DNA of 64,000 nucleotides from Parabacteroides sp. AD58 (lineage in GTDB: Bacteria > Bacteroidota > Bacteroidia > Bacteroidales > Tannerellaceae): positions 1,116,001 through 1,180,000 of the forward strand of contig NZ_CP146284.1 in the NCBI RefSeq assembly GCF_023744375.2, in the 5' to 3' direction. Under the pieces are notes generated by a model. That model searched no databases, was not told the origin of the DNA, and saw nothing but the letters and a program-made list of their open reading frames with translations. This document shows positions 1 to 64,000 of the stretch, piece after piece. Position 1 is the stretch's first letter, and every line of letters starts with the position of its first letter. The translations under genes were made by a program, and so were the position numbers.

Positions 1-404
1 TCGAGCGCCGGACTGAACAAACCGCCTTTCAGGTCGGTAATTGTATTCCATCCCATGTGCGGCACCTTATCTTCATGGCGCTGCGGGATGAAACGCTTGA
101 CATCCACGTCGAAAATACCCAGACAATCGGCATTTCCTTCTTCCGAATAACGGCACATGAGCTGCATGCCCAGGCAGATTCCCAACACCGGCTGCTTCAG
201 TCCGCGTATCAAATCCGTCATCTGGTGTGCTTTCAGATATTCCATCGTGGTAAAAGCTTCTCCAACTCCGGGGAATATCACTTTATCCGCTTTGGTGATC
301 AGTTCCGGATCAGCGGTAATCACCGGCGTAATGCCCAAACGCTTGAGGGCATAATCTACCGAATAGATGTTTCCCGCATTATATTTTATGATGGCAACAT
401 TCAT
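1..404 (-). CDS. hisH: Imidazole glycerol phosphate synthase subunit HisH (partial, runs off the left edge)
   Basis: Glutaminase subunit of the HisHF complex in histidine biosynthesis; it releases ammonia from glutamine for the cyclase HisF. I translated the minus strand from the ATG at 402-404: the start reads MNVAIIKYNAGNIYSVDYAL, followed by the PGVGEA loop near residue 45 and the nucleophile elbow GICLGMQ with Cys77. A VPHMGWN motif, also typical of HisH, follows. About 134 residues are visible; the remainder with the catalytic His/Glu lies outside the window. A TAnnTTTG -7 box sits about 30 bp upstream of the start, so hisH is probably first in its transcript. Confidence 0.95.
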   Translation of the reverse strand, partial: MNVAIIKYNAGNIYSVDYALKRLGITPVITADPELITKADKVIFPGVGEAFTTMEYLKAHQMTDLIRGLKQPVLGICLGMQLMCRYSEEGNADCLGIFDVDVKRFIPQRHEDKVPHMGWNTITDLKGGLFSPAL

Positions 405-433
405 TTTTCATCAAGCTTTTTGAAGTTAGGTTG

Positions 434-441
434 CAAAAGTA
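434..441 (-). promoter_or_regulatory. Bacteroidetes -7 box for hisH
   Basis: The minus strand reads TACTTTTG, an exact TAnnTTTG match, 30 bp before the hisH ATG. No well spaced TTTG -33 box was found, so only the -7 element is supported. Confidence 0.5.
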
Positions 442-589
442 ACAAATTAATATTACAAATGAGAAAATATAGAATAAAAGTTCCCTAACAGAATGCTTTT
501 GTAATAATTTGGAGATGTATCCTTGCTTTTTCGAGAAGAACACCTAGCGAATAACATGACTTTATTTCTCCAACTCATTTTATTTTTAT

Positions 590-677
590 CGTTTCACCCC
601 TGTGATACGACCGTTTCACCCTTGTGAAACGATCGTTCCACATAGGTGAGACGATCGTTCCACCCGGGTGGAACGAT
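590..677. repeat. Tandem array of four palindromic 22-bp units
   Basis: Four contiguous 22-bp units (590-611, 612-633, 634-655, 656-677). Each begins CGTTTCAC or CGTTCCAC and closes with its inverse (for example GTGAAACG or GGTGGAACG), so each unit is itself a near-palindrome around a variable centre. The array lies in the intergenic region between divergent hisH and the AraC-type regulator, roughly 65-150 bp upstream of the regulator's likely -7 box. It could be an operator array or a repeat of unknown role; see the arrays at 33722-33976 and 34868-35058. Apart from this array and the two promoters I see nothing else in the 405-778 gap. Confidence 0.85.
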
Positions 678-742
678 AAAAAGCTGCCGAGTTTTCTACA
701 TCTTCCCAAAAGGACCTTAGAATAACCATCCGATAAAATTAC

Positions 743-750
743 TATCTTTA
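743..750 (+). promoter_or_regulatory. Probable -7 box of the copper-module regulator
   Basis: TATCTTTA differs from TAnnTTTG in its last base and sits 29 bp before the start codon at 779, the usual distance. Confidence 0.35.
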
Positions 751-778
751 CCTCCGGTTTCATGAAAAAGGTAAAAAC

Positions 779-1387
779 ATGACTGAGCTCAAAGCAACAC
801 AAAATACTCCGGAAAAGGTGGAGAAGAACCGGATTCATATTAAGAATATGGTCTGTCCGCGGTGTATCATGGCTGTCCGGCAAATACTCGACAAGCTGGA
901 GATTCCTTATCTTTCAGTGGAATTAGGCGAAGCCTGGCTGAAACAACCGCTGAAAGACCAACAAAAAGCGACTTTGAGAAGCGAACTGGAGTCTATCGGG
1001 TTTGAACTGCTGGAAGACCAGCGGCAGCAGCTTGTCGAACAGATCAAACGGAGCATTATCGAACTGGTTCATCAGGAGAACAATGAGCTGAAAGTAAACC
1101 TGTCTGACTTTTTGGTAGAGCAATGCCATCACGACTACAGTTTCCTGAGCAAGCTCTTCTCGGAAGTATGCGGAATCACCATCGAGAAATATTTCATTCA
1201 TCAGAAGATCGAACGGGTCAAAGAACTGTTGGCCTACAACGAGCTCTCATTAAGTGAAATAGCCCTGCTTCTGAACTATTCAAGCACAGCTCACCTGAGT
1301 GCTCAGTTCAAAAGCGTAACCGGCATGACTCCTACCCAGTTCAAGCAGCAGGAAAGCGGAATGCGCAAACCGCTGGACCAAATATAA
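779..1387 (+). CDS. AraC-family regulator with N-terminal HMA-like CxxC domain (likely copper-responsive)
   Basis: A 202-residue protein. The N-terminus resembles a heavy-metal-associated domain with a CPRC pair at residues 26-29 in the context NMVCPRC, and the last ~100 residues form an AraC-type double helix-turn-helix ([20 protein letters not shown], then [10 protein letters not shown]). The gene lies 149 bp upstream of and co-oriented with a copper-type P-ATPase, so I infer a cytoplasmic metal-sensing activator of copA, with Cys26/Cys29 as possible ligands. The start is fixed by an in-frame stop just upstream and by the -7 box at 743. A palindromic repeat array lies upstream and could be its operator. 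Metal specificity is inferred from context. Confidence 0.8.
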
Positions 1388-1536
1388 AAACAGTCAGAAC
1401 ACAAAAGACGATTTATTTCCTCCCGGCATTCCGGTCATGGCATTCAAATCCTATAAAATCTATCCAAAATTCTATAAAGCCCCGACGGATTGTTCATACT
1501 AATTTTGTTTCCGAAATCAGACAAACAGAATTTTCT

Positions 1537-3990
1537 ATGACGAATACGAAAACAACAACAGCTACCTTCCCGGTGATGGGAATGAGTTGCGCGGCATGTG
1601 CCAACCGGGTGGACAAAACCCTGAACCACCAGGCGGGTGTCAGCCAGGCACAGGTGAATTATGCGGCAGCTACGGCGACGGTGGAATACGATCCGCTCGT
1701 CTGTTCGCCGGAAGCCCTGCAGAAAGCCGTACAAGATGCCGGGTATGATTTGCTGATCGGCAAGGAAGAAGAAACAGCCGAAGAAGCCGAACAAATCCGA
1801 AACCAGGATTACCAGAAACTCAAGCGGAAAACCATTGGAGCCATTCTTTTGGCCTTTCCGGTAGCCGTGATCAGCATGTTTTTCATGGATATGCCTTATA
1901 CCGGATATATCGCCTGGATTCTTTCTACTCCGGTTGTCTTCTGGCTGGGGCGCGACTTCTTCATCCATGCCTGGCAACAGCTGAAGCACCGGTCGGCCAA
2001 TATGGATACGCTGGTAGCCAACAGTACCGGGATTGCTTACCTGTTCAGCCTCTTCAATCTTTTCTTCCCGGAATTCTGGGAGCAGCGAGGCGTCGAAGCG
2101 CATGTCTATTTTGAAGCGGCCAGTGTGATCATTGCCTTTATCTTGTTGGGCAGACTGCTCGAAGCCCGAGCCAAGAACCAGACATCGACTGCTATCCGGA
2201 AGCTGATGAATCTGCAACCGAAAATGGTGAACCGCCTTCTCCCCGACGGAAAGACGGAGTGCGTCCCGGTGGAAAAGATCGGTAAAGGCGACCATATTTT
2301 AGTCAAACCCGGCGAGAAAATAGCCGTGGATGGTATCTTGTTGGAAGGAGAATCTTACATCGACGAAAGCATGTTAAGCGGTGAACCGGTTCCGGTAGCC
2401 AAACGGAAAGGAGATAAAGTTTATACGGGCACCATCAATCAGAAAGGAAGTTTTACTTTCCAGGCAGAAAAAGTAGGACACGAAACCCTGCTGGCCCATA
2501 TCATCCGGTTGGTACAAGAGGCACAAGGCAGTAAAGCCCCTGTTCAACGGCTGGTCGATAAGATAGCCGCGATCTTTGTACCTGCCATCCTCACGCTTTC
2601 GTTACTGACGTTCATCGCCTGGTATGTATTGGCCCCAACCGAAGGCTTTACACACGGACTGTTGGCAGCAGTCACCGTGCTGATTATCGCTTGTCCGTGC
2701 GCATTGGGACTGGCAACGCCGACAGCCATTATGGTCGGCATCGGAAAAGGTGCCGAATCCGGCATCCTGATCCAAAATGCCGAAAGTCTTGAATCGGCCC
2801 GCAAAGTAGATACAATCCTCCTCGACAAGACCGGAACCATCACAGAAGGCAAACCAGTAGTAACCGATCTGGTCTGGCTGCCCGGTCAGGAACCTTTGCC
2901 AGCCGTCTTCCATTCACTGGAAAAACATTCAGAACATCCGTTAGCTGACGCCGTCTGCCGGTATTTGAACACAGAAGTTCTTCCGGTAACATCCTTCGAA
3001 AGTCTGACGGGAAAAGGTATCATGGGCGTCATCGACGGCGTCCTTTACCGGGCCGGAAACAGGAATCTGCTGCTCGAGGCAGGCATTACCATTGACCCGT
3101 TCCTGCAAAAACAGGCAGACGAACTGGCTCAAGCCTCGAAAACCGTTATCTGGTTGGCCGACTCAAAACAGGCATTGGCCGTTGCTGCCATCACAGACCG
3201 GATCAAACCTACTTCCATAAATGCCATTCATACCTTACAGAAAATGGGTATTCAGGTATGGATGCTGACCGGAGACCAGGAAACAACGGCCAAGGCAATT
3301 GCCGAGCAAGCCGGTATCCGGCATTATCAGGCAGGTATGACACCACAGGGAAAAGCCGAATTCGTCAAGCGGCTGCAGCAAGAAGGGAAACAAGTAGCCA
3401 TGATAGGCGACGGCATCAACGACAGCGCCGCATTAGCCCAGTCCGATCTGAGCATTGCCATGGGACAAGGAAGCGACATTGCCATTGATGTAGCACAAAT
3501 GACCATCATCTCTTCCGATTTGCAGAAGATTCCGGAAGCCATCCAGCTTTCTCGCCTGACGGTACAAACCATTCGTCAGAATCTGTTCTGGGCTTTTATC
3601 TATAACCTGATTGCCATTCCGGTAGCCGCCGGTATTTTATACCCGATCAATGGCTTCCTACTCAACCCGATGATTGCCGGAGCCGCCATGGCCATGAGCA
3701 GCGTAAGCGTCGTCAGCAACAGTCTGCGACTGAAAAGGAAAAAGATACAAACAAATGATTCTATAAATACAAATTCAAAGACGATGAAAAAAGAGTATGT
3801 TATTGAAGGCATGATGTGCAACCATTGCCGCATGCGCGTAGAAAAGAGTTTAAATCAGCTGGAAGGCGTACAGGCTTCAGTCACATTGAATCCGCCGGTA
3901 GCTACCATTGAGTTTACACAAGGCGAAAAGTCGCTGGATGAATTGCAGGCCGTACTGACCGACGACGGTTATACGATTCATGAGAAGTAA
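1537..3990 (+). CDS. copA: Copper-translocating P1B-type ATPase with an extra C-terminal HMA domain
   Basis: An 817-residue inner-membrane exporter. Visible in order: N-terminal HMA domain with GMSCAAC (Cys18/Cys21); membrane helices; the transport motif CPCALGL (CPC 386-388); phosphorylation motif DKTGT (Asp430); the P1B signature [18 protein letters not shown] near 624; final helices. CPC plus the GMxCxxC metal sites fit Cu(I). After the usual end, residues 750-817 form a second HMA domain with GMMCNHC (Cys761/Cys764). It begins at its own ATG (3784) after a Thr/Asn/Ser-rich linker and is 68 residues long, the size of a free CopZ chaperone. That suggests a copA-copZ gene fusion or an internal translation start. 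The AraC/HMA regulator lies immediately upstream. Confidence 0.95.
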
Positions 3991-4042
3991 AACCGGGGAA
4001 ACAGCCGGCTAGAACACATAGCTTAAAATAAGCTAAATCAGG

Positions 4043-4078
4043 ATGGTGTCAAAGAAAACATTCTATCTTTGGCACCAT
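4043..4078 (+). terminator. Hairpin downstream of copA (terminator-like)
   Basis: Arms 4043-4055 and 4066-4078 pair over 13 positions with one G-U pair around a 10-nt loop. The tract that follows is AT-rich but not a clean T-run, so termination is probable rather than certain. The hairpin lies in front of the next gene and argues against a start for that gene upstream of 4103. Confidence 0.55.
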
Positions 4079-4102
4079 TATTCATATAAAATAAATTCGT
4101 TT

Positions 4103-4924
4103 ATGAAAACAATGAAATGGCTTATGATGTGTATGCTGGCTATCAGTGCCTGCTGCCTGCCAGCTTGTAGTGATGACGACGAATCTATCCGATTAACGCC
4201 AACCGATGAAAACCAGCAGCCCATCAATTCTGATTATACCTTGCAACTTTCGCCTTTTAGCGAAGGAGAATCCTATTATATCTACGGAGCAGAAACACCG
4301 TTCACGGTCGAAAACAGCAATAAAGAAGTCGTGGAAGTAATCGAAGGAAACTCGACACTCACCTTCAAACCCTTACTCCAGGGAGAATCCATCATTTCCA
4401 TACGGGATGCCAAGTCGCATGTCTATTTCCTGAAGATAAAAGTAGCTTATCCTTCCCGTTCTTTCCATGTGATTGGCCTAAGAGCAGAAGTGATCGGAGA
4501 CGAGATTACCCAGAAAGAGGAAAGAGAGCTGAGCGAAATAATACTGAAGAATAAGTCTGTCAGCCTTGATGGAGAATATTACTTCTCATACATGGTGCCC
4601 GACAGCACAGAAGGTGAAGTTATCATTTATCCGTCCGCAACCACGCAGGCCCAGAAAGGGACATTCCGGCGGGAAGTCAAATACGATGAAAACGGAAAGA
4701 CCTATCAGCAATTAAGTATCCAGCTGACATCCGGAGAAAAATTCTATTATGCCCTGTCCGTTTCCGGTACAACACAGACGATTACTTCAGCTGATTACGA
4801 TGAATGGAGCTTGTCTGCTAACACAGACAGTCTGGTTTACGGATTAAAGGAAGACGTTACGGAGAAATACCAGACCGATTATCCGAAGCTGGAAAAAGCT
4901 TACGCTACGCAGTTTATCCAATAA
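4103..4924 (+). CDS. Putative secreted lipoprotein of unknown function
   Basis: 273 residues from the ATG at 4103. The N-terminus (MKTMKWLMMCMLAIS) is a lipoprotein signal peptide with the lipobox LPAC, Cys22, followed by Ser and an acidic stretch (SDDDES), as in surface-directed Bacteroidetes lipoproteins. The reading frame is open back to 4043, but that stretch encodes the hairpin, not a signal, so the later start is preferred. The mature part looks beta-rich and I recognise no domain. It is followed by a convergent TSCPD gene. A periplasmic or surface location is supported; no function can be assigned. Confidence 0.75.
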   Translation: MKTMKWLMMCMLAISACCLPACSDDDESIRLTPTDENQQPINSDYTLQLSPFSEGESYYIYGAETPFTVENSNKEVVEVIEGNSTLTFKPLLQGESIISIRDAKSHVYFLKIKVAYPSRSFHVIGLRAEVIGDEITQKEERELSEIILKNKSVSLDGEYYFSYMVPDSTEGEVIIYPSATTQAQKGTFRREVKYDENGKTYQQLSIQLTSGEKFYYALSVSGTTQTITSADYDEWSLSANTDSLVYGLKEDVTEKYQTDYPKLEKAYATQFIQ

Positions 4925-4940
4925 GCAGGTTCACGCTGTC

Positions 4941-5195
4941 TTAGCGTGCCTGCTTCAAGGCTTGAGCCATCTGGTCGGGACAAGAAGTGCCACGGCCATG
5001 GCAGTCAATGCCTTCAATCCGACGGATTGCTTCTTCTACCGACATACCTTTTAACAAAGCACACATGCCCTGCCGGTTGCCATCGCATCCGCCAATCACT
5101 TGTGCATTCTCGATCTTGCCATCAGCAATATCCACAATCATCATCTTAGAACAAACTCCTCCTTGAGGAATGTACGTAATTCGTTGTTTTTCCAT
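4941..5195 (-). CDS. TSCPD-domain protein (TIGR03905-like)
   Basis: An 84-residue cytoplasmic protein. It contains the family motifs GGVCSKMM near the start, GGCDGN in the middle, and CHGRGTSCPDQ near the C-terminus, the motif for which the TSCPD domain is named. The length matches the stand-alone family. TSCPD segments also occur at the C-terminus of some ribonucleotide reductases, where the cysteines are thought to bind metal; the function of the free protein is not established. It is divergent from folC and shares its promoter region. Confidence 0.85.
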   Translation of the reverse strand: MEKQRITYIPQGGVCSKMMIVDIADGKIENAQVIGGCDGNRQGMCALLKGMSVEEAIRRIEGIDCHGRGTSCPDQMAQALKQAR

Positions 5196-5225
5196 TTATC
5201 TTATCTCCTTTTTATAATCGGGCTG

Positions 5226-5233
5226 CAAAGATA
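5226..5233 (-). promoter_or_regulatory. -7 box of the TSCPD gene
   Basis: The minus strand reads TATCTTTG, an exact TAnnTTTG, 30 bp before the ATG at 5195. It is back-to-back with the folC promoter. Confidence 0.5.
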
Positions 5234-5247
5234 TAAATTAAATTCGC

Positions 5248-5255
5248 TACTTTTG
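5248..5255 (+). promoter_or_regulatory. -7 box of folC
   Basis: TACTTTTG, an exact TAnnTTTG, 21 bp before the folC ATG at 5277. It supports that start over longer in-frame readings. Confidence 0.5.
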
Positions 5256-5276
5256 CCCTTTATAAATAATAAACAA

Positions 5277-6596
5277 ATGACTTACGAAGAGACATTGCAT
5301 TACTTGTTCACCAGCATTCCGGTTTTTCAGCACAGCGGAGCCTCCGCCTATAAACCCGGATTAGGAACTAGTAAAGCCTTAGATGATTATCTGGGAAATC
5401 CCCATAAAGATTATAAAACGATTCATGTTGCAGGCACCAATGGCAAAGGTTCAACCAGTCATTTACTGGCTGCCATTCTGCAAGAGGCCGGATATACAGT
5501 CGGCTTGTTTACCTCTCCTCACCTGGTAGACTTCAGGGAACGAATCCGAGTGAACGGGAAAATGATATCCAAAGATTACGTAGTTCAGTTTGTGGAACGG
5601 TATCGTCCGGTATTCGAACCCTTGAAACCTTCTTTCTTCGAATTGACATCCAGCATGGCTTTCGACTATTTTCGTGATCAGCATGTTGATTTCGCTGTAA
5701 TTGAAGTTGGACTGGGCGGACGGCTTGATAGTACCAATATTATTACGCCTATCTTAAGTGTGATTACCAACATCAGTATGGATCACACCCAGTTCCTAGG
5801 GAATACCTTAGAAGCCATTGCTTCGGAAAAGGCTGGTATTATCAAACCCGGAGTTCCGGTTGTTATCGGAGATGTAGAACAGCCCAGTGTCATGCAAGTA
5901 TTCAAGGACAAAGCGGCCCAAGTGAATGCCCCTTTGTATGCATCCACAGAAATAAAACCAATCATCGATTTTCTGTTAGGAGCCGATTCGAAATGGCGCT
6001 TTGTAACGAAAAACTTCGATGTTATTATCGGAGAACTGGGAGGACTGGCCCAAGCAAGGAATGCCACCACTGTCTTAACAGCGGTGGATGTATTAAGAAC
6101 GAGAGGCGTTCATATCTCGCCCAAAAACGTCGAAGAAGCATTTGCTCATGTTGTAGAATTAACCGGACTGATGGGACGCTGGCAGACCGTACACACATCA
6201 CCTCGCGTTGTGTGTGACACCGGTCATAATACCGGAGGATGGGAAATCCTTTCCAAACAGCTCAATAATCAAATCGAACGCTGTCGCCGGTTACGGATGA
6301 TCGTCGGTATGGTCAACGATAAAGACATCAACGGTGTTTTAGCATTGATGCCGAAAGATGCAACGTATTATTTTACCCAGGCTTCGATTGCCCGGGCACT
6401 GCCGGCAGAAGAATTTGCCAAACTGGCCCGGCAACACGGCTTAAGCGGGAATGTTTATCCTACGGTTGAAGCTGCTGTCCGGTCAGCTTTACAAGATGCC
6501 CATACAGACGACTTTATCTTTATCGGAGGAAGTACATTCATCGTAGCGGATGCCTATCCGCTTTTTCAACCAACTGCCAATAATCAAAAATTGTAA
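5277..6596 (+). CDS. folC: Folylpolyglutamate synthase / dihydrofolate synthase
   Basis: 439 residues. FolC adds glutamate to dihydropteroate and to folates, in the cytoplasm and with ATP. The Mur-ligase P-loop appears as VAGTNGKGSTS, followed by the SPHL motif, ELTSSMAFDYF, and VEVGLGGRLDSTN, all characteristic of the family. Length is normal. The frame is open to 5100, but the ATG at 5277 fits the -7 box at 5248 and the usual N-terminus (MTYEETLHYLF). It is followed after 5 bp by an MFS transporter in the same direction, so the two are probably cotranscribed. Confidence 0.95.
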   Translation: MTYEETLHYLFTSIPVFQHSGASAYKPGLGTSKALDDYLGNPHKDYKTIHVAGTNGKGSTSHLLAAILQEAGYTVGLFTSPHLVDFRERIRVNGKMISKDYVVQFVERYRPVFEPLKPSFFELTSSMAFDYFRDQHVDFAVIEVGLGGRLDSTNIITPILSVITNISMDHTQFLGNTLEAIASEKAGIIKPGVPVVIGDVEQPSVMQVFKDKAAQVNAPLYASTEIKPIIDFLLGADSKWRFVTKNFDVIIGELGGLAQARNATTVLTAVDVLRTRGVHISPKNVEEAFAHVVELTGLMGRWQTVHTSPRVVCDTGHNTGGWEILSKQLNNQIERCRRLRMIVGMVNDKDINGVLALMPKDATYYFTQASIARALPAEEFAKLARQHGLSGNVYPTVEAAVRSALQDAHTDDFIFIGGSTFIVADAYPLFQPTANNQKL

Positions 6597-6601
6597 TAAT
6601 T

Positions 6602-7960
6602 ATGACAGAACTAATTCAAAGAAAACTAAGTGACTCGAAGGCGGCCCGCTGGACTGCCTTAGCGATTGTGGCTTTCACCATGCTCTGCGGCTATTTCCTG
6701 ACGGATGTCATGTCGCCACTAAAACCCATGCTCGAAGAAGAACTGGCCTGGACCAGTACAGACTTTGGTATCTTTACCAGTGCCTACGGCTGGTTTAATG
6801 TATTCTTCCTGATGCTGATCTTCGGAGGAATGATTTTGGACAAGATGGGAGTTCGTTTCACCGGTATGGGAGCTTGCTGCTTGATGCTGATCGGATGTGC
6901 CATAAAATACGCTGCTGTAGCCGGATATATTGGTGCTGAAGGAACAATCTTCGGATGGAAATCCCAAGTTGCTCTCGCCTCTTTAGGTTATGCAATCTTT
7001 GGTGTCGGTGTAGAAATTGCAGGAATCACCGTATCCAAAGTCATCGTAAAATGGTTTAAAGGGAAAGAACTGGCATTAGCTATGGGACTGGAAATGGCAA
7101 CGGCCCGTATCGGAACCATGTTGGCCATGGCAGTAACCGTTCCTTTCGCCAAATACTTCCAGAGTGTTTCTGCACCGGTATTGCTTTGTCTGATCATGCT
7201 TTGTATCGGTACGATTTCATACATGGTTTACATTGTAATGGACCGCAAGCTGGAAGCTTCGATGAGTGCCGAAGAGGAAGAAAAAGAAGAACCGTTCCGT
7301 ATGTCGGATGTATTCCTCATCATCAAGAACAAAGGATTCTGGCTGATTGCCTTGTTGTGCGTTTTGTTCTATTCAGCTGTTTTCCCATTCATCAAATATG
7401 CGACGGACCTGATGGTCAACAAATACCACGTCGAACAGGAACTGGCCGGATTTATCCCGAGTCTGTTGCCACTGGGAACACTTTTCCTTACGCCGTTCTT
7501 CGGTAATCTGTATGACCGGAAAGGAAAAGGAGCAACCATCATGATCATCGGTGCGGTTATGCTAATCGGTGTGCATCTGCTGTTTGCCCTACCAATCCTG
7601 AATGAATGGTGGTTTGCTACACTGGTAATGATCGTATTGGGTATAGCTTTCTCACTGGTTCCGTCGGCTATGTGGCCTTCAGTTCCAAAAATCATTCCGG
7701 AAAAGCAATTAGGAACAGCTTATGCCTTGATCTTCTGGGTACAGAACTGGGGACTGATGGGCGTTCCGGCATTGATTGGCTGGGTATTGGATACCTACTG
7801 CAAGCTTGATACCACCAACGGAGGTCCGGCCTACGATTATACGCTGCCGATGATTATTTTCTGTTGCTTCGGTATCGTGGCTTTGTTCATTGCCGTAATG
7901 CTGAAACGGGAAGACAAGAAAAAAGGTTACGGTTTGGAATTACCCAATATCAAGCAATAA
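6602..7960 (+). CDS. Major facilitator superfamily transporter
   Basis: A 452-residue inner-membrane protein with about 12 hydrophobic segments. An acidic stretch (SAEEEEKEEP) near residue 225 marks the central cytoplasmic loop between the two six-helix halves. The first half carries a GGMILDKMGVRF segment and the second FFGNLYDRKGKG, both corresponding to the MFS loop 2-3 signature. The substrate cannot be read from the sequence. It starts 5 bp after folC, which suggests coexpression, and a strong terminator follows. Paralogues in Bacteroidales are usually annotated only as MFS transporters. Confidence 0.85.
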   Translation: MTELIQRKLSDSKAARWTALAIVAFTMLCGYFLTDVMSPLKPMLEEELAWTSTDFGIFTSAYGWFNVFFLMLIFGGMILDKMGVRFTGMGACCLMLIGCAIKYAAVAGYIGAEGTIFGWKSQVALASLGYAIFGVGVEIAGITVSKVIVKWFKGKELALAMGLEMATARIGTMLAMAVTVPFAKYFQSVSAPVLLCLIMLCIGTISYMVYIVMDRKLEASMSAEEEEKEEPFRMSDVFLIIKNKGFWLIALLCVLFYSAVFPFIKYATDLMVNKYHVEQELAGFIPSLLPLGTLFLTPFFGNLYDRKGKGATIMIIGAVMLIGVHLLFALPILNEWWFATLVMIVLGIAFSLVPSAMWPSVPKIIPEKQLGTAYALIFWVQNWGLMGVPALIGWVLDTYCKLDTTNGGPAYDYTLPMIIFCCFGIVALFIAVMLKREDKKKGYGLELPNIKQ

Positions 7961-7992
7961 CCTACTGATTTTACTTTATTCCGATTATATTA

Positions 7993-8035
7993 AGACGCAG
8001 GCCATGAAACACATAGGCCTGCGTCTGCCATTTTA
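7993..8035 (+). terminator. Rho-independent terminator of the folC-MFS unit
   Basis: Perfect 11-bp GC-rich stem (7993-8003 with 8016-8026), 12-nt loop, then a short T-run at 8031-8034. Confidence 0.8.
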
Positions 8036-8046
8036 ACTCAAAAGAA

Positions 8047-8775
8047 ATGAAACCTGAACAGATACTTTTGGATGTCCATACGCACACCATTGCCAGTGGA
8101 CATGCTTTCAGCAGCCTGCAGGAAATGGTACATGCTGCTGCAGACAAAGGATTGAAGATACTGGGAATTACAGAACATGCACCAGGTATTCCGGGAACAT
8201 GTGCTCCGATTTACTTCCGAAACCTGCACGTCGTACCCCGGCACATGTATGGCGTCGAATTGCTGTTAGGAGCCGAACTGAATATTCTGGACTACGAAGG
8301 CCATATCGATCTGGAAGAGTTTTATTGGAAGATGCTCGACATCCGTATTGCCGGAATCCATTCCTTATGTTACCAGAACGGAACAGTAGAGCAAAATACA
8401 GCGGCCATGTTAGGAGCGATTCACCATCCGTATGTACAGATCATCAGTCACCCCGGCGACGGAACAGCCGATTTGCTGTTTGAACCCATCGTCCAGGCAG
8501 CTAAAGAAACAGGGACGTTATTGGAAATTAATAACAGCTCACTGAATCCGGTTCGACACAAAGTCAAGGCGCACGACAACAATCTTGAAATCCTCCGACT
8601 CTGCAAACAATATGAGATACCGGTTATTTTAGGAAGTGACGCGCACATTTCATTTTCCATTGCTCAATATGATCATATCTATCCGCTACTGCAAGAAGTT
8701 GACTTTCCAGATAGGCTGATTGTAAATGACAAACCCAACTTATTCAAACAGCTTCTAAAACCGCTGCCAGCCTGA
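8047..8775 (+). CDS. PHP-domain phosphatase (YcdX-like)
   Basis: 242 residues, one PHP domain. Metal-binding motifs are visible in order: DVHTHT (residues 9-14), GITEHAP, the conserved Glu in GAELNI, HSL, SHPGDG, and GSDAH near the C-terminus. The arrangement and length match the YcdX group of trinuclear-metal phosphatases rather than histidinol phosphatase or polymerase PHP domains. The physiological substrate is unknown. It lies between two terminators and looks monocistronic. Confidence 0.85.
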   Translation: MKPEQILLDVHTHTIASGHAFSSLQEMVHAAADKGLKILGITEHAPGIPGTCAPIYFRNLHVVPRHMYGVELLLGAELNILDYEGHIDLEEFYWKMLDIRIAGIHSLCYQNGTVEQNTAAMLGAIHHPYVQIISHPGDGTADLLFEPIVQAAKETGTLLEINNSSLNPVRHKVKAHDNNLEILRLCKQYEIPVILGSDAHISFSIAQYDHIYPLLQEVDFPDRLIVNDKPNLFKQLLKPLPA

Positions 8776-8803
8776 TACAAACCTATTATTTGCTATTCAT
8801 AAT

Positions 8804-8846
8804 AAAAGGGAAGAACTTCAGACAACAGTCCACGTTCTTCCCTTTT
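8804..8846. terminator. Bidirectional terminator between the PHP gene and the TlpA-like gene
   Basis: Perfect 13-bp stem (8804-8816 with 8834-8846) with an A-run on the left and a T-run on the right, between convergent genes. Confidence 0.85.
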
Positions 8847-8889
8847 ACCTACCATTCCGAATTTATTCGGAAAGATTATTTCCAAAGGA

Positions 8890-10008
8890 TTATTTCAAGA
8901 GTTCAGCCACCTTCGCTTCAATATCCTCACCATGCAGGTTCTTAGCAACGATTGTTCCATCTTTATCAACCAAAATCGTGTGAGGAATGCTGTTGACATA
9001 ATACAGTGCAGCACCACTGTTCTTCCAACCCTGCAAGTCAGACAGCTGCGGCCAAGTGATGTTCAAATCATTGATACCTTTTTCCCAAGCCTCCTGTTTG
9101 CTGTCTAATGAGACACCGACAATCTCGAAACCTTTAGCTTTATACTGCTTGTAAACTTCTACCAGGTTCGGCATTTCCCGGCGGCAAGGAGGACACCAGC
9201 TGGCCCAGAAATCGATCAACACGACTTTGCCCTTACCTACATAATCAGACAGTTTTCTGTCTTTTCCGTTCACGTCCTTCATTGGGAAATCTGTAAACTT
9301 CTTGCCCACAGCCACTGTCTTCAGATTCTCCAGACGTTCCATAATCTGGCTGATACCCGGAACAGACTTGAATACATCACCTGCTTTTGCCACTAATTGA
9401 TTCTGTGCATCTTCCGGAAGTTCATAACGGAAAGAATAGAAAACAACACCAGACAAGGCATTATTGATATTTTCCCCAATAAATGCTTCCGCTTTATCAA
9501 CTACGGCCCGGTCGATAGCATCATATTTCTGTTCAGCCTCACGCTTAGCAGCCTCATCTTCCGATTTCAATGCAGCCACTAACGTTTCCTGCTCAGCACG
9601 CATGGAACGGATTTCTTTCCGGAATGCAGCTACAGCATCATTATCAGGTGTTCCTGTTACATCAGACAGAGAATCTAATGTCGCCTGCAATTTGGCATTA
9701 CTCAATACAAATGTAGCAGTAAAGATTCCGCTTTCACCAGCAGGTCCATACGAACGAGGCACAACTTCTTCAGAAAACTTCAAGGTACGCAATACGGCTG
9801 AATCCTGTGTCCCCTTGAATGCAAAAGAACCATTCGTTACAACTGCACTGTCGATCGGTGCAGCTTCGGCGTCACCATACGGATACATATAAACGCACTT
9901 ACCTTCGAGTGCCGGATTATTGACTGTACCTGTGATTTCATACCCAGGTTTTTCACTACATGCAACCAGCATCAACGCTGAAGTTGCCAAGACTAACATT
10001 TTCTTCAT
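8890..10008 (-). CDS. TlpA-like thioredoxin lipoprotein with N-terminal DUF4369-type domain
   Basis: 372 residues. A lipoprotein signal (MKKMLVLATSALMLVAC, Cys17) targets it to the envelope. The N-terminal ~110 residues have the DUF4369 pattern (YEITGTVNN...), a helical middle follows, and the C-terminal ~140 residues are an AhpC/TSA-TlpA thioredoxin fold with the redox motif WCPPC (Cys272/Cys275) and the cis-proline loop NSIPHTILVD. Such proteins act as periplasmic disulfide reductases, often for cytochrome c maturation or oxidative repair. The gene is monocistronic between a bidirectional terminator and an 8-bp repeat at its 5' end. The partner is unknown. Confidence 0.88.
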   Translation of the reverse strand: MKKMLVLATSALMLVACSEKPGYEITGTVNNPALEGKCVYMYPYGDAEAAPIDSAVVTNGSFAFKGTQDSAVLRTLKFSEEVVPRSYGPAGESGIFTATFVLSNAKLQATLDSLSDVTGTPDNDAVAAFRKEIRSMRAEQETLVAALKSEDEAAKREAEQKYDAIDRAVVDKAEAFIGENINNALSGVVFYSFRYELPEDAQNQLVAKAGDVFKSVPGISQIMERLENLKTVAVGKKFTDFPMKDVNGKDRKLSDYVGKGKVVLIDFWASWCPPCRREMPNLVEVYKQYKAKGFEIVGVSLDSKQEAWEKGINDLNITWPQLSDLQGWKNSGAALYYVNSIPHTILVDKDGTIVAKNLHGEDIEAKVAELLK

Positions 10009-10020
10009 ATAAATCAGTTA

Positions 10021-10068
10021 TTAAGTTCTTGAGTTTTTGAGTTTTTAAGTTTTTAAGTTTATAAGTTA
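10021..10068. repeat. Six-copy 8-bp microsatellite (TTRAGTTT) in the 5' region of the TlpA-like gene
   Basis: From 10021 the sequence reads in 8-bp steps: TTAAGTTC, TTGAGTTT twice, TTAAGTTT twice, ATAAGTTA. The block starts 12 bp upstream of the ATG at 10008, probably in the 5' UTR or over the promoter. Such repeats can change copy number by slippage. Confidence 0.85.
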
Positions 10069-10116
10069 CGGTATGCATCCAAACCAAAACTCAACAAGTT
10101 TTCTACCTATTCAAAT

Positions 10117-11601
10117 CTATAATATTTTTTCCAATCTTTCTTTCCAGACTTCGTATGCTCCGCAATACTTATCAGCTTTCAGTCCATCAGGTTCAATTTC
10201 AGCAATCTTTTTCAATGAAGAAAAAGCCTCCTCAAAAGAAGCATAAATACCGGCTCCAATGCCCGCACCTTTTGCGGCTCCAATTGCTCCATTCGTATCA
10301 TAAAGCTCAATATAAGTACCTGTTACGCCAGCTAAAGCCTCTCGTAAAATCGGACTCAGGAACATACTCGAATGAGCGGCACGGATCACTTCAATATCGA
10401 TTCCCATCTCACTCATAATATCCATGCCGTACTTGAATGCAAACACAATGCCTTCCTGAGCAGCACGGGCAATATGAGCCGCATGGTGGATATTGAAATT
10501 CAACCCGAAGATAGAACAATCAACCTGCTTGTTTTCCAACATTCTCTCCGCACCATTTCCAAACGGCAGGATTGACAATCCTTCGGAACCAATCGGAACA
10601 CTTGCAGCCAGGTCATTCAGCTGGTCATACGTGATGCCATTGCGGGCAATCGTCTTTTTTACCCACGCATTGAGAATACCGACTCCATTGATGCATAACA
10701 GAACACCCAAACGCGGATGCTCAGCCGTATGATTAACATGGGCAAAAACATTTACACGCGAACGGACATCATAGTTCAACTTGCTGTTAACACCATAGAC
10801 AACGCCCGAAGTCCTTGCCGTAGCAGCCACTTCTCCGGGACGAAGCACATTTAGAGCCAAGGCATTATTGCTTTGGTCACCCATACGATAGGTCACCGGC
10901 GTTCCTTTTTTCAGCCCAAGCTCGGTAGCTACACTTCCCAGTAATTCGCCCTGCAAACCAAAAGTCGGGACCACATCAGCAACCAAGTCTTTTGATATGC
11001 CAAAATAGCGAAGTAAGTCTTCCGACAAACAATTATCCTGAAAATCCCACGCTATTCCTTCAGAAAGGCCTGGTATGGTGGTATGTATCTCGCCAGTCAT
11101 ACGCATAGCAATATAATCACCCGGCAACATAACCTTATAAATCAGATTATAAGTTTGCGGTTCATACTCTTTAAGCCATGCCAGTCGGGCAACTGTAAAA
11201 TTACCAGGAGAATTCAACAAATGTGACAAACACCGTTTCTCTCCTATCGCATGGAAAGCCCGCTCTCCATAGATGACAGCCCGACTGTCACACCAAATAA
11301 TAGAAGGTCGTAAAGCTACTTTATTCTTATCAACAACTACCAGGCCATGCATCTGATAAGCAATTCCTATTGCCTTTATATCATCTCCTTTCACACCAGA
11401 CTTTCCCAGTGCACCCTGAATAGCTTTCTTCACATAAAGCCACCAGTCGTCCGGATTCTGCTCTGCCCAGCCGGGACGTTCTGCAAGAATGGGAGCCTCT
11501 TCTTTCGGATAAAAATCGGAGCCAACAGGCAAACCTGTTTCTGCATCCACAATAGAGACCTTTACTGACGAACAACCTATATCACAACCCAACAAATACA
11601 T
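10117..11601 (-). CDS. xylB: FGGY-family carbohydrate kinase, probable xylulokinase
   Basis: 494 residues, the usual XylB length. The N-terminal phosphate-binding motif is GCDIGCSSVKVSIVD; the second half carries the actin-like ATPase pattern typical of FGGY kinases (GNGAERMLE, and AAKGAGIGAGIY near the end). The expected activity is phosphorylation of D-xylulose to xylulose 5-phosphate in the cytoplasm. It starts 21 bp downstream of a NUDIX/NrtR-type regulator in the same direction, an arrangement known for Bacteroides xylose genes. No xylose isomerase (xylA) or symporter (xylT) is adjacent. Another FGGY substrate is possible. Confidence 0.82.
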   Translation of the reverse strand: MYLLGCDIGCSSVKVSIVDAETGLPVGSDFYPKEEAPILAERPGWAEQNPDDWWLYVKKAIQGALGKSGVKGDDIKAIGIAYQMHGLVVVDKNKVALRPSIIWCDSRAVIYGERAFHAIGEKRCLSHLLNSPGNFTVARLAWLKEYEPQTYNLIYKVMLPGDYIAMRMTGEIHTTIPGLSEGIAWDFQDNCLSEDLLRYFGISKDLVADVVPTFGLQGELLGSVATELGLKKGTPVTYRMGDQSNNALALNVLRPGEVAATARTSGVVYGVNSKLNYDVRSRVNVFAHVNHTAEHPRLGVLLCINGVGILNAWVKKTIARNGITYDQLNDLAASVPIGSEGLSILPFGNGAERMLENKQVDCSIFGLNFNIHHAAHIARAAQEGIVFAFKYGMDIMSEMGIDIEVIRAAHSSMFLSPILREALAGVTGTYIELYDTNGAIGAAKGAGIGAGIYASFEEAFSSLKKIAEIEPDGLKADKYCGAYEVWKERLEKIL

Positions 11602-11622
11602 ATCGCACCTTTCACCCTTTCT

Positions 11623-12363
11623 TTATTTATTCAAGCTTGAACGCAGCTTGTTATACTTGATTTTATTAAAACGGTAATAACGGGCAGCCCGATGAGGCAC
11701 GCCAACTTCCATTTCATCTGTAGGCACAATGTAGCCCAACAGGTTCATCTTTTTCTGGAAATTCCGGACATCAAATTTCTTATTATAAATAATTTCATAG
11801 GTCCGACGCAATTGGAAAGCTGTAAATTTAGAAGGCAAATACTCATAGACAATGGCCGGTTCGCGCTCGACCCAATTCCGAATCTCATTCACAGATTCCT
11901 CAACAATCGATTTATGATCGAATGGCAGATCGGGCAAGTCTTCTACAGGGAACCAGCGTAAAGTTTCATTCTTATCCAGTCCCGAAACAGTTTTGCCCTT
12001 TTTACTTAAAGCCAGATAAACAACAGTAACAATTCTTGATACCTTGATGTGTGACTCTTTCTCGAGCCACAAGACATCTTCCTTTTTAGCTGTACGGGCA
12101 ACAGAACCGAATGTATGGAATTGTCTCAACGACATTTGAGTATGTCCGACAGCCTCTTTCATTACACGAAGAGCAGCATCATCCAACTCTTCGGTTTCAT
12201 ATATCAAACTACCTGGTAGTTTATATCCCACCGCATTATTTTCTAATAACTTCCGTTCTACCAATAGAACCGAAAGTTTATCCTCATTAATCCCTAGTAA
12301 AACGCAGTCAACTGACACATAAGGACAAAAAGGAGAAGAAATACATTCTTTCTGGTTCTCCAT
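11623..12363 (-). CDS. NUDIX-domain transcriptional regulator (NrtR/AraR/XylR type)
   Basis: 246 residues from the ATG at 12361-12363. The N-terminal ~140 residues have a NUDIX fold (PYVSVDCVLLGI...VLLVERKLL) but lack a complete NUDIX-box glutamate signature, as expected of sugar-sensing NrtR-like repressors. The C-terminus (FTAFQLRRTYEIIYNKKFDVRNFQKK) is the winged helix of that family. Regulators of this type control arabinose and xylose genes in Bacteroides. The gene is first in an operon with the kinase. A palindrome AAACGAA-N6-TTCGTTT overlaps its promoter and is a likely autoregulatory operator. The frame is open 20 codons further upstream, but that stretch covers the promoter. Confidence 0.85.
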   Translation of the reverse strand: MENQKECISSPFCPYVSVDCVLLGINEDKLSVLLVERKLLENNAVGYKLPGSLIYETEELDDAALRVMKEAVGHTQMSLRQFHTFGSVARTAKKEDVLWLEKESHIKVSRIVTVVYLALSKKGKTVSGLDKNETLRWFPVEDLPDLPFDHKSIVEESVNEIRNWVEREPAIVYEYLPSKFTAFQLRRTYEIIYNKKFDVRNFQKKMNLLGYIVPTDEMEVGVPHRAARYYRFNKIKYNKLRSSLNK

Positions 12364-12381
12364 ATATATTTTAACTTTTTG

Positions 12382-12433
12382 CAAAGATAACTTATTTATG
12401 GCATATTTTCTCAAAACGAACACACTTTCGTTT
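12382..12433 (-). promoter_or_regulatory. Promoter and candidate operator of the NUDIX regulator-kinase operon
   Basis: On the minus strand, -7 box TATCTTTG (12382-12389) and -33 box TTTG (12412-12415). A perfect inverted repeat, AAACGAA (12414-12420) and TTCGTTT (12427-12433) with a 6-bp spacer, overlaps the -33 box, as expected of a repressor site. Confidence 0.6.
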
Positions 12434-12487
12434 GATTTTTTACCAGACTGTATTCTTCTCCTTTTCGGTTTCTATCAATGAATCTTT

Positions 12488-14152
12488 TTAATATGCGGCT
12501 TCATGGACATCCCGCACAGCACGACCACTTGGATCATTCATATTCTTGAAAGAAGCATCCCACGCCAAAGCCTCAGCAGTAGAACAAGCAACGCTCGGTA
12601 CAGACGGGACAGAACGTGCAGCACTTTCACTTGGGAAATGTTCTTCGAAAATGGAACGATAATAATACTCTTCCTTATTCATCGGAGTATTAATCGGGAA
12701 ACGCTCAGCAGCATGTGCCATCATTTCATCGGTAACAGCTTCAGAAGTAACCTTCTTCAGTGTATCAATCCAGCTGTAACCTACGCCATCGGAGAACTGT
12801 TCCTTCTGGCGCCACAAGATTTCATCAGGCAGCATACCTTGGAAGGCTTCACGCAAGATCTTCTTTTCAATTGTCTTGCCTGGACACATCTTGGCTGCCG
12901 GATTCAAACGCATGGCTACATCCAAAAACTCTTTATCCAAGAAAGGAACACGACCCTCTACACCCCAAGCACAAAGACTCTTATTGGCACGCAAGCAGTC
13001 ATACAAATACAACTTGCTTAACTTACGAAGTGTTTCCTCATGGAATGCTCTCGCATCCGGAGCCTTATGAAAATACAGATATCCTCCGAATACTTCATCA
13101 GCTCCTTCACCACTCAATACCATCTTAATACCCATACTCTTGATAACACGGGCCAACAGATACATCGGAGTCGAAGCTCGAACGGTTGTTACATCATACG
13201 TCTCAATGTAATAAATCACGTCACGGATAGCATCCAGTCCTTCCTGAATTGTATAATTGATTTCATGATGAACAGTTCCAATAGCTTCAGCTACTTTCCG
13301 GGCTGCAGCTAAATCAGGAGCACCTTTCAAACCGACAGCAAATGAATGAAGCTGTGGCCACCAGGCTTCAGACTGACTGCCTGTCTCCACACGTTTGGAT
13401 GAATATTTCTTAGCTACGGCTGATGTGATAGATGAATCCAAACCTCCAGACAGCAATACACCATAAGGAACATCACACATCAACTGACGCTTTACAGCAG
13501 CTTCCAATGCATCATGCAGCTCTTCCACTGATGCCGGATTATCTTTAACGGCATCATATGACATCCAATCACGTTTGTACCAACGGGTCAGTTCCTTATC
13601 TTCGCTATAGTAATAATGACCCGGCTTAAACTGCTCGTAATGTACAGCATAACCTTCCAAACCTTTTAATTCAGAAGAAACCATCAAATGACCTGCATTA
13701 TCGTATCCGATATACAAAGGAATCACTCCAATCGGATCACGTGCTATCAAGAATACATCTTTTTCTTCGTCATACAGAGCAAAAGCAAAGATACCATTCA
13801 GATCATCCAGGAAATGTACTCCTTTCTTCCGATATAAAGCTAAAATTACTTCACAATCTGATCCTGTCTGAAATTCATATTCACCTTTTAACTCTTCGCG
13901 AATAGCCTGATGATTATAAATTTCTCCGTTGACAGTAAGAATGAGTTTTCCATCTTTACTCTTTAATGGTTGTCCTCCAGAAGCTGGATCGACAATAGAA
14001 AGACGCTCATGCGCCAGAATAGCAGTTTTTCCTTGATATATTCCACTCCAATCCGGTCCGCGGTGACGAATTCTTTTACTCATAATCAACGCTTGGCGAC
14101 GCATAGCTTCTGCACCTTCATGAATATTAAATATTGCTGTAATACCACACAT
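12488..14152 (-). CDS. asnB: Asparagine synthase B (glutamine-hydrolysing)
   Basis: 554 residues. Makes asparagine from aspartate, ATP and glutamine in the cytoplasm. The Ntn-type glutaminase domain starts MCGITAIF with Cys2 as nucleophile, with RHRGPDWSG and a VNGEIYNH segment; the synthetase domain carries the PP-motif LLSGGLDSSITSA near residue 235. Length matches bacterial AsnB. It lies 97 bp downstream of gltD in the same direction, forming a nitrogen-assimilation unit with gltB and gltD. Confidence 0.96.
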   Translation of the reverse strand: MCGITAIFNIHEGAEAMRRQALIMSKRIRHRGPDWSGIYQGKTAILAHERLSIVDPASGGQPLKSKDGKLILTVNGEIYNHQAIREELKGEYEFQTGSDCEVILALYRKKGVHFLDDLNGIFAFALYDEEKDVFLIARDPIGVIPLYIGYDNAGHLMVSSELKGLEGYAVHYEQFKPGHYYYSEDKELTRWYKRDWMSYDAVKDNPASVEELHDALEAAVKRQLMCDVPYGVLLSGGLDSSITSAVAKKYSSKRVETGSQSEAWWPQLHSFAVGLKGAPDLAAARKVAEAIGTVHHEINYTIQEGLDAIRDVIYYIETYDVTTVRASTPMYLLARVIKSMGIKMVLSGEGADEVFGGYLYFHKAPDARAFHEETLRKLSKLYLYDCLRANKSLCAWGVEGRVPFLDKEFLDVAMRLNPAAKMCPGKTIEKKILREAFQGMLPDEILWRQKEQFSDGVGYSWIDTLKKVTSEAVTDEMMAHAAERFPINTPMNKEEYYYRSIFEEHFPSESAARSVPSVPSVACSTAEALAWDASFKNMNDPSGRAVRDVHEAAY

Positions 14153-14249
14153 ATTTTATTTCCTTTCTAAATTTCTTTTAATTAATGTCTCTTTTATTTT
14201 ATATTAATAGAATTATAAGAACTGGCAAGATTATTCTCTTTGAAAGAGA

Positions 14250-15674
14250 TTATTTCCCAGACAAATAGCGATCTATTTCTGCTGCAGTTTTTTTGCCAGA
14301 TGCCATAGCCTTGACAACCAGACTCGCGCCGCTTACGGCATCACCACAAGCAAAAACTTTATCAACCGACGTTTTCGAACAAGCATCAACGGCTATATCC
14401 TGCCTGCCGTCGACCGATAAATTAAGCTCGGCTATTATGCCTTCTTGCACCGGGTGAACAAATCCCATGGCCAAAAAGACCAGATCGGCTTCTATAATTT
14501 CCGTACGCCCAGTCTTCTTCATCTGTGGCCGTCCGCCATCGACTGCCGGAATCCATTCAACTTCCTCGACTTCCACTCCTTTTAACACTCCATTTTCTCC
14601 AATAAAACGGTTGGAAGCCAGATTCCAGCGGCGAATACAACCCTCTTCGTGACTACTACTTGTTTTCAGTACTTGAGGATACATCGGCCATGGCGTTGCC
14701 GGATTATATCCAACTGGCGGCTGTGGCATAATTTCAATCTGCATGACCTGAGCAGCATGATGACGATTGGCTGTTCCCACGCAATCGCTACCGGTATCAC
14801 CACCGCCAATGACAAGAACCTTTTTCCCTTTACAAGAAATGCGTTCCTCTTCAGGTACGGAAATTCCCTCCAACAGACGATTCTGATTAGCTAAAAGTTC
14901 TAATGCAAAATGTACGCCTTTCAAAGAACGGCCTTCAATCGGTAAATCTCGAGGAACTTCAGAACCAATTGCCAAACATACCGCATCAAATTGATCAATC
15001 AGTTCCCGAGTAGTAATATCCAGCCCTACACAAGTATTCATGCGGAAAATAATTCCTTCATCTTCCAACAGACGGATGCGGCGGTCGATAATATTTTTCC
15101 CTAACTTAAAATTAGGAATACCAAAACGGAGTAATCCACCCGGTTTCTCATGCTTATCAAATACAGTTACTTCATAACCTTTATGATTCAGACGATTAGC
15201 GGCTACCAATCCGGCAGGACCACTGCCAACAACGGCTACCCGCTTGCCATTGCGAACCGGATGTACCGGCTTAATATATCCTTCCCGAAAAGCGACTTCA
15301 ACAATAGAGGCTTCATTCTCCCGAATTGTTACAGGCTCATCACAACTTAATTTCAACACACAGCTTTTCTCACATAATGCAGGACATATGCGTCCGGTAA
15401 ATTCCGGAAAATCACATGTGGCGGACAATACCAGATAGGCATCCTGCCAATTACCCTTATATAACATATCCTGCCACTCCGGCTGCTTGTTTCCAAGCGG
15501 ACAGGCCCAATGACAAAACGGAACGCCACAATCCATACATCGTGACGCCTGTATACGGCGGTCGCCTGTACTTAAAGTCTGTTCTACTTCACTAAAATCA
15601 TCGATTCGTTCATGAACCGGTCTATATCCCGCTTCTTTGCGGTGTATCGTTAGGAATGCTCTTGGATCTCCCAT
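14250..15674 (-). CDS. gltD: Glutamate synthase small subunit
   Basis: 474 residues. Supplies electrons from NAD(P)H through FAD and iron-sulfur clusters to GltB. The N-terminal cluster-binding cysteines are visible in CMDCGVPFC, WACPLGN and RICPALCEKSC; the FAD site GSGPAGLVAANRL and the NAD(P) site GGGDTGSDC follow. The gene starts 29 bp after gltB ends, so the subunits are cotranslated from one message. Confidence 0.96.
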   Translation of the reverse strand: MGDPRAFLTIHRKEAGYRPVHERIDDFSEVEQTLSTGDRRIQASRCMDCGVPFCHWACPLGNKQPEWQDMLYKGNWQDAYLVLSATCDFPEFTGRICPALCEKSCVLKLSCDEPVTIRENEASIVEVAFREGYIKPVHPVRNGKRVAVVGSGPAGLVAANRLNHKGYEVTVFDKHEKPGGLLRFGIPNFKLGKNIIDRRIRLLEDEGIIFRMNTCVGLDITTRELIDQFDAVCLAIGSEVPRDLPIEGRSLKGVHFALELLANQNRLLEGISVPEEERISCKGKKVLVIGGGDTGSDCVGTANRHHAAQVMQIEIMPQPPVGYNPATPWPMYPQVLKTSSSHEEGCIRRWNLASNRFIGENGVLKGVEVEEVEWIPAVDGGRPQMKKTGRTEIIEADLVFLAMGFVHPVQEGIIAELNLSVDGRQDIAVDACSKTSVDKVFACGDAVSGASLVVKAMASGKKTAAEIDRYLSGK

Positions 15675-15703
15675 TTTCTAATTCATTTGAAATTGTATAA
15701 CCA

Positions 15704-18700
15704 TCAATAATCTCTCTGCATTGCGGCAATCTTCTGTTGCCATTTCTTCATCTGCTCTTCCTGAAGAACTTTCTTGTACTCAATCGGAACGACTTCTATA
15801 AATTCATCCACGAAGCGATCCCAATGGTCAAGCATACGCCCGGCTAATGGACTACCCGTATAATGATAATGTTTACGGATTAATTCATGCAATTCCTTCC
15901 GCGAACTACTGTCTTCCACTAATGAAAGTTCTACCATCTCCATATTGCAGTAGAAATCAAAGTTTCCCGATGGATTCCATACATAGGCAACACCACCACT
16001 CATTCCTGCAGCAAAGTTTCGTCCGGTCGGCCCTAAGACAACAACCCGTCCTCCTGTCATATATTCACAGCAGTGGTCACCAACACCTTCTACGACGGCT
16101 ATTGCACCAGAATTCCGGACACAGAATCGTTCACCAGCCCGACCGTTCAAATAGACTTCACCACTTGTTGCTCCATACAACAATGTATTACCTGCAATGA
16201 TATTATCTTCTGGTTTAAAATCGGAACGTACCGGAGGAACAACCACAATACGTCCACCGCTTAATCCTTTTCCTAAATAGTCATTGGTATCGCCCTCCAA
16301 ACGGAAATCAACCCCATGTACCAAGAAGGCTCCAAAACTTTGGCCGGCAGATCCATTGAAACGGACTTTCAAGGCATGTTCCGGCAAACCGGCTTCCCCA
16401 TACCGTTGAGCTATCATTCCAGAAAGCATAGCTCCTACCGAACGATCCGTATTTAGAATTGGATAACTCAATAACAAATCTTGCTTACCATCAAGCGCCA
16501 ATTTAGCATCCTGAATCAGTTGCTGATCTTTTACTCCTGCTGTTAAATGAATCAACTCGCCCGCATGATGCAACAGATGATCCTTGAACGCTTCTGGGAA
16601 ATATACAATCTTAGAGAAATCCAATAAATCATGTTTATGAATGCCGTCACTTGGTTTACGTACAATCAAATCGGTACGGCCAATCACTTCATCTAATTTA
16701 TGGAATCCCATTTCTGCCAGATATTCACGAACCTCTTCAGCTAAGAAAGTGAAGAAATTTACTAAATATTCATAGCGACCATGAAAACGCTTACGCAAAG
16801 TCTCATCTTGCGTAGCGACTCCTACCGGACACGTATTCATGTGGCATTTGCGCATCATCACGCATCCCAAAACAATCAAAGCGGATGTGGCAAAACCAAA
16901 TTCCTCTGCCCCTAACAAGGCCATCAGCAAAATATCACGTCCTGTCTTTAACTGTCCATCAGTCTGTACACGAACCTGACCGCGCAAATTATTTAATACT
17001 AATGTTTGTTGTGTTTCTGACAAACCAATCTCAGGAGGCAGTCCCGCATAACGGATAGAACTCATCGGAGACGCTCCTGTTCCTCCCTCTGCACCAGAAA
17101 TCACAATCCGGTCTGCCTTTGCCTTCGCTACACCTGCGGCAATGGTACCCACACCACTTTCAGATACCAACTTCACGCTAATCTCAGCCTTCGGATTGAC
17201 ATTTCTCAAGTCAAATATCAGCTGAGCCAAATCTTCAATAGAATAGATATCATGATGAGGTGGAGGAGAAATCAGAGAGATACCTGGTATTGAATGACGA
17301 GTTTTAGCAATAATATCATTTACTTTATAACCTGGTAACTGACCACCTTCACCAGGTTTTGCTCCTTGAGCAACCTTGATCTGTATTTCATCAGCATTTA
17401 CCAAATAGTTGGTTGTAACACCAAAACGACCGGAAGCCACTTGCTTGATTGCAGAACGCAATGACAATCCGTCGATCTTTTCCGTAAAACGATCAGCGTC
17501 TTCACCACCTTCACCCGTATTGCTGCGTCCGTGAATCTTGTTCATGGCCATTGCCATCGTTTCATGAGCTTCTTTACTAATAGATCCAAAACTCATGGCT
17601 CCGGTAACAAACCGCTTCATTATATCCGACGCTGGTTCTACTTCCTCCAGAGGAATTGGCGACTGCCGTTTGAAATCCAAGAAATCACGCAAAAAGAGAG
17701 GCTCCTCTTTCTCATCAACCAATTTTGTATATTCCTTGAATTTTTTATAACTGCCTAAACGGGTTGCCAATTGCAGTGCAGAAATTGTTTCCGGATTCCA
17801 AGCATGCTTTTCGCCGTCTTTTCGATAAGAATAGATACCTTTATGTTCCAATACAGCAGAAAGTTCATGTTCATATCCGGCTTCATGCATGCGTACAGCA
17901 TCCTCAGCAATTTCCTTTAAACCGATTCCGCCAACTTTGCTGGATATGCCTCCGAAATAATTCGTAGCCAGATCTTCACTCAGACCTACGGCTTCAAATA
18001 ACTTAGCACCTCGGTAACTACGGATGGTACTAATACCCATCTTACTCAAAACCTTCAGCAATCCTTTGCATAAAGACTTGACATAATTCTTCTCGGCGGT
18101 TTCATAATTCAATTGGACAGATTGTTTTGCCACCAAATTTTCCAGAACTGCAAATGCCATATATGGATTCACCGCACTGGCACCAAATCCTAACAGCAAG
18201 GCTGCATGCATGACCTCGCGCATTTCACCTGTTTCAACAACCAGAGCTGTCTGTACACGTTTCTTAACAGAAATCAGATAATGATGAACTGCACTTACTG
18301 CCAAAACAGAAGGAATAACAGCCATCGAAGCATCCACCTGTCTGTCTGTCAACACTAAATAATTAGCGCCTTCTGTTACTGCCTGAGCAGCTTCCTTACA
18401 CAAATGGTCTAACGCCTCTTTCAAACCGGCTTCACCTTTTGAAGCATCAAACAACATCGGAAGCTTTACGGTCTTAAATCCTTTATATCGGATATTACAC
18501 AAAATATCCAACTGGGTATTTGTCAGAATCGGACACTGCAAACGTACCATTTTACAATGCGACTCATCCGGTACTAATATATGGTTTCCAACAGCACCGA
18601 TATATTCAACCAAACTCATTACCAAAGCTTCGCGAATAGGATCAATAGGCGGATTGGTTACTTGTGCAAACTGCTGACGGAAATAATCGAATAACAAATG

Positions 18701-20221
18701 CGGCCGTGTAGAAAGGACTGCCAATGGCGTATCATTACCCATTGAAGCAACTGGTTCAGCACCACTCGTACACATAGGAACCATAATCCGGTCAATATCT
18801 TCTCTTGTATATCCAAATACCCGCAATTTACGTTCAAAATCGTCAACCTTGCTAGATACTTTTCTTCCTGATTTCAACTCATCCAATTCAATACAGTTAT
18901 CCTGAATCCACTTTCTATACGGATGAGCATCTGCCAACTGTTGCTTTAATTCCTGATCTCTATATATTTTCCCGGCTTCTGTATCAACCAATAAAATCTT
19001 TCCAGGTTGCAAACGGCCCTTTTCCTGAATTTCCTCCGGATCGATATCCAAAACACCTACTTCTGATGCAACCAACACCCAGCCTTTTTTAGTTACCATG
19101 TACCGGGCAGGACGCAAACCGTTTCGGTCTAACATTCCACCTGCATAACGGCCATCGCTGAACAATAAAGCTGCAGGTCCATCCCACGGTTCCATCAAAA
19201 TAGAATGGTATTCATAAAAAGCTTTCAGATCATCAGAGATCGGATTCTTTTCATTGAAGCTTTCGGGAACCAACATAGCCATTGCATGAGGCAAACTCAG
19301 TCCCGAGGCCAATAAGAATTCCAATGCGTTATCTAACGATGCACTATCACTCATATCCGGCTGAATAATAGGATTGAGCTCTTCCATATTCTGTAAGCGT
19401 GGAGATGTTAAGACACTTTCACGAGCTGCCAGCCATGCTCGATTTCCTCTGATTGTATTAATTTCACCATTATGAGCCAATAAGCGGAAAGGCTGGGCTA
19501 AACTCCACGTTGGAAACGTATTCGTACTAAAACGGGAATGAACCAATGCCAAAGCAGTTGTAAAATATTCATTGGTTAAATCCGGAAAATATTTCCGAAG
19601 CTGCATGGATTCCAGCATACCCTTATATATCAACCTGCGAGTAGATAAGGACACGACATAAAAGTCTTTCTTCCCCGTTAAGGACGATTCACTAATCCTC
19701 TTTTCAATTCTTTTGCGTACCAAATAGAGTTTTAGCTCAAGTTCCTGCTGATCTTCGCCACCGACAATAAACAACTGCTTAACGGCAGGCTCGGTTGACA
19801 AAGCTTCTTCGCCTAAGATTTCGGAGCAGACAGGAACATCACGTATACATAAAAAAGAAAGACCTTTAGCTTCTACTTCTTCCTTAATTACTTGCAAAAA
19901 AGCTTTTTGAGCTTCCTGGTCTTTAGGTAAAAAGACTAACCCCGTTCCATAACGGCCCTTTTCTGGGACCGGAATACCTTGTAATAAAATAAACTCATGA
20001 GGTATTTGTACCATAATACCTGCACCATCACCACTCTTATTATCCGCACCTTCTGCACCACGGTGTCTCATATTTTCCAGTACAGTCAATGCAGAATCAA
20101 CAATTTGGTGAGATTTCCGCCCATGAATATCCACTAACATTCCAACGCCACAAGCATCGTGTTCATAGGCTGAATCATACAAGCCTTTTTTGTCTTGCAA
20201 TAGTTCATCTATTCGTCTCAT
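15704..20221 (-). CDS. gltB: Glutamate synthase large subunit
   Basis: 1505 residues. Converts glutamine plus 2-oxoglutarate to two glutamates. A 23-residue propeptide precedes CGVGMLVDIHG, so Cys24 is the glutaminase nucleophile after processing. The central and FMN-binding domains follow (GEGGEDADRF; EGGTGASPMSS), then the 3Fe-4S cysteines in CVMMRKCHMNTCPVG, and the C-terminal beta-helix rich in glycine (GATSGEVYLNGRAGERF). Full length. First gene of gltB-gltD-asnB, with a well-formed promoter upstream. Confidence 0.97.
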   Translation of the reverse strand: MRRIDELLQDKKGLYDSAYEHDACGVGMLVDIHGRKSHQIVDSALTVLENMRHRGAEGADNKSGDGAGIMVQIPHEFILLQGIPVPEKGRYGTGLVFLPKDQEAQKAFLQVIKEEVEAKGLSFLCIRDVPVCSEILGEEALSTEPAVKQLFIVGGEDQQELELKLYLVRKRIEKRISESSLTGKKDFYVVSLSTRRLIYKGMLESMQLRKYFPDLTNEYFTTALALVHSRFSTNTFPTWSLAQPFRLLAHNGEINTIRGNRAWLAARESVLTSPRLQNMEELNPIIQPDMSDSASLDNALEFLLASGLSLPHAMAMLVPESFNEKNPISDDLKAFYEYHSILMEPWDGPAALLFSDGRYAGGMLDRNGLRPARYMVTKKGWVLVASEVGVLDIDPEEIQEKGRLQPGKILLVDTEAGKIYRDQELKQQLADAHPYRKWIQDNCIELDELKSGRKVSSKVDDFERKLRVFGYTREDIDRIMVPMCTSGAEPVASMGNDTPLAVLSTRPHLLFDYFRQQFAQVTNPPIDPIREALVMSLVEYIGAVGNHILVPDESHCKMVRLQCPILTNTQLDILCNIRYKGFKTVKLPMLFDASKGEAGLKEALDHLCKEAAQAVTEGANYLVLTDRQVDASMAVIPSVLAVSAVHHYLISVKKRVQTALVVETGEMREVMHAALLLGFGASAVNPYMAFAVLENLVAKQSVQLNYETAEKNYVKSLCKGLLKVLSKMGISTIRSYRGAKLFEAVGLSEDLATNYFGGISSKVGGIGLKEIAEDAVRMHEAGYEHELSAVLEHKGIYSYRKDGEKHAWNPETISALQLATRLGSYKKFKEYTKLVDEKEEPLFLRDFLDFKRQSPIPLEEVEPASDIMKRFVTGAMSFGSISKEAHETMAMAMNKIHGRSNTGEGGEDADRFTEKIDGLSLRSAIKQVASGRFGVTTNYLVNADEIQIKVAQGAKPGEGGQLPGYKVNDIIAKTRHSIPGISLISPPPHHDIYSIEDLAQLIFDLRNVNPKAEISVKLVSESGVGTIAAGVAKAKADRIVISGAEGGTGASPMSSIRYAGLPPEIGLSETQQTLVLNNLRGQVRVQTDGQLKTGRDILLMALLGAEEFGFATSALIVLGCVMMRKCHMNTCPVGVATQDETLRKRFHGRYEYLVNFFTFLAEEVREYLAEMGFHKLDEVIGRTDLIVRKPSDGIHKHDLLDFSKIVYFPEAFKDHLLHHAGELIHLTAGVKDQQLIQDAKLALDGKQDLLLSYPILNTDRSVGAMLSGMIAQRYGEAGLPEHALKVRFNGSAGQSFGAFLVHGVDFRLEGDTNDYLGKGLSGGRIVVVPPVRSDFKPEDNIIAGNTLLYGATSGEVYLNGRAGERFCVRNSGAIAVVEGVGDHCCEYMTGGRVVVLGPTGRNFAAGMSGGVAYVWNPSGNFDFYCNMEMVELSLVEDSSSRKELHELIRKHYHYTGSPLAGRMLDHWDRFVDEFIEVVPIEYKKVLQEEQMKKWQQKIAAMQRDY

Positions 20222-20271
20222 ATATTATCTATTGTTTTGCAATTGTCTTTTATTAATATCAAATTGTCTCG

Positions 20272-20302
20272 CAAAAATAAATAATGCTTTCATATAGTCA
20301 AA
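20272..20302 (-). promoter_or_regulatory. gltB promoter (TTTG-N19-TAnnTTTG)
   Basis: On the minus strand, -33 box TTTG (20299-20302) and -7 box TATTTTTG (20272-20279), separated by 19 bp, the expected Bacteroidetes architecture. The start codon is about 50 bp downstream. The 20222-20542 gap otherwise holds AT-rich sequence and the dapF promoter. Confidence 0.65.
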
Positions 20303-20486
20303 CAAATAAGTAAAATATTTACTTTTTTCTTTATCAGAAAAGTTTCAATATAACAATCTAAAACATTTAAGTCTCAATATATATAAAAGTGTAAGCACAA
20401 CAATCTATTTTCATTTATAATTATAAGTTAGCAAAAATAAATTCAGAATAAACACTCATTCACCTACGTTTATTGTAATAATGATA

Positions 20487-20494
20487 TATATTTG
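20487..20494 (+). promoter_or_regulatory. -7 box of dapF
   Basis: TATATTTG, an exact TAnnTTTG, 48 bp before the dapF ATG. No clear TTTG at the -33 position. Confidence 0.45.
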
Positions 20495-20542
20495 CAGAAA
20501 ATTAAATCAGATAGTTAAACAAACAACGAAATATTAATCAAA

Positions 20543-21352
20543 ATGACATTCCAATTCACAAAGATGCAAGGTGCGGGTAATGATTATATATATGTAAATA
20601 CAATTAATCAACCTGTGAAAAACCCAAAAGAATTAGCTATTCAATGGAGTGCCTACCATACAGGAATCGGATCCGACGGCTTGGTTCTAATTGGACCGTC
20701 AAAGATTGCAGATTTCAGTATGCGCATTTTTAACGCCGACGGCTCAGAAGCGAAAATGTGTGGAAATGCCTCCCGTTGTATCGGTAAGTACTTGTACGAC
20801 AAAAAGCTGACACAGAAAACGCAGATATCTTTGGAAACTTTATCAGGTATAAAATACCTTGAATTGCATGTCAAAAACGGAAAAGTACAAGAAGTTACCG
20901 TAGATATGGGTATGCCGGAAATCCTGGAAGAATCATTGGATTTGTCTATCGCCGATGGTACTTATACAGGAACATTCGTATCAATGGGCAATCCACATTT
21001 TGTAACATTTGTTGATGATATGAATCAAGTGAATCTGCCTATCGTAGGGCCTCAGCTTGAACATCATAATCATTTTCCGGATAGAGCGAATATCGAATTT
21101 GTACAATTACTGTCTGAAGGAAATGCCCGGATGAGAGTTTGGGAACGTGGTTCCGGAATTACCCAAGCTTGTGGTACGGGAGCCTGTGCTTCTGCTGTGG
21201 CCTTAATCGCACACAAAAAAGCACAAAAAGGCGAAAAAATATTGATTCACATGGATGGCGGAACATTATCCATTGATTGGAATCCTGAAAACGGCCATAT
21301 ATATATGACGGGTAATGCCGTGACAGTATTCGAAGGAACCATTGAACTTTAG
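20543..21352 (+). CDS. dapF: Diaminopimelate epimerase
   Basis: 269 residues. Converts LL- to meso-diaminopimelate for lysine and peptidoglycan. Both active-site cysteines are in their motifs: [12 protein letters not shown] near residue 73 and [13 protein letters not shown] near residue 212. The N-terminal [10 protein letters not shown] is also diagnostic. It is followed 34 bp later by dapL, so the epimerase and the aminotransferase that makes its substrate are in one operon. Confidence 0.96.
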
Positions 21353-21386
21353 GAATGAACAAACAAAACAATAAAACAATCGAATT

Positions 21387-22616
21387 ATGGCATTAGTGAA
21401 TGAACATTTTCTGAAATTACAAAGTAATTATCTGTTTTCGGACATTGCAAAGAAGGTTAACAGCTTCAAAGTGACACATCCGAAACAGAAAATCATCCGA
21501 ATGGGTATTGGTGATGTAACTCAGCCGTTAGCACCGGCCGTGATTGAAGCCATGCACAAAGCGGTTGATGAAATGGCTTCGCGTGAGACCTTTCATGGAT
21601 ATGGTCCCGAACAAGGTTATCCTTTCCTGATTGATACCATCATCAAAAATGATTATGAAAGTATAGGTGTATCTTTAGAGCCAAGCGAAGTTTTTATCAG
21701 TGACGGAGCTAAAAGTGACTGCGGAAATATCGGAGATCTATTACGTCATGACAACAGTATCGGTGTGACTGACCCTGTTTATCCGGTATATATTGACTCA
21801 AACGTAATGGCCGGTAGAACGGGAACATGGGAAAACGGAACCTGGAGTGATGTTGTCTATATTCCTTGTACAGCGGAAAATAAGTTCATACCAGAATTAC
21901 CTTCCCGTCGTGTCGATATCATTTATTTATGCTATCCCAATAATCCGACAGGAACGACACTGACGAAAGAAGAGCTGAAAAAGTGGGTCAATTACGCATT
22001 AGCGAATGATGCCATCATCATGTATGACTCAGCTTATGAGGCCTATATTCAGGATCCTAACATTCCTCATTCCATCTATGAGATCAAAGGAGCTAAAAAA
22101 GTAGCCATTGAGTTCCGGAGCTTTTCAAAAACAGCTGGTTTTACAGGCGTCCGCTGCGGATATACTGTAGTTCCGAAAGAAGTCAGCGCAACAACGTTGA
22201 AGGGCGAACGGGTTTTTCTGAACAAGCTGTGGCTTCGCCGTCAATGTACGAAGTTCAACGGAACAAGTTACATTACTCAACGAGGAGCTGAAGCGGTATA
22301 TAGTCCGGAAGGCAAAGAACAGGTCCGTCAGACCATCAATTACTACATGAACAATGCACGGTTGATGAAAGAAGGTCTTGAAGCCTGTGGCCTGCAAGTA
22401 TATGGAGGAGAAAATGCTCCTTATCTGTGGGTTAAGACTCCCGACGGATTATCATCGTGGAAATTCTTCGAGAAATTACTCTATGAAGTATATATCGTCA
22501 GTACACCTGGTGTCGGATTCGGACCGAGCGGTGAAGGATATCTGAGATTAACGGCTTTTGGTGATCATAAAGATACCCTCGAAGCGATCCAACGTATTCA
22601 ACACTGGATGAGATAA
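21387..22616 (+). CDS. dapL: LL-diaminopimelate aminotransferase
   Basis: 409 residues. A PLP enzyme that makes LL-diaminopimelate directly from tetrahydrodipicolinate, bypassing the succinylase route. Seen: GIGDVTQPL near the N-terminus, CYPNNPTGT, and the PLP lysine motif SFSKTAGFTGVRCGY near residue 250. These and the length identify the DapL family, which is common in Bacteroidetes. Operonic with dapF. Confidence 0.95.
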   Translation: MALVNEHFLKLQSNYLFSDIAKKVNSFKVTHPKQKIIRMGIGDVTQPLAPAVIEAMHKAVDEMASRETFHGYGPEQGYPFLIDTIIKNDYESIGVSLEPSEVFISDGAKSDCGNIGDLLRHDNSIGVTDPVYPVYIDSNVMAGRTGTWENGTWSDVVYIPCTAENKFIPELPSRRVDIIYLCYPNNPTGTTLTKEELKKWVNYALANDAIIMYDSAYEAYIQDPNIPHSIYEIKGAKKVAIEFRSFSKTAGFTGVRCGYTVVPKEVSATTLKGERVFLNKLWLRRQCTKFNGTSYITQRGAEAVYSPEGKEQVRQTINYYMNNARLMKEGLEACGLQVYGGENAPYLWVKTPDGLSSWKFFEKLLYEVYIVSTPGVGFGPSGEGYLRLTAFGDHKDTLEAIQRIQHWMR

Positions 22617-22640
22617 AAACAATAATAAACAAGAAATAGG

Positions 22641-22766
22641 AAGATGCGATAGTTGTGTCGTTTATTCATACCCATAACTTTAACCGGTACTTATATAAAA
22701 TGTTTCACCTGTTATCCCAGGTTTGTCAGGCAACACTTGCTGAATAACACACACTACTCGCATCTT
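22641..22766 (+). ncRNA. Structured region between dapL and glnN (terminator or leader RNA)
   Basis: An outer stem pairs 22641-22658 with 22749-22766 over about 16-17 positions (the first nine perfectly), enclosing ~90 nt with smaller CCTG/CAGG inverted repeats. The right arm runs into a short TTTT. It may simply terminate dapFL, or act as a structured 5' leader of glnN, whose ATG is 46 bp further on. I recognise no known riboswitch. Confidence 0.45.
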
Positions 22767-22812
22767 TTCAAGAAAGAATAAAGTAACTATTAAATATTAT
22801 ATTATAGGTATT

Positions 22813-24999
22813 ATGTCTAAGTTAAGATTTAAAGTTGTGGAATCGGCCTTCGAAAAGAAGACGATCGCGGTTACCGAACCCACCGAAAAACCTTCTGAAT
22901 ATTTCGGGTCTTTGGTATTCAATCGGGAGAAGATGTTCAAATATCTTCCTGAAAAGGTATATGAGAAACTAACCGATTGTATTGATAACAATACACCGCT
23001 TGATCGTGAAACGGCCAATGCTGTAGCTGCCGGCATGAAACGCTGGGCTCTTGAAATGGGTGTTACACACTATACACACTGGTTTCATCCCCTGACTGAA
23101 GGCACAGCTGAAAAACATGACGCCTTTATTCAACCTGATGGAAAAGGGGGTGTCATTGAAGAATTTGATGGAAAATTACTTATTCAGCAGGAACCTGATG
23201 CTTCCAGTTTCCCGAACGGTGGTATCCGTAATACATTTGAAGCACGCGGTTATTCGGCATGGGATCCGTCATCTCCAGCATTTATCGTAGGAGACACGCT
23301 GTGTATTCCAACTATTTTCATTGCCTATACTGGTGAATCACTTGACTATAAAACTCCTTTACTGAAATCATTGGAAGCTGTCAACAAAGCAGCTGTTGAT
23401 GTATGCCATTACTTCGACCCGGCTGTGAAAAAGGTCTATTCTTATTTAGGCTGGGAACAGGAATACTTCTTGGTGGATGAAGGATTATATGCAGCACGTC
23501 CAGACTTACTAATGACAGGTCGTACCCTGATGGGACATGAAAGTTCAAAGAACCAGCAGCTGGAAGACCATTACTTTGGCGCTATTCCTCCACGTGTTCT
23601 TGAATTCATGAAAGAACTGGAAATCGAATCACTCAAATTAGGTATTCCTTTGAAGACCCGTCACAATGAAGTAGCTCCTAATCAGTTCGAGCTGGCTCCG
23701 GTATTCGAAGAATGTAACTTAGCCAACGACCACAACCTGCTTGTAATGGCTCTGATGAGAAACATTGCCCGTAAGCATGGTTTCCGTGTACTGTTGCATG
23801 AAAAGCCTTTCAAAGGTGTAAATGGATCAGGTAAACACAACAACTGGTCATTGGGTACTGATACAGGAACATTGCTGATGGCACCGGGCAAGACTCCGGA
23901 AGAAAACCTGCGTTTCGTTACTTTCGTTGTCAATGTCCTGAAAGCTGTTCATACACATAACGCATTGCTGAAAGCCAGCATCTCATCAGCAACCAACGCT
24001 CATCGTCTGGGTGCGAATGAGGCTCCTCCAGCAATTATTTCCTGCTTCTTGGGAACTCAGCTTTCTGCCGTCTTGGAACACTTAGAGAACAGTGATACAG
24101 AAAACTTTATATTGGCAGGAAAGCAAGGCATGAAGCTCGATATCGCCCGTATTCCTGAACTGCTGATCGATAATACGGACCGTAACCGTACTTCTCCTTT
24201 CGCCTTCACCGGCAACCGCTTTGAGTTCCGTGCTGTCGGCTCATCAGCCAACTGCGCTTCTGCCATGCTGGTATTAAATGCTGCTGTAGCCGAACAATTA
24301 AAGAATTTCAAGGTGGCTGTCGATGCCAAGATCGCATCCGGTATGGATAAGTTTGCTGCTATTGTTGAAGTATTGCGTCAGGTAACAAAAGAATGTAAGG
24401 CTATCCACTTTGATGGCAACGGTTACAGCGAAGAATGGAAAGCTGAAGCTGCCCGCCGTGGTCTGGATTGTGAGACAAGCGTTCCGCGTATCTTCGATGC
24501 TTACTTGAAAGAAAGTAGCATCCGCATGTTCGAATCAACAGGCGTCATGAACCGGAAAGAACTGGTTGCCCGCAATGAAGTGAAATGGGAAATGTACACC
24601 AAGAAAGTACAGATCGAAGCACGTGTCTTAGGTGATCTGGCTATGAACCATATCATCCCGATGGCTATCAAGTACCAGTCATCTCTGATTGACAATGTGT
24701 ACAAGATGAAAGGTCTTTTCCCTGCAGATAAAGCAGAGCATCTGTCTTCGAAAAACATGGAAATTATCGAAGAGATCGCCAACCATACCATCTTTATCAA
24801 GGAGAAAGTAGATGAAATGATCGAAAAGCGCAAAGTGGCCAACAAGATCCCGGAAGAACGGGAAAAAGCCATCGCTTATCACGACAATATCATTCCGTTG
24901 ATGGAAGCTATCCGCTATCACATCGACAAACTGGAATTGACAGTCGATGATCAGATCTGGACATTACCTAAATACAGAGAGCTGTTATTTATTCGCTAA
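22813..24999 (+). CDS. glnN: Glutamine synthetase type III
   Basis: 728 residues, the GSIII size (types I and II are about 450 or less). Makes glutamine from glutamate, ammonia and ATP. GSIII marks seen: RWALEMGVTHYTHWFHP near residue 77, a YLGWEQEYFL segment, RHNEVAPNQFELAPVFE near 280, and GVNGSGKHNNWSLGTD near 335. With gltB, gltD and asnB close by, the GS-GOGAT ammonia route is nearly complete here. It ends in a clear terminator. Confidence 0.96.
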   Translation: MSKLRFKVVESAFEKKTIAVTEPTEKPSEYFGSLVFNREKMFKYLPEKVYEKLTDCIDNNTPLDRETANAVAAGMKRWALEMGVTHYTHWFHPLTEGTAEKHDAFIQPDGKGGVIEEFDGKLLIQQEPDASSFPNGGIRNTFEARGYSAWDPSSPAFIVGDTLCIPTIFIAYTGESLDYKTPLLKSLEAVNKAAVDVCHYFDPAVKKVYSYLGWEQEYFLVDEGLYAARPDLLMTGRTLMGHESSKNQQLEDHYFGAIPPRVLEFMKELEIESLKLGIPLKTRHNEVAPNQFELAPVFEECNLANDHNLLVMALMRNIARKHGFRVLLHEKPFKGVNGSGKHNNWSLGTDTGTLLMAPGKTPEENLRFVTFVVNVLKAVHTHNALLKASISSATNAHRLGANEAPPAIISCFLGTQLSAVLEHLENSDTENFILAGKQGMKLDIARIPELLIDNTDRNRTSPFAFTGNRFEFRAVGSSANCASAMLVLNAAVAEQLKNFKVAVDAKIASGMDKFAAIVEVLRQVTKECKAIHFDGNGYSEEWKAEAARRGLDCETSVPRIFDAYLKESSIRMFESTGVMNRKELVARNEVKWEMYTKKVQIEARVLGDLAMNHIIPMAIKYQSSLIDNVYKMKGLFPADKAEHLSSKNMEIIEEIANHTIFIKEKVDEMIEKRKVANKIPEEREKAIAYHDNIIPLMEAIRYHIDKLELTVDDQIWTLPKYRELLFIR

Positions 25000-25047
25000 T
25001 ATATTATAACAGTTGTTTTATCGATTGTTTTGTTTCTTAAAGGGGAA

Positions 25048-25077
25048 GAGGACGTTGAGAAGCGTCCTCTTTTTTTG
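25048..25077 (+). terminator. glnN terminator
   Basis: 7-bp stem GAGGACG/CGTCCTC (25048-25054 and 25063-25069) followed by seven or more T. The T-run ends in the TTTG that may serve as the -33 box of the next promoter. Confidence 0.85.
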
Positions 25078-25104
25078 TCATTTACAATTCTTTTCCTACT
25101 TTTG
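25074..25104 (+). promoter_or_regulatory. Promoter of the PfkB-family kinase gene
   Basis: -33 box TTTG (25074-25077) and -7 box TACTTTTG (25097-25104) with a 19-bp spacer. The -33 box is the end of the glnN terminator T-run. Confidence 0.65.
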
Positions 25105-25128
25105 CACGCATGAAATAAATATGACAAA

Positions 25129-26028
25129 ATGAATAAACACGAACTTTGTTGCATCGGGCACATTACACACGATAAAATCGTTACGCCCAAAAGAACGGCG
25201 CATATGCCTGGTGGCACTTCCTTTTATTTTTCGCATGCCATCAAGCAGTTTGATGACATCGATTACGCATTGATTACAGCGCTGGGAGAAGAAGATATGC
25301 ATGTGGTAGACGAAATGCGCCAGTCTGGCTTGCAGGTGGAAGTCATGCCAAGCCGGCAGTCGGTCTATTTTGAGAATATTTACGGAGAGAACCAGGATAA
25401 CCGGACACAGCGTGTTTTGGCTAAGGCAGATCCGTTTACCATCGACTACCTGCAGAATATTGAAGCCAATATTTTCCACTTGGGAAGTTTACTGGCCGAC
25501 GATTTCTCGCTTGAAGTCGTAGAATATCTGTCTGGAAAAGGAAAACTCTCCATCGATTCTCAGGGTTATTTACGGGAAGTACGCGGCACGGATGTTTTCC
25601 CGGTTGACTGGGAGCAGAAACATGAATTCCTGAAATATGCCACTTTCCTGAAAGCCAACGAACAGGAAATGTTTTCCCTCACAGGCTACAATGACGTTGA
25701 GAAAGCAGCCAAAGAACTTTACAGCTGGGGAGTAAAAGAAGTCTTACTGACGTTAGGAAGTAATGGTTCGGTTATCTTCGACGGTACACAGTTCCATCTG
25801 ATCCCAGCCTATAAACCCAAAGAAGTTGTCGACGCCACAGGTTGTGGTGATACATATATGACAGGCTACTTATATTGTCGGGCTAAAAATAAAAGTATTG
25901 ATGAAGCCGGACGTTTTGCTGCCGCCATTTCGACCTTGAAGATCGAAGCCATGGGTCCTTTTGCCGGAAGCCGTTCAGACATCGAGCGTTGTATGGTTGA
26001 AGCAGAACAGACATTTCCCAGTTTATAA
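25129..26028 (+). CDS. PfkB-family carbohydrate kinase
   Basis: 299 residues, ribokinase fold. Seen: the N-terminal substrate motif PGGTSFYFS near residue 28 (a GG pair for sugar binding), TLGSNGSVIF, and the C-terminal catalytic motif VDATGCGDTYMTGYL with the base Asp in GCGD. The substrate is not evident; the sequence is not obviously ribokinase, fructokinase or adenosine kinase, and a plant myo-inositol-kinase-like enzyme is one possibility. Single gene between a terminator and a convergent neighbour. Confidence 0.82.
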   Translation: MNKHELCCIGHITHDKIVTPKRTAHMPGGTSFYFSHAIKQFDDIDYALITALGEEDMHVVDEMRQSGLQVEVMPSRQSVYFENIYGENQDNRTQRVLAKADPFTIDYLQNIEANIFHLGSLLADDFSLEVVEYLSGKGKLSIDSQGYLREVRGTDVFPVDWEQKHEFLKYATFLKANEQEMFSLTGYNDVEKAAKELYSWGVKEVLLTLGSNGSVIFDGTQFHLIPAYKPKEVVDATGCGDTYMTGYLYCRAKNKSIDEAGRFAAAISTLKIEAMGPFAGSRSDIERCMVEAEQTFPSL

Positions 26029-26067
26029 TACATACGGTCTACTCGGATAGAATGATAGAATAACAGA

Positions 26068-26118
26068 ACAGCCTGTAAAACTCAGTTCTGAGACTGGTTT
26101 TACAGGCTGTCTTTTTTA
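26068..26118. terminator. Bidirectional terminator between the PfkB kinase gene and proS
   Basis: Perfect 14-bp stem (26068-26081 with 26097-26110), T-run on the right, between convergent genes. Confidence 0.88.
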
Positions 26119-26137
26119 TATAGTAACGTCACCTAAA

Positions 26138-27619
26138 TCAATAAGCACGAGCAAACAGCACCCGGCGGGCAGAAGGCTTGCCTGTCACCATACACTTGCC
26201 CGGTGTCATATCCCCATTCAAAGGCAGACAACGGATGGTTGCTTTTGTTTCATTTTTAACCCGTTCTTCTGTTTCCGGCGTTCCGTCCCAATGAGCCATG
26301 ATGAAATAACCCTGTTCGATCTTTTCCTTGAACTCATCATAAGTATCCACCGTGATGGTTCTCTCTTCTCTCCGCTTCAACGCTTTCAGGAAAATGTTCT
26401 TCTGGATTTCTTCCAGCAGATTCTGTACATAGGTTTCGATGCCATCACATGAAACAGTTTCTTTTTCCAAGGTATCACGGCGCATCACTTCAATGGTATT
26501 ATTTTCCAGATCTCGTCCGCCCATCGCCAGACGTACCGGAACACCCTTCAATTCATAATTGGCGAACTTCCATCCCGGCTTGCGGTTATCAGCATCGTCA
26601 AACTTGACTGAAATACCCAGCTTCTTCAGGTTTGCCACAATGCCGTCTACCTTCTGACGAATCTGGTTCAGCTGTTCTTCGCTCCGATAAATCGGAATAA
26701 TAACGACCTGGATCGGAGCCAGATGCGGAGGCAATACCAGACCATTGTCGTCTGAATGAGACATGATCAGCGCACCGATCAGACGGGTTGAAACACCCCA
26801 CGAAGTAGCCCAGGCATAATCGGTCTTTCCTTCTTTATCTACAAATGTTACATCAAAAGCCTTTCCAAAGTTCTGACCTAAGAAGTGAGAAGTACCGGCC
26901 TGCAGTGCTTTTCCATCCTGCATCATCGCTTCGATGGTATATGTATCCAAAGCACCGGCAAAGCGTTCGCTCTCTGATTTCACACCACGGATCACCGGCA
27001 TTGCCATGTAATTCTCGGCAAAATCAGCATAAACACCCTGCATCTTCTTAGCTTCTGCTTCTGCTTCTTCACGGGTTGCATGAGCTGTGTGACCTTCCTG
27101 CCACAAGAACTCAGCCGTACGCAGGAACAGACGGGTACGCATTTCCCAACGCATCACATTGGCCCACTGGTTGCACAGAATAGGCAGATCACGATAAGAC
27201 TGAATCCAGTTACGATAAGTATTCCAGATAATTGTTTCTGATGTCGGACGGATAATCAGTTCTTCTTCCAGCTTGGCTTCCGGATCCACTACTACGCCTG
27301 TACCATCGTGGTTGGTTTTCAGACGATAGTGAGTAACCACCGCACATTCTTTAGCGAAACCTTCTACATGTTCGGCCTCCTTACTCAAAAAAGATTTCGG
27401 GATCAGCAACGGGAAATAAGCATTCACATGTCCTGTTTCTTTGAATTTATCATCCAGAATACGCTGCATCTTCTCCCAGATTGCATATCCGTAAGGCTTG
27501 ATGACCATACATCCGCGCACAGCAGAGTTTTCAGCCAGATCAGCCTTGATTACCAAATCCTGATACCACTGTGAATAGTTTTCACTCCTCGGAGTCAGTT
27601 CTTTCAGTTCTTTTGCCAT
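26138..27619 (-). CDS. proS: Prolyl-tRNA synthetase (archaeal/eukaryotic-type)
   Basis: 493 residues. Class II synthetase charging tRNA-Pro. Length, absence of the bacterial editing insertion, and the N-terminal [19 protein letters not shown] place it in the short eukaryote/archaea-like ProRS group common in Bacteroidetes. Class II motif 2 is seen as [20 protein letters not shown] and motif 3 toward the middle ([12 protein letters not shown]). The C-terminus ends in the conserved ARAY. A tRNA-Pro(TGG) gene is at 62555-62629. Confidence 0.95.
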
Positions 27620-27660
27620 TGTATATTCTATTTATTGTATTATTCTTGTCATTCAGCTTG

Positions 27661-27668
27661 CAAAGGTA
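27661..27668 (-). promoter_or_regulatory. -7 box of proS
   Basis: The minus strand reads TACCTTTG, exact TAnnTTTG, 41 bp before the proS ATG. Confidence 0.5.
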
Positions 27669-27740
27669 TAAAATATATTGCAGAATCCATGCCTGCAGAC
27701 TTAGCTTTTGCGTAACAACCGTTCTTATCCTGACAAAATG

Positions 27741-27789
27741 CGAAAAGGCACAAACAAACGGCACTGTGTGCCACCGTCTGTTTGTGCCT
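27741..27789 (-). terminator. Terminator of the DUF1080 gene
   Basis: 16-bp stem with one mismatch (27746-27761 with 27774-27789) around a 12-nt loop. On the minus strand it is followed by TTTT, and it lies 45 bp past the DUF1080 stop. Confidence 0.8.
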
Positions 27790-27833
27790 CCTTTTATATA
27801 TTTTTTATAATTTGTTTTCCTAAAAAGAGATGT

Positions 27834-28643
27834 TTATAATTCACGAATCCAGATATTCCGGAAGCTGATCGGTTCGCTTGGATCGCCGTGGCTCTGCAGC
27901 AGGATCGGGCCTGCGCCATGTGCTTTTACCTGTGGGAAACCTATCCATTCTGTTGTTCCCAATATGGTTGTATTATTCTGTAAAACGACACCGTTCTGGA
28001 TGATGGTTACAGTCGGATGTGTCCGGTAACTGCCATCTTTTTTGAACGTCGGTGCATTATAGATGATATCGTACACATTCCATTCACCCGGTTTACGCAT
28101 GGCATTAACTAATGGAGCCGTCTGCTTATAGATGCTACCGGTCTGACCATTTACATACGTAGGATTGTTGTAGCAGTCAAGAATCTGCACTTCATACATT
28201 CCCTGCAGATAAACACCACTATTACCTCTTAACTGGCTTTCACCGGTGATATTTTCCGGAACGCGCCATTCAATATGCAGCTGGAAGCTGTCAAACTTCT
28301 GCTTGGTCTGGATATCGCCTTTCTTTTTATTGACGGTGAAAACGCCATCATGCACATCCCATTCTGCAGGTCCGCCTTTGGCACTTTCCCATTGTGAAAG
28401 ATCTTTGCCGTCAAACAGGACAATAGCGTCAGAGGGAGCGGTAAAACCACCACCGGCCAAATCAGTTCCTGGCGTTACTACTGGAGGAACAGGTTCATAG
28501 AATTCTGACATTTCATGCGTGATTCCGGCATAACCTTTTGGCATGACAAACTCTTGTTTCTTATCTTGTGCCTGAGCACTCATACAGGCAGCAAAGGCGA
28601 ACGCTGCCAACATCATTTTTACTGTAAGTTTTTTTCCTTTCAT
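27834..28643 (-). CDS. Secreted DUF1080 (3-keto-disaccharide hydrolase family) protein
   Basis: 269 residues with a Sec signal peptide (MKGKKLTVKMMLAAFAFAACMSAQAQ). The body is a concanavalin-like DUF1080 domain: LFDGKDLSQWES near residue 75, then SQLRGNSGVYLQGMYEVQILD and the GEWNVYDI segment. Members hydrolyse 3-keto-glycosides or bind glycans in the periplasm. It is preceded by its own promoter and followed by a terminator, so it is monocistronic; no SusCD pair is near. Confidence 0.88.
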   Translation of the reverse strand: MKGKKLTVKMMLAAFAFAACMSAQAQDKKQEFVMPKGYAGITHEMSEFYEPVPPVVTPGTDLAGGGFTAPSDAIVLFDGKDLSQWESAKGGPAEWDVHDGVFTVNKKKGDIQTKQKFDSFQLHIEWRVPENITGESQLRGNSGVYLQGMYEVQILDCYNNPTYVNGQTGSIYKQTAPLVNAMRKPGEWNVYDIIYNAPTFKKDGSYRTHPTVTIIQNGVVLQNNTTILGTTEWIGFPQVKAHGAGPILLQSHGDPSEPISFRNIWIREL

Positions 28644-28679
28644 GGTAAATAAAGATTTTTATAGCACTTTTATTATGCG

Positions 28680-28713
28680 CAAATGTAGAATTATTATTTA
28701 ATAAATGTACAAA
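28680..28713 (-). promoter_or_regulatory. Promoter of the DUF1080 gene
   Basis: Minus-strand -7 box TACATTTG (28680-28687) and TTTG (28710-28713), spacer 22 bp, slightly long. Confidence 0.45.
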
Positions 28714-28760
28714 GCGGGGCATAAATTATCACAATTTAACACCCCCGCTTCCCCAATGAA

Positions 28761-29228
28761 TTATTTTATCTGATGATTAAACAGACGCTGTTCTGCCAAT
28801 TTCTCGAATTTTGTACCCGGACGCCCATAATTACAGTAAGGATAAATACTGATTCCTCCACGAGGCGTAAAGATACCTGTCACCTCAATGTATTTCGGGT
28901 CCATCAGCTTGATCAGGTCTTTCATGATTTTGTTGACACAGTCTTCATGAAAATCGCCGTGATTCCGGTAACTGAACAAATATAACTTCAGGCTCTTGCT
29001 TTCCACCATTTTCACATCCGGAATATAATCGATGTAGATGGTTGCAAAATCAGGCTGACCGGTAATCGGGCATAAGCTCGTGAATTCCGGACAATTGAAA
29101 TGCACCCAGTAGTCATTTTCCTGATGTTTGTTGGTGAAGGCTTCCAGTACCTCCGGCGCATAATCCTGGCGATATACGGTGTTTCCACCCAGCAAATGCA
29201 ATTCGTGCTCTTCTTTTCTTGTATCCAT
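28761..29228 (-). CDS. queF: NADPH-dependent preQ0 reductase (7-cyano-7-deazaguanine reductase)
   Basis: 155 residues, the short unimodular QueF type. Reduces the nitrile of preQ0 to preQ1 in queuosine synthesis. The active-site Cys lies in [14 protein letters not shown] (about residue 55), followed by the QueF motif [21 protein letters not shown]. It starts 3 bp after the queC stop in the same direction, so the two are one operon and adjacent pathway steps. Confidence 0.95.
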
Positions 29229-29231
29229 ATC

Positions 29232-29912
29232 TCAATCGTTGTGATGTTTTCCCGCTTTCCGTTCCAGGTATTTTTCCAGCCCGGCCTTTCTCAACCGGCA
29301 CGACGGACAATGCCCGCAGCCATCGGCCATCACTCCATTATAACACGTTAGTGTCTGGGTACGGACCAGATCAAACACGCCTAATTCATCGGATAATTCC
29401 CATACTTCGCTCTTGTCACGGTTCATCAACGGTGTGTGAATGACAAACTGATCGTCCATGCCCAGGTTAAGCGTTACATTCAGAGACCGGATAAACGTAT
29501 CCCGACAGTCCGGATAACCGCTATAATCGGCTTCCGACACACCAGTTACCAGGTGATGAATTCCTTTGCTCCGTGCCAGAATAGCCGCGAAGGTCAGAAA
29601 AACCATATTCCGACCCGGAACAAATGTATTCGGATAAGTATCGGCTGGTTTTTCCTGATCCATGACAATCTGGTCATTCACCAACGAACAATTCGAATCT
29701 AACTGACTCAGCAGGGAAACATCCAGTAAATGAAAGGGAACTTGGGCATCGGCTGCTATCTTTTTAGCTACTTCTACTTCCAATGCGTGTTTCTGCCCAT
29801 ACGTGAAACACACCGCCTCGACATGCGAGAAATGCTTTTTGGCCCAGAAAAGACAAGTGGTAGAGTCTTGTCCGCCGGAAAAGCATACCATTGCTGCTTC
29901 TTCTTTCTTCAT
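29232..29912 (-). CDS. queC: 7-cyano-7-deazaguanine synthase
   Basis: 226 residues from the ATG at 29910-29912. ATP-dependent formation of preQ0. The PP-loop is [14 protein letters not shown] near residue 11, and the C-terminal zinc site is [16 protein letters not shown] near residue 188. The frame stays open to 29981, but that region carries the TATCTTTG -7 box, so the later start is right. Operonic with queF. Confidence 0.95.
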
Positions 29913-29978
29913 AAAATTCTTGTTTTTAATACGTGGTTTAGCAAGCACACGGAAAAGAAAACGATTCTTTTCGGGAGA

Positions 29979-29986
29979 CAAAGATA
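29979..29986 (-). promoter_or_regulatory. -7 box of queC-queF
   Basis: Minus strand TATCTTTG, exact TAnnTTTG, 66 bp before the queC start; no consensus -33 box seen. Confidence 0.45.
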
Positions 29987-30037
29987 CAAAGTTTTATAAA
30001 ATAAAACCGGTTGTATGGTTTAGAAATCAAGCAGATT

Positions 30038-30084
30038 GCACAAATTCTCGCATTTTGTGCCGCACATTTTTGGCCATAATGTGC
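30038..30084. promoter_or_regulatory. Two tandem 23-bp dyads upstream of the FadL-like gene
   Basis: GCACAAA-N9-TTTGTGC (30038-30060) and GCACAT-N11-ATGTGC (30062-30084). Both span 23 bp and start 24 bp apart, on nearly the same DNA face. They lie 21 bp upstream of the -7 box at 30105. Candidate operators for an unknown dimeric regulator. Confidence 0.55.
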
Positions 30085-30104
30085 AGATATTCGAAAAAGT
30101 CGCT

Positions 30105-30112
30105 TATCTTTG
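30105..30112 (+). promoter_or_regulatory. -7 box of the FadL-like gene
   Basis: TATCTTTG, exact TAnnTTTG, 52 bp before the ATG at 30165. Confidence 0.5.
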
Positions 30113-30164
30113 CCACCGTTTTTCACGTATGAGGAACTTTTTTACAAACTAATAACATATTTTT

Positions 30165-31604
30165 ATGAAGCAAATTATCGCATTAGCCAGCCTTGCCCTG
30201 CTGCCTTTTTCGCAGGTAGCTGCCGAAGGCTTCCAAGTAAATGCCCAGAGTACAAAGCAGGCCGGTATGGGACACGTAGGTGCTGCCTTAAAATTAGGAG
30301 CAGAAAGTATGCATTTCAACCCAGCCGGACTGGTTTATATGAATAATGCCGTCGAATTGTCGGCCGGCGTTTCGGGAGTATTTGCCTATGCTAAATGCCA
30401 GACGGGAAATGAGACCTATAAATCAAATAATACACCGAGTACACCGCTTTACATCAATGCTGGTTTCAAGATTTATGATAACTTAGCTGCGGGTATTATG
30501 ATCAATACACCGTACGGCAGCAGCATCAACTGGGGTAACGACTGGGCCGGTGCTCATCTGGTACAGGATATTGCCTTGAAAGCCTTCAATGTACAGCCTA
30601 CGGTTTCCTGGAAAATCACAGACCGGTTAAGCATCGGTGCCGGTTTGATGATGGAGTTTGGTAACATCACCCTCAACCGTGCATTGATCGGTCCGGGTGC
30701 CATGACGAATATGGCCAACAGCATGATGGGACCGGTTTTGGAAAAATATCCGATGTTCAAGCCGATGGTTGAACCGATCCTGACTGAAATGCAACGCTAC
30801 GATGATGCTTCGGCAGCTTCGGTTTCTTTGGAAGGTAAAGCCGGACTGCGGTTAGGTTTCAATGTAGGCGCCATGTTCGACATCAACGATAAATTTACCG
30901 TGGGTCTCTCCTATCGTTCCAAAGTAACGGCGAAAGTAAAAGAAGGAGATATCAGCCTGCGGTATGCCAACAAAGAACATCTGGAAGCCTTGTTGGGCAA
31001 TGTCAATCAATTGATTCAGACGGCTGCTGCCATGGGCATTCCGAATTTGCCTCAGAACGGCATTCATGTGCCTCCGCTGGAAAGCGGTACTTTCTCGGCC
31101 GAATTGCCTTTGCCCGACAACTGGAATGTGGGTTTAACTTATCGCCCCACCAACCGTTGGACGGTTTCCGGAGAAGTACAGTTTGTTGGATGGAGTGCCT
31201 ATAAGTCTTTGGATGTCAACTTTGAGCCGGCAGCCGAATTAGGTCAGTATAACATCAAGGCGGCCAAAGAATACAAGAATACGCGCATCTACCGTATCGG
31301 TACGCAATTTGCCGCCACCAACCGGTTGGATGTACGTTTCGGAGCGTATTATGACGAATCTCCGGTAAAAGATGAATATCTGAATCCGGAAACGCCCAGT
31401 ATGAACAAATTGGGAATCACAGCCGGATTGAGCTTCCGACCGATCCAGCCGCTGTCTGTTGATTTCGCCTTCTCGTATGTGACAGGCTTCGGCCGTGACG
31501 GTTCGTACACGGATACCGACCTGTTAGGTTTGCCGCGTACTTTCAGCGGCCACTATAATGCCTATGCCCTGATGCCCGCTATCGGAATTTCATACAATTT
31601 TTAA
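30165..31604 (+). CDS. Outer-membrane FadL/OmpP1/TodX-family transporter
   Basis: 479 residues with a signal peptide (MKQIIALASLALLPFSQVAA). The mature N-terminus EGFQVNAQSTKQAGMG and the NPAGL motif (MHFNPAGLVYMNN) near residue 50 are the FadL signature; the rest alternates like a 14-strand barrel, ending in the aromatic IGISYNF. The family moves hydrophobic molecules, typically long-chain fatty acids, across the outer membrane. Homologues in Bacteroides are sometimes named hemin receptor. Monocistronic, with paired dyads in front and a terminator behind. Confidence 0.88.
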   Translation: MKQIIALASLALLPFSQVAAEGFQVNAQSTKQAGMGHVGAALKLGAESMHFNPAGLVYMNNAVELSAGVSGVFAYAKCQTGNETYKSNNTPSTPLYINAGFKIYDNLAAGIMINTPYGSSINWGNDWAGAHLVQDIALKAFNVQPTVSWKITDRLSIGAGLMMEFGNITLNRALIGPGAMTNMANSMMGPVLEKYPMFKPMVEPILTEMQRYDDASAASVSLEGKAGLRLGFNVGAMFDINDKFTVGLSYRSKVTAKVKEGDISLRYANKEHLEALLGNVNQLIQTAAAMGIPNLPQNGIHVPPLESGTFSAELPLPDNWNVGLTYRPTNRWTVSGEVQFVGWSAYKSLDVNFEPAAELGQYNIKAAKEYKNTRIYRIGTQFAATNRLDVRFGAYYDESPVKDEYLNPETPSMNKLGITAGLSFRPIQPLSVDFAFSYVTGFGRDGSYTDTDLLGLPRTFSGHYNAYALMPAIGISYNF

Positions 31605-31639
31605 AATAATGCCGATTCTTCCAAAATCGGACAAACGAA

Positions 31640-31670
31640 AGGACAGCTCGCCGCGAGTTGTCCTTTTTTT
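31640..31670 (+). terminator. Terminator of the FadL-like gene
   Basis: 10-bp stem with one G-U pair (31641-31650 with 31654-31663), 3-nt loop, then seven T. Confidence 0.88.
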
Positions 31671-31745
31671 ATTTCTGCTACTTAGCAATATATCATACTT
31701 ATAATAAGGCTATTATCATAAAAAACGCACATAGATTATCCTATC

Positions 31746-31795
31746 AAACTAAAACCTTTAGTTTATGTTAACTATAAAAATTAGTTCATAAACTA
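31746..31795 (+). promoter_or_regulatory. Overlapping AACTA/TAGTT dyads, candidate BlaI operator
   Basis: AAACTAAA-N3-TTTAGTTT (31746-31764) is an 8-bp-arm perfect palindrome. Downstream AACTA (31770-31774) pairs with TAGTT (31782-31786), which also pairs with AACTA (31791-31795). The block ends 36 bp before the blaI-like start, where a BlaI/MecI-type repressor would be expected to bind its own promoter. Confidence 0.6.
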
Positions 31796-31830
31796 TATTT
31801 TCTCGTTATTTACAGAAAAAGAGAAAAGTC

Positions 31831-32205
31831 ATGAAAGGATTAACAGCAAAAGAAGAAGAAATCATGGGATTCTTCTGGGAGAAAGGTCCCTTGTTCGTAA
31901 AAGAATTACTGGCTTTCTACGATGATCCGAAGCCGCATTTCAATACTTTGTCGACTATTGTGAGAGGATTGGAAGAAAAAGGATATCTGGCACACGAAGC
32001 TTTTGGGAATACATACCGGTATTTTGCGGCTGTCTCGCAAGATGAGTTCCGATCCAAAACACTCAAGGGTGTGATCAGTAAATACTTCAATAACTCCTAC
32101 CTCAGCGCCGTTTCTACGCTGGTCAAGAAAGAAGAAATTTCGGTAGAAGAATTGAAACAGCTTATTCAGGAAGTGGAAGACGCACATCGCACATCCAACC
32201 CATAA
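31831..32205 (+). CDS. BlaI/MecI/CopY-family repressor
   Basis: 124 residues. Winged helix at the N-terminus (LTAKEEEIMGFFWEKGPLFVKELL, then FNTLSTIVRGLEEKGYL, the recognition helix and wing), followed by a helical dimerisation tail. BlaI repressors are inactivated when the partner BlaR1-type membrane peptidase is triggered. Here the partner begins 13 bp downstream. Target genes beyond its own operon are unknown; no beta-lactamase is adjacent, so a cell-envelope signal is as likely as a drug. Confidence 0.92.
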   Translation: MKGLTAKEEEIMGFFWEKGPLFVKELLAFYDDPKPHFNTLSTIVRGLEEKGYLAHEAFGNTYRYFAAVSQDEFRSKTLKGVISKYFNNSYLSAVSTLVKKEEISVEELKQLIQEVEDAHRTSNP

Positions 32206-32218
32206 AACGATTCATGCC

Positions 32219-33544
32219 ATGGGAATTTTCATTGCGTATATGATTAAATCCGGCTTTTGCCTGCTATTGTTCTACCTATTATATAAATGGCAACTGGCAA
32301 AAGAGACCTTTTTCCGAGTGAACCGGATCATGCTGCTTGGTTTCTGGGTTTTAGCATTCCTGCTTCCGGCCATCCCGCTAATCAAATGGGGAAACACGGA
32401 TTTGTATGCAGGATTGGATGTAAATCGGCAGGCAATCTTGAATTCACTGACGAACATTTCTCTTTCTGCGGAAACCAATACCGATCATCACGCCCTTATT
32501 TTAGCGTGGCTGATCTGTACAGGATATATAGTAGGTGTTGTCTTGATCGCAAGTAAACAGCTTGTTTCGTGGACCCGACTTTATTTACTCATCCGGCGAG
32601 GGCGGCGTATTGAAAACAAACCTTTTCATCTGATTCTGACCGAAGGAAATCAACCTCCATTCAGCTGGATGCATTACATCGTCTTGTCAGAAAAAGATTA
32701 CCGGGAAAATCCGACGGAAATCTTAACGCACGAGATGGCACACATCCGCCATCACCATTCATGGGATCTGTTATTGGCAGACATCGGCATTCTGCTGCAA
32801 TGGTTTAATCCGGCCGCCTGGTTACTCAAACAGGAAATGCAGTCGGTACACGAATACGAAGCCGATAATGCCGTGCTTGCCGCCGGGATCGATGCCAAGT
32901 CCTATCAGTTATTGCTTATTAAAAAAGCTGTCGGCACCAGTCGCTACACTATGGCCAACAGCTTCAATCACAGTTCACTAAAAAAACGTATTACTATGAT
33001 GTTAAAAGAAAAATCAAGCCCGCAGGCTCGTGCGAAGTACATCTATATACTTCCACTGGCAGCCTTATCGGTGATGGCATTTGCCCGTCCCGAAGTATCA
33101 GACGTATCAGCCGTCCTAACAAAAGCCAAAGTTACAGATTTGTGGACAATTCCACAAGAAAAAACCCCGGAAGTGAAAGCACAGTTTCCGGGCGGCGATG
33201 ATGCTTTTTTCCAATTTCTGGCCCGTAACGTAAAATATCCGACTCTCGCGCTGGAAGCTGGTAAACAAGGTCGTGTTGCATGCCTCGCAACTATTGGGGA
33301 AGACGGAACAATAAAAGAGGTTGAAATCACCCAGAGTGTGGATCCTGCACTAGATGCAGAAGTAATCCGTGTCATTAAAAAGACGCCGAAATGGGAGCCG
33401 GCAAAACTTGCCGGAAAAGCGGTTGAATACAAAATTCCTCTAGGCTTCATATTTAAAGTTGAAGGTAGTGATTTACATGTACAAACAGAATCAGATACCG
33501 ATATCGTTATTGTGGGATATGGACCTCAATCCAATGAGGAGTAA
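32219..33544 (+). CDS. BlaR1/MecR1-like M56 peptidase with C-terminal TonB-type domain
   Basis: 441 residues. Several membrane helices in the first ~115 residues, then the M56 zinc-peptidase core with HEMAHIRHHHSWD (HExxH, about residue 177) and the downstream EYEADNAVLAAG helix. A further helix near residue 285 is followed by a periplasmic domain with PGGDDAFFQFLARNVKYP and GRVACLATIGEDGTIKEVEI, the TonB C-terminal fold. It replaces the penicillin-binding domain of classical BlaR1, so the ligand is probably not a beta-lactam. Bacteroidetes have many such sensors. Operonic with the BlaI-like repressor. Confidence 0.9.
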   Translation: MGIFIAYMIKSGFCLLLFYLLYKWQLAKETFFRVNRIMLLGFWVLAFLLPAIPLIKWGNTDLYAGLDVNRQAILNSLTNISLSAETNTDHHALILAWLICTGYIVGVVLIASKQLVSWTRLYLLIRRGRRIENKPFHLILTEGNQPPFSWMHYIVLSEKDYRENPTEILTHEMAHIRHHHSWDLLLADIGILLQWFNPAAWLLKQEMQSVHEYEADNAVLAAGIDAKSYQLLLIKKAVGTSRYTMANSFNHSSLKKRITMMLKEKSSPQARAKYIYILPLAALSVMAFARPEVSDVSAVLTKAKVTDLWTIPQEKTPEVKAQFPGGDDAFFQFLARNVKYPTLALEAGKQGRVACLATIGEDGTIKEVEITQSVDPALDAEVIRVIKKTPKWEPAKLAGKAVEYKIPLGFIFKVEGSDLHVQTESDTDIVIVGYGPQSNEE

Positions 33545-33622
33545 AACAACGCTATTGCGGCAAACGGGTAAGATCGAAAATTCATTTTTATTGATATGAT
33601 TTGATCTCTCTCTCACACGAAA

Positions 33623-33666
33623 AAGAAATTCGGTACGACTCTGTTCCGAGTTTCTTATTCTTTTTT
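33623..33666 (+). terminator. Terminator of the blaI-blaR1 unit
   Basis: 11-bp stem with one G-U pair (33623-33633 with 33646-33656), followed by a T-rich run to 33666. Confidence 0.85.
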
Positions 33667-33721
33667 ATAGATCTTGTTTATATATAAATGATTCTTTTAA
33701 TATACTTTACTTGCAGGAAAC

Positions 33722-33976
33722 TACACATCCCTTGCTGAATTCAACAGGTGGCTTTGTCGGAATCAACATACCCTTTGCTGAAAACAACTACTTTTTCCCC
33801 TAAAAACGGCCATGAAGACAACCACACATGGGCATTTTCACGGTAAAAACCTACATTATTACTGTAGAAACCCGGATTATTACCGCAAAAACGCCCATTA
33901 TGTCTACAAAAATGGCAATTTTGAATGCAAAAAACCGTAATAAGTACAGCTGAAAGCCACTTATGATGACAACTTT
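33722..33976. repeat. Degenerate tandem array, period 21 bp (array B)
   Basis: From 33830 to 33976, seven consecutive units are each exactly 21 bp: 33830-33850, 33851-33871, 33872-33892, 33893-33913, 33914-33934, 33935-33955, 33956-33976. Typical units follow NNNNATTATTACNGNAAAAAC. Looser units of 19-24 bp with a terminal AAC extend left to about 33722. The last unit ends on the stop codon of the minus-strand gene at 33976. No reading frame covers the array. The units differ at most positions while period and A-rich end are kept. Confidence 0.8.
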
Positions 33977-34785
33977 TATTTGAGTGGAGAGGAATATTTT
34001 ATCATATAGCTGTTTAAACTATTGATAAAAATCGAGTAATCACGGTGAAAGCGGTCTCGCGTCAGGAAATAATTGAATAAATTCTTGGGTTTACACACCC
34101 CTTCCAGCACTTCGTCACAATAAGCAATAAAAGCCTGATGAATCGATTCGATCCCATAACGGGTTTCCAGATCCAGAAAACCTCGTTTCTGCTGGTTCGT
34201 CAATGCCACTGTTGTCGGATGCAGCTTACGGGTCGGCTTTATATCCAGCTCTCCTTTATTATACATTTCCCGCCGTTCATTCAATGTCTTTTCCAGCATC
34301 TCCCGGATTTCTTCAATCCGTTTTTCCTCCTGATTTTTCTTGGGTTTTTCCTTAACAGCCGAAGGACACAGAACTTTAAACTCCTCATCAGCATGATATT
34401 CCATATAAGCACGCATCGCCTCGAGCAACGTCGATTTTTCCCGAACCAACTTAGTCAGCACCTCTTCTTCAGTCAGTTTCTGGAAATTCACATAAAAATA
34501 ACGGATCTGTCCTTCCGAATTCGGCATCTTGTCAACATAGGTTTGCAGAAACCCCATTTCCTCAAACTTCTTGATGATTGCCTCATAACGGGTCCGTTTC
34601 ACACGCGTCTCCTTCTCGATCCGTTTCTGGGAATAAAAGAATCTTTTATAATGAAATGATATGGCTTTCACGACCAAAGAATCAAAAATAATCAATTCGT
34701 CGGGTGACAACAAATAATCATGCACGCGTAATACGTTCGTGCATAGAGGACAAGCTGGCGCTTCATCAGTCTCCAGTGCTTTCAT
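33976..34785 (-). CDS. Unrecognised protein, probable winged-helix DNA-binding domain
   Basis: 269 residues, cytoplasmic, no signal or membrane segment. A CPLC pair lies at residues 12-15. Residues ~25-100 read like a winged helix (YSQKRIEKETRVKRTRYEAI, then KKFEEMGFLQTYVD as recognition helix and wing). A highly charged helical linker (residues ~150-185, rich in K and E) leads to a C-terminal segment with QQKRGFLDLETRYGIESI. I cannot name a family; a replication-initiator or regulator fold is a guess. It is bracketed on both sides by 21-22-bp tandem arrays, which may be its binding sites. Confidence 0.7.
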   Translation of the reverse strand: MKALETDEAPACPLCTNVLRVHDYLLSPDELIIFDSLVVKAISFHYKRFFYSQKRIEKETRVKRTRYEAIIKKFEEMGFLQTYVDKMPNSEGQIRYFYVNFQKLTEEEVLTKLVREKSTLLEAMRAYMEYHADEEFKVLCPSAVKEKPKKNQEEKRIEEIREMLEKTLNERREMYNKGELDIKPTRKLHPTTVALTNQQKRGFLDLETRYGIESIHQAFIAYCDEVLEGVCKPKNLFNYFLTRDRFHRDYSIFINSLNSYMIKYSSPLK

Positions 34786-34867
34786 AGTTACTTATTTTTA
34801 ATTAAACAATAAGTAAAAATAAAAACATTTTTTTAATCTGGCAATTATTTGAGGAAGAAAAGTGGCA

Positions 34868-35058
34868 GTCACGCAAAAAAAATTCATGCCTGCCAATTCC
34901 TGAAAACACGCCGGCTTTTTCTTCATTCGTGCCGGCTTTTCATCAATTTACGCCGGCTTTTCAAGGAAAAGCCTATAGGTTTGAAAATGGATTCCCGTCG
35001 GTTTTAAAATAGATTCCTATTGGTTTCAGTTCCGATCCTCGTATGTTTCGTTTCAAAC
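34868..35058. repeat. Degenerate tandem array, period 21-22 bp (array C)
   Basis: Nine consecutive units: 34868-34888, 34889-34909, 34910-34930, 34931-34951, 34952-34972 (21 bp each), 34973-34994 and 34995-35016 (22 bp), 35017-35037 and 35038-35058 (21 bp). Three successive units begin GCCGGCTTTT and then diverge; later ones share GGTTT. The complementary strand gives A-rich units ending in GCC, resembling array B in the opposite orientation. It fills most of the gap between the gene at 33976-34785 and the FKBP gene. Confidence 0.78.
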
Positions 35059-35134
35059 ATAAATTAAAAGAAGATCCTTCGGCTTATTTCCGGAAAATCC
35101 GTTAATTTTATCCCGTAAACAATCCTATATCACG

Positions 35135-35533
35135 ATGAATAAGAAAGAATATATCCAGGCCAACCAGGAATGGCTGGCGGCAAAGGCACACGAAGAAGGC
35201 GTTCAGGCACTTCCGAAAGGTATTTATTATAAAGTGTTGTCGAGCGGCAAGGCCGATGGAAAACATCCTACGCCGAGAAGCATCATCACGGCCCATTATA
35301 CCGGATGGACGATCGACGGGAAGGAATTTGACAGCAGCCGGGGCGGCACACCGATTGCTTTCCGCCTGAGCGATTTGATTGAAGGATGGATCATTGCCAT
35401 GCAGCAGATGTGCATCGGCGACAAATGGGAAATCTATCTTCCGGCCGAAATGGGATACGGGAAATTCTCGCAACCGGGCATTCCCGGAGGTTCAACCCTC
35501 ATTTTCGAGATCGAATTATTGGGCATTGCCTGA
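35135..35533 (+). CDS. FKBP-type peptidyl-prolyl cis-trans isomerase
   Basis: 132 residues. One FKBP domain: HYTGWTIDGKEFDSS near residue 53, IEGWIIAMQQMCIGDKWEIYLPAEMGYG near residue 82, and the closing GGSTLIFEIELLGI. No signal peptide, so it is a cytoplasmic folding helper unlike the many lipoprotein FKBPs of this phylum. Convergent with pncB. Confidence 0.93.
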   Translation: MNKKEYIQANQEWLAAKAHEEGVQALPKGIYYKVLSSGKADGKHPTPRSIITAHYTGWTIDGKEFDSSRGGTPIAFRLSDLIEGWIIAMQQMCIGDKWEIYLPAEMGYGKFSQPGIPGGSTLIFEIELLGIA

Positions 35534-35534
35534 A

Positions 35535-35568
35535 AGGGGAAATAATATTTTCCCCACTTATTTCCCCT
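35535..35568. terminator. Hairpin between convergent FKBP and pncB genes
   Basis: Perfect 11-bp stem AGGGGAAATAA/TTATTTCCCCT (35535-35545 with 35558-35568). No strong T-run follows; a second 6-bp stem (CGGGAT/ATCCCG) lies just to the right. Likely a bidirectional terminator. Confidence 0.6.
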
Positions 35569-35604
35569 GACAGACAATCGGGATGGTTTCTATCCCGTCT
35601 GATA

Positions 35605-36771
35605 TTATTTCAGTCCCAGTTCATACAGACAGGCTTCCACTTCGCGGTCACTGCCCATGTGTTTGCCCATATCGTCGGAAAGCTTCACGCATTCGCGCCA
35701 CGGCTGGTTTACGTTCATCTTGCAGCGGGCCAGTTTCATGACGACATTCGACGGCTTGTAACCCGCGTCGTTGGTCAGATTCGTTCCGATTCCGAAAGCA
35801 CAGCGGATTTTTCCTTTACAATATTGCTGGATACGCAGGGCCTTGTCGAAATCGAGGGCGTTACTGAAGATGATCGTTTTGGTAGTCGAATCGATGCCAA
35901 ACTCCCGATAGCGGCGCACCAGTTCATCTACGAAGGTATATTCATCACCCGAATCACACCTGACACCATCAAACAACTTGGCCTGCTTACGGCTCAGGTT
36001 TGTCAGGAAGGATTCCGACGTATATGTATCGGCCAAAGCCGTTCCCAGATCGCCGTCATATACATTCACCCAGTTTTCGAGCGCCATGTAATTGGCATGC
36101 TTGTACCCAAACTGAGCCCCGTGGAACATAAACCATTCATGCGGATGCGTACCCATCATTTTCATGTTATACTTCATGGCGAAATGGCAGTTGGAAGTAC
36201 CCGTACAATAGAAAGAATTCTCATTCAGATAATTAATCACGGCATCCTGAACTTCCAGTGAAAAACGGCGGCGCGTGCCGAACTCTGAAAATGATAAGTG
36301 ATTCTTATTGGAAAGCTCTACCTTCTCATACAACTTGGCCAGCATCTGTTCCTTATCGGCCACATTGCCCGAGATCAGATTCTGTATTTCAGTGACAATT
36401 GCCAGCAGAGGAACCTCATACAGCGTTACCTTATATAAATAATCGGTCACTTCAATATGAAGATGCTTTTCCTCGTCCAGAAAAATCTGAATCTTTTCCG
36501 GATCAAAGCGGAATGATGAAAGCCATTCCCAGTAGACACGAGGCACAAAGCGACAGTGCGAACTCATATACTCGAGTTCTTCCGGCCGTAAATGTACCCA
36601 AGCCAAGTCGTGCACTTCTGCCTTGAGTCGGGAAACGAATTTATCCGAGCAAATGGTTTCGTCGCGGTCTTTAAAAGTAAATGTACCCCAGGCGTTGGGG
36701 AATAGCTTCACATATGCATAAGATGTGGTAAACTTGTATAAATCTGTATCCAAAAGACTGTTTATAATCAT
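35605..36771 (-). CDS. pncB: Nicotinate phosphoribosyltransferase
   Basis: 388 residues. Makes nicotinate mononucleotide from nicotinate and PRPP in NAD salvage. N-terminal SLLDTDLYKFTTSYAY and the segments EFGTRRRFSLEVQDAV near residue 166 and VRCDSGDEYTF near 275 are typical of PncB, including the phosphorylated-His region (GTHPHEWFMFH). Normal length. Stands alone. Confidence 0.95.
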   Translation of the reverse strand: MIINSLLDTDLYKFTTSYAYVKLFPNAWGTFTFKDRDETICSDKFVSRLKAEVHDLAWVHLRPEELEYMSSHCRFVPRVYWEWLSSFRFDPEKIQIFLDEEKHLHIEVTDYLYKVTLYEVPLLAIVTEIQNLISGNVADKEQMLAKLYEKVELSNKNHLSFSEFGTRRRFSLEVQDAVINYLNENSFYCTGTSNCHFAMKYNMKMMGTHPHEWFMFHGAQFGYKHANYMALENWVNVYDGDLGTALADTYTSESFLTNLSRKQAKLFDGVRCDSGDEYTFVDELVRRYREFGIDSTTKTIIFSNALDFDKALRIQQYCKGKIRCAFGIGTNLTNDAGYKPSNVVMKLARCKMNVNQPWRECVKLSDDMGKHMGSDREVEACLYELGLK

Positions 36772-36878
36772 AATCCAATGAAATTTTTATTCTTTTTGTA
36801 AAAATACTTCAAGTTTCTTTATGGTTGTTCATTTTCCGATAAAAATTCACCTTCCAAACAAAAAAACATACCAAAACA

Positions 36879-36909
36879 TTTGCAGAAACAAATAAAAGCA
36901 TTACCTTTG
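36879..36909 (+). promoter_or_regulatory. tRNA-Leu promoter
   Basis: TTTG (36879-36882), 19-bp spacer, TACCTTTG (36902-36909): a full-consensus promoter 41 bp before the tRNA. Confidence 0.75.
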
Positions 36910-36950
36910 CAGCGCATTTGAGAGAAAATGCTAAACAATACAACATTGTT

Positions 36951-37034
36951 GCCCAGGTGGCGGAATTGGTAGACGCGCTCGTTTCAGGTGCGAGTGGCTT
37001 TGCGGTCGTGCAGGTTCGAGTCCTGTTCTGGGCA
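36951..37034 (+). tRNA. tRNA-Leu (anticodon CAG)
   Basis: 84 nt with a long variable arm. Acceptor GCCCAGG pairs with TCTGGGC, the D-arm contains AATTGGTAGACGC, the anticodon loop is TTCAGGT, and the T-arm contains GGTTCGAGTCC. No encoded CCA. Followed by a terminator. Confidence 0.97.
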
Positions 37035-37041
37035 CACAAAA

Positions 37042-37071
37042 AGGTCGGTTCACGAGAATCGGCCTTTTTTT
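37042..37071 (+). terminator. tRNA-Leu terminator
   Basis: 10-bp stem with two G-U pairs (37042-37051 with 37056-37065), 4-nt loop, then seven T. Confidence 0.85.
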
Positions 37072-37150
37072 ATTTCCTCACCCGCCTGTTTTATCCGTTT
37101 TCCTTCCAGAATCCATAGGCACACGTAGAAACAGAATCCCAAAAATTCCG

Positions 37151-37158
37151 TAAGTTTG
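37151..37158 (+). promoter_or_regulatory. -7 box of the M23 peptidase gene
   Basis: TAAGTTTG, exact TAnnTTTG, 22 bp before the ATG at 37180. It excludes a start at the in-frame TTG inside it. Confidence 0.55.
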
Positions 37159-37179
37159 CCGGCAAAAATAAAACGCAAC

Positions 37180-38856
37180 ATGTACAAACCCTATCTCATT
37201 CTTTTAATGGCCTGCTGTACTACCTTGGGCTGGAGCCAGGAAAAATGGAAGAATCCGCTGGAATTTCCCCTCTACCTGGCCGGTAATTTCGGCGAGCTCC
37301 GGGCCAATCATTTTCATTCAGGCATCGATATGAAAACACAAGGCGTAACGGGAAAAGCCGTTCATGCCGTACAAGACGGATATGTCTCGCGCCTGTCGGT
37401 CAGTCCGTGGGGATACGGAAACGCCCTGTATCTGTCTCATCCCGACGGAACGACGACTGTTTACGGACATCTCGATCATTTCATTCCGAAGATAGCCGAT
37501 TACATTCATCAGCAGCAATACAAGCTCGAACGGTTTCAGGTAGATTTAACCCTCACACCCGATCAGATACCGGTCAAAGAAGGCGAGATCGTTGCTTACA
37601 GCGGAAACACCGGAAGTTCGGGAGGACCGCACGTCCATTTCGAAATCCGCGATACAGAAACAGAAGAAGTCATGGACCCGCTGCCCTATTACAAGCACCT
37701 GATCAAAGACAACAAACCGCCCAAGTTTGCCGGCATCCTGATCTGTCCGCAACCCGGCAGCGGCATTGCGAACGGGAAAACCGGGAAAACCGAGGTGAAG
37801 GTCACTTACGACGCCAAACAGCACCCGGTGATCAATGCCCAGATTACCGCCTGGGGAAAAATCGGTTTTGCCGTCAAAGCCAACGACTACATGAACGAAA
37901 CAGGCAATGTGTACGGTGTCCGCCGAATCAGGCTGTCGGAAGGCGACGAAACCCTCTTTCTTTCTGACCTGGACCGTTTTGCCTTTTCAGAAACGCGTTA
38001 CCTCAACAGCCTCATCGATTATTCTTACTGGAACAAACACCGTTCGTTTTACACCAAATGCTATATCGATCCGGGCAACCGGCTGCGGTTCCTCTCGGCC
38101 AAGAACCGGGGAATCATCGATATACAGGAAGAAAAGACATATACCTTTACTTTCACCCTGACAGACGATTTCGGTAATCAGACCCAGTTAAACATGAAAG
38201 TCGTCGGGAAAAAACAAGACATTCCCGAAACGAAGACTGCCGCAAGCGAAGTGTTTCACTGGCACTGCAGCAACCAGTTTGGCGCCAAGGGTATCCGGCT
38301 GTTCATCCCGAAGGGAAATCTGTATACAGACCTGAACTTCGTCTACCGGGCCAAAGAAGAAGCCGGCCGACTGGCCGACATCCACATCCTGCATAACGAA
38401 CCCGTTCCGCTGCATCAAAATGCCAAACTGTCTTTACGGATCTTACGCGATACTATCGCCGACAAAAAACAATACGGCATCGTACAATGGAAAGGAAAAC
38501 GGGGCGCATGGATTGGCGGCACATACAGAAACGGATGGATAGACGGAAACATCCGCGAGCTGGGCACTTACACCATTGCGGCCGATACCCAGGCGCCGGG
38601 AATCAAACCAGTACAGCCCGCCCAATGGAGCAAACAGCGCACCATCCGCTTCCAGCTGACCGACAACCTGAGTGGTGTAAATACATATAAAGGAACTATC
38701 GACGGGAAATTCGTGCTCTTCTCGATGAACAACCGCTCCGTCATCAGCTGCCAGCTCAACAAGGAACAGGTCAAGCCGGGAAAACATCAGTTACACCTGG
38801 TCGTAACCGACGCTTGCGGAAACACGTCGGAATATAACTATTCCTTTGCCTGGTAA
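37180..38856 (+). CDS. Secreted M23-family peptidase (LytM-like)
   Basis: 558 residues from the ATG at 37180. Signal peptide MYKPYLILLMACCTTLGWSQ. The M23 domain follows directly: HFHSGIDMKTQG carries the first zinc ligands (HxxxD), and GGPHVHFEIRDTE the HxH. The long C-terminus looks like beta-sandwich modules. M23 enzymes cut peptidoglycan cross-links, but some only regulate other hydrolases; here the zinc ligands are intact, so activity is likely. Stands alone behind its own promoter. Confidence 0.9.
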   Translation: MYKPYLILLMACCTTLGWSQEKWKNPLEFPLYLAGNFGELRANHFHSGIDMKTQGVTGKAVHAVQDGYVSRLSVSPWGYGNALYLSHPDGTTTVYGHLDHFIPKIADYIHQQQYKLERFQVDLTLTPDQIPVKEGEIVAYSGNTGSSGGPHVHFEIRDTETEEVMDPLPYYKHLIKDNKPPKFAGILICPQPGSGIANGKTGKTEVKVTYDAKQHPVINAQITAWGKIGFAVKANDYMNETGNVYGVRRIRLSEGDETLFLSDLDRFAFSETRYLNSLIDYSYWNKHRSFYTKCYIDPGNRLRFLSAKNRGIIDIQEEKTYTFTFTLTDDFGNQTQLNMKVVGKKQDIPETKTAASEVFHWHCSNQFGAKGIRLFIPKGNLYTDLNFVYRAKEEAGRLADIHILHNEPVPLHQNAKLSLRILRDTIADKKQYGIVQWKGKRGAWIGGTYRNGWIDGNIRELGTYTIAADTQAPGIKPVQPAQWSKQRTIRFQLTDNLSGVNTYKGTIDGKFVLFSMNNRSVISCQLNKEQVKPGKHQLHLVVTDACGNTSEYNYSFAW

Positions 38857-38968
38857 AGAAATAGATACAGTTTTTCACGAAAAAGATTGGAGATGACTGA
38901 AAAATTTGTACATTTGTTTCTCTATAAATTTAGAAAGGAAATTCAATCAAAATAACATTGTGCAAGAC

Positions 38969-40717
38969 ATGGAAAACAATGAATTATTACAAACAGTAAG
39001 AAGTAAGGCACAAGGATGGCTTACTGACAGTTATGACGCTGAAACAAGAGCAGCTGTACAAGCTTTATTAGACAAAGAAGATCCGACGGATCTGATTGAA
39101 GCATTCTACAAGGATCTGGAATTTGGAACCGGAGGTCTGCGTGGTATTATGGGTGTAGGTTCTAACCGTATGAATATCTACACAGTAGGTGCAGCTACCC
39201 AGGGATTATCCAATTACCTGAAGAAGGAATTTGCAGATCTTGGCCTGATTAAAGTCGTTATCGGCCATGATTGCCGTAATAACAGTCGCAAGTTTGCTGA
39301 AATATCAGCAGACATCTTCTCTGCCAACGGCATCAAAGTGTATTTATTCGAGAGCCTGCGTCCGACACCTGAAATGTCTTACGCAATCCGCAAGTTAGGA
39401 TGCCAGAGCGGTATTATCCTGACAGCTTCTCATAACCCGAAAGAATACAACGGTTACAAAGCCTATTGGGATGACGGAGCTCAGATGATATCTCCGCACG
39501 ACAAGAATACAATTGCTGAAGTAAATAAAATCCGTTCAGCCGCTGATATCAAATTCAATGGCAACAAGGAGCTGATTGAAATCATCGGCGAAGAAATCGA
39601 CAGCGCATTCATCAATGACCTGACGACTTTGTCTCTGTCAAAAGAATCGATCCAGCGCCATCATGACATGAAGATTGTCTATACACCGATCCACGGAACA
39701 GGTGTCAAACTGATCCCGCGTGCCCTGGCGGCTTTTGGATTCACGAATATTATCCATGTTCCGGAACAGGATGTTGTCAGTGGTGACTTCCCGACTGTTG
39801 TTTCTCCGAATCCGGAAGAACCGGCAGCTTTGGCCATGGCTGTTGCAAAAGCCAAAGAAACTGACGCAGAACTGGTATTGGCTTCTGACCCGGATGCCGA
39901 CCGTGTAGGTGCCGCAGTCAAGAACAACGAAGGCGAATGGGTATTGCTGAACGGTAACCAGACAGCCCTGATGTTCGTGTATTATCTGATCACCCGCTGG
40001 AAAGAACTGGGTAAGATCCAAGGTAAGGAATACATCGTTAAGACGATTGTAACAACAGAAACGATCAAGACTATTGCCGACCGCAACGGTGTTGGTTTCT
40101 ATGATGTGTATACCGGATTCAAATGGATTGCCAACGTCATGAAGCAGAACGAAGGCAAGTTGAAATATATCGGTGGAGGTGAAGAAAGCTACGGATTCTT
40201 GTGCGAAGATTTCGTTCGTGATAAAGACGCCGTTTCAGCTTGTGCCGTATTGGCTGAAATCGCTGCCTGGGCAAAAGATCAAGGCATGTCAATGTATCAG
40301 TTGCTGCAGAAGATCTATGTTGAATACGGATTCTCAAAGGAAAAAGGTATTTCTGTCGTGAAGAAAGGTAAGAGCGGTGCTGAAGAAATCGAAGCGATGA
40401 TGAAGCATTTCCGCGAAAACCCGCTGAAGGAAATAGCCGGTTCTAAAGTGATTTTATTCCATGATTATTCTACCCTGAAAGGATTTGATTATCTGGAAAA
40501 CGAAACACTGACACTGGATATGCCGGTTACTTCGAACGTACTGCAGTTCTTCACCGAAGACGGAACCAAGGTTTCTATCCGTCCTTCCGGAACAGAACCG
40601 AAGATCAAGTTCTACTGCGAAGTACATTCTAAAGTAAACAGCGTAGATGAACTGCCGGCAGCCGACAAGGCAGCTACCGAAAAGATTGAAGCCATCAAAG
40701 CTTCTTTAGGTATCTGA
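38969..40717 (+). CDS. Phosphoglucomutase / phosphomannomutase family (phospho-sugar mutase)
   Basis: 582 residues from the ATG at 38969. Interconverts hexose 1- and 6-phosphates. Domain marks: GTGGLRGIMGVGSNRMN near residue 54, the phosphoserine loop TASHNPKEYNGYK near 155, metal loop DPDADR near 308, sugar loop GGGEESYGF near 405, and the phosphate-binding RPSGTEPKIKFY near the C-terminus. Size matches the long PgcA-like branch. A terminator follows. Confidence 0.93.
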   Translation: MENNELLQTVRSKAQGWLTDSYDAETRAAVQALLDKEDPTDLIEAFYKDLEFGTGGLRGIMGVGSNRMNIYTVGAATQGLSNYLKKEFADLGLIKVVIGHDCRNNSRKFAEISADIFSANGIKVYLFESLRPTPEMSYAIRKLGCQSGIILTASHNPKEYNGYKAYWDDGAQMISPHDKNTIAEVNKIRSAADIKFNGNKELIEIIGEEIDSAFINDLTTLSLSKESIQRHHDMKIVYTPIHGTGVKLIPRALAAFGFTNIIHVPEQDVVSGDFPTVVSPNPEEPAALAMAVAKAKETDAELVLASDPDADRVGAAVKNNEGEWVLLNGNQTALMFVYYLITRWKELGKIQGKEYIVKTIVTTETIKTIADRNGVGFYDVYTGFKWIANVMKQNEGKLKYIGGGEESYGFLCEDFVRDKDAVSACAVLAEIAAWAKDQGMSMYQLLQKIYVEYGFSKEKGISVVKKGKSGAEEIEAMMKHFRENPLKEIAGSKVILFHDYSTLKGFDYLENETLTLDMPVTSNVLQFFTEDGTKVSIRPSGTEPKIKFYCEVHSKVNSVDELPAADKAATEKIEAIKASLGI

Positions 40718-40742
40718 TAACCAAAGATCATCTCTTATAAAG

Positions 40743-40777
40743 AAAAGCCGGGAGTTCTTCTTCCGGCTTTTTTATTA
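40743..40777 (+). terminator. Terminator of the phosphoglucomutase gene
   Basis: Perfect 9-bp stem AAAAGCCGG/CCGGCTTTT (40743-40751 with 40763-40771) leading into a T-run. Confidence 0.88.
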
Positions 40778-40798
40778 GATTATTCCGCCGAATTTCCG

Positions 40799-40806
40799 TA
40801 AGTTTG
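40799..40806 (+). promoter_or_regulatory. -7 box of rlmB-ridA
   Basis: TAAGTTTG, exact TAnnTTTG, 39 bp before the rlmB ATG. Confidence 0.5.
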
Positions 40807-40845
40807 CAATGTCGAATGACAGTATTTCAACCGTAATCCTATTTT

Positions 40846-41604
40846 ATGAAAGAGAATGAAATGATATTCGGCATTCGTGCCGTGATTGAAGCCATACAAG
40901 CAGACAAGGAAATAGACAAAATCCTGATCAGAAGAGATCTGCAAGGAGAATTGGCCAAAGAACTGTTTGACGTATTGCACGGGACAGCCATTCAGGTACA
41001 ACGGGTGCCGCAAGAACGGCTGGATCGTTATACCCGTAAGAATCATCAGGGCGTAATTGCGTTTATATCAGCCGTTACTTACCAAAAGCTGGAAGATATC
41101 GTTCCTTTTGTCTACGAACAGGGCCGCGATCCTTTCATTGTCTTGCTCGACGGCGTGACGGATGTCCGTAACTTCGGCGCCATTGCCCGCACGTGTGAAT
41201 GTGCCGGCGTAGACGCCATCGTCATTCCGGCCAAAGGAAGTGTAAGCGTCAATGCCGACGCCATCAAGACTTCGGCAGGAGCTTTGCACGTATTGCCGGT
41301 ATGCAAGGAGAAAAGCATCAACCAGGCCATCCGCTTCCTGCAACAAAGCGGAGTGAAAGTCTATGCGGCTTCCGAAAAAGCGGCCGAGAATTATACACAT
41401 ATCGCCTACGACGGTCCGACAGCCATCGTCATGGGAGCTGAAGACACCGGTGTATCCTACGAGAATCTCCGTATCTGCGATGCCATGATCAAGATACCGC
41501 AATTCGGAACGATCGGTTCACTGAATGTATCCGTGGCTTCATCCATCCTGATATATGAAGTTGTACGCCAGCGAATGAACAAAACAGAACATGAACAATC
41601 ATAA
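40846..41604 (+). CDS. rlmB: 23S rRNA (guanosine-2'-O-)-methyltransferase RlmB
   Basis: 252 residues. SpoU-type knotted methyltransferase with an N-terminal substrate-binding domain (FGIRAVIEAIQADKEIDKIL). The three SpoU motifs are visible: DVRNFGAIARTCECAGVDAI, TAIVMGAEDTGVS, and IPQFGTIGSLNVSVASSIL. Expected target is G2251 of 23S rRNA. Followed 12 bp later by ridA in the same direction. Confidence 0.92.
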   Translation: MKENEMIFGIRAVIEAIQADKEIDKILIRRDLQGELAKELFDVLHGTAIQVQRVPQERLDRYTRKNHQGVIAFISAVTYQKLEDIVPFVYEQGRDPFIVLLDGVTDVRNFGAIARTCECAGVDAIVIPAKGSVSVNADAIKTSAGALHVLPVCKEKSINQAIRFLQQSGVKVYAASEKAAENYTHIAYDGPTAIVMGAEDTGVSYENLRICDAMIKIPQFGTIGSLNVSVASSILIYEVVRQRMNKTEHEQS

Positions 41605-41616
41605 ATATAGACAACA

Positions 41617-41997
41617 ATGAAAAAAGTAATTGCAACAACCAAGGCACCGGCAGCTATCGGTCCGTATAATCAGGCTATTCAGGTAGGAAACATGTTGTTC
41701 GCTTCAGGCCAACTCGGCTTGGATCCGGCCACAGGCAATTTTCCCGAAGGCGGTGTAAAAGAGCAGACCATCCAGTCATTCCAGAACGTAAAGGCAATCT
41801 TGGAAGAAGCCGGTTTCTCGATCAACGACGTGGTAAAGACAACGGTATATCTGGCCGACATGGCTGATTTTGCCGCAATGAACGAAATCTATGCTTCTCA
41901 GTTTGAAGGTGATTTCCCAGCCCGCTCGGCTGTAGCCGTAAAGACACTGCCGAAAAACGCTTTGGTAGAAGTAGAAGTGATAGCTGTTAAAGCATAA
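41617..41997 (+). CDS. ridA: RidA enamine/imine deaminase
   Basis: 126 residues. Hydrolyses reactive 2-aminoacrylate made by PLP enzymes. Shows GPYNQAIQVGNMLFASGQL near residue 15 and the catalytic-Arg segment PARSAVAVKTLPKNALVEVE near residue 103. Typical length. Second gene after rlmB; a terminator follows. Confidence 0.95.
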   Translation: MKKVIATTKAPAAIGPYNQAIQVGNMLFASGQLGLDPATGNFPEGGVKEQTIQSFQNVKAILEEAGFSINDVVKTTVYLADMADFAAMNEIYASQFEGDFPARSAVAVKTLPKNALVEVEVIAVKA

Positions 41998-42021
41998 TAG
42001 CAAACATCGCTCCTCATAGGA

Positions 42022-42068
42022 AAAAGGCGTGCCACAAGAATAATTCCGATTCTTAGGGCACGCCTTTT
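42022..42068. terminator. Terminator between ridA and menB
   Basis: Perfect 12-bp stem AAAAGGCGTGCC/GGCACGCCTTTT (42022-42033 with 42057-42068), extended by a weaker inner stem. T-rich on the right and A-rich on the left, so it can serve both convergent genes. Confidence 0.88.
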
Positions 42069-42188
42069 TTATACAATCTTCTCTCCTATCATGACCGGCA
42101 TTCCAAACTCACTGGTTTCAAAAGCGATTCCCGGGAGTTTCCCAATCAATTCCCGTATCTTTTGATTCCAGGCTTCGCCGGAAACGCA

Positions 42189-43013
42189 TCAGGGGAACTT
42201 AGGATAATCTTCAAACCGCGGACGACGCTTTTCCAGGAATGCTTTTCCGCCTTCCTGTGCTTCATCCGTGAGGTAATACAACATCGTGGCATCACCGGCC
42301 AATTCCTGAATACCGGCCTGGCCATCCAGCTCGGCATTCAATCCGGCCTTGATCATTCGCAAAGCCAACGGGCTGTGCTGCATCATCGTTTCTGCCCATT
42401 CCACCACTTCATCTTCCAGTCTTTCCAGAGGCACTACCTTATTCACCATGCCCATTTCATAGGCTTCCTGCGCTGTGTACTGGCGGCACATGAACCAGAT
42501 CTCACGAGCCCGTTTCTGTCCGACGCAACGAGCCAGATAAGAAGAACCAAAACCGGCATCAAAACTTCCCACACGCGGACCCGTTTGTCCGAAGCGCGCA
42601 TTCTCGGAAGCAATCGTCAGGTCGCAAACCACATGCAATACATGTCCGCCACCGATAGCATATCCGTTTACCATGGCAATCACCGGCTTCGGCAGCGAGC
42701 GGATCTGTTTCTGTACATCCAGCACATTCAAGCGCGGAACACCATCTGTTCCGACATAGCCGCCTCGACCTTTCACATGCATATCACCGCCGGCACAAAA
42801 AGCCTTGTCGCCAGCGCCCGTCAGGACAACCACATTGATATCCTGGCGTTCCCGGCAGATATACAACGCATCACTCATCTCCGTCGTTGTAGTCGGCGTA
42901 AAAGCATTCCGGTACCGCTCCCGATTGATTGTGATCTTGGCGATTCCATTATACAACTCAAAAAGAATCTCTTTATACTCTTTTATCGGTTTCCATTCTC
43001 GTTTCTGCTCCAT
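42189..43013 (-). CDS. menB: 1,4-dihydroxy-2-naphthoyl-CoA synthase
   Basis: 274 residues from the ATG at 43011-43013. Crotonase-fold ring closure in menaquinone synthesis. Seen: [17 protein letters not shown] near residue 85, [17 protein letters not shown], and [21 protein letters not shown] near residue 155, all MenB-specific; ends in the characteristic YPKFP. The frame is open further upstream but without family similarity. No other men gene is adjacent. A menaquinone pool fits the NrfH quinol dehydrogenase of the neighbouring island, though the adjacency is probably chance. Confidence 0.94.
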
Positions 43014-43181
43014 ACTATTTCTCATTTTATTAGCTGTAGACAAAGATAATGCTTTTCTTCGGAAAGCCTTCCCAACCCGGCAAAACACCGTTTTATTTTT
43101 CCATATAACCCTAAAAAGCCGGAGAAGTCTTATGCGATAGGAACAATATTCAAATGCAGACAAAGAAAATTAACGATAAAA

Positions 43182-43213
43182 TTTGGTCCTTTCAAAAATA
43201 GTCTATATCTTTG
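43182..43213 (+). promoter_or_regulatory. tRNA-Lys promoter
   Basis: TTTG (43182-43185), 20-bp spacer, TATCTTTG (43206-43213), 34 bp before the tRNA. Confidence 0.72.
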
Positions 43214-43247
43214 CACTCGCAATCAGGAAACAATTGCACAAAGGTTT

Positions 43248-43320
43248 GATTCGCTAGCTCAGCAGGTAGAGCACAACACTTTTAATGTTGGGGTCCTGGG
43301 TTCGAGCCCCAGGCGGATCA
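43248..43320 (+). tRNA. tRNA-Lys (anticodon TTT)
   Basis: 73 nt. Acceptor GATTCGC pairs with GCGGATC (one G-U), D-arm GCTCAGCAGGTAGAGC, anticodon loop CTTTTAA, T-arm GGGTTCGAGCCCC. No encoded CCA. The accessory island begins about 100 bp downstream. Confidence 0.97.
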
Positions 43321-43343
43321 CTCAAACAAAAAGCAAAACAACG

Positions 43344-43382
43344 AAAACCGCTGATAATCAATCATTATCAGCGGTTTTTCTT
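43344..43382 (+). terminator. tRNA-Lys terminator
   Basis: Perfect 15-bp stem (43344-43358 with 43364-43378) followed by T-runs. A 15-bp piece of its left arm (AACCGCTGATAATCA) recurs at 60864-60878 within the island. Confidence 0.88.
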
Positions 43383-43425
43383 TTTATCCATACTGCAAAT
43401 TGAGGCAGAATACGCCATCCCAAAG

Positions 43426-43444
43426 GAGGTGAAATAGGTGGACT
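43426..43444. repeat. Left 19-bp direct repeat of the island (candidate att)
   Basis: Identical to 61737-61755 (GAGGTGAAATAGGTGGACT). Confidence 0.75.
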
Positions 43445-43490
43445 TGATTTTCACTTAAAAAAAAGTCCACCTATATGTATCATATTTCAC
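43429..43490. repeat. Compound inverted repeat at the left island end
   Basis: ATAGGTGGACTT (43434-43445) pairs perfectly with AAGTCCACCTAT (43463-43474); outside it GTGAAATA (43429-43436) pairs with TATTTCAC (43483-43490). The left arms overlap the direct repeat. Possible recombinase binding site or hairpin. Confidence 0.7.
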
Positions 43491-43511
43491 TGATTCTCTG
43501 TGTTTTGCATA

Positions 43512-43718
43512 ATGCAAACTCTTTTCAAAACATGTAATTTTACACCAACTAAAAAACAAAGTTTCAGTACTGACTGTCAGGAGACATATAACCAGACTCC
43601 CGTATCATTTACCTTCATCACACCGGAAACAGAGGAACTTTTCAAACCGGACAACTATCCGGAGCGTTTCTCCAGTTGGTTTGAGAAATTTGTAGAACAT
43701 GTTACCTATAATTTATAA
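43512..43718 (+). CDS. Small protein upstream of the PRTRC genes
   Basis: 68 residues from the ATG at 43512; an in-frame GTG at 43500 is an alternative start. It ends 5 bp before PRTRC protein B, so it is translationally linked to that cassette. The sequence (PVSFTFITPETEELFKPDNY...) matches no family I know. It could be a truncated or unusual PRTRC component. Confidence 0.5.
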   Translation: MQTLFKTCNFTPTKKQSFSTDCQETYNQTPVSFTFITPETEELFKPDNYPERFSSWFEKFVEHVTYNL

Positions 43719-43723
43719 ACATC

Positions 43724-44425
43724 ATGAATGAACTGACAAAAAACATACAGAAAATGATGGTACCGAAGGCGGCTATCATAGCCTACAAATATGAAGACAG
43801 AAGAAATTTTGATACCAGGTACTTCATAGAATTGCGTCCCATCGGAAAAAACGGACAGATGGGAGCAGGTATCCCCGTCACATACGAATTCATGAATACC
43901 CTGCTGGAATCCTATACGGAGGAAATGAGCGGGATACCGGCAGGCAGAGTCCCCGAAAACATGCTGGCCTGCAATCCAAGAAAAGGACAGGAAGAATATA
44001 TCTGGTACAATCCGCCCGGAAAGAGACAGATGTTCTTTCACAAGGATCTCAATATACAGGACGGCATGTTCAATCTGCCGGGAATTGTCTACCATGTAAA
44101 AAACGGAAGCATGGACGTATTCGCCTTCAAGGGAAAACGTCCGGTGGAGACAACTCCGCTGTTCCGTGCCCCGTTCTTCAACGTGACCGGATCAAGTGTC
44201 TGCCTTGGCAGCAGTTCTCTGGAAAAACCACAGAACCCGACTTTCCTTTCCCTGCTGGAATACTGGGAAAAACGGTTCTGGCTGACTGAATTCTCCCATC
44301 TGGGAGGAAATGTGAATCCTACCGTTTCAAATCTTGTCATCGTTACCGAGAACATAAGAAACAATCCGTTCGACATGAACGAACTCAAGCCCATGAATAA
44401 AAAACTTAAAGACATACTTCCATGA
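43724..44425 (+). CDS. PRTRC system protein B
   Basis: 233 residues. Matches the PRTRC (ParB-related, ThiF-related cassette) protein B pattern: an N-terminal domain, a WYNPPGKRQMFFHKD segment near residue 97, LPGIVYHVKNGSMDVFAF, and TPLFRAPFFNV near residue 143. The cassette is found on plasmids and integrative elements; its biochemical role is not known. It overlaps the start of the ThiF-like gene by 4 bp (ATGA), so the two are cotranslated. Confidence 0.85.
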   Translation: MNELTKNIQKMMVPKAAIIAYKYEDRRNFDTRYFIELRPIGKNGQMGAGIPVTYEFMNTLLESYTEEMSGIPAGRVPENMLACNPRKGQEEYIWYNPPGKRQMFFHKDLNIQDGMFNLPGIVYHVKNGSMDVFAFKGKRPVETTPLFRAPFFNVTGSSVCLGSSSLEKPQNPTFLSLLEYWEKRFWLTEFSHLGGNVNPTVSNLVIVTENIRNNPFDMNELKPMNKKLKDILP

Positions 44426-45204
44426 AAAAGATACATTTTACCGACCGCTACCTGCTCAATCCGCGTCATCCGGTAACGGTATTTGTCATCGGAGCCGGAG
44501 GTACCGGTTCACAAGTGATAACCAATCTGGCACGCATGAGCATGGCACTTCAGGCATTGGGCCATCCCGGACTGCATGTCACCGTATTCGATCCCGACAC
44601 AGTAAGCCAGGCCAATATAGGACGCCAGCTTTTCAGTGAGACGGAACTGGGACTGAACAAGGCCGTATCACTAGTCACACGTATCAACCGTTTCTTCGGA
44701 TACGCATGGACTGCCGAACCGCAATGTTTTCCTACCAGGAATTTTTCTAAAGATAGCACAGCAAATATCATCATTACCTGTACGGATAATATACGTTCAC
44801 GTCTTACACTTTGGAAGTTCCTGAAGAAAGTTCGCAAAGAAAATTTCAGTGACCATTCGGCTCCCATATACTGGATGGATTTTGGGAACAGCCAGACAAA
44901 AGGACAGGTCATCATCGGGACGGTACGTGAGAAAGTTCTCCAACCTTCTTCACAGGAATATATTCCCATGCCTAAAATGAATGTCATCACCGAGGAAGTG
45001 GACTATGCAAAAATCAAGGAAAAGGAATCGGGACCAAGCTGCTCACTGGCGGAAGCTTTGGAAAAACAGGATCTGTTCATTAACTCCACACTGGCACATA
45101 TCGGATGTGACATATTATGGAGAATGTTTAAGGAAGGAAAAACACTATATCGCGGTGCCTATGTCAATCTGGAAACATTGAAAGTGACCGCAATCCCGGT
45201 ATAA
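44422..45204 (+). CDS. PRTRC system ThiF-family protein (E1-like)
   Basis: 260 residues. N-terminal HYxxPYLLNPxHPVTV-like segment (HFTDRYLLNPRHPVTV), Rossmann nucleotide site VIGAGGTGSQ near residue 22, FDPDTVSQANIGRQLF, and the E1-type TCTDNIRSR. ThiF/MoeB/E1 relatives adenylate small protein C-termini, but no partner is visible. This is the intact copy; a 5'-truncated copy lies at 59614-60387. ParB- and RepA-like members of the cassette are absent. Confidence 0.9.
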   Translation: MKKIHFTDRYLLNPRHPVTVFVIGAGGTGSQVITNLARMSMALQALGHPGLHVTVFDPDTVSQANIGRQLFSETELGLNKAVSLVTRINRFFGYAWTAEPQCFPTRNFSKDSTANIIITCTDNIRSRLTLWKFLKKVRKENFSDHSAPIYWMDFGNSQTKGQVIIGTVREKVLQPSSQEYIPMPKMNVITEEVDYAKIKEKESGPSCSLAEALEKQDLFINSTLAHIGCDILWRMFKEGKTLYRGAYVNLETLKVTAIPV

Positions 45205-45478
45205 TGCATAAGTGACCGTATGTATCATCTTTCCATCAGAATACGGTCACTTATTCTATTTGCTACTTATTATTTACTACGTTCTTACCACGCTGAAGAA
45301 GGAAACTCTGTATCTCTGAGGCAAGATAGAATGATTTCCTGTTCTTTTCCACCGAGTAATATTTAATCTTGCCCTCTTGCCTGTAACGTGCCAGGGTTCT
45401 TTGTGACACACCGAGGAGTTCTGCCAGATCCACATTATCAAGCAGTCTGTCTCCGTTCATACATTCTTTCAGACAGTT
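44431..45478. repeat. Left copy of a ~1.05-kb direct repeat
   Basis: Matches 59614-60657 with scattered substitutions and one 4-bp indel (near 45221). It covers nearly all of the PRTRC ThiF gene, the intergenic hairpin and the C-terminal part of the HTH gene. The match stops at 45478 after the GTT of the HTH gene; the sequences then diverge completely. Confidence 0.93.
45208..45254. terminator. Bidirectional terminator after the PRTRC ThiF gene
   Basis: Perfect 14-bp stem ATAAGTGACCGTAT/ATACGGTCACTTAT (45208-45221 with 45241-45254) between convergent genes. Confidence 0.75.
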
Positions 45479-45553
45479 ATTAAGACTTCTATATATTATA
45501 TTAATCACTGAGATTGAGATTTTTGTATGTTTAAATACAAATTTAATTAACAA
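45263..45553 (-). pseudogene. HTH (excisionase-like) gene, left copy, 5' end replaced
   Basis: 96 codons. The last ~68 residues (LKECMNGDRLLDNVDLAELLG onward) match the intact copy at 60442-60747, with HTH segment LLGVSQRTLARYRQEG. The first 28 residues come from unrelated AT-rich DNA beyond the repeat junction at 45478. Either a chimeric protein or a dead fragment. Confidence 0.65.
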
Positions 45554-45626
45554 GATTTATTTCATCTGTCATTAATCTTACAGCAACTTTAAACATTAAG
45601 CAGTTTCTTTGCACAAAAATTAAATT

Positions 45627-46361
45627 ATGCGTAATATCCACAAATATTTAGGGCTCTTTTTATTTCCAATCATTTTTCTACTTGTTTGTAGTGGGATTGT
45701 TCTAAATCATCGAAAACAGTTTAGTAAATTTGATGTACCACGCAGTATACTTCCAGATTCATATAAATATTCAAATTGGAATTATGGCTTCTTTAAAAAT
45801 GGATTGCCTTTAGATTCTAACAGAATCTTGTTGTATGGAACAGAAGGTGTATGGATATCAAATCGTGATTCGGTTATATCAGAGTGTAACCAGGGAATTG
45901 ATCCAAATGCAGATCAAAGAAAAATACATCGCATCATTCGCACATCCAATAATCAAATATTTGCTATTTCTTCATATCATTTATACCGATTTAAGATGGG
46001 TGAAATGCAATGGGCGAAAGTTGATTTGCCCGAATCTGAAGATTTATTTATTGACATTGAGTCAAAAGCAGATACTTTAGTTATATTGTCGCGTTCAAAC
46101 TATTATGTGGGATTAGTGAATGATCAGCAACAAAAATTATCATTTACTGTTCATGATTTACATCCTACTACAAAATATGAAAGACAACATTCTCTTTTTA
46201 AATTTATATGGGATTTGCATTCTGGATCTTTATGGGGGATAACCGGAAGAATTGTTATTGATATTATCGGACTATTATTTCTTTTTATAAGTTTCTCAGG
46301 ATTTATGATTTGGTTATACAAAAAAAAATCAAAAGAAATAAATCAAATAATAGAAGCCTAA
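45627..46361 (+). CDS. PepSY-associated TM protein, N-terminal half (frameshifted)
   Basis: 244 residues. Starts with a membrane helix (MRNIHKYLGLFLFPIIFLLV), an extracytoplasmic beta-rich segment, then the PepSY-TM signature WDLHSGSLWGITGRIVIDIIG and a second helix. It ends shortly after an A9 run (46319-46328 area) that precedes WLYKKKSKE; the -1 frame continues as a matching second half. The pair therefore looks like one gene of about 510 codons interrupted by a homopolymer frameshift. Such proteins sit in the inner membrane and are linked to heme/iron reduction or transport. Confidence 0.7.
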   Translation: MRNIHKYLGLFLFPIIFLLVCSGIVLNHRKQFSKFDVPRSILPDSYKYSNWNYGFFKNGLPLDSNRILLYGTEGVWISNRDSVISECNQGIDPNADQRKIHRIIRTSNNQIFAISSYHLYRFKMGEMQWAKVDLPESEDLFIDIESKADTLVILSRSNYYVGLVNDQQQKLSFTVHDLHPTTKYERQHSLFKFIWDLHSGSLWGITGRIVIDIIGLLFLFISFSGFMIWLYKKKSKEINQIIEA

Positions 46362-47158
46362 AAGATGTACGGAAACGTTTTGCCTGGTATTATAAATACC
46401 ACGACAAATGGGGATATTGGTTACTTATTCCATTTATAATAATTACAATTTCAGGAACATTCTTAAGACCTCCATTTCTGCTATTTGTTGCAAACTCATC
46501 AATAGCTCCTATACCAGGAACAAACATGGAATCAGAAAACAAATGGAAGGATCTGCTTAGGGCTATTAGATATGACAAGTATAACAATAGTTGGTTAATA
46601 TATACTTCAGATGGAATGTATGAATTTAAAGACTTATGGACCTCAGAAAGAATATCAAGACTAAATACTCCACCCATAAGCGTCATGGGATTAAACGTAA
46701 TGGAGCAAATCAATGAAGATGAATGGATTATAGGCTCCTTTAGTGGCCTGTATATATGGAATAAAACTTTTGAAACATATTATGATGCTTTAAACAACAA
46801 TATAGAAGCTCAAAGTTATGGTTTACCTTTCTCTAATAATCAAGTATCAGGTCTTGTTTTCTACAACAATGAGCAAACAATACTATTTGATTATAATAAT
46901 GGAGCTAGCACAATCGAATCTAAAAATGGTTTTATCAAAATGCCAGACAAATACAAAACAAGGCCAATGTCACTATGGAATCTGTCTTTAGAAATACATA
47001 CTGGCAGAATTGTTACCTTTTTAGGAATCATGACATTACTAATACCATGCATATTAGGTATCACAATTATTATAATTCTTATAAGCGGTTGGAAAATAAG
47101 TAAATTAAAATGCTTTATTAGGAGTGCAACTTCTTATATAAAGAAAGTATATAAATAA
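46310..47158 (+). CDS. PepSY-associated TM protein, C-terminal half (frameshifted)
   Basis: 282 codons if read from the ATG at 46310, overlapping the upstream frame by 52 bp. Contains a helix (KWGYWLLIPFIIITISGTFLRPP, shortened here), a second extracytoplasmic domain, and a second LEIHTGRI-type PepSY-TM segment with a final helix. The first residues (MVIQKKIKRNK) are just the alternative reading of the A-run, so an independent start is less likely than translation by -1 slippage or a 10-A allele. Confidence 0.65.
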   Translation: MVIQKKIKRNKSNNRSLKDVRKRFAWYYKYHDKWGYWLLIPFIIITISGTFLRPPFLLFVANSSIAPIPGTNMESENKWKDLLRAIRYDKYNNSWLIYTSDGMYEFKDLWTSERISRLNTPPISVMGLNVMEQINEDEWIIGSFSGLYIWNKTFETYYDALNNNIEAQSYGLPFSNNQVSGLVFYNNEQTILFDYNNGASTIESKNGFIKMPDKYKTRPMSLWNLSLEIHTGRIVTFLGIMTLLIPCILGITIIIILISGWKISKLKCFIRSATSYIKKVYK

Positions 47159-47185
47159 TTTTAAAGTTTATCATATAAATAGGGA

Positions 47186-47242
47186 TATACGGAATTAAGT
47201 ATTGTTTATGCTTTTTATAATAGACAATACTTGTTCCGTATA
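47186..47242. terminator. Bidirectional terminator between the PepSY and MATE genes
   Basis: Long interrupted stem: TATACGGAA and AAGTATTGT on the left (47186-47205) pair with ACAATACTT and TTCCGTATA on the right (47224-47242), loop T-rich. The genes are convergent. Confidence 0.75.
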
Positions 47243-47255
47243 ATGGATATAAAAT

Positions 47256-48608
47256 TCAGTTATTTATTAACAACGATTTTCTATTAACAAACTTAAATGC
47301 AGGTAAAAGAAATAATACAGCAAACGTCCAAGCAATGGGGTCTCCAAAACAAATAGCCCAGAATTTGAATATGGGGACTGCAAAAACACTAACAAATGTC
47401 CTTGCCAGCATTTCTGATATTCCGGAAAACAAAGCCAGTCGAGTATAACCTACCCCTTGGATAGTATATCTGAATATAAATGAAACTCCCAATACAATAA
47501 AGAATATTGCAGAAATCCTTATGAACAAAGCTGCATTCTCAATAACATCAATCTCTGAGGAATCAATAAACAACAGAACCAATTCTTTTGAGAAACTCCA
47601 AACAATTATATTCAATATTAAAACATATACTATTACTATTTTTAAAGCTGATTTTATTCCTAACCATATTCTTTCAGGTTTTCCGGCACCATAGTTCTGT
47701 CCACTATAAGTAGCCATAGCTATACCAAGACTTTCAAGCAAACAGACAAAAAATATTTTAATTCTCATTGCGGAAGTATATGCAGCAATATAAACAGTTC
47801 CAAGAGAATTATTGGCACTTTGCAGCATAATCATCCCTATAGCTATTATTGAAACCTGCAGTCCCATAGGAATACCTATATACAATAACTGCCTTGCAAT
47901 TCTTAAATCAAATTTTTTATCGTGTTTGGAACCCTTAAGTATATCATACTTTCTGTAAATGTATATATAACAAAGTAAGGCTGATATTCCTTGTGAAAGC
48001 ACCGTTGCAATAGCTGCACCAGTTACACCCCAATCCAATAAGAGAATAGTCAATAAATCCAATAATATATTTATCAGAGTTGATAAAGCCAAAAACAAAA
48101 AAGGTGTTCTACTATCTCCAATAGCACGTAGAATACTTGAAAAAAGATTATAGAAGAAAGTAAATGGAATACCCAAAAATGTAATGAGCAAATATATATA
48201 AGCTTTATTCATTATCTTTTCAGGAGTTTTCATCCAACCCAATATATCCGAGCACAACAGGCTTGTTATTATGGCAATCATTATAGACATTACTGCTGAA
48301 ATCTTCAGACTAATAAAAATATATCTACGCAATGTCAAATAATCATGTGCACCAAATTTCTGAGCCATAGGGATTCCAAAACCACAACAACAGCCTGTAC
48401 AAAATCCCAATATAAGGGTTATCACAGAAGTACCTGCACCAACAGCCGCAAGAGAGTTTATACCTAAAAATTTACCAACTATTACTGCATCAACTATAGA
48501 GTATGTCTGCTGGAGAAGATTGCCCAACAAAAGAGGGACTGTAAAATTAATCAAAACAGTCAATGGAGATCCAGATGTCATATCTCTATTACTTGCTATT
48601 TTCAACAT
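47256..48608 (-). CDS. MATE-family efflux transporter
   Basis: 450 residues, about 12 membrane helices in two halves. The N-terminus MTSGSPLTVLINFTVPLLLGN and the QQTYSIVDAVIVGKFLG segment are typical of DinF/NorM-like MATE proteins. Exports cationic drugs or metabolites using Na+ or H+; the substrate is unknown. I chose the ATG at 48606-48608; the longer frame to 48674 would translate the hairpin at 48648-48667. Last gene of the minus-strand cargo block. Confidence 0.88.
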   Translation of the reverse strand: MLKIASNRDMTSGSPLTVLINFTVPLLLGNLLQQTYSIVDAVIVGKFLGINSLAAVGAGTSVITLILGFCTGCCCGFGIPMAQKFGAHDYLTLRRYIFISLKISAVMSIMIAIITSLLCSDILGWMKTPEKIMNKAYIYLLITFLGIPFTFFYNLFSSILRAIGDSRTPFLFLALSTLINILLDLLTILLLDWGVTGAAIATVLSQGISALLCYIYIYRKYDILKGSKHDKKFDLRIARQLLYIGIPMGLQVSIIAIGMIMLQSANNSLGTVYIAAYTSAMRIKIFFVCLLESLGIAMATYSGQNYGAGKPERIWLGIKSALKIVIVYVLILNIIVWSFSKELVLLFIDSSEIDVIENAALFIRISAIFFIVLGVSFIFRYTIQGVGYTRLALFSGISEMLARTFVSVFAVPIFKFWAICFGDPIAWTFAVLFLLPAFKFVNRKSLLINN

Positions 48609-48647
48609 ACCAGAATTTATATACTTAAAAATGACTACTAAATAAAA

Positions 48648-48667
48648 AATCCCCCAGACAGGGGATT
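48648..48667 (-). terminator. Hairpin between the HD gene and the MATE gene
   Basis: On the minus strand AATCCCC-N6-GGGGATT is followed by a T-run, a textbook terminator after the HD-domain gene. Because it lies only 40 bp before the MATE start, it could also act as a 5' attenuator for that gene. Confidence 0.75.
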
Positions 48668-48724
48668 CCTTCATTTAGATCTTACTACAATATAAAAACA
48701 GTATTCTCAAGCTATATCATAAAA

Positions 48725-49228
48725 TCAGTTAGCTTTCAAATACATATCTTCTAAACATTGTATTCCTGATTGTGTTCTAAATATCTTATTTCTTACATTC
48801 TCAATCATTTCAGCAGAGAATCCATCCTCGAATATATTAACAAGAAAGTCTGCTTCAACAAGCAACTGATAATCTATTCCACTGATATTTGTATATGTGT
48901 GATGATGACCGACTAACCAACAAACCCGTTCTATCTGTTCACATGTATAATTACCTGTTTTTATCAAGAGTTTCTCCGCTTCTGCCGGACCTTCAAGTTC
49001 CTGGTGTTTTCCATCACAAACTCCATACTTCTGTTCACATATACGTATGCCAATATCATGAACAATTGCTGCTGTTTCAAGAATAAAAAGAGTTTCTTCG
49101 TCCAATTGTTCTTGTCTTCCAAGCAATGAAGCAAAATTATATACTTTGATAAAATGTTGTATTCGTTTAGCATCACCCCGATAGTATTCTATCATAGAGG
49201 AAATTAGCTGCAAATGTGTTGTATTCAT
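48725..49228 (-). CDS. HD-domain phosphohydrolase-like protein
   Basis: 167 residues. HD metal ligands visible: His in RIQHFIKVY, the HD pair in AAIVHDIG, then LVGHHHTY and a distal Asp in LVEADFLVN. The small single-domain HD fold hydrolyses nucleotides or similar phosphoesters; no substrate can be named. It lies 39 bp downstream of the RIC-type repair gene in the same direction, so a role in the same stress response is likely. Confidence 0.82.
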   Translation of the reverse strand: MNTTHLQLISSMIEYYRGDAKRIQHFIKVYNFASLLGRQEQLDEETLFILETAAIVHDIGIRICEQKYGVCDGKHQELEGPAEAEKLLIKTGNYTCEQIERVCWLVGHHHTYTNISGIDYQLLVEADFLVNIFEDGFSAEMIENVRNKIFRTQSGIQCLEDMYLKAN

Positions 49229-49267
49229 AATTTCATTCTGTAAAAATAGGATTTACGTCATAATTAA

Positions 49268-49978
49268 TCATCTTACCCATTCTCTCTCCAATTTCTCAAA
49301 TTGAGGAAATAGAATATTATTTTCAATGAATATATGCTCAAATAAATCCTCTACAAACGTTTCCAGTTCAACCATCATCTGTTCATAATTTATACAAAGA
49401 TTTTCATCCGGTACTCTAAAACCGTTTGTAATCTTTCTCAAATGCATATAGCGCATCCTTTCATTTTCATGCTCCATTGTCATTACTCTGATAGGATTTG
49501 AAATTGTTCCACAATGCATAGTCTCTATATATTCTTCATTATGTGAAGCATCGAACAATTCATACAAATATGGGAATAACACACTCTCTTCTTTCTGAAA
49601 ATGCGATTCCAAGTCGTGCATTGACAACTTAACCTGATTAAACAATTCATTTAATTCAGGATATTCCATTCCATAATTGTCCTTCACATTCTCAATCATA
49701 GAAAGAAGATAAGCCCCTTTTTCCTTTGTATTCCTGTGATGATACTTTATAATATAATCTAAAAGCAAATCTAAAGGCCATAAATAAAATGGTGTTCCCT
49801 GATGTGATATATTTTCCAAATCGTGGAGGACTTCATCTATATTAGCGCTATTTTCTCCAGATAAATCTTCCAAACTCATATTTCCATTGCAATAGTCTAT
49901 CCCATATCTGAAGAAAACAGACGCACTTGCAGAGTTTTCTAAGACAATATCCTTTACTTTCTTACATCTAAGTTCCAT
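49268..49978 (-). CDS. RIC/YtfE/ScdA-type iron-sulfur cluster repair di-iron protein
   Basis: 236 residues. The N-terminal ScdA_N-like domain (residues ~1-60) has FFRYGIDYCNGN where the family usually has CCGG, so one of the two cysteines is missing. The C-terminal hemerythrin-like four-helix bundle carries the His/Glu ligands in IIKYHHRNTKEKG, HFQKEESVLFPYL, MTMEHENERMRYM and LFEHIFIENNILFPQ. RIC proteins restore iron-sulfur clusters after nitric oxide or peroxide damage. Its place beside a nitrite reductase cluster makes nitrosative stress the likely signal. Confidence 0.88.
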   Translation of the reverse strand: MELRCKKVKDIVLENSASASVFFRYGIDYCNGNMSLEDLSGENSANIDEVLHDLENISHQGTPFYLWPLDLLLDYIIKYHHRNTKEKGAYLLSMIENVKDNYGMEYPELNELFNQVKLSMHDLESHFQKEESVLFPYLYELFDASHNEEYIETMHCGTISNPIRVMTMEHENERMRYMHLRKITNGFRVPDENLCINYEQMMVELETFVEDLFEHIFIENNILFPQFEKLEREWVR

Positions 49979-50069
49979 AAAATCAATATCTACTTTAAAA
50001 TATTATGCAATAATCATTTTATATATCAAGATTTCACACTCTAGATAATTAATAACATCAAACAATATA

Positions 50070-50942
50070 TCACCTATTATTTCTGTCTTGAGAGATATTC
50101 ATTCTATATCTGAGATTTTCTTTCTGTAATTTAGTATAATTCTTGTAGAATGGAAAAACCGGCCCAAAACCTGTCCCGAAAGAAAATTTTGCTCCATAAC
50201 TTATGGCCTTATGAATAAAATCTTCAGATTTATCTATTGCATCAATAATATTCCATCCTCTTGCTAAATAAGTAGCAATAGATGATGCGAACATATCACC
50301 CGTTCCATTCACATTCTTTGTTTTAATTATAGGTTTAATATATTCCCTAAAATCACCATTTTGTGGACAATAAAAATAATCTGCAAGTTTATCTTTATAT
50401 GGCACAGATTTTATTATCACAGAATTACCCCAAATAGAAAGTTCCTTCAAGTCGTCTAGAATCCCATGTATATTCAATTTTCGCCCGAGTAGAATCTCTG
50501 CCTCTCGCATATTAGGTGTAATGATAGTGGCTAGTGGCATCAGTTTCTTTTTATAACAAAAAATAGCTTCATCTTCAAGAAGTTGATCACCCGAGGAACT
50601 AACCATAACAGGATCTACCACCAACGGTATACCAGCATAGTTTTTTATCGTCTCAGAGACTTTCAATACCAAATCTTTCGAATACAGCATTCCAGTCTTA
50701 ATACAGTCGGCCTCGACATCCTCCATAAAAGACTGTATTTGAGACACTACCATATCAACAGGTATTAAACAAACATCCTTTACATGCTCTGTATCTTCAT
50801 CAACAACACATGTGATAGCCCCTGCAGCGTATCCTCCACATGCAGATATTGCCTTGACATCTGCCTGTATCCCTGCAGAGCCAAGAGGTTCACTACCTGC
50901 TATAACAAAAACCCTGTAAGAGACCTTTCCTTCCTTAATCAT
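50070..50942 (-). CDS. ThiD/pyridoxal-kinase-like protein
   Basis: 290 residues, ribokinase-like fold. N-terminal VIAGSEPLGSAGIQADVK corresponds to the IAGSDPSGGAGIQADLK of ThiD but with Glu for Asp. VDPVMVSSSGDQLL is conserved. The anion-hole motif is NGTGDMFASSIATYL: Asp replaces the Cys of GTGC in ThiD, as in pyridoxal kinases (GTGD). So it may phosphorylate pyridoxal/pyridoxine rather than hydroxymethylpyrimidine. It overlaps the aminotransferase upstream by 8 bp. Neighbours that use or resemble B6 chemistry support salvage, but this is inference. Confidence 0.75.
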   Translation of the reverse strand: MIKEGKVSYRVFVIAGSEPLGSAGIQADVKAISACGGYAAGAITCVVDEDTEHVKDVCLIPVDMVVSQIQSFMEDVEADCIKTGMLYSKDLVLKVSETIKNYAGIPLVVDPVMVSSSGDQLLEDEAIFCYKKKLMPLATIITPNMREAEILLGRKLNIHGILDDLKELSIWGNSVIIKSVPYKDKLADYFYCPQNGDFREYIKPIIKTKNVNGTGDMFASSIATYLARGWNIIDAIDKSEDFIHKAISYGAKFSFGTGFGPVFPFYKNYTKLQKENLRYRMNISQDRNNR

Positions 50943-52083
50943 TCTTACATCCTAATTTATCCAAACAACATACTAACTTATCAATGAAATAATCAACTTC
51001 CGACTTTGTAATACATAATGGAGGCAATATTCTCAGAATATTCCTACCAGAATATCCGGTAAAGATATGGTGATTGAACAGAAGCATCTCTCGGATCTTT
51101 GACACAGATATGGCAAACTCAACTCCTATCATTAGCCCACGTCCTCTAACATCAGTGATTAATGGCGATTCAATAGAACGCAGTTTGTGTATGAAATAAT
51201 CTCCCACATTATTTGCATTTTCTATCAGGTTTTCAGTTTTCATGACCTGTATCACCGACAATGCAGCAGCACACCCAAGATGATTACCGCCAAATGTAGT
51301 TCCAAGCATTCCCTTACGAGGTTTGAAAACGTCACTTATCAGAACACCTGAAAATGGAAAGCCGTTGGCTATACCTTTGGCTACAGTAATGATATCCGGT
51401 TTAATGCCACTCCATTGATGAGCAAAGAACTTTCCTGTACGCCCGTAGCCAGACTGTATTTCATCCATAATTAGAATTGCGCCATATTGTATAGTCAGCT
51501 TACGCAATTCTTTAAGAAAATCATCCTCTGGAACTCTTATTCCACCAACCCCAGAAATACCTTCTATTATTACAGCACAAACATCTCCGCTACGCAATAC
51601 ACTTTCCACCTCAGCTATATCCATTCCTGAAAAATATACATTATCATTGCAATTAAGAGGAGCTGTGATCAAAGGATTGTCTGTTACCTCTACTGCTGCT
51701 GATGTACGACCATGAAAAGAGTTTCTGAATGCTATCACCTTTTTCTTTCCGGTATGGAACGAGGCTAGTTTAAGGGCATTCTCATTTGCCTCAGCTCCAG
51801 AATTTACAAAAAATGCACTATAATCAGAATACCCGGAGATTTCCCCCAATTCATATGCAAGCTTCTCCTGAAGTTTATTAACTACTGAGTTAGAGTAAAA
51901 CATCAGATTCTGCATCTGCTCATACATACATTTTACAAGGTACGGATGAGAATGCCCTATTGATATTACAGCATGTCCACCATAAAAATCCAAATATGAA
52001 TTACCGTTGTCATCGTAAACATAACAACCAGAACCCCTAACAATATTTATAGGGAATATAGAATAAACATCAAACAAATTCAT
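50935..52083 (-). CDS. Class III aminotransferase, ArgD-like paralogue
   Basis: 382 residues. Closely follows Bacteroidetes ArgD (acetyl/succinylornithine aminotransferase): starts MNLFDVYSIFPINIVRGSG, then GHAVISIGHSHP, NSGAEANENALKLAS, MDEIQSGYGRTGKFFAHQW (Asp for the PLP ring) and the PLP lysine in ITVAKGIANGFP. It lies outside any arginine operon, between a flavoprotein and a kinase, so its substrate may differ. PLP-dependent, cytoplasmic. Confidence 0.85.
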   Translation of the reverse strand: MNLFDVYSIFPINIVRGSGCYVYDDNGNSYLDFYGGHAVISIGHSHPYLVKCMYEQMQNLMFYSNSVVNKLQEKLAYELGEISGYSDYSAFFVNSGAEANENALKLASFHTGKKKVIAFRNSFHGRTSAAVEVTDNPLITAPLNCNDNVYFSGMDIAEVESVLRSGDVCAVIIEGISGVGGIRVPEDDFLKELRKLTIQYGAILIMDEIQSGYGRTGKFFAHQWSGIKPDIITVAKGIANGFPFSGVLISDVFKPRKGMLGTTFGGNHLGCAAALSVIQVMKTENLIENANNVGDYFIHKLRSIESPLITDVRGRGLMIGVEFAISVSKIREMLLFNHHIFTGYSGRNILRILPPLCITKSEVDYFIDKLVCCLDKLGCKND

Positions 52084-52097
52084 AATCTAATATTTTA

Positions 52098-52613
52098 CTA
52101 CTCCATCCTTCCATACTTCATTTCATCGCCATTCTTATCGTATTGTTTACGCTTGCCTGTTGGAGGAGTCGACAAGGTTACTTTGACTACAGCTGTACGA
52201 TGAAGGCTTCTTTTAACTGCTTCCTCAAAAGCGTCCATGTGTTTTGGCAGAAAGCGTTGGCTAATTAATCTCAATGCCAAAATCTTTTCTTCATTATCAG
52301 TAACAACCTCAGCTTTTCCAAATGCAATAGCCGAACGGTACTGAAGAGTGAAAGTTCCATCTTTAGGACCAACCGTAGGTTGGCATTTTGTAACAGCAGA
52401 AAGACATACTTCTGGATTTACTGCTATAGCATCAAGTTTATCACCTTCTGGAGCACAATGAAAATACCAAATATCATCACCATTACTGGCCAAAGATAAT
52501 GGTACTCCATATGCAGTACCGTCCGGTCTTGTAAAACTAACCGTTATATATGGAGCTTTGCGCATTATTTCCAATGCCCAGTTGCTGTCCATTTCCCTAC
52601 TTACTTTTCTCAT
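52098..52613 (-). CDS. Pyridoxamine 5'-phosphate oxidase-family (Nim-like) flavoprotein
   Basis: 171 residues from 52613 (in-frame Met at 52592 is an alternative start). FMN-binding split barrel: APYITVSFTRPDGTAYGVPL near residue 20, IWYFHCAPEGDKLDAI near 50, and a C-terminal HRTAVVKVTL strand. The layout is that of the NimA-like branch (5-nitroimidazole reductases and relatives) rather than PdxH. Whether it reduces nitro compounds, nitric oxide products or B6 vitamers is open. First gene of the aminotransferase-kinase group. Confidence 0.78.
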   Translation of the reverse strand: MRKVSREMDSNWALEIMRKAPYITVSFTRPDGTAYGVPLSLASNGDDIWYFHCAPEGDKLDAIAVNPEVCLSAVTKCQPTVGPKDGTFTLQYRSAIAFGKAEVVTDNEEKILALRLISQRFLPKHMDAFEEAVKRSLHRTAVVKVTLSTPPTGKRKQYDKNGDEMKYGRME

Positions 52614-52651
52614 AAAGTTCTAAATATGCTTAAATATTTGCCTAATATTAC

Positions 52652-52680
52652 AGGTAAGAACAACCTCTGTTCTATTACCT
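52652..52680. promoter_or_regulatory. Inverted repeat in the leader of the Nim-like gene
   Basis: AGGTAAGAACA (52652-52662) and TGTTCTATTACCT (52668-52680) pair with a 2-nt bulge. It lies between the minus-strand -7 box at 52709 and the start at 52613, so it is either an RNA hairpin or an operator. Confidence 0.45.
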
Positions 52681-52708
52681 AGGTATAAAATATTCTATAA
52701 CTATACGA

Positions 52709-52716
52709 CAAAATTA
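52709..52716 (-). promoter_or_regulatory. -7 box of the Nim-like/aminotransferase/kinase unit
   Basis: Minus strand TAATTTTG, exact TAnnTTTG. The 52614-52994 gap also holds the dyad at 52929 and the Crp-type promoter; the rest is AT-rich with nothing recognisable. Confidence 0.4.
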
Positions 52717-52928
52717 CCTTAGATGAAAAAAATACGATGTAATAAAAATGACACCATTGATATTTATTAGAGAAAATACCTGATGAAATAATCAATCCAA
52801 TACATTTTCATTCTTAACTGTATGTTTTATTCAGCGAATATTTCAAATCTAAACTTTTGAAAAGCATATAATATACATACATGAAACTTCATCTATGAAT
52901 AAAACACTATGTTCACATAATCCTCAGT

Positions 52929-52945
52929 AATCTGATAATCAGATT
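52929..52945. promoter_or_regulatory. Perfect 17-bp palindrome upstream of the Crp/Fnr gene
   Basis: AATCTGAT-A-ATCAGATT, two perfect 8-bp arms, 44 bp upstream of the -7 box. Position and symmetry suit a dimeric Crp/Fnr-type regulator controlling its own gene. Confidence 0.6.
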
Positions 52946-52989
52946 GGATATTAGTCCGGATAAAGTTTCATAATGTCGGCAGAAAATAC

Positions 52990-52997
52990 TAACTTTG
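52990..52997 (+). promoter_or_regulatory. -7 box of the Crp/Fnr gene
   Basis: TAACTTTG, exact TAnnTTTG, 24 bp before the ATG at 53022; a TTTC lies at the -33 position. Confidence 0.55.
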
Positions 52998-53021
52998 TAC
53001 ATTTTCAAAAAGAATAAGATT

Positions 53022-53711
53022 ATGGAGACAATTGAATTTAATGACTATTATAAAGATATATTATTCTCAATACCACTATTCCGTGATTTAAATACTATAT
53101 TAAAAAAGAGACTCATTCAGGAACTTGATTTTAATTTATTCAAGATTCAAAATAATGAAATAATTGCAGAACAAGGAGAAGCCTGTTCCAGGCTATATAT
53201 CTTATTAAAAGGAGAATTAGAGGTCAATATTATTGATGCAAATGGCAATGAGGTTCTAATCGAAAATATTGTGGCCCCACGTGCATTTGCAACTCCTCAT
53301 TTGTTTAAAGAAGACAACAGATTCCCCGCAACATTTAAAACGATTGAAGAATCTATACTTCTGACAGCTACAAAGGATTCCACATTCCGTCTCATCAGTG
53401 AATGTCCTGATATTTTAAGAAGTTTTCTTTGTGTATCCGGAAAATGTAATATATGTACAACTGTACGTTTGGATGTTTTATCCAGAAAAACAATTAGAGA
53501 ACGTATCCTAGTATATCTGTTTAAAAAGCAGGCTAAAGACTCTAATATCATTAAGATGCCTCATACTTTAACGCAGCTGGCTGAATATTTGAATGTTACA
53601 AGACCTGCATTATCAACTGAATTCAATAAAATGGAAAAGGAAGGATTAATAAAAAGAATACCTAATGGTAACATAGAATTAAACTTGGCTAAAATTAAAA
53701 GGCCCATATAA
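53022..53711 (+). CDS. Crp/Fnr-family transcriptional regulator
   Basis: 229 residues. N-terminal cyclic-nucleotide-fold sensor (IIAEQGEACSRLYILLKGELEVNI, shortened), long dimer helix, and C-terminal HTH (LTQLAEYLNVTRPALSTEFNKM). A cluster of Cys lies near the hinge (CPDILRSFLCVSGKCNIC), unusual and possibly redox or metal sensing. It is divergent from the Nim-like unit and near nrfHA. Crp/Fnr proteins of this size control nitrite/NO responses in related anaerobes (for example HcpR), so I infer control of this island. The start follows the promoter. Confidence 0.85.
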   Translation: METIEFNDYYKDILFSIPLFRDLNTILKKRLIQELDFNLFKIQNNEIIAEQGEACSRLYILLKGELEVNIIDANGNEVLIENIVAPRAFATPHLFKEDNRFPATFKTIEESILLTATKDSTFRLISECPDILRSFLCVSGKCNICTTVRLDVLSRKTIRERILVYLFKKQAKDSNIIKMPHTLTQLAEYLNVTRPALSTEFNKMEKEGLIKRIPNGNIELNLAKIKRPI

Positions 53712-53733
53712 TATCAAGATTAATTTCAATTAT

Positions 53734-53799
53734 AATAGAAGACCTGACAAATAGCTCATTTACTTTTATTTCATGACTATTTGCCAGGTCTTCTATTTT
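53734..53799. terminator. Bidirectional terminator between the Crp gene and the porin gene
   Basis: 21-bp stem with one mismatch (53734-53754 with 53777-53797), between convergent genes. Confidence 0.88.
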
Positions 53800-53912
53800 C
53801 TACTTACAGTAAATTATATGTAATTTACTCAATTGAGCGTTCTGTTTAATATACATTTTATTATCGAAACTTGAATTCAGAATAATTACCACCAAAACTC
53901 ATACAGGAATCG

Positions 53913-55199
53913 TCACTTACAAAAGATTTGTGGGTTTATATTCAGTGATATCCATCCCCAGTCTTGCCAGCTGTTATGGTTACCTCCTTTTACAATATCC
54001 ATTGTTGAAGTCCCGAACATTACAGAATAGCCTAAAGACAAACTTACATCCTTCATTATCTTCCAGTCCAGCTGATAATCAATTTCAGATCCTAATGAAC
54101 GTTCCAGATTTTCAAGTTTCACAGCTGTAGCAAAATAATGATAATTCATTCCCATCGATACTGAAGAAGACACCTTATAACCAACTCCAATCTGAGTATC
54201 GGAAAGCCCTGGGTTATAACCTCCAATAAAATCAGAAGCATAGAAATAATCCATTGCCCCATAAAACTTATGGTGTGTTCCATATAATGGGTTGAAAGCC
54301 TTATATGTTCCGTCAGACTTATCATTTCCACTCAAGTAATCAGTTCCAACATTTACAGACCAGCTTTTATTTATATTATATGAAGCACGTGCACTACCCA
54401 TAAAAGCTGATACTGAACGTGATGATACATTCTTGCCGAACTGATAATAAAATGCACCGGATAAATTCCATTGGCCGGGAGCATATTTAATGTATGTTCC
54501 GAATGTCTGCATATATTGAGTGTCAGATTTTCTTGACTCAGCATCGCCTCCCTCCTGGCCAAGATTCATTGCCATAATTGAAAACTGTAAAGGGGTTGAA
54601 GCAAAATCATAATGATACCATAAAGTCTGCATATTCTTATACAGCTTTGTCTTGCTGCTATCATAGAATGTTCCTCCTATAACATTCTCGTCATTCTGAT
54701 TAAATGCAAATATACCATGAAGCTGATGCCCATTTTTTCTATATCCAATTTTCAGAGCATCGTGATAACGTCCGGCTACATTCCAGTCCAACCCTCCGAG
54801 AATACGCTCATCGTCATACGAAAGAGCCTGTCTTCCCAACTGCATAAACCAATAATCATTAAATTCAAATGCAGCCCATGCTTCATTCAATATGAAACGG
54901 CCGTTCTTATCCACCAAGGCATCCTGTCCCCATACACCTACATGCTGAGCAGAGAATTTCAGAGAAAGGCGTTGACGTTCATATCCCAATGAAAGTCTGG
55001 CACGTTCATTTATAAAACCGGACGGCAAATCACTTTCATTACGCGGATACAATGCTCCATTACGGTATTCACCTCTTGTACGAATCTGGGCCGAAACAAA
55101 AAATTTGTCTTTTTCGTTATTTTCTTCCTGGGCATAAGAGATTGATACATTTCCTATAAATAAGAATGCTATCAACATAGATAAGTTTCTTCTTCTCAT
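53913..55199 (-). CDS. Alginate-export-type outer-membrane porin
   Basis: 428 residues. Signal peptide MRRRNLSMLIAFLFIGNVSISYAQ. The mature protein begins with an acidic stretch and continues as amphipathic beta strands (FFVSAQIRTRGEYRNG; GRQALSYDDERILGGLDW) typical of the AlgE/alginate-export porin superfamily, ending in a hydrophobic strand. Probably an outer-membrane channel that lets nitrite or other small anions reach periplasmic NrfA. Last gene of the nrfHA-ccsB-ccsA-porin block; 16 bp after ccsA. Confidence 0.82.
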   Translation of the reverse strand: MRRRNLSMLIAFLFIGNVSISYAQEENNEKDKFFVSAQIRTRGEYRNGALYPRNESDLPSGFINERARLSLGYERQRLSLKFSAQHVGVWGQDALVDKNGRFILNEAWAAFEFNDYWFMQLGRQALSYDDERILGGLDWNVAGRYHDALKIGYRKNGHQLHGIFAFNQNDENVIGGTFYDSSKTKLYKNMQTLWYHYDFASTPLQFSIMAMNLGQEGGDAESRKSDTQYMQTFGTYIKYAPGQWNLSGAFYYQFGKNVSSRSVSAFMGSARASYNINKSWSVNVGTDYLSGNDKSDGTYKAFNPLYGTHHKFYGAMDYFYASDFIGGYNPGLSDTQIGVGYKVSSSVSMGMNYHYFATAVKLENLERSLGSEIDYQLDWKIMKDVSLSLGYSVMFGTSTMDIVKGGNHNSWQDWGWISLNINPQIFCK

Positions 55200-55215
55200 A
55201 AATCATAAGGTTTAA

Positions 55216-56007
55216 TCAGTTCATATTATAAGTATGTATACTGCTACCTTGTGCAGACGGCAAATAATTTATTCCCCACCAGCACATCTGCAGAAACACA
55301 AACGATAACAGTAAAACATACAAGGATGCTTTCCGTTTATTATGCATTCCTATCCTCATATGTATATATGTGAGATATGAAAACCATGTAACTGCAGCCC
55401 ATGTTTCTTTTGGGTCCCATGACCAGTAATGTCCCCATGCTTCCTTTGCCCATAATGCTCCGGTCAACATACCTAGAGTCATGAATGACAATCCGACATA
55501 TACCAGGTTATCACACAAGGCCATTTCTTTGACATCGCCTTGATTTTTCTTTATCCATAAAAGATAAATTCCCATTATGGCCGAAGCCCCAAGCATAGCA
55601 TAAGCAAACATGTATATAATGACATGAGGAGCAAACCATGGGCTTTGCAACGCAGGCATCAAAGCCTTATTGTGAATTTCAGGTTTAAGAATGTTTACAC
55701 AAATGAATACTACAGACAGTATAGTACTGAATCCAAGTATCCATTTATACCTCCATCTCATATAGGTAATCAACCCAGCAAATGGCAGGAAAAAAGAATA
55801 CCACAGACGGGTCTCTCCCATTGTGCGCAAAGGAGGTCTCTCCAATGAATACCACAACAAGACTATAAATGTTCCAAAGACAAGAAGTCCTATAAAAGTA
55901 AATGTACATGCTCGTATTTTGAATTCTTTAAAAGCATTCCATGAACCTATAATCCAGAACAATACAGACGCTATGGCAAAATATATAAACCAGTCCCAAC
56001 TCATCAT
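55216..56007 (-). CDS. ccsA: Cytochrome c assembly protein CcsA (ResC-like)
   Basis: 263 residues, about 8 membrane helices. The heme-handling WWD motif is WGHYWSWDPKETWAAVTW near residue 195, with flanking conserved His residues (WFAPHVIIYMFAY; YIHMRIGMHN). With the ResB-like neighbour it forms the system II heme lyase that attaches heme to c-type cytochromes outside the membrane, here NrfA and NrfH. Confidence 0.92.
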   Translation of the reverse strand: MMSWDWFIYFAIASVLFWIIGSWNAFKEFKIRACTFTFIGLLVFGTFIVLLWYSLERPPLRTMGETRLWYSFFLPFAGLITYMRWRYKWILGFSTILSVVFICVNILKPEIHNKALMPALQSPWFAPHVIIYMFAYAMLGASAIMGIYLLWIKKNQGDVKEMALCDNLVYVGLSFMTLGMLTGALWAKEAWGHYWSWDPKETWAAVTWFSYLTYIHMRIGMHNKRKASLYVLLLSFVFLQMCWWGINYLPSAQGSSIHTYNMN

Positions 56008-56020
56008 ATTTCCCTATTTT

Positions 56021-57253
56021 CTAATTATTTTTCTTTTGGGCAGTGACAAACATACACACAGCACCAAACATCATCATTATAATTCCTACATAAACAGCCG
56101 GAAGCCAAGGATCTAAAACCAGTTCAAAAACACTTATATCACTCCAACGTCCTTTGCTTTCATCATAACTCAACTGATAAATCTTCCAGTTTTCTATATC
56201 TGCAGGTTTGTTTACTTCTATTGTTTTTTCCTGTTTTTTTCCGCTTTCTGTATATATAACTACATCTGAAGAGAAACGTCTGGGTTCTCTATCCGGCATT
56301 ACCAGACTGCAAATACTATCAAGGCGAAGAGCCTGATATGGGAACAGAAAACTTCCACAGCTTACCCAACCACTTGCAGTTCGTTTCCCATCACAGGAAA
56401 CAGCCTTCACGTTTACAGCATAAGTGGCTCCGGTACTTGGCCATTCAACATACCTTACAGTATCTTCTCCTGATACTGATGCAGCCATTTCTATTCTGTC
56501 CAATATTTCAAACTTCCACTCTGACAGCTTACCTGAATTTACCCCATCTTCCAGCAAAAGGTGTTCAGGTTTATCATATGGTAAAGCCTTTCCTGTAGAA
56601 TTATCTATCAGCATCAGTTTCGGTGGGTATTCGTCTATACTGAAGTCCTTTAGTTCTATGGCTAACGGCAATTCATGTAAATTCCCGTTAATGTCTGTAG
56701 CACGCCATTCAGTCTGACCAATACGGGTATTCATAGTCAGCCTCTTCATGTCAGCACTTCCCAAAGTAGCTGAAACCAAAGCTATAAACAACCCTAAATG
56801 ATTTAGCAGAAATGGTATTCTGGCAACACGAAATGAGAACAAATATTTTATAGAAACTAGCCCCACTATTGAAGTCATCCAAATATAAACCAGAATGAAA
56901 GGCCAAAAAGAAAGCATACTGTTAAATATGGAAAATCCGTCCGAAGAAACAGAAGACGGCATCTGTTTTATCATCCCCATAAGGAATGTCAGAAATACAA
57001 CTGCTATCAATGATGGTACAGCTGCATTATACGACATTGTCCAACGAACAAAATATAGCTTTTTCCTTAAAATATAAAGCATTATCAAAACCACTACATA
57101 CACTGTTAAAATACAGATATTAAGTGGCCAAGCAAAACTGCTCCAGTCAACAGCCCCCGTAAATAGATGCAAAATAAGACCTATGGCTATCAATCCGCCA
57201 CAGGTCATTATTCCTTCTTTTACTCCCCAAGTATTCTTCCACATAAATATCAA
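56021..57253 (-). CDS. ccsB: Cytochrome c biogenesis protein CcsB/ResB-like
   Basis: 410 residues. Helices near the N-terminus, a long extracytoplasmic domain (residues ~190-370, beta-rich with KPADIENWKIYQLSYD near its end), and a final helix. This is the ResB partner of CcsA in system II maturation. Its ATG overlaps the nrfA stop (57250-57253), so translation is coupled to the cytochrome it matures. Confidence 0.88.
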   Translation of the reverse strand: MIFMWKNTWGVKEGIMTCGGLIAIGLILHLFTGAVDWSSFAWPLNICILTVYVVVLIMLYILRKKLYFVRWTMSYNAAVPSLIAVVFLTFLMGMIKQMPSSVSSDGFSIFNSMLSFWPFILVYIWMTSIVGLVSIKYLFSFRVARIPFLLNHLGLFIALVSATLGSADMKRLTMNTRIGQTEWRATDINGNLHELPLAIELKDFSIDEYPPKLMLIDNSTGKALPYDKPEHLLLEDGVNSGKLSEWKFEILDRIEMAASVSGEDTVRYVEWPSTGATYAVNVKAVSCDGKRTASGWVSCGSFLFPYQALRLDSICSLVMPDREPRRFSSDVVIYTESGKKQEKTIEVNKPADIENWKIYQLSYDESKGRWSDISVFELVLDPWLPAVYVGIIMMMFGAVCMFVTAQKKNN

Positions 57254-58725
57254 ATAATACGTCCGTTAGACTTTGCCTCTTTCAACCAACCTGGTACAGT
57301 CTTATTCATAAAACGCTCCTTTGCAGCTTTCTCTGCTGGAATATCCAATCCGATAAATTTCTGAGCCTTTTCCTTGGTTGAAATATCAGGCATAGGTACA
57401 TTGTCCGTATATCCATGCTTTGCCAATATCCTGGAAATAGACAATCTCGCTTGTAAGGCTCTGTCAAGTCCATGCGAAAGGATTCTCTGTATTTCCTGAG
57501 GCGCATGAAATGCTGCTCCGTGTGATGCTACTCCAAAGTCCCATCTCCACTGTGCCTCGCGAAGAAGCTTTAGAACAGGCTTCATTTCATTATCCGTAGC
57601 TCCCTTGTCCCATGCAAATTTGGCTTCAATATGTGCAGAAGCCAGTTCTTCTTCCAGACGGTTTCTTATTTCATTAGCCTTACGCTGACGTTCATAAACA
57701 TTATTACGCAAAGTTTCCTCACTTTCACGGTGGCAAACCTGACATGTACGGTCTATCATGGCAAGAGGGCTCTGGATATGATGGTCACTGAACTTCATAC
57801 CACCTTCACTCTTATACGGCATGTGGCAGTCTGCACATGATACCCCACGCTGTCCATGAATTCCCATCTGGGATATTTCATAATCAGGATGTTGTGCCTT
57901 GATAATAGGAGCACGGCTTAAGGCATGTGTATAGTCAGAGAAATTGTTCTCATCATAATATTGTTCTATTGTTTCCACTGTCATACCCTTGTCCCAAGGA
58001 AATGTCAGATATTTTCCATCCCCTTTGAAGTAATATTCCACATGGCACTGCGCACAGACCAAAGAACGCATTTCCTGCGGTGTTGCCTTTGTTATATCTT
58101 TTCCCTGACGTGCAAATGCTTCAATCAAAGCCGGACGGCTTATATGAAGATCCATAGTCTCTGCATCGTGACAGTCTGAACATCCTATAGGATTTACAAT
58201 CTCAGAGCCAAAAGCAGCCCACTTATTATTATAGAATGAATCAACACCTATTTCCTGCATCATACGTGGGACATCAGGACTCTTGCATGTCCAGCATGTA
58301 GAAGGCTGGGGACCGTCATTTTCGTTTTCCGGAGAACCAGTACGTAATGTTGCTCGTATATCCTCTATTGCATGCATATGTCCACGCGGTGTAGAATAGT
58401 CCTTTGAGAAAGCATAACCAGCCCAAAGAATGACCATTTCAGGACGTTGTTCTAGGACGTCAACCATTACGTTTCCATTAAATTCACTCTGAAAATCAGT
58501 ATTGGCAGTTTCTGTCCAAGTCTGATATTCTCTCGGGAAATCACTCTGGAACTTCTCATTCTGAGGTACAATACCCTTCATAGGATTTTTTCTGTTATTA
58601 AATATGCTTACCACTTCTGCCCTGCGTTCAGACAATGCAGAAACAGCAAGTCCCAAACAAAAAACAACGGTCATTGAAACACCAAACAACAACCATCCAT
58701 GCCAAGATTTAAAATTATTGTTCAT
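57250..58725 (-). CDS. nrfA: Ammonia-forming cytochrome c nitrite reductase
   Basis: 491 residues with an N-terminal export helix. Reduces nitrite to ammonium with six electrons in the periplasm. Five heme sites: active-site CWTCK (Cys144/Cys147, Lys148 replacing His), then CSDCH (182), CAQCH (224), CADCH (297) and CQVCH (328). The catalytic residues are in place: Arg114 in TPRGH, Tyr in VEYYF near 231, and His290 in GIHGQ. Starts 19 bp after nrfH. Confidence 0.97.
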   Translation of the reverse strand: MNNNFKSWHGWLLFGVSMTVVFCLGLAVSALSERRAEVVSIFNNRKNPMKGIVPQNEKFQSDFPREYQTWTETANTDFQSEFNGNVMVDVLEQRPEMVILWAGYAFSKDYSTPRGHMHAIEDIRATLRTGSPENENDGPQPSTCWTCKSPDVPRMMQEIGVDSFYNNKWAAFGSEIVNPIGCSDCHDAETMDLHISRPALIEAFARQGKDITKATPQEMRSLVCAQCHVEYYFKGDGKYLTFPWDKGMTVETIEQYYDENNFSDYTHALSRAPIIKAQHPDYEISQMGIHGQRGVSCADCHMPYKSEGGMKFSDHHIQSPLAMIDRTCQVCHRESEETLRNNVYERQRKANEIRNRLEEELASAHIEAKFAWDKGATDNEMKPVLKLLREAQWRWDFGVASHGAAFHAPQEIQRILSHGLDRALQARLSISRILAKHGYTDNVPMPDISTKEKAQKFIGLDIPAEKAAKERFMNKTVPGWLKEAKSNGRII

Positions 58726-58744
58726 ATACTATAGTTTTATTTTA

Positions 58745-59305
58745 TTATTTCTTCATTTTCTTAAGCCATTCCGGTACGGGTGATTCAGGTAGTGGAACTA
58801 TCGCATTGGGAGTGGAAGAGAGACTGTTTTTACCTCCATGAGGTACCTCCCTATGGCAATCCCAACATGCTTTCCCTTTTCCAACTTCAGACATCATATA
58901 GTCTATACGTCCTGTTTCCACAAATTCAGTATTAAGTTGCTGGTGGCATCGTATACAGTTATTCATTATTACTTGTGAGCTTGCAGGATGTGCCTGTATG
59001 ACCTGTGGTTCAGAACTTGTCAGAAAAGCTGCAACATGCTTCATTCCATCCATTCCCTTAAAAGTCCATTTCTTTACAAAGTTCTCATGAGGAACGTGAC
59101 AATCATTACAAGTAGCATTTATTGAATGAGAACTGTGCATCCATGTAGCGTAATAAGGGGACATAATATGACAATTCACACAAGCTGAAGGTTCATCAGT
59201 AAGATAAGTATGCGCCCTCAACATATAAAGGAAAAATAATCCACCTCCTACTATAGTTCCAGCCATGATGGCTGTTATTATTTTCTGCCTTTTAGATAAT
59301 ATCAT
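58745..59305 (-). CDS. nrfH: Cytochrome c nitrite reductase small subunit
   Basis: 186 residues. Membrane-anchored tetraheme NapC/NirT-type quinol dehydrogenase that passes electrons from menaquinol to NrfA. N-terminal helix (residues ~10-30), then CXXCH sites at 42-46 (CVNCHIM, the Met-ligated type), 66-70, 117-121 and 147-151. First gene of the five-gene block. Confidence 0.95.
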   Translation of the reverse strand: MILSKRQKIITAIMAGTIVGGGLFFLYMLRAHTYLTDEPSACVNCHIMSPYYATWMHSSHSINATCNDCHVPHENFVKKWTFKGMDGMKHVAAFLTSSEPQVIQAHPASSQVIMNNCIRCHQQLNTEFVETGRIDYMMSEVGKGKACWDCHREVPHGGKNSLSSTPNAIVPLPESPVPEWLKKMKK

Positions 59306-59350
59306 ATATATACATTTTTTTGCAAAAAAAACATTTTATCGAAATAATCA

Positions 59351-59370
59351 GTGTAAGAAATATGACACTT
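59351..59370. promoter_or_regulatory. Dyad upstream of nrfH
   Basis: AGTGT-N10-ACACT, 46 bp upstream of the nrfH ATG. Arms are only 5 bp, so it is a weak candidate operator. No clear minus-strand TAnnTTTG box was found here; the rest of 59306-59613 is AT-rich with no other signal. Confidence 0.3.
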
Positions 59371-59613
59371 GCATTATTTTTTAAGTTATCTATTCCATTA
59401 AAGATAAATTCCAATACTGCTTTATAATCGTATTTGTTCCTTTCTTAAGGAGAATTTTCTTTATGACTATCGCCTTGAAAATTCATCTGAAAAAATGTGG
59501 TAGTAAACTGATTAAAATTAAAATGAAGATTATAGGAATTAACTACAAGCAACATGATGCTAGCCGTATAATCAAAAGGAGGCTATCGTTATATAACACT
59601 ATAATTTTAACCA

Positions 59614-60387
59614 ATACATTTTACCGACCGCTATCTGCTCAATCCGCATCATCCGGTAACGGTATTCGTCATCGGAGCCGGAGGTACCGGCTCACAAGTG
59701 ATAACCAATCTGGCAAGCATGAGTATGGCACTTCAAGCATTGGGCCATCCCGGACTGCATGTCACCGTATTCGATCCCGACACAGTAAGCCAGGCCAATA
59801 TAGGACGCCAGCTTTTCAGCGAGACGGAACTGGGACTGAACAAGGCCGTATCACTTGTCACACGCATCAACCGTTTCTTCGGATACGCATGGACTGCAGA
59901 ACCGCAATGTTTTCCTACCAGGAATTTTTCTGAAGACAGCACAGCAAATATCATCATTACCTGTACGGACAATATACGTTCACGTCTTACGCTTTGGAAG
60001 TTCCTGAAGAAAGTCCGCAAAGAAAACTTCAGTGACCATTCGGCTCCCATATATTGGATGGATTTCGGGAACAGCCAGACAAAAGGACAGGTCATCATCG
60101 GAACAGTACGTGAGAAAGTTCTCCAACCTTCTTCACAGGAATATATTCCTATGCCTAAAATGAATGTCATCACCGAGGAAGTGGACTATGCAAAAATCAA
60201 GGAAAAAGAATCAGGACCAAGCTGTTCTCTGGCGGAAGCCCTGGAAAAACAGGATTTGTTCATTAACTCTACACTGGCACATATCGGATGTGACATTTTA
60301 TGGAGAATGTTCAAGGAAGGAAAGACACTGTATCGCGGTGCCTATGTCAATCTGGATACATTGAAAGTGACCTCAATCCCGGTATAA
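59614..60387 (+). pseudogene. PRTRC ThiF-family gene, 5'-truncated copy
   Basis: Nearly identical to the gene at 44422-45204 but lacking its start: the upstream in-frame codons are TAA CCA ATA before the repeat begins. The first usable start (GTG at 59698) would delete the GAGGTGSQ nucleotide site. Few amino-acid changes (for example ARM to ASM, SKDS to SEDS), so decay is recent or the copy recombines with the other. Confidence 0.85.
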
Positions 60388-60390
60388 TGC

Positions 60391-60433
60391 ATAAGTGACC
60401 GTATCATCTTTCCATCAGAATACGGCCACTTAT
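60391..60433. terminator. Bidirectional terminator after the truncated ThiF copy
   Basis: 14-bp stem with one mismatch (60391-60404 with 60420-60433), the counterpart of 45208-45254 with a 4-bp shorter loop. Confidence 0.7.
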
Positions 60434-60441
60434 TCCATTAG

Positions 60442-60747
60442 CTACTTGCTATTTACTACGTTCTTACCACGCTGGAGCAGGAAACTCTGTATCTCTGAGG
60501 CGAGATAGAATGATTTCCCGTTCTTTTCAACCGAGTAATATTTAATCTTGCCCTCTTGCCTGTAACGTGCCAGAGTTCTTTGTGACACACCAAGGAGTTC
60601 TGCCAGATCCACATTATCAAGCAGTTTATCCCCATTCATACATTCTTTCAGACGGTTCATCTGATCCAGTTTCTTTTCAATGCGGGCAAATCCCTCTACC
60701 ATGGTTCCTATCAGTCTTTCGAGTATCTCATTATCTATATATGACAT
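60442..60747 (-). CDS. HTH-domain protein (excisionase-like), intact copy
   Basis: 101 residues from the ATG at 60745-60747. N-terminal helix (ERLIGTMVEGFARIEKKLDQMN) followed by an HTH_17-type domain (LLDNVDLAELLGVSQRTLARYRQEG) and SVEKNGKSFYLASEIQSFL. Small proteins of this type regulate excision or transfer of Bacteroidetes integrative elements. A truncated copy is at 45263-45553. Confidence 0.8.
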   Translation of the reverse strand: MSYIDNEILERLIGTMVEGFARIEKKLDQMNRLKECMNGDKLLDNVDLAELLGVSQRTLARYRQEGKIKYYSVEKNGKSFYLASEIQSFLLQRGKNVVNSK

Positions 60748-61065
60748 AATTCCAATATTATAAGTGAATAAATCGATACTCTTTTCGTGCGCACTCAAGA
60801 GTATATACTTATAGTAGTGAAAATAGTATGCCTAAATCTGAGATAAAGATTAATAAGTTTGCTAACCGCTGATAATCAGGTGCATAAAATTCATTACTTA
60901 ATATTTAGTATAAACTAAAAGTGTAAACTATATAATAAAGAATTGGAAACCGGTTAACACAGGCACCAACAATGACATCTGATGCTACCTGACGACACCT
61001 AATGACAACATTTTGTATCATATACATATTCAAAATACATTTGTACAAACTCAACTTTTTTGGAT

Positions 61066-61347
61066 ATGGAAATCATTGGAATTGAAACAGCTACATATGA
61101 AAAGACATTAAAGGAAATTGAAAACTTCCTTGATACCATTGATAAATTGATAACAGCTTCTTCGCAGAAAACAATAGGGGAATGGTTGGATAACCAAGAA
61201 GTTTGTCTGATTCTCAAAATTTCTCCCAGAACATTACAGAATCTTAGAGATACAGACCAAATCTCTTATTCTCAAATTGGAAAAAAGATTTATTATAAAA
61301 AAGAAGATATTCAGAAGTTCATTGAAAAACACAACAGAAAATTATGA
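61066..61347 (+). CDS. HTH-domain protein (excisionase-like) 1
   Basis: 93 residues from the ATG at 61066. Helical N-terminus, then HTH_17-like WLDNQEVCLILKISPRTLQNL and IGKKIYYKKEDIQKFIE. Its stop overlaps the start of the next gene (ATGA at 61344). Typical DNA-binding accessory protein of an integrative element. Confidence 0.82.
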   Translation: MEIIGIETATYEKTLKEIENFLDTIDKLITASSQKTIGEWLDNQEVCLILKISPRTLQNLRDTDQISYSQIGKKIYYKKEDIQKFIEKHNRKL

Positions 61348-61637
61348 GCAAAGTAATTACCCAAGATAATGAGCAAGTTATTCAGATATACAATAGGTTA
61401 AAAGATACGCTAACAAGACTCGAAAATATTCTGAAGAGCAACAACCCAACACTTAATGGGCATAGATATATGAATGATGCAGAATTGGCAAATTACCTTA
61501 AAGTATCAAGACGCACTTTACAAGAATATAGAAATAATGGAATCTTATCCTATTATCAGATTGGAGGTAAAATTTTATATCGGGAATCTGATATAGAAGA
61601 ACTTCTTGAGAAAAACAGACAGGAAGCATTCCGTTAA
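61344..61637 (+). CDS. HTH-domain protein (excisionase-like) 2
   Basis: 97 residues. HTH segment NDAELANYLKVSRRTLQEYR and the wing IGGKILYRESDIEELLE. Translationally coupled to the preceding paralogue. In mobile elements such pairs sit near the attachment site; here the right 19-bp repeat is 100 bp downstream. No integrase follows. Confidence 0.82.
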   Translation: MSKVITQDNEQVIQIYNRLKDTLTRLENILKSNNPTLNGHRYMNDAELANYLKVSRRTLQEYRNNGILSYYQIGGKILYRESDIEELLEKNRQEAFR

Positions 61638-61679
61638 ACATTTCTTGGAATTTTCGTTGATTTTCAAAGCAAAAATCCG

Positions 61680-61902
61680 TATCTTTGCAGTACTGACAAA
61701 GAGTTGTATATCAGTGCAGAACAAAGAAGTTCAATCGAGGTGAAATAGGTGGACTAAATGATAAACAGCAAGATAAGTAACTGATTATTAGCGATAAAAA
61801 AATATAAGGTTCCGCCCCCAAGCGGATCACCAGAAGAAAAGCCAAAAGGCGACAACAAAAAGACAAGTCCTACAAAATCAATATTTTGTAGGACTTTTTT
61901 TA
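61680..61902 (+). other. Promoter-to-terminator unit without ORF; contains degenerate tRNA 3' end
   Basis: -7 box TATCTTTG (61680-61687) and a strong terminator (14-bp stem 61865-61878 with 61883-61896, then seven T). Between them GGTTC-N3-CCCCA-N-GCGGATCAC (61808-61830) resembles the 3' end of tRNA-Lys (43300-43321) with four differences in the last 21 bases. No tRNA fold is complete. It may be an attachment-site scar or express a ~200-nt RNA. The rest of 61638-61993 contains the right 19-bp repeat and nothing else I recognise. Confidence 0.5.
61737..61755. repeat. Right 19-bp direct repeat of the island (candidate att)
   Basis: Identical to 43426-43444. It lies between the -7 box at 61680 and the tRNA-like remnant. 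Confidence 0.75.
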
Positions 61903-61993
61903 TTACCTTTTGGCTACCCTAACTGCCACGAAAAGGTCACTGACAGACAAAAAATAGTGGCTTATTCGTACCCCTGACAAAATCAAAATTTTA

Positions 61994-62302
61994 TCACATC
62001 TGGACGATTGGCTTTACTATGTCAAACTTAAGGCCAAGAGCATTAACAATACGAAGGAACAAATTAACTCCTGGCTCTACAGTGCCATTCATTATTTTTG
62101 AGATATAAGACTTATTCGTTCCTACCCTTTTAGCCAGCTCACTTTGGGTTATTTTTTCTTGTTTGCGGGCTTCCTGTATAAGTTGCCCTATGCAATAAGA
62201 ATATGCTTCTTGGCGGAATGCTTCACGCTCAGGAGATCCGACTTCGCCATACAATTTATCCAATACGGCATCCATACTATGTACATCTGGATTTGCTTGC
62301 AT
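61994..62302 (-). CDS. XRE-family antitoxin (HigA-like)
   Basis: 102 residues. HTH of the XRE type (ITQSELAKRVGTNKSYISKIMNG, shortened) near residue 52, preceded by a helical segment. Its start overlaps the C-terminal coding remnant of a RelE/HigB-type toxin in the higB-higA order, so it is the antitoxin of a broken toxin-antitoxin pair. Confidence 0.82.
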   Translation of the reverse strand: MQANPDVHSMDAVLDKLYGEVGSPEREAFRQEAYSYCIGQLIQEARKQEKITQSELAKRVGTNKSYISKIMNGTVEPGVNLFLRIVNALGLKFDIVKPIVQM

Positions 62303-62375
62303 AATACTCTTTTTTTAGATTTAACGCTTTCTCTATTTCATTCTCGGGCGTTTTTGGATCAACGTAAAAATATGA
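62277..62375 (-). pseudogene. C-terminal remnant of a HigB/RelE-type toxin
   Basis: Minus-strand frame reading YFYVDPKTPENEIEKALNLK then KEYYASK and a stop at 62277, overlapping the antitoxin start. The TPxxEIEKAxxxKKEYY ending is typical of phage Gp49-like HigB toxins. The rest of the toxin is missing; the sequence changes to a transposase-like remnant at about 62372. Confidence 0.6.
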
Positions 62376-62533
62376 GGGGTAAATTCGATAAAATCAAATC
62401 ATTATCAGTTATGGAAACCAACGGTTATCGTTTCCTTCTTCCGGAAGGGACATTGGATTATTTCATCATCTCAGATATAAAGGAAAGTAGTACCGACATT
62501 GTCATTTTCCTGGAAGAGAAAAGGCCCAACTAA
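62372..62533 (+). pseudogene. N-terminal remnant of an ISAon1-like transposase
   Basis: 53 codons from the ATG at 62372. YRFLLPEGTLDYFIISDIKE and the following IVIFLEEK resemble the short N-terminal protein of ISAon1-type elements (LLPEGxLDYF...). It ends in codons contributed by the tRNA-Pro terminator, so the element is truncated there. Confidence 0.5.
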
Positions 62534-62549
62534 TTAATAGTTGAGCCTT
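62521..62549 (-). terminator. tRNA-Pro terminator
   Basis: 12-bp stem with one G-U pair (62521-62532 with 62538-62549); on the minus strand it runs into TTTTCTCTT. Confidence 0.8.
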
Positions 62550-62554
62550 ATAAG

Positions 62555-62629
62555 TCGGGGTACCAGGATTCGAACCTGGGACCCCCTGCTCCCAAAGCAG
62601 GTGCGCTAACCGGACTGCGCTACACCCCG
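62555..62629 (-). tRNA. tRNA-Pro (anticodon TGG)
   Basis: 75 nt. Acceptor CGGGGTG pairs with TACCCCG, anticodon stem-loop CCTGC-TTTGGGA-GCAGG, T-arm CCAGGTTCGAATCCTGG. No encoded CCA. Confidence 0.97.
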
Positions 62630-62671
62630 TTTTGCTTTCATTGAGTGTTTGTTTGTTTCTCAATTGCGATG

Positions 62672-62702
62672 CAAAGGTACGACTTATTTTTGAACCTCCA
62701 AA
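62672..62702 (-). promoter_or_regulatory. tRNA-Pro promoter
   Basis: Minus-strand TTTG (62699-62702), 19-bp spacer, TACCTTTG (62672-62679), 43 bp before the tRNA. Apart from this I see no feature in 62630-62960; no consensus promoter for ssb was found. Confidence 0.75.
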
Positions 62703-62960
62703 CTTTTGACCAACTTTTTTTGAAATACTTTCTATCATTCTTAGTAATAATCTATAAATCAGAAGAATAAAAAATATATTTATTTTCATGGAAAACTATC
62801 TTCTAATTTCAAGTGATATCACAGCTACCGGCTTACTCCGTCTTTCCATAATAGAAGTAGCACTTTCTTCAAGAAAAGGGCTGTGTTTTTCATTCGTTAG
62901 ATTTGTCAAACTAACCAAATTTGTGTTTCTTTGTACATTCATTAAATCTAAAGTAACAAT

Positions 62961-63458
62961 ATGTCTTTAAACAAAGTTATTCTTATCGGAAATGTGGGAA
63001 AAGATCCGGATGTCCGTTACTTCGACAGCGGTGCTGCCATAGCCAGCTTCCCACTCGCCACCTCTGAAAGAGGATACACCTTAGCTAATGGAACTGTTAT
63101 TCCTGAACGTACGGAGTGGCACAATATCGTAGTAAGAAGAGATTTAGTCTCTTTCGTTGAAAAATGGGTAAAAAAAGGCTCCGGTCTTTACGTAGAAGGG
63201 AAAATACGGACAAGAAACTATGATGACCAGAATGGCATCAAGCGCTATGTAACCGAAATCCATGCTGATCGTATTGAGTTTTACAACAATGGTTCGCGTC
63301 CTGCCGATTCATCAACAACGCAGGCAAGTACCAATACGGGAAACAATATGACTCAACCCGTACAACCTAACACCGGTTATCAGCAAGGAGGAACGACACT
63401 TCAGTCGCCCACTGCACCTTTTTCAGAATCAAATGAAGCGGATGACCTGCCATTTTGA
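62961..63458 (+). CDS. ssb: Single-stranded DNA-binding protein
   Basis: 165 residues. N-terminal OB fold (MSLNKVILIGNVGKDPDVRY; TEWHNIVV; GSGLYVEGKIRTRNYDD), a Gln/Asn/Thr-rich disordered linker, and the acidic C-terminal tip ADDLPF that recruits replication and repair partners. Chromosomal type by length. Followed 25 bp later by gldE. Confidence 0.96.
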   Translation: MSLNKVILIGNVGKDPDVRYFDSGAAIASFPLATSERGYTLANGTVIPERTEWHNIVVRRDLVSFVEKWVKKGSGLYVEGKIRTRNYDDQNGIKRYVTEIHADRIEFYNNGSRPADSSTTQASTNTGNNMTQPVQPNTGYQQGGTTLQSPTAPFSESNEADDLPF

Positions 63459-63483
63459 TCATGTTTAACTAAAACTGTATTCC

Positions 63484-64000
63484 TTGGACTCAGATTATAT
63501 ATCAGAATTATTCCGCCAGGTGAATGTGCAGGATTTGACAACAGGTCCTGCCATTGCCCTGGCACTGGCAATATTACTTTTATTTGCCTCTGGCTTCATT
63601 TCGGCCTCCGAAGTTGCTTTTTTCTCCTTAGAACCCAACGACATCAACCGGATCAAAGAAGGAAATCATCCTTCTGATTCCGTAATCCTCGATTTACTCA
63701 ACAAATCCGAGTATCTGTTGGCGACCATCCTGATAGCCAATAATTTTGTCAACGTGGCCATTGTCATGTTATGTACGTATGGTATTAATGAATGGCTGGA
63801 CTTCTCGAATGTACCCATGCTTGGATTTATCTTGGAAACAATTGTCCTGACATTTCTCTTGCTGCTATTCGGGGAGATCATGCCTAAAATATACGCAAAG
63901 CAAAATGCCTTGTCTTTCATCCATAAGGCTGCTCCTACCTTGCTGACTCTTCGCAAGTTCTGTAAACCTCTGGCTGCATTACTGGTTCATTCAACTTCTA
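63484..64000 (+). CDS. gldE: Gliding-motility-associated GldE / CNNM-type membrane protein (partial, runs off the right edge)
   Basis: 172 codons visible. From a TTG start at 63484 (an in-frame stop lies just upstream and no ATG is available) the frame reads LDSDYISELFRQV, then DUF21 membrane helices (ALALAILLLFASGFISASEVAFFSLEP; LLATILIANNFVNVAIVML; shortened) and GEIMPKIYAKQNALS. This matches CNNM/HlyC-like proteins; in Bacteroidetes the ssb neighbour is usually called GldE. CBS domains expected further on are outside the window. Confidence 0.85.
   Translation, partial: MDSDYISELFRQVNVQDLTTGPAIALALAILLLFASGFISASEVAFFSLEPNDINRIKEGNHPSDSVILDLLNKSEYLLATILIANNFVNVAIVMLCTYGINEWLDFSNVPMLGFILETIVLTFLLLLFGEIMPKIYAKQNALSFIHKAAPTLLTLRKFCKPLAALLVHSTS

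Follow-up and report, generated by a model that had tools for sequence, protein, structure and literature searches.

A possible iteron-type array beside a winged-helix gene in Parabacteroides, and a wider class of 21–22-bp arrays in Bacteroidales

In a 64,000-nucleotide stretch of the chromosome of Parabacteroides sp. AD58 (hereafter the window), four semi-palindromic sites and an A/T-rich tract lie beside a gene that encodes a 269-aa winged-helix protein. We put at roughly 55% the probability that these sites, which we call W, form together with the tract an iteron array of the replication-origin type that would be bound by the 269-aa protein; both the binding and the role in replication are read from sequence and predicted structure. 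The gene and its conserved origin-like site constitute a small, testable protein–DNA pair on a gut-bacterial chromosome, and the locus also proved to be a doorway to a genome-wide class of arrays with periods of 21–22 bp.

Two adjacent arrays in one intergenic region

The array region lies between the stop codons of an M56-peptidase/TonB_C gene (32219-33544) and the minus-strand winged-helix gene, and positions 33722-33976 within it were originally predicted to be a degenerate tandem array with an exact 21-bp period that ends on a stop codon. The stop codon of the minus-strand gene does have its last base at 33976, and the periodicity is real. Over 33722-33976 the base identity at lag 21 is 0.444, with 0.427 at lag 42 and 0.422 at lag 63, compared with 0.268 in 1000 dinucleotide shuffles (z = 6.2 for lag 21), and none of the 1000 shuffles equalled that of lag 21 at any lag between 5 and 69; the autocorrelation is stronger than in shuffled sequence, as the prediction had anticipated. 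It had also been right in setting aside both a CRISPR and a reading frame: the layout of a constant repeat with unique spacers is absent from the array region, which has a period of 21 bp and no constant repeat, and no ORF of at least 60 aa was found between 33545 and 33975.

The period is not uniform across the region, however. Identity at lag 21 reaches 0.611 in the right part (33840-33950), to which the exact 21-bp period is confined, whereas in the left part (33722-33840) the best lag is 22 (0.412), a value that is not significant over all lags given that 147/1000 shuffles equal it. The sole call of Tandem Repeats Finder was at 33843-33901 (period 21, 2.8 copies). The region comprises two arrays, W on the left (33711-33790) and a second one, H, on the right, and the claim of an exact 21-bp period stands for the right part and fails on the left, where the steps from one site start to the next are 21, 22 and 21 bp. 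Coordinates of these and other features are collected in Table 1.

Between the window and Parabacteroides faecalis, H is 80.1% identical, a spacer-like rate, with no indel between the two species. The original argument, that selection on spacing follows from an exact period in diverged sequence, is not supported by this comparison, as the part with the exact 21-bp period diverges like a spacer, though without indels. It is a serious possibility, if short of an even chance, that H is a neutral tandem repeat that arose by slippage and is now decaying; its spacer-like identity agrees with this, as does a related array that by eye differs by one exact unit between two other loci of the gene family (L003 and L010). 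On the other hand, simple slippage should favour no single period, whereas lags of 21–22 dominate the stretches that we scanned, and H resembles an array inside a gene of the Lin1244_N family (PF14297; see below). On sequence grounds we read H as a second, faster-evolving array of the genome-wide 21–22-bp class. Should the arrays prove to be neutral, they would still testify to a tandem-repeat process that is unusual in being tuned to two helical turns.

Table 1 Features of the window discussed in the text, with positions counted from its first base.
Feature	Position	Strand	Remark
Family A array, four palindromes of GTTTCACNNNNGTGAAAC type exactly 22 bp apart	565..698		separate member of the wider class
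A/T-rich tract, proposed unwinding tract	33655..33704		88% A+T over 50 bp
W site 1	33711..33726		most diverged, 5 substitutions from consensus
W site 2	33732..33747		TTGCTGAATTCAACAG
W site 3	33754..33769		
W site 4	33775..33790		
H array, exact 21-bp units with phased A-tracts	33815..33950	-	80.1% identical to P. faecalis; part best seen in the original prediction
Gene of 269-aa winged-helix protein	33976..34785	-	weak likeness to replication initiators
G array, upstream of gene, about three 21-bp units with CGCCGGCTTTT or TGCCGGCTTTT	34885..34975		family shared with dispersed P. faecalis arrays
Second upstream array, 22 bp, CCTATAGGTTTGAAAATAGATT type	34951..35060		

Conserved W sites, an A/T-rich tract and a winged-helix gene

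The four W sites are semi-palindromic, of the TTGYTGAAWTCARCAA type, and lie about 186-265 bp from the end of the winged-helix gene; the least stable 30-mer of the region is at 33677-33706. The segment that contains them (33705-33796) is 96.7% identical between the window and P. faecalis, compared with 79.5%, 81.1% and 85.1% for the spacers at 33545-33690, 34786-34880 and 35061-35134, respectively, 93.0% for the gene itself and 85.4-91.9% for neighbouring genes. Because both H and these spacers are so much less similar between the two species, the best-conserved piece by sequence comparison is W, the part that had looked looser in the original prediction, and not the exact repeat.

The tract and W sites can be aligned in the window, P. 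faecalis, Bacteroides sp. 519 (L002), B. rodentium (L003) and a locus from the genus of genome G003 (L010). With each locus oriented tract-first, the W sites follow an A/T-rich tract (78-90% over 50 bp) in all five genomes; L002, L003 and L010 carry an extra site after the W sites at +30 or +31, and in the window and P. faecalis the tract/W module is inverted relative to the gene. The independent lineages that carry the module number about three, since the window is closely related to P. faecalis and L003 to L010.

Runs of four W sites with 21/22-bp steps stand beside the gene at four of the seven loci of its family (the window, P. faecalis, L002 and L010), and the longest runs at the others are of two sites (L003), one (L007, a short distant relative) and none (L011, at a contig end). 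Among 457 control intergenic stretches, nine held a run of two sites and none a run of three or more, a comparison that shows only the rarity of such runs elsewhere and is not an independent prediction, because the W consensus was derived from the same loci. Across 1.92 Mb of P. faecalis, 0.4 Mb of genome G374 and the window, clusters of W sites are confined to the gene locus save for one place with two matches, and no W cluster was seen at the relatives L190-L195, several of which are weak or at contig ends. The original suggestion of protein sites on one face of the helix gains support for the left part, from four palindromes two helical turns apart, their conservation relative to spacers and their recurrence at four of seven loci compared with none of 457 controls.

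The protein encoded by the gene is 93% identical to its P. faecalis orthologue and 39-40% identical to its relatives at L002, L003 and L010. Three PHROGs families annotated as replication initiation match it (E 1.4e-4 to 2.9e-3), and its predicted model (pLDDT 82) has fold matches to a DnaD model, a primosome protein and phage replication proteins, and also to 4pql, 4pt7 and 5kbj, whose descriptions read DNA binding protein, initiator and Rep-DNA complex. By sequence and predicted fold, the protein appears to bear a weak likeness to phage and plasmid initiators. RepA_N (PF06970) was not among the Pfam families matched by the protein at E up to 0.1, nor among those matched by 10 members of its family at E up to 10, a search in which HMMER filters drop weak matches. 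A viral scan returned no relatives of the protein, blastn of 33690-33960 against plasmids and phages gave no match, and neither did PADLOC.

The gene is patchily distributed. Ordinary chromosomal genes surround it, and no integrase, helicase or plasmid gene was found among the 10 neighbours tested; the W locus is therefore probably a domesticated or relic replicator. A BlaI-like repressor gene and the gene for the M56 peptidase with a TonB C-terminal domain (31831-33544) form a sensor-type pair that adjoins the array region. In an empty-site comparison of the M56-FKBP locus, the best matches of both genes were not adjacent in the six other genomes searched.

If W and the tract are of the origin type, a dimer of the 269-aa protein would occupy each W site, the four dimers would assemble on one helix face into a single nucleoprotein complex, and this complex would either regulate expression or open the A/T tract in the manner of an initiator. 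A less likely reading, though one to be taken seriously, is that W is only an operator array: a winged-helix transcription repressor would act through its four cooperative sites on its own gene or on a neighbour, and replication would play no part. In that case, however, the sites would be oddly placed, as they lie downstream of the gene and between convergent genes rather than at the gene promoter; an A/T-rich tract accompanies W in all five aligned genomes, and the family matches of the protein, weak as they are, name replication initiation.

An iteron array would have parallels in known systems. The Rep protein of pSK41 binds four Rep boxes located centrally within its gene (PMC5703833), RepA_N iterons are mainly semi-palindromic direct repeats that converge on a poly-A tract (PMC7145576), and ori lambda, which lies in the O gene, has four iterons and an A/T-rich region (PMC7466680). 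With the RepA_N plasmid initiators (pSK41, pTZ2162 and PLE RepA) the W locus may share a winged-helix initiator-like protein, whose predicted model aligns with 4pql, 4pt7 and 5kbj, and it has in common with them four semi-palindromic sites with an A/T centre near the gene; the runs of four W-type sites at four of seven loci correspond to the several semi-palindromic iterons that characterise a RepA_N rep gene. The 269-aa protein differs in having no RepA_N Pfam match, the W sites lie beside the gene whereas those of pSK41 lie inside it, and the setting is chromosomal, as the neighbours tested include no plasmid or satellite gene. The resemblance to lambda O and its origin lies in four phased sites that adjoin an A/T-rich tract (a likeness of layout only, with W as putative initiator sites) and in the weak PHROG matches to O-like initiators; ori lambda is within the O gene, whereas the W sites are outside theirs, and no helicase loader or other phage gene was found among the neighbours tested. 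Because the RepA_N profile does not match and the sites are outside the gene, we do not class the W locus as a member of RepA_N or lambda-type systems.

Further arrays lie upstream of the gene (Table 1). Periodicity there, over 34880-35050, gives a lag-22 identity of 0.49 (z = 6.3), and the G array and the second upstream array together (34885-35060) are 83.5% identical to P. faecalis. An array is found less than 500 bp from the gene at five of the seven loci of its family, which include close kin, compared with 148 of 1331 control genes.

A genome-wide class of 21–22-bp arrays

A search for the same period in other Bacteroidales intergenic regions, which had been proposed as a check, was strongly positive in the three genomes examined (G374, P. 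faecalis and G476). Lags 21 and 22 were prominent in 400 kb each of G374 and P. faecalis. In non-coding sequence of 1.61 Mb of P. faecalis, at z of at least 6, lag 21 was recorded 26 times and lag 22 28 times, compared with at most three for any other single lag from 8 to 40; near the doubled period, lags 41, 42 and 44 were recorded 11, 17 and 9 times, respectively. The non-coding part of 400 kb of G476 gave lag 22 eight times, lags 23 and 44 three times each, lag 21 twice, and lags 18 and 24 once each.

In total, 84 arrays with a period of 20-23 bp (z of at least 5.5) were detected in 1.92 Mb of P. faecalis, all but one of them mainly non-coding, and the density in the stretches scanned is about 40 arrays per Mb. 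Periods of 21 bp (37 arrays) and 22 bp (41) account for 78 of them, with four at 23 bp and two at 20 bp. Labelled by pattern, the arrays fall into at least seven sequence families (B 19, G 11, C 9, D 9, A 7, E 6 and F 2, with 21 unlabelled), usually with four palindromes each, a number that is biased at its lower end because array detection needs about 85 bp of periodic sequence and misses shorter arrays. Counting P. faecalis and the window together, the longest run is exactly four sites in 8/8 arrays of family A, 19/19 of B, 8/9 of D and 6/6 of E; it is also four in 9/9 labelled arrays of family C, whose loose pattern yields 1215 two-site runs by chance. Spacing in runs of at least three sites is always 22 bp (A, B and E) or 21 bp (D). 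Two-site runs were also recovered (A 3, B 21, D 2 and E 6), and because none of these 32 overlaps a longer run they are separate places, which may be short arrays or spots that a loose pattern matches by chance; that they mark a second symmetry centre of longer arrays is ruled out by the same observation. Aligned copies of families A, B and D delineate elements of about 90-105 bp with sharp ends and unrelated flanks. The two arms of the palindromes change independently of each other in families A, B, D and E and show no covariation of the hairpin kind.

One dispersed array lies near the start of the window, between hisH-like and AraC-type genes (both named by eye). This family A array has a lag-22 identity of 0.628 (z = 8.2) over 575-690, and positions 586-680 are 96.8% identical to P. 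faecalis whereas the flanks are 34.7% and 79.6% identical, which indicates that this one array is under constraint. In an orthologous family A array in two other genomes (L134 in G476 and L146 in G477), one 22-bp unit is the exact reverse complement, as seen by eye in a single alignment, and this reads as a small inversion across the palindrome.

The arrays have no clear gene-orientation preference: the genes around 80 non-coding arrays (G374, P. faecalis and the window) are divergent in 22 cases, convergent in 12 and tandem in 46, compared with 119, 55 and 340, respectively, for reference gaps of at least 150 bp (orientation and distance counts rely on a simple purpose-made gene caller). No gene family was common to the array flanks, among 161 flanking proteins. 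One gene pair recurs beside two G arrays, and scattered paralogues were also observed.

It is unlikely, in our estimation, that the dispersed arrays are mobile repeats of the REP/BIME or MITE kind. Families of ~100-bp elements with sharp ends and unrelated flanks would suit such an origin, as would a family B array that is present in P. faecalis (contig C15, ~64.5 kb) and missing from the window at ~25003; however, the indel at this site spans ~225 bp and is flanked by the 7-base repeat ATTATAA, and because it is larger than the array and so flanked, the difference also fits a deletion. Moreover, the Y1 transposase (PF01797) is absent from P. faecalis and G476 and was present in 2/12 genomes searched, target-site duplications are not above cross-pairs for family D (9 elements) or A (7; the two elements of B are too few), and the window's family A array is found at the same place in P. 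faecalis. In IMG/VR, nothing matched the exact patterns for families A, B, D and G. A search of mobile DNA with a B. rodentium family pattern returned nine stretches, arrays of period 23 or 24 that we judged unrelated.

Intrinsic curvature produced by phased A-tracts is highly improbable as the selected property. The A-tracts of H are in helical phase, as originally suggested (1/1000 shuffles as strong, and 0/1000 over 33722-33976), but this part of the suggestion does not extend to the class: in the four arrays taken as examples of families A, B, C and D (one per family), which share the period, the A-tracts are not phased, and curvature therefore cannot be the common cause of the arrays. H is also no better conserved between species than a spacer, and a tandem repeat containing one A-tract is bound to be phased. 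A role for the arrays as RNA hairpins, whether to terminate transcripts or to stabilise their 3' ends, is scarcely tenable, for although their units are palindromic and they lie closer to gene 3' ends than to gene starts, arm pairing in families A, B, D and E is no better than with shuffled arms beyond scatter, in the aligned families A, B and D a T-rich end comes first and an A-rich end last (the reverse of the order in a terminator), 22 of the 80 non-coding arrays with both neighbours known are between divergent genes, and Rfam gave no match at gathering score over 33000-36000.

The class was not found described in the open-access literature that we searched. Porphyromonas gingivalis, which belongs to the same bacterial order, is the host of the BrickBuilt repeats. 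As described (PMC4596501), these are intergenic tandem repeats with a 23-nt direct-repeat family, a leader, a tail and MITE-type ends; they resemble our arrays in being intergenic repeats of about two helical turns with many copies per genome, and that description sets them apart as a single 23-nt family as opposed to several families of phased palindromes, usually four. REP/BIME elements are likewise interspersed extragenic palindromes, but no RAYT-type (Y1) transposase occurs in P. faecalis, and our arrays have a fixed 21-22-bp spacing and come in several unrelated unit families per genome.

We offer, as a speculation to which we give little weight at present, that a large class of iteron-like arrays of about 100 bp exists in the chromosomes of Bacteroidales, usually of four palindromes two helical turns apart, in several unrelated families per genome and with at least one dispersed array (family A of the window) under purifying selection; such arrays may serve as assembly platforms or decoys for initiator- or repressor-like proteins, and the winged-helix gene and W would be one locus where protein and sites have stayed side by side. 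As decoys, the arrays might conceivably act against incoming replicons, by analogy with plasmids carrying oop and the ori-lambda iterons, which are reported to exclude lambda (PMC3349717). A class of arrays with a nearly fixed number and spacing of sites calls for binding proteins, and their discovery could bring to light, in abundant gut bacteria, a layer of chromosome organisation, regulation or defence.

Arrays at Lin1244_N genes

Matches to Lin1244_N (PF14297) numbered 42, in 14 of 41 genomes, and 30 of these loci were examined. An array with a period of 19-24 bp was found at 20 of the 30, or at 18 of 28 after dropping one of each of two near-duplicate pairs (Fisher p = 4e-9 relative to G374); control stretches of similar length, drawn from genomes other than those of the PF14297 loci, held an array in 83/600 (G374), 84/600 (P. 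faecalis) and 93/581 cases (G476). At the 23 loci where the gene was placed, 10 arrays were inside it, 12 upstream and 5 downstream, with two near-duplicate pairs counted twice. The period was 21 bp, a whole number of codons, in 9 of the 10 in-gene arrays and 22 bp in 9 of the 12 upstream arrays.

The proteins of these genes are not detectably related to the 269-aa protein: hhalign of the two families gave a probability of 0.1, and the latter has no Pfam match to PF14297. Array families G and H are present at both kinds of locus in P. faecalis. A Lin1244_N gene of this species has a G array in its upstream gap, as the winged-helix gene does, and contains an H-like 21-bp array that ranked second of 37 period-21 arrays in resemblance to H, behind H's own orthologue. 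The same-strand score between H and this in-gene array exceeds 99.85% of column shuffles; on the reverse strand the score is slightly higher still. Across the loci L196-L225, PF14297 genes often have a 22-bp array upstream together with a 21-bp (7-codon) array in the gene. At one of them (L201), the gene and its arrays have as neighbours genes for a CI-like repressor and an HU-like protein.
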